Below are positions 1 through 12,016 of a DNA stretch of 12,016 nt, piece after piece. The stretch comes from Elusimicrobiales bacterium. Its GTDB lineage: Bacteria > Elusimicrobiota > Elusimicrobia > Elusimicrobiales > Elusimicrobiaceae. Position 1 is the first letter of the stretch, and every line of letters starts with the position of its first letter. Where the stretch lies: assembly GCA_030540535.1 (NCBI GenBank), contig JAUNWB010000011.1, positions 1 to 12,016 on the forward strand, in the 5' to 3' direction. The position numbers and the translations under genes are program-made. The notes beneath the pieces were generated by a model that searched no databases, had not been told where the DNA came from, and was given only the letters and a program-made list of their open reading frames with translations.

Positions 1-1
1 C

Positions 2-424
2 ATTGACTTTATTGATATGCGCAAAGCCTCCAGCCGCCACCGCGTGGTGGAAGCACTGGCCAAAGCCGTCCACGGGGACCGCGCCAAAATTCGTATTCTG
101 CCCATCACCCGTTTGGGTCTGGTGGAAATGACGCGCGAAAGAAAGCGCGCCAGCACCGGCAGCTTTATCAGCGAAGAATGCCCGCAGTGCCACGGTTCCG
201 GCCGCGTGCTGTCGGCCGAGAGCATGCGCATCCGGATTCAGCGCGAAATTTACGACCTTACAAACGGCCGCCCCGGCGGCAATTTGCGCGTGGTTTTACA
301 CCCCGTTCTGGCCGACGCTATTAAACAGCGGCAGGACGATATCGAGCAAAACATCCACCGCACGCTGAAGATTCAGGCCGATCCTCAGCTGGCGTGGGAA
401 GATTACAAAATCGTGCTGGAGTAA
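2..424 (+). CDS. rng: Ribonuclease G/E family endoribonuclease, C-terminal part (5' end outside window)
   Basis: This is the last 140 residues of an RNase E/G-type endoribonuclease, which cuts single-stranded RNA in rRNA maturation and mRNA decay in the cytoplasm. The reading frame is open from the window edge, so the gene begins upstream. The fragment opens with DFIDM, the segment that carries one of the two Mg-binding aspartates in RNase E. It then shows the family block GLVEMTRERKR and the zinc-link motif CPQCHGSG (Cys at fragment residues 60 and 63). The distance from the DFIDM aspartate to the first Cys is 58 residues, the same as between D346 and C404 of E. coli RNase E. Only about 77 residues follow the zinc link and there is no Arg/Pro-rich tail, so it resembles short RNase G more than full RNase E. 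A strong terminator follows directly. The family is certain; the rng versus rne name is less so. Confidence 0.93.
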   Translation: MDFIDMRKASSRHRVVEALAKAVHGDRAKIRILPITRLGLVEMTRERKRASTGSFISEECPQCHGSGRVLSAESMRIRIQREIYDLTNGRPGGNLRVVLHPVLADAIKQRQDDIEQNIHRTLKIQADPQLAWEDYKIVLE

Positions 425-430
425 CGTTTT

Positions 431-458
431 GCGCCCGCTTTTCCGCGGGCGCGTTTTT
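431..458 (+). terminator. Intrinsic terminator after the RNase G gene
   Basis: A perfect 8-bp GC-only stem (431-438 with 445-452) encloses a six-base loop and is followed by GTTTTT. It starts seven bases after the RNase G stop codon. Its T-run ends immediately before the first possible ATG (459) of the amidase gene, so the amidase has no separate 5' leader between terminator and start. Confidence 0.88.
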
Positions 459-464
459 ATGCTT

Positions 465-2183
465 ATGAAACGTGTGTGGACTCTCTTGGTGGGGTTGCTA
501 ACCTTATGTTTTTCCGGCGCGGCATACGCGCAGGGAAGAACGCCCGTTGTGGTTTCCGGCCGCAGCGCGGGAAATATTCCGTCTTTGGAAGCGAACGGCG
601 TCACGTACGTGGACGTGCAGGCCGCCGCGCGCAAATTCGGCGCGGGGGTGGAATTATTCGCCCAGTCCAAGCAGGCCAAAATTACGGCCAAAGGTTTTTA
701 CGGGATTCTCACCGCTCCGCTGCCCGAAATTATCATTAACGCCAAACCGCAGACGCTTTCTTCCCCCGTATTGGTGAACGGCGGCAAAATCATGGCTCCG
801 GCGGAGTTCTTTTTGCTGTCTTCGTTCCAAAAAGCCGTGGGCAAGCGTATTGCGCTTACGGACGGAAAATTTATGGTGGAACGGCCGTTTGATTTCGCCA
901 GGACGGATAATGTTCTGCATGAGGAAGATACGCTTTTGGTGTTCGAAACGGAAAAAGACGTGCGGTGGTCTTCCAAACAGGTAAACAAACACACCGTACA
1001 AATTACGTTTCCCGGCGCGACGGTCAAGCGCGACGAATTTTTCCGTTTGAAAACGCCTTTTATCGCCTCGGCGGACATTCGTCAGTCGCGTGCGGACGCC
1101 GTATTAAAAGTAATTTTAGGCAAAAACGCCAAAGATTGGAGTTTTTCCGAAATTGACGGAAGACTGGTCTTCCGCGCGGGCGCACAGGCGGCCCCGGCCG
1201 TTTTGGCCGATCGTAGCCCCGCCGCACCGCTGACGGAAGCTCCCGCGGAAACGGTTTCCTCTTCCGAAGAGCCCGTGCAAGCGCCCGAAATCAAAGGTCC
1301 TTCCCCGGTTACGGAAAAGCCTTCTGTGTTGATGGAAGACGACGGCTTTGAAGAAATGTTCCCCGAGCCGGGCCCGGTGATCAAGCCGGAACCCGCGCCG
1401 GAACCTTCTAAAACGGGCCAGAAGGCACCGGCTCCCGCCAAAACGGCGCCCGTTATCAAGCAGGAGCCGCACCCGCTGGCCGTTTCTTCCGCGCATAAAA
1501 AAATGCGCATCGTGGTGGACCCGGGCCACGGCGGCAAAGACCCCGGCGCCGTGCGCAGCCGCATGCGCGAAAAAGACTGGAACCTGGCCGTGGGCAAGGA
1601 ACTGGCCGCGTTATTAAAGAAAGCGGGATTTGAAGTGAAAATGACGCGGGATAACGATACGTTTATCGCGCTTTCCGAACGCTCCAAAATATCCAATAAT
1701 TTCAAAGCGGATTTATTCGTTTCCGTGCATACCAACGCGTCCAAGAACCGTAATGCGCACGGGTTCCAGGTGTACTTCCGCTCCGAAAAAGCCACCGATA
1801 AGGAAGCCGCCGACGTTGCGGCCATGGAAAACGAAGCCATGCAATACGAGGAAGTACATTATAACTTTGTGGACGCGCTTTTGCAGTCCTTGGCCAAGAA
1901 CGAGTTTGTAAACGAAAGCTCCAAGCTGGCCGGATACGTGCGTAATTCCGTGTACAAACAGCCCGGCATCGGGATTGCCGTCAACCAAAACAGCAGCGTA
2001 CGCCAGGCCAACTTTTACGTGTTAAAAGGGGTGAACAGCCCGGCGATTTTGGTGGAAATGGGCTATATCAGCAGCTCGAAAGACCGCGCGCGGCTTTCGC
2101 AAAAAGCGGTGCAGAAGAAAATGGCGCAGGGCATTTTTAACGGCATCCGCGATTACGCCAAAAAAGAAGGCTGGATAAATTAG
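465..2183 (+). CDS. Secreted N-acetylmuramoyl-L-alanine amidase (Amidase_3, AmiA/B/C type)
   Basis: This enzyme cuts the amide bond between MurNAc and the stem peptide of peptidoglycan in the periplasm, as in daughter-cell separation. From ATG 465 it has 572 residues. It starts with a Sec signal peptide (MKR, hydrophobic core, AYA before Gln). Residues about 35-145 resemble the copper-amine-oxidase-like N-domain, and about 160-235 look like an AMIN peptidoglycan-targeting domain. A Pro/Ala/Glu-rich linker follows to about 345. The catalytic Amidase_3 domain shows the zinc ligands and catalytic Glu: DPGHGG (H355), EKDWNL (E369), SVHTNAS (H422) and VEMGY (E531). ATG 459 (574 residues) is equally possible. 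A TTG at 429 is unlikely because it lies inside the terminator stem. No Shine-Dalgarno is visible for any start. The domain order is clear; the cellular role (division) is inferred. Confidence 0.92.
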   Translation: MKRVWTLLVGLLTLCFSGAAYAQGRTPVVVSGRSAGNIPSLEANGVTYVDVQAAARKFGAGVELFAQSKQAKITAKGFYGILTAPLPEIIINAKPQTLSSPVLVNGGKIMAPAEFFLLSSFQKAVGKRIALTDGKFMVERPFDFARTDNVLHEEDTLLVFETEKDVRWSSKQVNKHTVQITFPGATVKRDEFFRLKTPFIASADIRQSRADAVLKVILGKNAKDWSFSEIDGRLVFRAGAQAAPAVLADRSPAAPLTEAPAETVSSSEEPVQAPEIKGPSPVTEKPSVLMEDDGFEEMFPEPGPVIKPEPAPEPSKTGQKAPAPAKTAPVIKQEPHPLAVSSAHKKMRIVVDPGHGGKDPGAVRSRMREKDWNLAVGKELAALLKKAGFEVKMTRDNDTFIALSERSKISNNFKADLFVSVHTNASKNRNAHGFQVYFRSEKATDKEAADVAAMENEAMQYEEVHYNFVDALLQSLAKNEFVNESSKLAGYVRNSVYKQPGIGIAVNQNSSVRQANFYVLKGVNSPAILVEMGYISSSKDRARLSQKAVQKKMAQGIFNGIRDYAKKEGWIN

Positions 2184-2199
2184 CATTTCGTCCGATTAA

Positions 2200-2234
2200 A
2201 AACGGCCCCGGAGAGCGCAACTCCGGGGCTGTTT
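2200..2234. terminator. Bidirectional terminator between amidase and lipoprotein genes
   Basis: A 9-bp perfect stem (2205-2213 with 2221-2229) has a seven-base loop and extends through a G-T pair and further A-T pairs to a base A-run on the left and GTTT on the right. The left flank (TTAAAAA) becomes a T-run on the minus strand, so it is the stronger terminator for the minus-strand lipoprotein gene and a weaker one for the amidase gene. Confidence 0.85.
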
Positions 2235-2260
2235 GCATTCGGCTTACTCAAAGAAAAAGA

Positions 2261-2836
2261 TTAAAGCTCGTTTGAGGCGTTTTCTTCTTCCGTTTCGTCC
2301 TCGTATTTCATGCTTTTCCAGGTTCCTTCGGGCAGAATCCAGTTTTGCCGGGTGCATAAGTCGTTAATTGCCTCTATCGTGAGGATGCTGAAATCATTTT
2401 TTTGGGGTTTATGTTCTATAAACATCAGCCCGGTCGGTTTGCCGTGAACAAGCACTTCAAGTCGCACCTTTTGCTCTTTCCCTTTTCTAAAAGCCTTGAT
2501 AGTGGTTACATAATTTTGGTTGGAACATATAAAAGTTTCTTTTTTAATTTCATATTTTGGAGAGATGGCTTCTTCCTCCCAACTTGCCGGATCGGTTTTG
2601 GGGTTTTCAATAAAAGGCTCATCAACTTCAAAAAAGGCCGCCTGCAGTTGTGAACTTTGACAGTTGTGTTGTCTAGTGCCGTCGTCCGCAATGCTTGCTT
2701 GGCAGCGCAGCGTGTGCCCCATAAAAGAAAAAGTCAGGTTTTCGCTGTCAGTATTTTTTGGGGTGTGCGCGCAGGCGGATAACAAAGCGGTGGAGAAGAA
2801 CAGCGCAGCAGCGTGTAAAAATGACGGTTTTTTCAT
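2261..2836 (-). CDS. Small lipoprotein of unknown function
   Basis: This 191-residue protein has a bacterial lipoprotein signal: MKKP, a hydrophobic stretch and the lipobox LLSAC, so cleavage should leave lipidated Cys22. The mature part has four more cysteines (45, 59, 104, 161), which could form two disulfides in the periplasm, and a very acidic C-terminus (about 179-191). I see no motif that ties it to a named family. The start is supported by AGGAG eight bases upstream of the ATG and by an extended -10 promoter 27 bases upstream. It is convergent with the amidase and divergent from the XRE/chromate operon, so it is probably a single-gene unit. Base composition is more AT-rich than in the amidase. 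Lipoprotein status is well supported; the function is unknown. Confidence 0.85.
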   Translation of the reverse strand: MKKPSFLHAAALFFSTALLSACAHTPKNTDSENLTFSFMGHTLRCQASIADDGTRQHNCQSSQLQAAFFEVDEPFIENPKTDPASWEEEAISPKYEIKKETFICSNQNYVTTIKAFRKGKEQKVRLEVLVHGKPTGLMFIEHKPQKNDFSILTIEAINDLCTRQNWILPEGTWKSMKYEDETEEENASNEL

Positions 2837-2863
2837 AATAATTCTCCTTTGGTAATTTTTTAC

Positions 2864-2872
2864 ATTATAGCA
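2864..2872 (-). promoter_or_regulatory. Extended -10 promoter of the lipoprotein gene
   Basis: Read on the minus strand this is TGCTATAAT, a perfect -10 hexamer with the TGn extension. No good -35 lies 16-18 bases upstream, as expected for extended -10 promoters. Transcription would start about 20 bases before the lipoprotein ATG, leaving a short leader with its SD. Confidence 0.7.
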
Positions 2873-2886
2873 TTAAAATATCAAAA

Positions 2887-2921
2887 ATGATACTTATAGT
2901 CCGTGTACTTATAAATATCAT
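2887..2921. promoter_or_regulatory. Possible operator/promoter region of the XRE-chromate operon
   Basis: In the 103-base divergent gap lie a direct repeat ACTTATA (2892-2898 and 2907-2913) and an inverted pair ATGATA (2887-2892) / TATCAT (2916-2921). This spacing could suit a dimeric XRE regulator acting on its own gene and on the divergent lipoprotein gene. No convincing sigma70 promoter was found for the XRE gene, so the assignment is tentative. Confidence 0.35.
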
Positions 2922-2939
2922 ACGGGTATTCTGTAGAAT

Positions 2940-3191
2940 ATGCAAAACACATATTCCGCAAAAGACCGTAAGTATTTAAAAGCGCTCGGCGCGCGGGTGC
3001 GCGAGCTGCGCAAAGCCGCCGGGTATTCGCAGGAAGATTTTGCCTTGGAAGTCGGTTTGGACCGTACCTACATGGGTGGGGTGGAGCGGGGCGAACGAAA
3101 CGTGGCTGTTCTCAATTTGCGTAAAATCGCCGCCGGGCTTGGTATTTCAGTGGGGGATTTGTTTGTGCCGCCCGCCAAAACGTCAAAATAG
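2940..3191 (+). CDS. Small XRE-family transcriptional regulator
   Basis: This 83-residue protein is almost entirely one helix-turn-helix domain of the Cro/C1 type. The block RVRELRKAAGYSQ leads into helices 2-3 (about residues 29-50, with the DNA-contact segment LDRTYMGGVERG) and ends at ISVGDLF. Its size and sequence resemble the small C-protein-like regulators, but no restriction-modification genes are nearby. An in-frame TAG two codons upstream fixes the start at ATG 2940. No SD precedes it, so initiation may be leaderless or weak. It lies 12 bases before the first chromate-transporter gene on the same strand, so it is probably co-transcribed and may control that operon. The HTH call is secure; the regulatory target is inferred. 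Confidence 0.9.
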   Translation: MQNTYSAKDRKYLKALGARVRELRKAAGYSQEDFALEVGLDRTYMGGVERGERNVAVLNLRKIAAGLGISVGDLFVPPAKTSK

Positions 3192-3203
3192 TAAAATATC
3201 CGT

Positions 3204-3752
3204 ATGAAGACCTGTTGGTTCCTTTTCCTTACGTTCGCCAAAATCGGCCTGTTTACCCTGGGGGGCGGTTACGCCATGCTGCCGCTTATTGAGCGGGAAC
3301 TGGTCGATAAATACGCCCTGTTTAACCGCCGCGAATTTTTGGATATGGTGGCCGTGGCGCAAGCCGCGCCGGGCGTGATGGCGATTAACCTTTCCATTAT
3401 GGCAGGCTATAAATCCGCCGGATTTTGGGGCTGTTTATCCGCGGCGCTGGGGGCGGCGCTCCCGTCGTTTATCATTATTTTGCTGATTGCTATTTTCTTC
3501 CGCGGATTTCAGGATAACCCCGTCGTCCGGCGCGTGTTTATGGGGGTGCGCCCGGCGGTGGTCGCGCTGATTGCCGTGCCCGTTTTCAATTTATCCAAAG
3601 CTGCGGGGATTACGTGGAAGAGCGTGTGGATTCCCGCCCTTTGCGCTTTATTGGTGTGGCTGGTAAAAGTGTCCCCGGTGTACATCGTGCTTGCGGCGGG
3701 GCTGGCCGGTTTTTTATACGGATGCAAATCCGGCGTGCGGGGTGAAAAATGA
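3204..3752 (+). CDS. Chromate transporter family protein, first half-size subunit
   Basis: This 182-residue membrane protein belongs to the CHR family (short-chain type), which exports chromate or related oxyanions from the cytoplasm. The hallmark FAKIGLFTLGGGYAMLP is at about residues 11-27 and a QAAPGVMAINLS block at 53-64. Several hydrophobic helices follow to the C-terminus. Full-length ChrA has two such homologous halves; here they are separate genes. The stop overlaps the next gene's start by four bases (ATGA), which points to translational coupling and a heteromeric pair. The first half has PGV where the second has the more usual PGP. True substrate is not visible from sequence; many CHR proteins have untested substrates. 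Confidence 0.9.
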   Translation: MKTCWFLFLTFAKIGLFTLGGGYAMLPLIERELVDKYALFNRREFLDMVAVAQAAPGVMAINLSIMAGYKSAGFWGCLSAALGAALPSFIIILLIAIFFRGFQDNPVVRRVFMGVRPAVVALIAVPVFNLSKAAGITWKSVWIPALCALLVWLVKVSPVYIVLAAGLAGFLYGCKSGVRGEK

Positions 3753-4273
3753 TTTATTTAAAACTGTTTTTAACGTTTTTTAAAATCGGTCTTTTTAACT
3801 TTGGCGGCGGTTATGCGATGATTTCGTTTATCCAAAACGAAGTGGTTTTTAAGCATGCGTGGCTGACGACAAGCGAATTTACCGACGTAGTGGCCGTCAG
3901 CCAGGTTACGCCCGGCCCGGTCGGGATTAATTTGGCCACGTATACGGGCTATACGGCGGCGGGCGACGCGTGGGGTTCGGCAGTGGCGACGTTTGCGGTA
4001 TGCCTGCCTTCTTTCCTCTTGATGCTGCTTGCCAGCCGTTACTTTTTAAAATACCAGCACGCCCGCCCGGTGGAATCCGTGTTTGCGGGGCTGCGCCCGG
4101 CGGTGGTGGGCCTGATTGCCGCGGCGGCGCTGGTGCTGTGTAATGCGGAAAATTTTGTGGATTACAAAAGCGTTCTTCTGTTTGCGGCATCGTTTCTTGC
4201 GGTGTGGAAACTGAAAGCCGGGCCGATAGCGGTGATTGCATGTGCGGGCGCTCTGGGGCTTGTGTTATATTAA
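3749..4273 (+). CDS. Chromate transporter family protein, second half-size subunit
   Basis: This 174-residue membrane protein is the partner of the preceding gene, with which it shares the CHR-family pattern: FKIGLFNFGGGYAM at about residues 11-24 and SQVTPGPVGINLATYTGY at 51-68, then hydrophobic helices. Its start codon lies within the end of the first gene (ATGA overlap), so the two are made together and probably form one transporter. A stem-loop with a T-run 34 bases after the stop ends the operon. The family is clear. Whether it moves chromate or another anion cannot be read from the sequence. Confidence 0.9.
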   Translation: MIYLKLFLTFFKIGLFNFGGGYAMISFIQNEVVFKHAWLTTSEFTDVVAVSQVTPGPVGINLATYTGYTAAGDAWGSAVATFAVCLPSFLLMLLASRYFLKYQHARPVESVFAGLRPAVVGLIAAAALVLCNAENFVDYKSVLLFAASFLAVWKLKAGPIAVIACAGALGLVLY

Positions 4274-4306
4274 TAATAGTTTAGACTAACTTTATTTTGA
4301 AATAAA

Positions 4307-4338
4307 AACTCCGTTTTTTACGACGGAGTTATTTTTTA
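4307..4338 (+). terminator. Intrinsic terminator of the chromate-transporter operon
   Basis: The arms AACTCCGT (4307-4314) and ACGGAGTT (4323-4330) form an 8-bp stem with an eight-base loop, followed by ATTTTTTAT. Confidence 0.85.
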
Positions 4339-4349
4339 TAAAAATAATA

Positions 4350-4378
4350 TTGTTAGTTTTAACTAACTTTTGTATAAT
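4350..4378 (+). promoter_or_regulatory. Promoter with palindromic operator in the spacer
   Basis: TTGTTA (4350-4355) and TATAAT (4373-4378) are 17 bases apart, a good sigma70-like promoter for the gene at 4412. The spacer and part of the -35 are covered by the inverted repeat GTTAGTTTTAACTAAC (4352-4367; 7-bp arms). That is a classic repressor position. A further half-site ACTAAC lies at 4285-4290. The binding protein is not identified. Confidence 0.7.
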
Positions 4379-4411
4379 AAATATATCAAGTTGAAATTAA
4401 GGAGGCGTAAA

Positions 4412-5125
4412 ATGAAGTACGGTTGTAAAGTGCTGTCTATTGTTGGTTTGTTATTGGTGTCTGTTGCTGCTTTTTGTAATACAAATTTTTATACTCAAGT
4501 AGAAAGACAAGTAAATACTGCTCGTTTGAATAATTCGGCCCGCGTGGACATAGAAGTAAAATGGAGAAAAGACGAATACTATAAAGTACGCAAACGGATG
4601 GCAAGCCGTCCCAGATTTGACACAAAAGTTCGCACCTCTTATAAAAATACGGTTTGTGCGGGAGTTTTGCTGAATAACGGTTATGTGGTTACCTCTGCTT
4701 CTTGTGTGCGGCGCCACAGTGGTTTTAGGGCGGAGCAAGTAAAACTGTCTTTTTCCAACGGAAAGAATGTAACGGTGAAAGGCAGACAAATGCGGGTAAA
4801 AGACGGAATTGCCCAGGTTAAAGTCGACAGTTCTTTTACTCAAGGGATTGTTGGAGTGGAAGTTGTTTCGCTTAAAGAAGGAATGACCTTGCAAGATGTA
4901 TATGGTAATGAGGTGGCTGTGGGCTTGCAGAGCTTTTTGGTTACTCACGGGGTGGTTTCTCCCCGTGCTGCACGGATGACGGGCCGCAAACCTAATTTAA
5001 AATTGGGGGAACCTTTCTTTTGGAAAGGTAAAGTGGTGGCTGTGTTTAACAGCATTCCCCGCCGCTTGCCCGTGTCGCTTTTCGGGCAGATTTCGGAAGA
5101 TTTCCTTTCCGTCTTTCGTGGATAA
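4412..5125 (+). CDS. Secreted trypsin-fold protein, probably catalytically dead (pseudoprotease)
   Basis: This 237-residue protein starts with a Sec signal (about residues 1-22). The start is fixed by AAGGAGG six bases upstream of ATG 4412; an upstream TTG at 4370 overlaps the promoter and is rejected. Residues 81-100 resemble the trypsin/chymotrypsin block around the active-site His. C82 and C98 are 16 apart, the same as the C42-C58 pair of chymotrypsin, and TSASC stands where TAAHC is expected, so the catalytic His is Ser97. DGIAQVKV (131-138) matches the Asp102 strand. Near the C-terminus LGEPFFWKGKVVAVF (198-212) stands where GDSGGP is expected, so the nucleophilic Ser is missing. The fold is inferred from these matches. 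Function may be binding rather than cleavage. It is more AT-rich than its neighbours and stands alone with its own promoter and terminator. Confidence 0.75.
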   Translation: MKYGCKVLSIVGLLLVSVAAFCNTNFYTQVERQVNTARLNNSARVDIEVKWRKDEYYKVRKRMASRPRFDTKVRTSYKNTVCAGVLLNNGYVVTSASCVRRHSGFRAEQVKLSFSNGKNVTVKGRQMRVKDGIAQVKVDSSFTQGIVGVEVVSLKEGMTLQDVYGNEVAVGLQSFLVTHGVVSPRAARMTGRKPNLKLGEPFFWKGKVVAVFNSIPRRLPVSLFGQISEDFLSVFRG

Positions 5126-5190
5126 TTTGCAGTAACCCGTCCGCTCTCCAAGCCAGGAGCGTGCGGGGGCAGTCTCCTATACGACAAACT

Positions 5191-5224
5191 AACCGCCGGA
5201 AATTCGCACCGGCGGTTTTTTTTC
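5191..5224 (+). terminator. Intrinsic terminator after the trypsin-fold gene
   Basis: AACCGCCGG (5191-5199) pairs with CCGGCGGTT (5209-5217) around a nine-base loop, followed by seven further T. The 65 bases between the stop codon and this stem show no coding or RNA signal that I recognise. Confidence 0.88.
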
Positions 5225-5226
5225 TA

Positions 5227-5258
5227 TAAAAAACCCCCGCTTTTTTGCGGAGGTTTTT
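5227..5258 (-). terminator. Terminator of the YgjP-like gene (minus strand)
   Basis: On the minus strand a stem of 4 + 2 bp with one mismatch plus flanking A-T pairs (CCTCCGC / GCGGGGG around a poly-A loop) is followed by TTTTTTAT. It starts 26 bases after the stop of the minus-strand gene at 5284 and lies back to back with the plus-strand terminator. Confidence 0.75.
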
Positions 5259-5283
5259 AAAATAAAAGCTGGGAAAAATAGCC

Positions 5284-5925
5284 TTAGGCCGCTTCTTCCT
5301 GCGGCTCTTCTCTGTACGTCAGTTCCACTTCGGCGAAAATGGAGCCCTTGTTTTCGTTGAGCCACCGGCGGTGGTGTTTGTAGTCGGGGCAGAACTGCGC
5401 CACCAGTTCCCAGTATTCCTGCCCGTGGTTCATGTGTACCAGGTGGCAGAGTTCGTGTACCATCAAATAATCCTGCACGGCAAGCGGCATTTTTACGATA
5501 CGGTACGAATAATTGATGTTTTTCTTGCCCGAGCAGCTGGCCCAGCAGGTGCGCTGGTCTTTAATGACGATATTGTTAAATTCCACGCCGATTTTATCCG
5601 CCCATTCTTTCGTTTTGGCTTTCAGCGTTTCGTTGGCTTTGCTCCGCAGCCAGGCGGTTACCAGGGCGGCCGGGTCGGACGTTTTTTCTTTTAAATAAAT
5701 ATGGAAAACGGTCCCGTCAAACGCCACGCCTTCTTCCTGGTCCGGTGTAAGGTACATGCGGGCTTCTTTAAAGTCCCCGTTGTAGAGTACTTTGTTTTCG
5801 CCGGCCGCGGGGGCGGCGTCCGTTCCGGCCTGCGCGTCCGCGCCGCCGAACACTTCGGGGAGTTCTTTTTTTAACCGTTCGATAAAAAGTTTTACGTCGC
5901 TTACGACGCTCTGCGTATCTGCCAT
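5284..5925 (-). CDS. YgjP/SprT-like zinc metallopeptidase-fold protein (M48-type, DUF45)
   Basis: This 213-residue protein carries the C-terminal domain of the YgjP-like family. It shows KDQRTCWASCSG (122-133), then INYSYRIVKMP and the zinc motif VHELCH (H157, E158, H161), with a third ligand likely in MNHGQEYW (H167). A weakly conserved N-terminal half includes an Ala/Gly-rich insert (about 28-42). Members are cytoplasmic and poorly characterised; a substrate cannot be named here. The gene lies 31 bases downstream of the pilin stop on the same strand but has its own extended -10 element in the gap, placed so that transcription would start at or next to the ATG. No SD is present, so a leaderless mRNA is likely. 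The family is secure; the physiological role is unknown. Confidence 0.88.
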   Translation of the reverse strand: MADTQSVVSDVKLFIERLKKELPEVFGGADAQAGTDAAPAAGENKVLYNGDFKEARMYLTPDQEEGVAFDGTVFHIYLKEKTSDPAALVTAWLRSKANETLKAKTKEWADKIGVEFNNIVIKDQRTCWASCSGKKNINYSYRIVKMPLAVQDYLMVHELCHLVHMNHGQEYWELVAQFCPDYKHHRRWLNENKGSIFAEVELTYREEPQEEAA

Positions 5926-5931
5926 AATTAT

Positions 5932-5940
5932 ATTATAGCA
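5932..5940 (-). promoter_or_regulatory. Extended -10 promoter of the YgjP-like gene (leaderless)
   Basis: Read on the minus strand this is TGCTATAAT, identical over nine bases to the element before the lipoprotein gene. Six bases separate the hexamer from the ATG, so the predicted start of transcription is the A of ATG or its neighbour. Confidence 0.65.
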
Positions 5941-5956
5941 ATTCCCGCACAGCGGA

Positions 5957-6490
5957 CTAGGGCAGTTCGTACAGGTTGCAGGCGGGACCGTTTAAATAAC
6001 CGGCAACCGTACACTTGCCCGTTCCCGCCGCGCGTCCGCCTAGACTTTTGCACACTTTTTGTGCAGTTTCATTTTCTGTAGGCGCTCCGCAGTAAATAAC
6101 GCCCGGTTTGTCGGAATTATCCAAAAACAGGTGATAACTGTTTACCAGCTTATCTCCGTTAACGGTATATCCCGCTACGTCCATCCATTCCGCCTGGAAG
6201 CCGTGACTGAAAAAATCAAATACATAATTTCCCTTTTTGCAAATGCCCGCACCAATCGATTCGCAATCCGGGATCGAAATATCCAATCCGTCCATCGTGT
6301 CGTTGGGATAAGCTCCGTTGGCCATATAGTAGGCTTCGGCGACTTGTTTCATGGTTTTTACTTGACTCATTACTCCTCCCAAGCGGCTTTTGGCCACCGC
6401 CACCTGATACTGCGGCAGCGCGACGACCGCCAAAATCCCGATAATTAATACGACTACCAATAATTCAATCAGTGTAAATCCCCGCGTCAT
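5957..6490 (-). CDS. Type IV pilin / pseudopilin-like protein
   Basis: This 177-residue prepilin would be processed by prepilin peptidase and inserted in the inner membrane, then assembled into a type IV pilus or a type II secretion/competence pseudopilus. The class III signal is textbook: MTRG, cleavage before Phe5, then FTLIELLVVVLIIG with the conserved Glu at mature position 5, and a single hydrophobic helix to about residue 28. The globular part has six cysteines (76, 84, 134, 147, 160, 171), enough for three disulfides. ATG 6490 is chosen over an upstream in-frame start at 6544 because AGGAG lies five bases before it and the peptide before the cleavage site is then four residues. A structured RNA element lies just upstream. 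It is a lone pilin gene here; the assembly genes must be elsewhere. Confidence 0.93.
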   Translation of the reverse strand: MTRGFTLIELLVVVLIIGILAVVALPQYQVAVAKSRLGGVMSQVKTMKQVAEAYYMANGAYPNDTMDGLDISIPDCESIGAGICKKGNYVFDFFSHGFQAEWMDVAGYTVNGDKLVNSYHLFLDNSDKPGVIYCGAPTENETAQKVCKSLGGRAAGTGKCTVAGYLNGPACNLYELP

Positions 6491-6529
6491 GGGTTCTCCT
6501 ATAGTTGCCCGAGCCCGGAATTTGCATAT

Positions 6530-6687
6530 AAAAAACGGCCGCAAACCCGAGCTAAGCAGAGTAATGCCCGAATAAACAGCCGTAGTTTACCGTCAAAAGA
6601 CGATAAACGTTCGGCGCAAAAGAACCGGGTAATTAGGCCGTTTCTCTTGCGCCTCAAACGACTGTTTTTGAACTCTGCTTATGCGGC
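6530..6687 (-). ncRNA. Unidentified structured RNA: three-way junction ending in a U-run
   Basis: Read on the minus strand, the segment folds by complete complementarity. P1 is 6 bp (6682-6687 with 6538-6543). P2 is a perfect 10 bp (6672-6681 with 6553-6562). P3 is 10 bp (6658-6667 with 6574-6583). Inside are hairpin A of 12 bp (6642-6653 with 6613-6624, 17-base loop) and hairpin B of 10 bp (6599-6608 with 6585-6594, four-base loop). The three non-Watson-Crick positions, one each in P3, A and B, are G-U wobbles on the minus strand but would be A-C mismatches on the plus strand, which assigns the strand. Six U follow two bases after P1 (6530-6535). It could be a stand-alone small RNA or an attenuator leader of the pilin gene, whose ATG is 40 bases further on. 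I do not recognise the family, and conserved motifs of 6S RNA, SRP RNA, tmRNA and RNase P RNA were not seen. Confidence 0.72.
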
Positions 6688-6716
6688 GGAAGTTCCGCCG
6701 CGATTTCAAAAACAGT
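6661..6716. repeat. Nested inverted repeats overlapping the structured RNA
   Basis: A perfect 12-bp inverted repeat (6661-6672 with 6705-6716, arm ACTGTTTTTGAA) encloses a 9-bp one with a one-base spacer (6683-6691 with 6693-6701, arm GCGGCGGAA). The left 12-mer uses the same bases as the 5' strands of P2 and P3 of the RNA, and the 9-mer uses P1, so the two folds exclude each other. Confidence 0.8.
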
Positions 6717-6844
6717 TTAAATGGTGGACGGGCCTTGTGCGGCCCGGAAAAAATCTCCCGTAAATAATCTATTGTCAGTTTAGCATTTTCCCGCTTTTTT
6801 CGGCTATTATTTTATACAATGAACGTATACTTTTTGGAGGGGCT
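6688..6844. other. Non-coding remainder of the pilin-gcvT gap
   Basis: Besides the nested repeats, this holds a 6-bp GC hairpin (6729-6734 with 6741-6746) that has no T-run on the plus strand. An AT-rich patch at about 6803-6822 has -10-like hexamers on both strands (TATACA on plus; TATAAA on minus) and might contain divergent promoters, but no good -35 was found. The gcvT SD (GGAGG, 6836-6840) closes the gap. No coding sequence or known riboswitch was recognised. Confidence 0.5.
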
Positions 6845-7924
6845 ATGACCCACACTGAACTTAAAAAAACGCCGTTGGCCGCCCGTTGCGAAACTGCCGG
6901 CGGTAAAATGGTGGACTTCCACGGCTGGCTTTTGCCCGTACAGTTTGACGGCATTATCGCCGAGCATAAAGCCGTGCGCGAGGCCGCCGGAATGTTTGAC
7001 GTTTCCCACATGGGACAGATTTTTGTAGAAGGCAAAGACGCTTGGCCTTTTTTGCAGTACATCAACTGCAACAATATTAAAAATGCGCCCGCAGCCGGGA
7101 CGTATTCCCATATCCTGACCGAAAAAGGCACCATCATCGACGACGCTATTTCGTTCTGTTTAAACCCGGAAAAATTCCTGGTGGTCGTCAACGCCGCTTG
7201 TATCAGCGAAGATTTTGCGTGGTTCCAAAAACAGGCCGCCAATTTTAACGTGTCCGTACGTAACGAAAGCGCGGACTGGGGCATGATTGCCGTGCAGGGG
7301 CCGCAAGCGTTGGAAAAAGTTTCTAACCTAATTTCGGACGTGCCGGAATTGCCCCGCTTTCATATAAAAGAAATAGAGCTGTTCGGCGCGAAAGGGTACG
7401 TTACCCGCACGGGATATACCGGGGAAGACGGTGTGGAAATTATGCTTCCGGCCGAAAAAATCGGCGACCTGTGGGACGCTCTTTTAAATGTAGGCATAAA
7501 GCCTTGCGGGCTCGGTTCGCGCGACGTACTGCGCCTGGAAGCCGGATACCTTTTAAACGGTGCGGACGCGGACCAAACCCGCACACCGTACGAAGCTAAC
7601 TGCGGGTGGGTGGTAAAGCTCGCCAAAGAAAATTTTGTAGGAAAGGCCGCGCTTGCGGCGCAAAAAGAACAGGGGCTGAAACAAAAACTGACGGCCTTTG
7701 TTTTAAAATCGCCGGGCGTGCCCCGCGCGGAATGTAAAGTCTATTCCGGCGCGGAAGAAATTGGGGTACTCACCAGCGGGACGTATTCGCCTTTGTTCAA
7801 GGGGATTGCCGTGGGATATATTCCGGCGGACGTGCCCGTGGGGAGCGAAGTGGAAATCGAAATACACGGCAAACGGGCCAAGGCCGAAGTGGTCAAAACG
7901 CCCTTTTACAAAAACCGCGTATAA
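6845..7924 (+). CDS. gcvT: Glycine cleavage system T protein (aminomethyltransferase)
   Basis: T protein takes the aminomethyl group from lipoyl-GcvH, passes the methylene to tetrahydrofolate and releases ammonia, in the cytoplasm. At 359 residues it has the normal family length. Visible family blocks are FHGWLLPVQF (25-34), EHKAVREAAGMFDVSHMG (40-57), GTIIDDAI with the conserved acidic pair (D99, D100; one matches the catalytic Asp of known T proteins), TGYTGEDGVEI (189-199) and GLGSRDVLRLEAG. The start is supported by GGAGG four bases before the ATG. It is the first gene of the gcv cluster, 24 bases ahead of gcvH. No glycine riboswitch was recognised in front of it. Confidence 0.96.
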   Translation: MTHTELKKTPLAARCETAGGKMVDFHGWLLPVQFDGIIAEHKAVREAAGMFDVSHMGQIFVEGKDAWPFLQYINCNNIKNAPAAGTYSHILTEKGTIIDDAISFCLNPEKFLVVVNAACISEDFAWFQKQAANFNVSVRNESADWGMIAVQGPQALEKVSNLISDVPELPRFHIKEIELFGAKGYVTRTGYTGEDGVEIMLPAEKIGDLWDALLNVGIKPCGLGSRDVLRLEAGYLLNGADADQTRTPYEANCGWVVKLAKENFVGKAALAAQKEQGLKQKLTAFVLKSPGVPRAECKVYSGAEEIGVLTSGTYSPLFKGIAVGYIPADVPVGSEVEIEIHGKRAKAEVVKTPFYKNRV

Positions 7925-7948
7925 TTAAAATTTAAGGAGAATAAAACT

Positions 7949-8329
7949 ATGCATACCGAAGAAACCAGCCGTTTTGCCAAAACTCACGAATGGGCCCATA
8001 CGGAAGGCGACATCGCCACCGTGGGCATCAGCAACCACGCGCAGGAAGAAATCAGCGACATCGTGTTTGTGGACCTGCCCAAAGTCGGCCAGCAGGTAAC
8101 CGCGGGCCAGAACTGCTGCGTGATTGAATCCGTCAAATCCGCGTCCGAAATTTACGCGCCCGTCAGCGGCGAAATCGTGGAAGTAAACGAAGCCTTAAAC
8201 GCGGACCCGGCTCTTGTAAACCGCGAACCGCACGGCAACGGCTGGCTGTTTAAAATCAAAATGACGGCTCCCGCCGAGTACGAAAACCTGCTCGACCTGT
8301 CCGCCTACAAAGCCACCATCCAAAAATAG
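7949..8329 (+). CDS. gcvH: Glycine cleavage system H protein (lipoyl carrier)
   Basis: This small 126-residue protein carries the lipoyl arm that shuttles the aminomethyl group between P, T and L proteins. The lipoylation motif ESVKSASEIYAPVSG is intact with the acceptor lysine at K63, and the N-terminal THEWAHTEGDIATVGIS and the GNGWLFKIK segment near the C-terminus are typical. AAGGAG lies nine bases before the ATG. A strong intrinsic terminator follows 13 bases after the stop, so gcvT-gcvH may be made in excess over the P subunits. The putative lipoyl-attachment enzyme that would modify K63 is encoded at the end of the same cluster. Confidence 0.97.
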   Translation: MHTEETSRFAKTHEWAHTEGDIATVGISNHAQEEISDIVFVDLPKVGQQVTAGQNCCVIESVKSASEIYAPVSGEIVEVNEALNADPALVNREPHGNGWLFKIKMTAPAEYENLLDLSAYKATIQK

Positions 8330-8342
8330 TTTGTTTGATTCG

Positions 8343-8370
8343 TCCCCCGCTTGCGGGCGGGGGATTTTTT
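8343..8370 (+). terminator. Intrinsic terminator inside the gcv cluster (gcvH-gcvPA)
   Basis: TCCCCCGC (8343-8350) and GCGGGGGA (8357-8364) form an 8-bp stem with a six-base loop, followed directly by six T. It lies between two genes whose products act in the same complex, so it should reduce or condition transcription into gcvPA. Confidence 0.88.
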
Positions 8371-8391
8371 ATATTAAAAGGACTTTTTACC

Positions 8392-9720
8392 ATGTTTATC
8401 CCCAATACTCCCGAAGACCAAAAAGAAATGCTGGCCAAAATTGGCGTTTCATCCGTACGGGATTTATTAAAACAAATTCCGCAGGACCTCTTATACCCGG
8501 CTTTGGACTTGCCCAAGGCTTTGACGGAACAGGAACTCTCCGCCCATATGCACGCGCTGGCGGCCGAAAACAAACCGCTTAAAAATTTTATCGGCGCGGG
8601 TATGTACGAACATTTTATCCCGGCGGCGGTGAACGCGCTTTCTTCCCGCGGGGAATTTTTAACCGCCTACACGCCCTACCAGGCCGAAGCCAGCCAGGGC
8701 ACCCTGCAAACGATTTACGAATTTCAAAGCTGCATTTGCGCGCTGTTTGATATGGATGTGGCTACCGCCTCCCATTACGACGGCGCGACCGCACTCGCCG
8801 AAGCCGTGCTGGCCTCCGTGCGCGTAAACGGCCGCAAAGAAGTGTTAATCCCCGCGGCGCTCCATCCGCATTATAAACAGGTATTAAAAACGTATTCCCG
8901 CCATTTTGAAGGGGTGCAGATTGCCGAGGTTCCGTTCGGCGCAGACGGCGCGCTGGACATAAATGCGCTTAAAGAAAAACTGTCGGATAAAACCGCGTGC
9001 TTTGTCCTCGCGAACCCGAACTTTTTTGGCTCCTTGGAAGATGCTAAGGCCGTTTCCTCCCTCGTACACAATGCGGGCGCGCTGCTTGTTGCTTTGGTGA
9101 ATCCCATTTCTTTAAGCGTGGTGCAAACGCCCGGCTCGTACGATGCGGATTTTGCCGTCGCCGAAGGCCAGCCTTTGGGCAACGCCGTGAACTTTGGCGG
9201 CCCGGGCCTCGGGATCATGACGGCCAAAAAGGCGTATATGCGCCAGCTGCCGGGGCGCATTGTGGGCATTGCCAAGGACCACGACGGAAAACGCGCGTTT
9301 GTGCTGACGCTTCAGGCGCGCGAACAGCATATCCGGCGCGAAAAGGCTTCGTCCAACATCTGCTCGAACGAAGCGTTATGCGCGCTGAACGCGGTTATTT
9401 ATTTGACGCTGCTCGGCCCCAAAGGCCTTAAAGAAGCCGCACTCTTAAACTTGGACCGCGCACACAAATTGGCGGAATTAATCGCCGCCGTGCCCGGGTT
9501 TAAAGTAAAATTTACGGCTCCGTTTTTTAACGAATTTGTCGTCGAATGTCCGGTTTCCGCGCAGACGGCGGTTGAAAAGCTGGCGCAAAAAGGTTTCGGC
9601 GCGGGTTATGCGCTCGGCAAGGACTTTAAAGGCTTGGAAAACTGCCTTTTGGTGTGTGCCACGGAAACCAAAACGCCGGAAGATTTACAAGCGTACGCGG
9701 ACGCGTTAAGGGGGATTTAA
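8392..9720 (+). CDS. gcvPA: Glycine dehydrogenase (decarboxylating) subunit 1
   Basis: This is the N-terminal half of the P protein, which decarboxylates glycine with PLP and transfers the aminomethyl group to GcvH. From ATG 8392 it has 442 residues, the usual length for the split subunit. It shows FIGAGMYEHFIP (66-77), YTPYQAEASQGTLQ (93-106) and ASHYDGATALAEA (126-138). This half lacks the PLP lysine, which is on GcvPB. The start is chosen because AAGGA lies nine bases upstream; an in-frame TTG at 8335 lies before the terminator and would add a peptide encoded by the terminator stem. One base separates its stop from the gcvPB ATG. Confidence 0.96.
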   Translation: MFIPNTPEDQKEMLAKIGVSSVRDLLKQIPQDLLYPALDLPKALTEQELSAHMHALAAENKPLKNFIGAGMYEHFIPAAVNALSSRGEFLTAYTPYQAEASQGTLQTIYEFQSCICALFDMDVATASHYDGATALAEAVLASVRVNGRKEVLIPAALHPHYKQVLKTYSRHFEGVQIAEVPFGADGALDINALKEKLSDKTACFVLANPNFFGSLEDAKAVSSLVHNAGALLVALVNPISLSVVQTPGSYDADFAVAEGQPLGNAVNFGGPGLGIMTAKKAYMRQLPGRIVGIAKDHDGKRAFVLTLQAREQHIRREKASSNICSNEALCALNAVIYLTLLGPKGLKEAALLNLDRAHKLAELIAAVPGFKVKFTAPFFNEFVVECPVSAQTAVEKLAQKGFGAGYALGKDFKGLENCLLVCATETKTPEDLQAYADALRGI

Positions 9721-9721
9721 T

Positions 9722-11170
9722 ATGGAAGAAATTTTGAAACATAACGAGCTTTCGATTGAAAAGTCCCGCCCCGGCCGCCGCGGCGTACAATTTATCAAAA
9801 CGCAGGCGAAAGCGGAGGATTATCTGCCCGCTTCTTACCTGCGCGGGAACGAACCGCGTCTGCCGGAAATGAGCGAGTTCGACGCGGTGCGCCACTTTAC
9901 GCGCCTGTCGCAGCTTAACTATTGCTTGGACGGCGAGTTTTATCCGCTGGGTTCCTGCACCATGAAGTATAACCCCAAAGCGTACGACACGTTGTCCGCC
10001 CTGGAACCGTTCGCCGCCGCGCACCCGTTTGCGCCGGAAGAAGCGGTGCAGGGCACGCTGCACGCGATGTACGAAATGCAGGAACTTCTTAAAAAAGTGA
10101 CGGGTCTTGCCGCGTTTACGCTTCAGCCCGCCGCAGGCGCGCACGGAGAGCTGACGGGTATTTTAACCGTCCGCGCGTATCACGATGCGAAAAAAGATTT
10201 TGCCCGCACCGAAGTAATCGTGCCCGATACGGCGCACGGCACCAATCCGGCCACGGCCAACATGGCGGGTTACACGGTGGTAAACATTAAGTCCGCCGCC
10301 GATGGATGTGTGGATAACGAGGCGCTTCAAAACGCGCTGTCCGAACGCACCGCCGCCGTCATGCTGACGGTGCCCAACACGGTGGGGCTGTTTGAAAAAG
10401 ACATCCGCGAAATTGCGGACATGGTTCACAAAGCCGGGGCTCTTTTGTACATGGACGGAGCCAATTTTAACGCGCTTATCGGTCTGGCCAAGCCGGCAGA
10501 CTTTGGCGTGGACGTAATGCACCTTAACTTGCACAAGACGTTTGCCGCTCCGCACGGCGGCGGCGGACCCGGTTCCGGCCCGGTGGGTGCGGCCGCGCAT
10601 GTCGCTCCGTTCCTGCCCAAACCGATGGCGGAATTAAAAGACGGCAAATATACCCTGTCCGGCGAAATGCCCCAAAGTTTGGGCAAAATGAAAGCGTTTT
10701 ACGGCAATATGGCCGTGGTGCTTCGCGGGTACTGCTATTTGCGCCAGTTTGACGGCGAAACGTTAAAACGCATCGCCGAAAACGCGGTGCTGAACGCCAA
10801 CTACGTCCGCGCTTGCTTAAAAGGCAAATTTAACGCGTTTTTCGACCGCGTGTGTATGCACGAATGCGTGGTAAACGTGGACCCGCACCAAATGAACGGC
10901 GTTCACACGTCCGATGTGGCCAAACGGCTGTTGGATTACGGGTTCTATGCGCCGACTATTTACTTCCCGCTTATCGTGCCCGAAGCCATGATGATTGAGC
11001 CGACGGAAACCGAAAGCAAGCAAAGTTTGGACGCGTTTATTGCCGCGCTGGAAGCCATTTATAACGAAATCCAGACGGAGCCGGACGCGGTGAAAGGCGC
11101 GCCGCACGGGCAGTGTGTGGGGCGGATTGATGAGGTGTCGGCCGCCCGACAGCCCAACTTGAAGTGGTGA
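9722..11170 (+). CDS. gcvPB: Glycine dehydrogenase (decarboxylating) subunit 2
   Basis: This is the PLP-binding half of the split P protein, 482 residues. The Schiff-base lysine is K272 in LNLHKTFAAPHGGGGPGSGP. Other family blocks are YPLGSCTMKYNPK (74-86), AAGAHGE and HGTNPATANMAGY. It acts with GcvPA as a heterotetramer in known split systems. Its start overlaps no gene but is one base after the gcvPA stop, with AAGGGGG at the end of gcvPA as the likely SD, so the two are translationally linked. A weak stem (11176-11180 with 11193-11197) follows, but no strong terminator. Confidence 0.97.
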   Translation: MEEILKHNELSIEKSRPGRRGVQFIKTQAKAEDYLPASYLRGNEPRLPEMSEFDAVRHFTRLSQLNYCLDGEFYPLGSCTMKYNPKAYDTLSALEPFAAAHPFAPEEAVQGTLHAMYEMQELLKKVTGLAAFTLQPAAGAHGELTGILTVRAYHDAKKDFARTEVIVPDTAHGTNPATANMAGYTVVNIKSAADGCVDNEALQNALSERTAAVMLTVPNTVGLFEKDIREIADMVHKAGALLYMDGANFNALIGLAKPADFGVDVMHLNLHKTFAAPHGGGGPGSGPVGAAAHVAPFLPKPMAELKDGKYTLSGEMPQSLGKMKAFYGNMAVVLRGYCYLRQFDGETLKRIAENAVLNANYVRACLKGKFNAFFDRVCMHECVVNVDPHQMNGVHTSDVAKRLLDYGFYAPTIYFPLIVPEAMMIEPTETESKQSLDAFIAALEAIYNEIQTEPDAVKGAPHGQCVGRIDEVSAARQPNLKW

Positions 11171-11215
11171 GATTAACGGCGTTTTTTCGTAAGCCGTGAA
11201 TTTTGACGGGCAACT

Positions 11216-11341
11216 ATTTCCCAAATTTGGCTAACTTTGCGTTCCCTTACCTCTCGGCGTACCTAACAGTACTTCCTCGGGCAACTGGCAACGCAAATTT
11301 AGTTCAAATTTGGGAAATCAGCCAATATGCCGCAAAGTTAG
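11216..11341. repeat. Interlocked inverted-repeat element between gcvPB and the lipoate ligase gene
   Basis: Arm A (11216-11229) and A' (11305-11318) are a perfect 14-bp inverted repeat, each containing the palindrome CAAATTTG. Inside, arm B (11231-11243) pairs with B'' (11290-11302), 12 of 13 positions. An outer copy B' (11331-11341, CGCAAAGTTAG) is perfectly complementary to the first 11 bases of B. The order A-B-B''-A'-B' allows either one long nested hairpin or a crossing (pseudoknot-like) A/A' + B/B' pairing. The 46-base centre (11244-11289) has no ORF of note. It could be an RNA switch, a multi-site protein-binding region or a small repeat element. Confidence 0.75.
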
Positions 11342-11377
11342 TCTGTTTGTCGCGGCGTCATTTTATAGGGCTGTAGC

Positions 11378-12016
11378 ATGGAATCTCGCTACATTAAAAT
11401 AGATTTTTCCGCTAAAAATATGAATCTGCTTGTTTCCACTCCGCCTTTAAACGTGTTTGAACATATGGCGTTTGACGAACAAACCGTCCGCCTGCGTCCG
11501 TCTGCCGTTACCCTGCGGTTTTACCGCTGGACGGACGGCCCCGCCGTCACGTTCGGCTATGCCCAGTTTTTAAGCGAGGTGGACCGCGCGCTTGCGGCGC
11601 AGCATTTTACCGGCCCGCGCGTGCGCCGTCCGACGGGCGGCGGCGTGGTGTTTCATACGGACGATTTAACCTTTTCGCTTGTGTTCCCGTCTGCGGGCCG
11701 GCCGGCCGATATTTACAAACGGTTTCACGCTTGTATTTTGGGCGAACTGGCCAGGGTCGGCGCCAAAGGCCGCGCGTTTGATAAAACGCTCCCCGCTTCC
11801 GCCTATGCGCCCAGCGTAAACCACACGGCCAGCGCGTGTTTTGTAAACCCGGTGGAAAATGACCTGCTGGCCGAAGACGGACATAAAATTTTGGGGGGAG
11901 CCTTGCGGCGTTTCGGTTCATGCGTGTTGTACCAGGGTTCTTTGCAGCTGCCCGGTGCGCGGACCAGTCCCGCTTACAAACACGCCGTGACGGAAGCGGT
12001 GCGTGCGTTTTTGGCG
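11378..12016 (+). CDS. Lipoate-protein ligase / octanoyltransferase family protein (3' end outside window)
   Basis: The frame stays open to the window edge, giving 213 residues of a cytoplasmic BPL/LPL-fold enzyme that attaches lipoate or octanoate to carrier proteins; here the obvious acceptor is GcvH. Visible features are LRFYRWTDGPAVTFGYAQ (46-63), the signature RRPTGGGVVFHTDDLTFS (83-100), ACF (153-155) and HKILGGALRR (169-178), then LYQGSL. K170 matches the conserved active lysine. C154 sits where LipM octanoyltransferases have their cysteine nucleophile, so a transferase (octanoyl-ACP donor) is as plausible as an ATP-dependent ligase. ATG 11378 has only a weak SD (TAGGG). ATG 11420 is an alternative that removes 14 poorly conserved residues. 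It ends the gcv cluster, 207 bases after gcvPB. Confidence 0.9.
   Translation, partial: MESRYIKIDFSAKNMNLLVSTPPLNVFEHMAFDEQTVRLRPSAVTLRFYRWTDGPAVTFGYAQFLSEVDRALAAQHFTGPRVRRPTGGGVVFHTDDLTFSLVFPSAGRPADIYKRFHACILGELARVGAKGRAFDKTLPASAYAPSVNHTASACFVNPVENDLLAEDGHKILGGALRRFGSCVLYQGSLQLPGARTSPAYKHAVTEAVRAFLA

Follow-up and report, generated by a model that had tools for sequence, protein, structure and literature searches.

The 12,016 nt stretch of DNA analysed here (the window) carries on its minus strand, ahead of a gene for a type IV pilin-like protein, an RNA leader of about 240 nt (6530-6771) that is probably a cis-acting transcription attenuator of this pilin gene. The leader is one copy of a multi-copy RNA family of gut Elusimicrobiota without an Rfam entry, and a self-complementary loop in one of its hairpins is probably its sensor. 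The gene behind it (5957-6490, minus strand) encodes a protein of 177 amino acids, matches PF07963 (N_methyl) at 6416-6484 on the minus strand and has the Shine-Dalgarno sequence AGGAG; its start codon lies about 40 nt behind the U tract of the leader. The leader was delimited by comparison with sets of 103 and 155 distinct copies; this U tract was taken as the 3' limit of the RNA, while the 5' limit around 6771 was placed from a -10-like site.

In a preliminary description of the locus, a structured RNA had been proposed on the minus strand of 6530-6687, either as a new small RNA or as a pilin leader element. Folding of this strand gave -68.1 kcal/mol (z -6.9), a stability reached by none of 200 dinucleotide shuffles; the plus strand folded at -56.4 kcal/mol (z -5.0 versus dinucleotide shuffles). 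A structured RNA on this strand and a pilin leader element are both supported. A free-standing small RNA with one fold is not: two exclusive folds are predicted for the full leader, the three-way junction being one of them, and the functional unit starts further upstream, beyond 6687, with a segment termed U at 6702-6716 and a start perhaps near 6771.

Four of the five helices described earlier were recovered. P1 (10 bp) is formed by TAAGCAGAGT (6672-6681) and ACTCTGCTTA (6553-6562) and was identified from inverted repeats, the alignment and covariation. P2 (10 bp) joins segment A, its 5' strand with flank (TCAAAAACAGTCGT, 6658-6671, from the alignment and own-partner pairing tests), to segment B, its 3' strand (ACGGCTGTTT, 6574-6583, from pairing tests). 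The hairpins P3 (11+3 bp, 6613-6653; fold, inverted repeat and covariation) and P4 (10 bp, 6585-6608; fold and covariation) lie between these strands. In contrast, an outer helix of 6 bp (6682-6687 with 6538-6543) was not common to the folds of the copies, which were looked at and not counted. The three G-U pairs described for the minus strand are present in the predicted fold, one each in P2, P3 and P4. A GC stem followed by six U (6530-6535) also exists. It makes up the 3' half of a terminator hairpin, and the 3' strand of P2 supplies the 5' half; the whole hairpin with its U tract spans 6530-6583 and folds at -22.5 kcal/mol in the window copy. No core of housekeeping RNAs or common riboswitches had been noticed in the RNA, and a search of the window with 4227 Rfam models at gathering cut-offs returned no matches. 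At a lax threshold, four chance-level matches were obtained in 6400-6860 (best E 0.43).

To characterize the family, an alignment (A1) of 24 copies similar to the window copy was built, in which 30 of 42 predicted pairs show two-sided changes. The covariance model R1 was made from A1 and is thus trained on copies like that of the window. R1 detected five copies in the window's own genome (G000) and matched 31 of 37 genomes of the same genus (own genome included), whereas in another family of the order it had no match among 24 genomes. Among 340 genomes of the phylum 90 were matched: the window's genus accounts for 60, a second genus of the family for 18 and a distant family (f21) for 12; as nine candidates per genome were scored in this survey, the copy numbers obtained are minima. 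Deeper scoring of 13 genomes revealed 93 copies in one 1.1-Mb assembly (G026), 25 in G317, 20 in G311 and 1 to 10 in the others. A pattern scan of named genomes yielded 81 stretches, and the 80 listed loci were 77 with names in Elusimicrobi- or Avelusimicrobium and three from 'uncultured bacterium'. In listings and abstract openings of the open-licence literature on Elusimicrobiota RNA and pilins and on kissing attenuation, no report of this leader element was found.

P1, P3 and P4 covary strongly. Of 5075 cells in 107 matches, 103 of them distinct, 93.3 percent paired, and among the 103 distinct copies two-sided changes were detected in 40 of 50 pairs, namely in all pairs of P1, P3 and P4 and in none of the ten of P2. 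The absence of compensatory changes in homologues, which would have spoken against the RNA, is thereby excluded. The covariation score for these copies was 0.632, compared with 0.228 for shuffled and 0.10-0.12 for slid controls. Since 77 of the 100 loci searched for this set came from a pattern that fixed the P3 loop, B and C, the invariance of these parts among the 103 copies is partly by construction; P2 covaries in copies found without the pattern. A set of 155 distinct copies was therefore collected by the model alone, from contigs of G026, f21, G032 and the second genus and from single loci. P1 differs from P2, P3 and P4 in carrying all four Watson-Crick pairs at nearly every position with hardly any G-U.

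To understand how the strands of P2 are shared, the pairing of four segments was analysed. Segment U (ACTGTTTTTGAAATC, 6702-6716; inverted repeat I1) is conserved, lies about 40-79 nt upstream of A in the copies and is complementary to A, of which it is the partner in the OFF fold. In the three-way junction A pairs with B. The alternative partner of B is C, which repeats the core of A and has a run of T behind it. When each segment was paired with its own partner or with permuted partners from the 103 copies, the duplex energies were -13.79 versus -13.21 for U:A and -18.21 versus -15.32 for B:C (0 of 2000 permutations each). Within G026 alone (54 copies), own-partner U:A, A:B and B:C duplexes all surpassed permuted ones (0 of 5000 each), and in f21 (40 copies) 5, 3 and 0 of 5000 permutations, respectively, were as good, these controls taking no account of the relatedness of the copies. 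Single copies show the same behavior: the window's pair TTTTTGAA/TTCAAAAA (U versus A) deviates from the consensus on both sides, and in L153 all four segments are altered in step.

Constrained folding gave fairly close mean energies over the 103 copies, of -88.6 for the OFF fold (U:A plus terminator) and -83.2 for the ON fold (A:B), and for the window leader of -88.9 and -78.1. In unconstrained folding, the lowest-energy structure was OFF with the terminator in 92 of the 103 copies and ON in 11. The terminator hairpin has a mean energy of -24.5 kcal/mol over these copies, and a run of at least four T was present within 35 nt of the core end in 53/54 copies of G026 and 40/40 of f21; in several copies of G317 and G318 the U tract is interrupted (GTTATT). 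As judged from these predicted pairings, the leader has the anatomy of a transcription attenuator, in which U:A, A:B and B:C are mutually exclusive and all covary among the paralogues of one genome. Both a hairpin with a U tract before the gene and an exclusive antiterminator helix with covariation were found, as they are for attenuators with intrinsic terminators.

Attenuators of the trp type and of riboswitches have four segments that pair alternatively (1:2, 2:3, 3:4) and a terminal U tract, and the leader resembles them in both respects. Unlike in trp-type attenuators, no leader peptide of regulatory codons was seen by eye. Upstream of U, 42 of 99 leaders carry an AGGAGG-like site (counted without a chance control), with no evident frame by eye.

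The most unusual part of the leader, which the preliminary description did not mention, is the loop of P3. In the window it is a loop of 9 nt (2+6+1) that holds the self-complementary sequence TAATTA (6630-6635, minus strand), predicted from the loop survey and control loops to be a kissing loop. Among the 155 model-found copies, loops of 9 nt (73), 7 nt (28), 10 nt (17), 11 nt (14) and 8 nt (5) were observed besides 18 shorter ones. A 6-nt palindrome was present in 104 of the 109 loops of at least 8 nt, the exceptions being four loops of G311 and one ACTGATCCC (GATC only). The palindromes were TAATTA (52, and a further 7 scored as ATTAAT), TTATAA (17), TCATGA (14), TTCGAA (8) and TTGCAA (6), with TAATTA possibly over-represented because R1 was trained on copies like the window's. 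When only unique loops of at least 8 nt were considered, 20 of 23 contained a 6-nt palindrome compared with 1.9 in shuffles (maximum 8 in 2000). Of the 28 loops of 7 nt, 23 had a palindrome of 4 nt (GATC, AGCT, GTAC, TGCA and others) at the third position, with four exceptions from G317 and one from G318; for unique 7-nt loops this was 10 of 12, and 3.5 in shuffles (maximum 9). The test did not cover the 18 loops under 7 nt, 12 of which hold a 4-mer palindrome. The commonest layouts were 2+6+1 (70/155), which is also the layout of the HIV-1 DIS loop, and 2+4+1 (18). In control loops the feature was rare or absent: the P4 loop had a 4-mer palindrome in 5 of 83 unique loops and a 6-mer in neither of two long ones, and the loops of the hairpins Pb and Pc had palindromes in 0/8 long loops and 0/4 loops of 7 nt.

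Self-complementarity of the P3 loop is kept despite sequence change, as expected of a kissing-loop dimer. Since adjacent bases cannot pair inside one loop, a second molecule is the natural partner of the palindrome. A partner within the same RNA is disfavoured, as recurrence of the palindrome in its own leader was not above chance (10 in 109 leaders versus 8.6 with shuffled labels, sd 2.4). Between the class of the palindrome and the remainder of the element there is only a weak link: among 54 nearest neighbours, 11 agree in class where 5.4 are expected, and 58 of 2000 shuffles were as high. This suggests that class changes are many or that classes are shuffled between copies. Duplex energies were -0.4 kcal/mol for TAATTA and TTATAA, -1.8 for GATC and -5.0 for TCATGA, so kissing of the weak TAATTA and TTATAA loops would need pre-organisation of the loop or a high local concentration. 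A six-nucleotide palindrome in a hairpin loop is likewise described for the HIV-1 DIS and other palindromic kissing loops (PMC7357161); unlike the DIS, the P3 loop belongs to a bacterial mRNA leader, its palindromes are mostly weak and vary between copies, and it is coupled to an attenuator. Palindromic loops that kiss, as is predicted here, are also described for the guanidine-II riboswitch (PMC7357161). That RNA differs from the leader in its two-nucleotide palindrome and in binding a ligand, and no Rfam riboswitch model matches the leader.

The upstream junction, the shared strand and the terminator together make up the plan of a transcriptional riboswitch, and this plan is found in the leader. 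A small molecule could bind one of the three-way junctions and set A:B against U:A, with the palindrome being secondary. Cyclic di-GMP would suit this role, as GGDEF proteins are present in 61 of 61 genomes of the genus searched and regulated genes for pili and polysaccharide would fit it. A riboswitch nevertheless seems unlikely to us. Apart from the lack of an Rfam match, the upstream junction has no strict unpaired core among the folds listed, and the window copy has a single hairpin between U and P1 (6683-6701; inverted repeat I8, folds) where other copies have two, Pb and Pc. Some unpaired bases are conserved in the 3' junction, partly through the selection of loci. Furthermore, in copies that were not chosen by pattern the P3 loop varies and yet stays palindromic, which is unexpected of a binding pocket. 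A strictly conserved P3 loop acting as ligand pocket had been suggested by the 103 copies and was dropped when this variation was seen in the model-found copies.

Attenuators of gene sets are often under protein control, and an RNA-binding protein, possibly a homodimer that reads the P3 loop, could stabilise one of the folds. We consider this rather improbable, as at least eleven different palindromes make a single sequence-reading protein unlikely, and no candidate RNA-binding protein for the leader was found here. A single NusG-type protein was identified in the window's assembly (85 percent complete), which speaks against this control and led us to reject a specialised NusG/RfaH antiterminator.

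The number of copies (93 in G026), the near-perfect arms of P1 and the palindromes near the centre of P3 would also suit an element that acts at the DNA level and shuffles pilin genes, its inverted repeats and palindromes being used for recombination or by a mobile element. P1 is almost free of G-U pairs (31 of 1484 paired cells) though A-U pairs abound in it; this helix forms only in the ON fold. Against a DNA element, G-U pairing is frequent in P2, P3 and P4, at about 10 percent of the paired cells, as expected of RNA, and the exclusive helices covary. Moreover, copies followed by a reading frame keep one orientation and one position ahead of the start codon, the palindromes lie mostly off-centre in the loop, and the exact pattern was absent from viral contigs. 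Such an element is therefore very improbable.

For the attenuator, the following sequence of events is proposed. Transcription would begin upstream of U. In the OFF fold, pairing of U with A would leave B free for C, and an intrinsic terminator would form ahead of the start codon of the pilin gene. The ON fold would have A paired with B inside the three-way junction (P2 and the hairpins P3 and P4, closed by P1), which would disrupt the terminator and let the polymerase reach the pilin gene. P3 would stand in both folds, and its exposed loop could kiss the same loop of another leader RNA. Kissing between leaders is the most likely input of the switch; nascent transcripts could make this contact with each other or with leaders that the terminator has released. 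As P3 is common to both folds, there is no evident way for kissing to tip the balance. From the sequences we infer that transcription terminates, that the RNAs dimerise in the cell and in which direction the switch acts.

A comparable decision is described for the antisense attenuator of the Staphylococcus plasmid pT181, where a loop-loop kiss decides between exclusive antiterminator and terminator folds (PMC4878617), and the leader would share both the exclusive folds and the decisive kiss. It differs in being chromosomal and in having many copies ahead of pilin genes. Whereas pT181 uses a separate antisense RNA, the P3 loop is complementary to itself, and the leader would be its own antisense. 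We tentatively suggest, as a possibility that is doubtful at present, that leaders regulate each other in trans via their P3 loops, with terminator-released leaders acting as antisense and pilin genes of the same palindrome forming one cross-talking group. If so, a genome like G026, in which twelve palindrome classes were found among 54 sampled copies, would possess a network made of RNA alone by which pilin expression is counted or excluded. For attenuation by self-kissing leaders the family would provide a natural case, and its ready-made loop classes could serve RNA circuits.

To see which genes follow the leaders, reading frames and Pfam matches downstream were determined. Behind 95 of the 103 copies, a frame of 60 or more codons begins no more than 230 nt away; for the remaining eight, the sequence that follows is shorter than 230 nt in five and longer in three. 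The median distance from U tract to start codon was 40 nt (89 of the 95 copies, in which the tract was found). The 95 genes are often pilins or surface-polysaccharide genes: by Pfam there are 55 N_methyl pilins, 10 glycosyltransferase 2, 3 pyruvyl transferase, 3 outer-membrane barrel and 2 each of EcoRI methylase, rhamnan synthesis, nuclease-like and TRL, besides single others. By motif search, a pilin motif is present behind all 54 sampled copies (of 93) in G026. In f21, 29 of 40 copies have a frame, 11 of these with a pilin motif, and 11 of 40 have no frame in reach. An RNA family without an Rfam entry is thus attached to very large pilin gene sets: PF07963 matches number 146 in G026, at least 150 in G032 and 35-125 in nine others of 11 genomes of the genus. 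For a gut bacterium controlling dozens of surface pilins, the leader offers a mechanism that can be tested cheaply. The window's genome has 72 PF07963 matches, four of which adjoin a leader element.

Upstream of other pilin genes of this genome another promoter is frequent, TTGACCCG-T(10-12)-GATAACATGGGGATAA, whose -35 and -10 elements are separated by a homopolymeric T tract; it is a candidate phase-variable promoter. It was present in 12 of 19 sampled upstream regions (L260-L263, L265, L268-L271, L273, L275 and L276). The T10 form of the pattern occurs 35 times in the window's own genome; of 37 genomes searched 11 contain it, each of them from the window's genus.

Upstream of the leader, a -10-like site (TGCTAAACT, 6778-6786, minus strand) resembles TGCTATACT/TTATACT of other copies and was graded weak because a sigma-70 scan did not report it. 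Among 54 copies of G026, 24 have a -10-like hexamer whose end lies 16-17 nt ahead of U and 14 have one at another position; in 16 none was found. The window copy belongs to a long variant whose 5' part contains a GC-rich hairpin (6729-6747, seen in the sequence) with GGGAGA just before it; an AGGAGG-like site and a hairpin also occur in other long leaders. In the long leaders L095, L097, L115 and L130, AGGAG upstream of U precedes ATGTAG or ATGTAA, in which a stop codon comes right after the start. At L161 (1501-1627 and downstream) a second leader-like unit (U, P1, A) appears by eye to lie in tandem, and the gene behind the tandem units resembles the EcoRI-methylase genes of L107. Divergent from the leader, the plus strand of the window (6845-12016) carries an apparent glycine-cleavage operon, named from translations, with gcvT, gcvH, two gcvP halves and a lipoate ligase-like gene.
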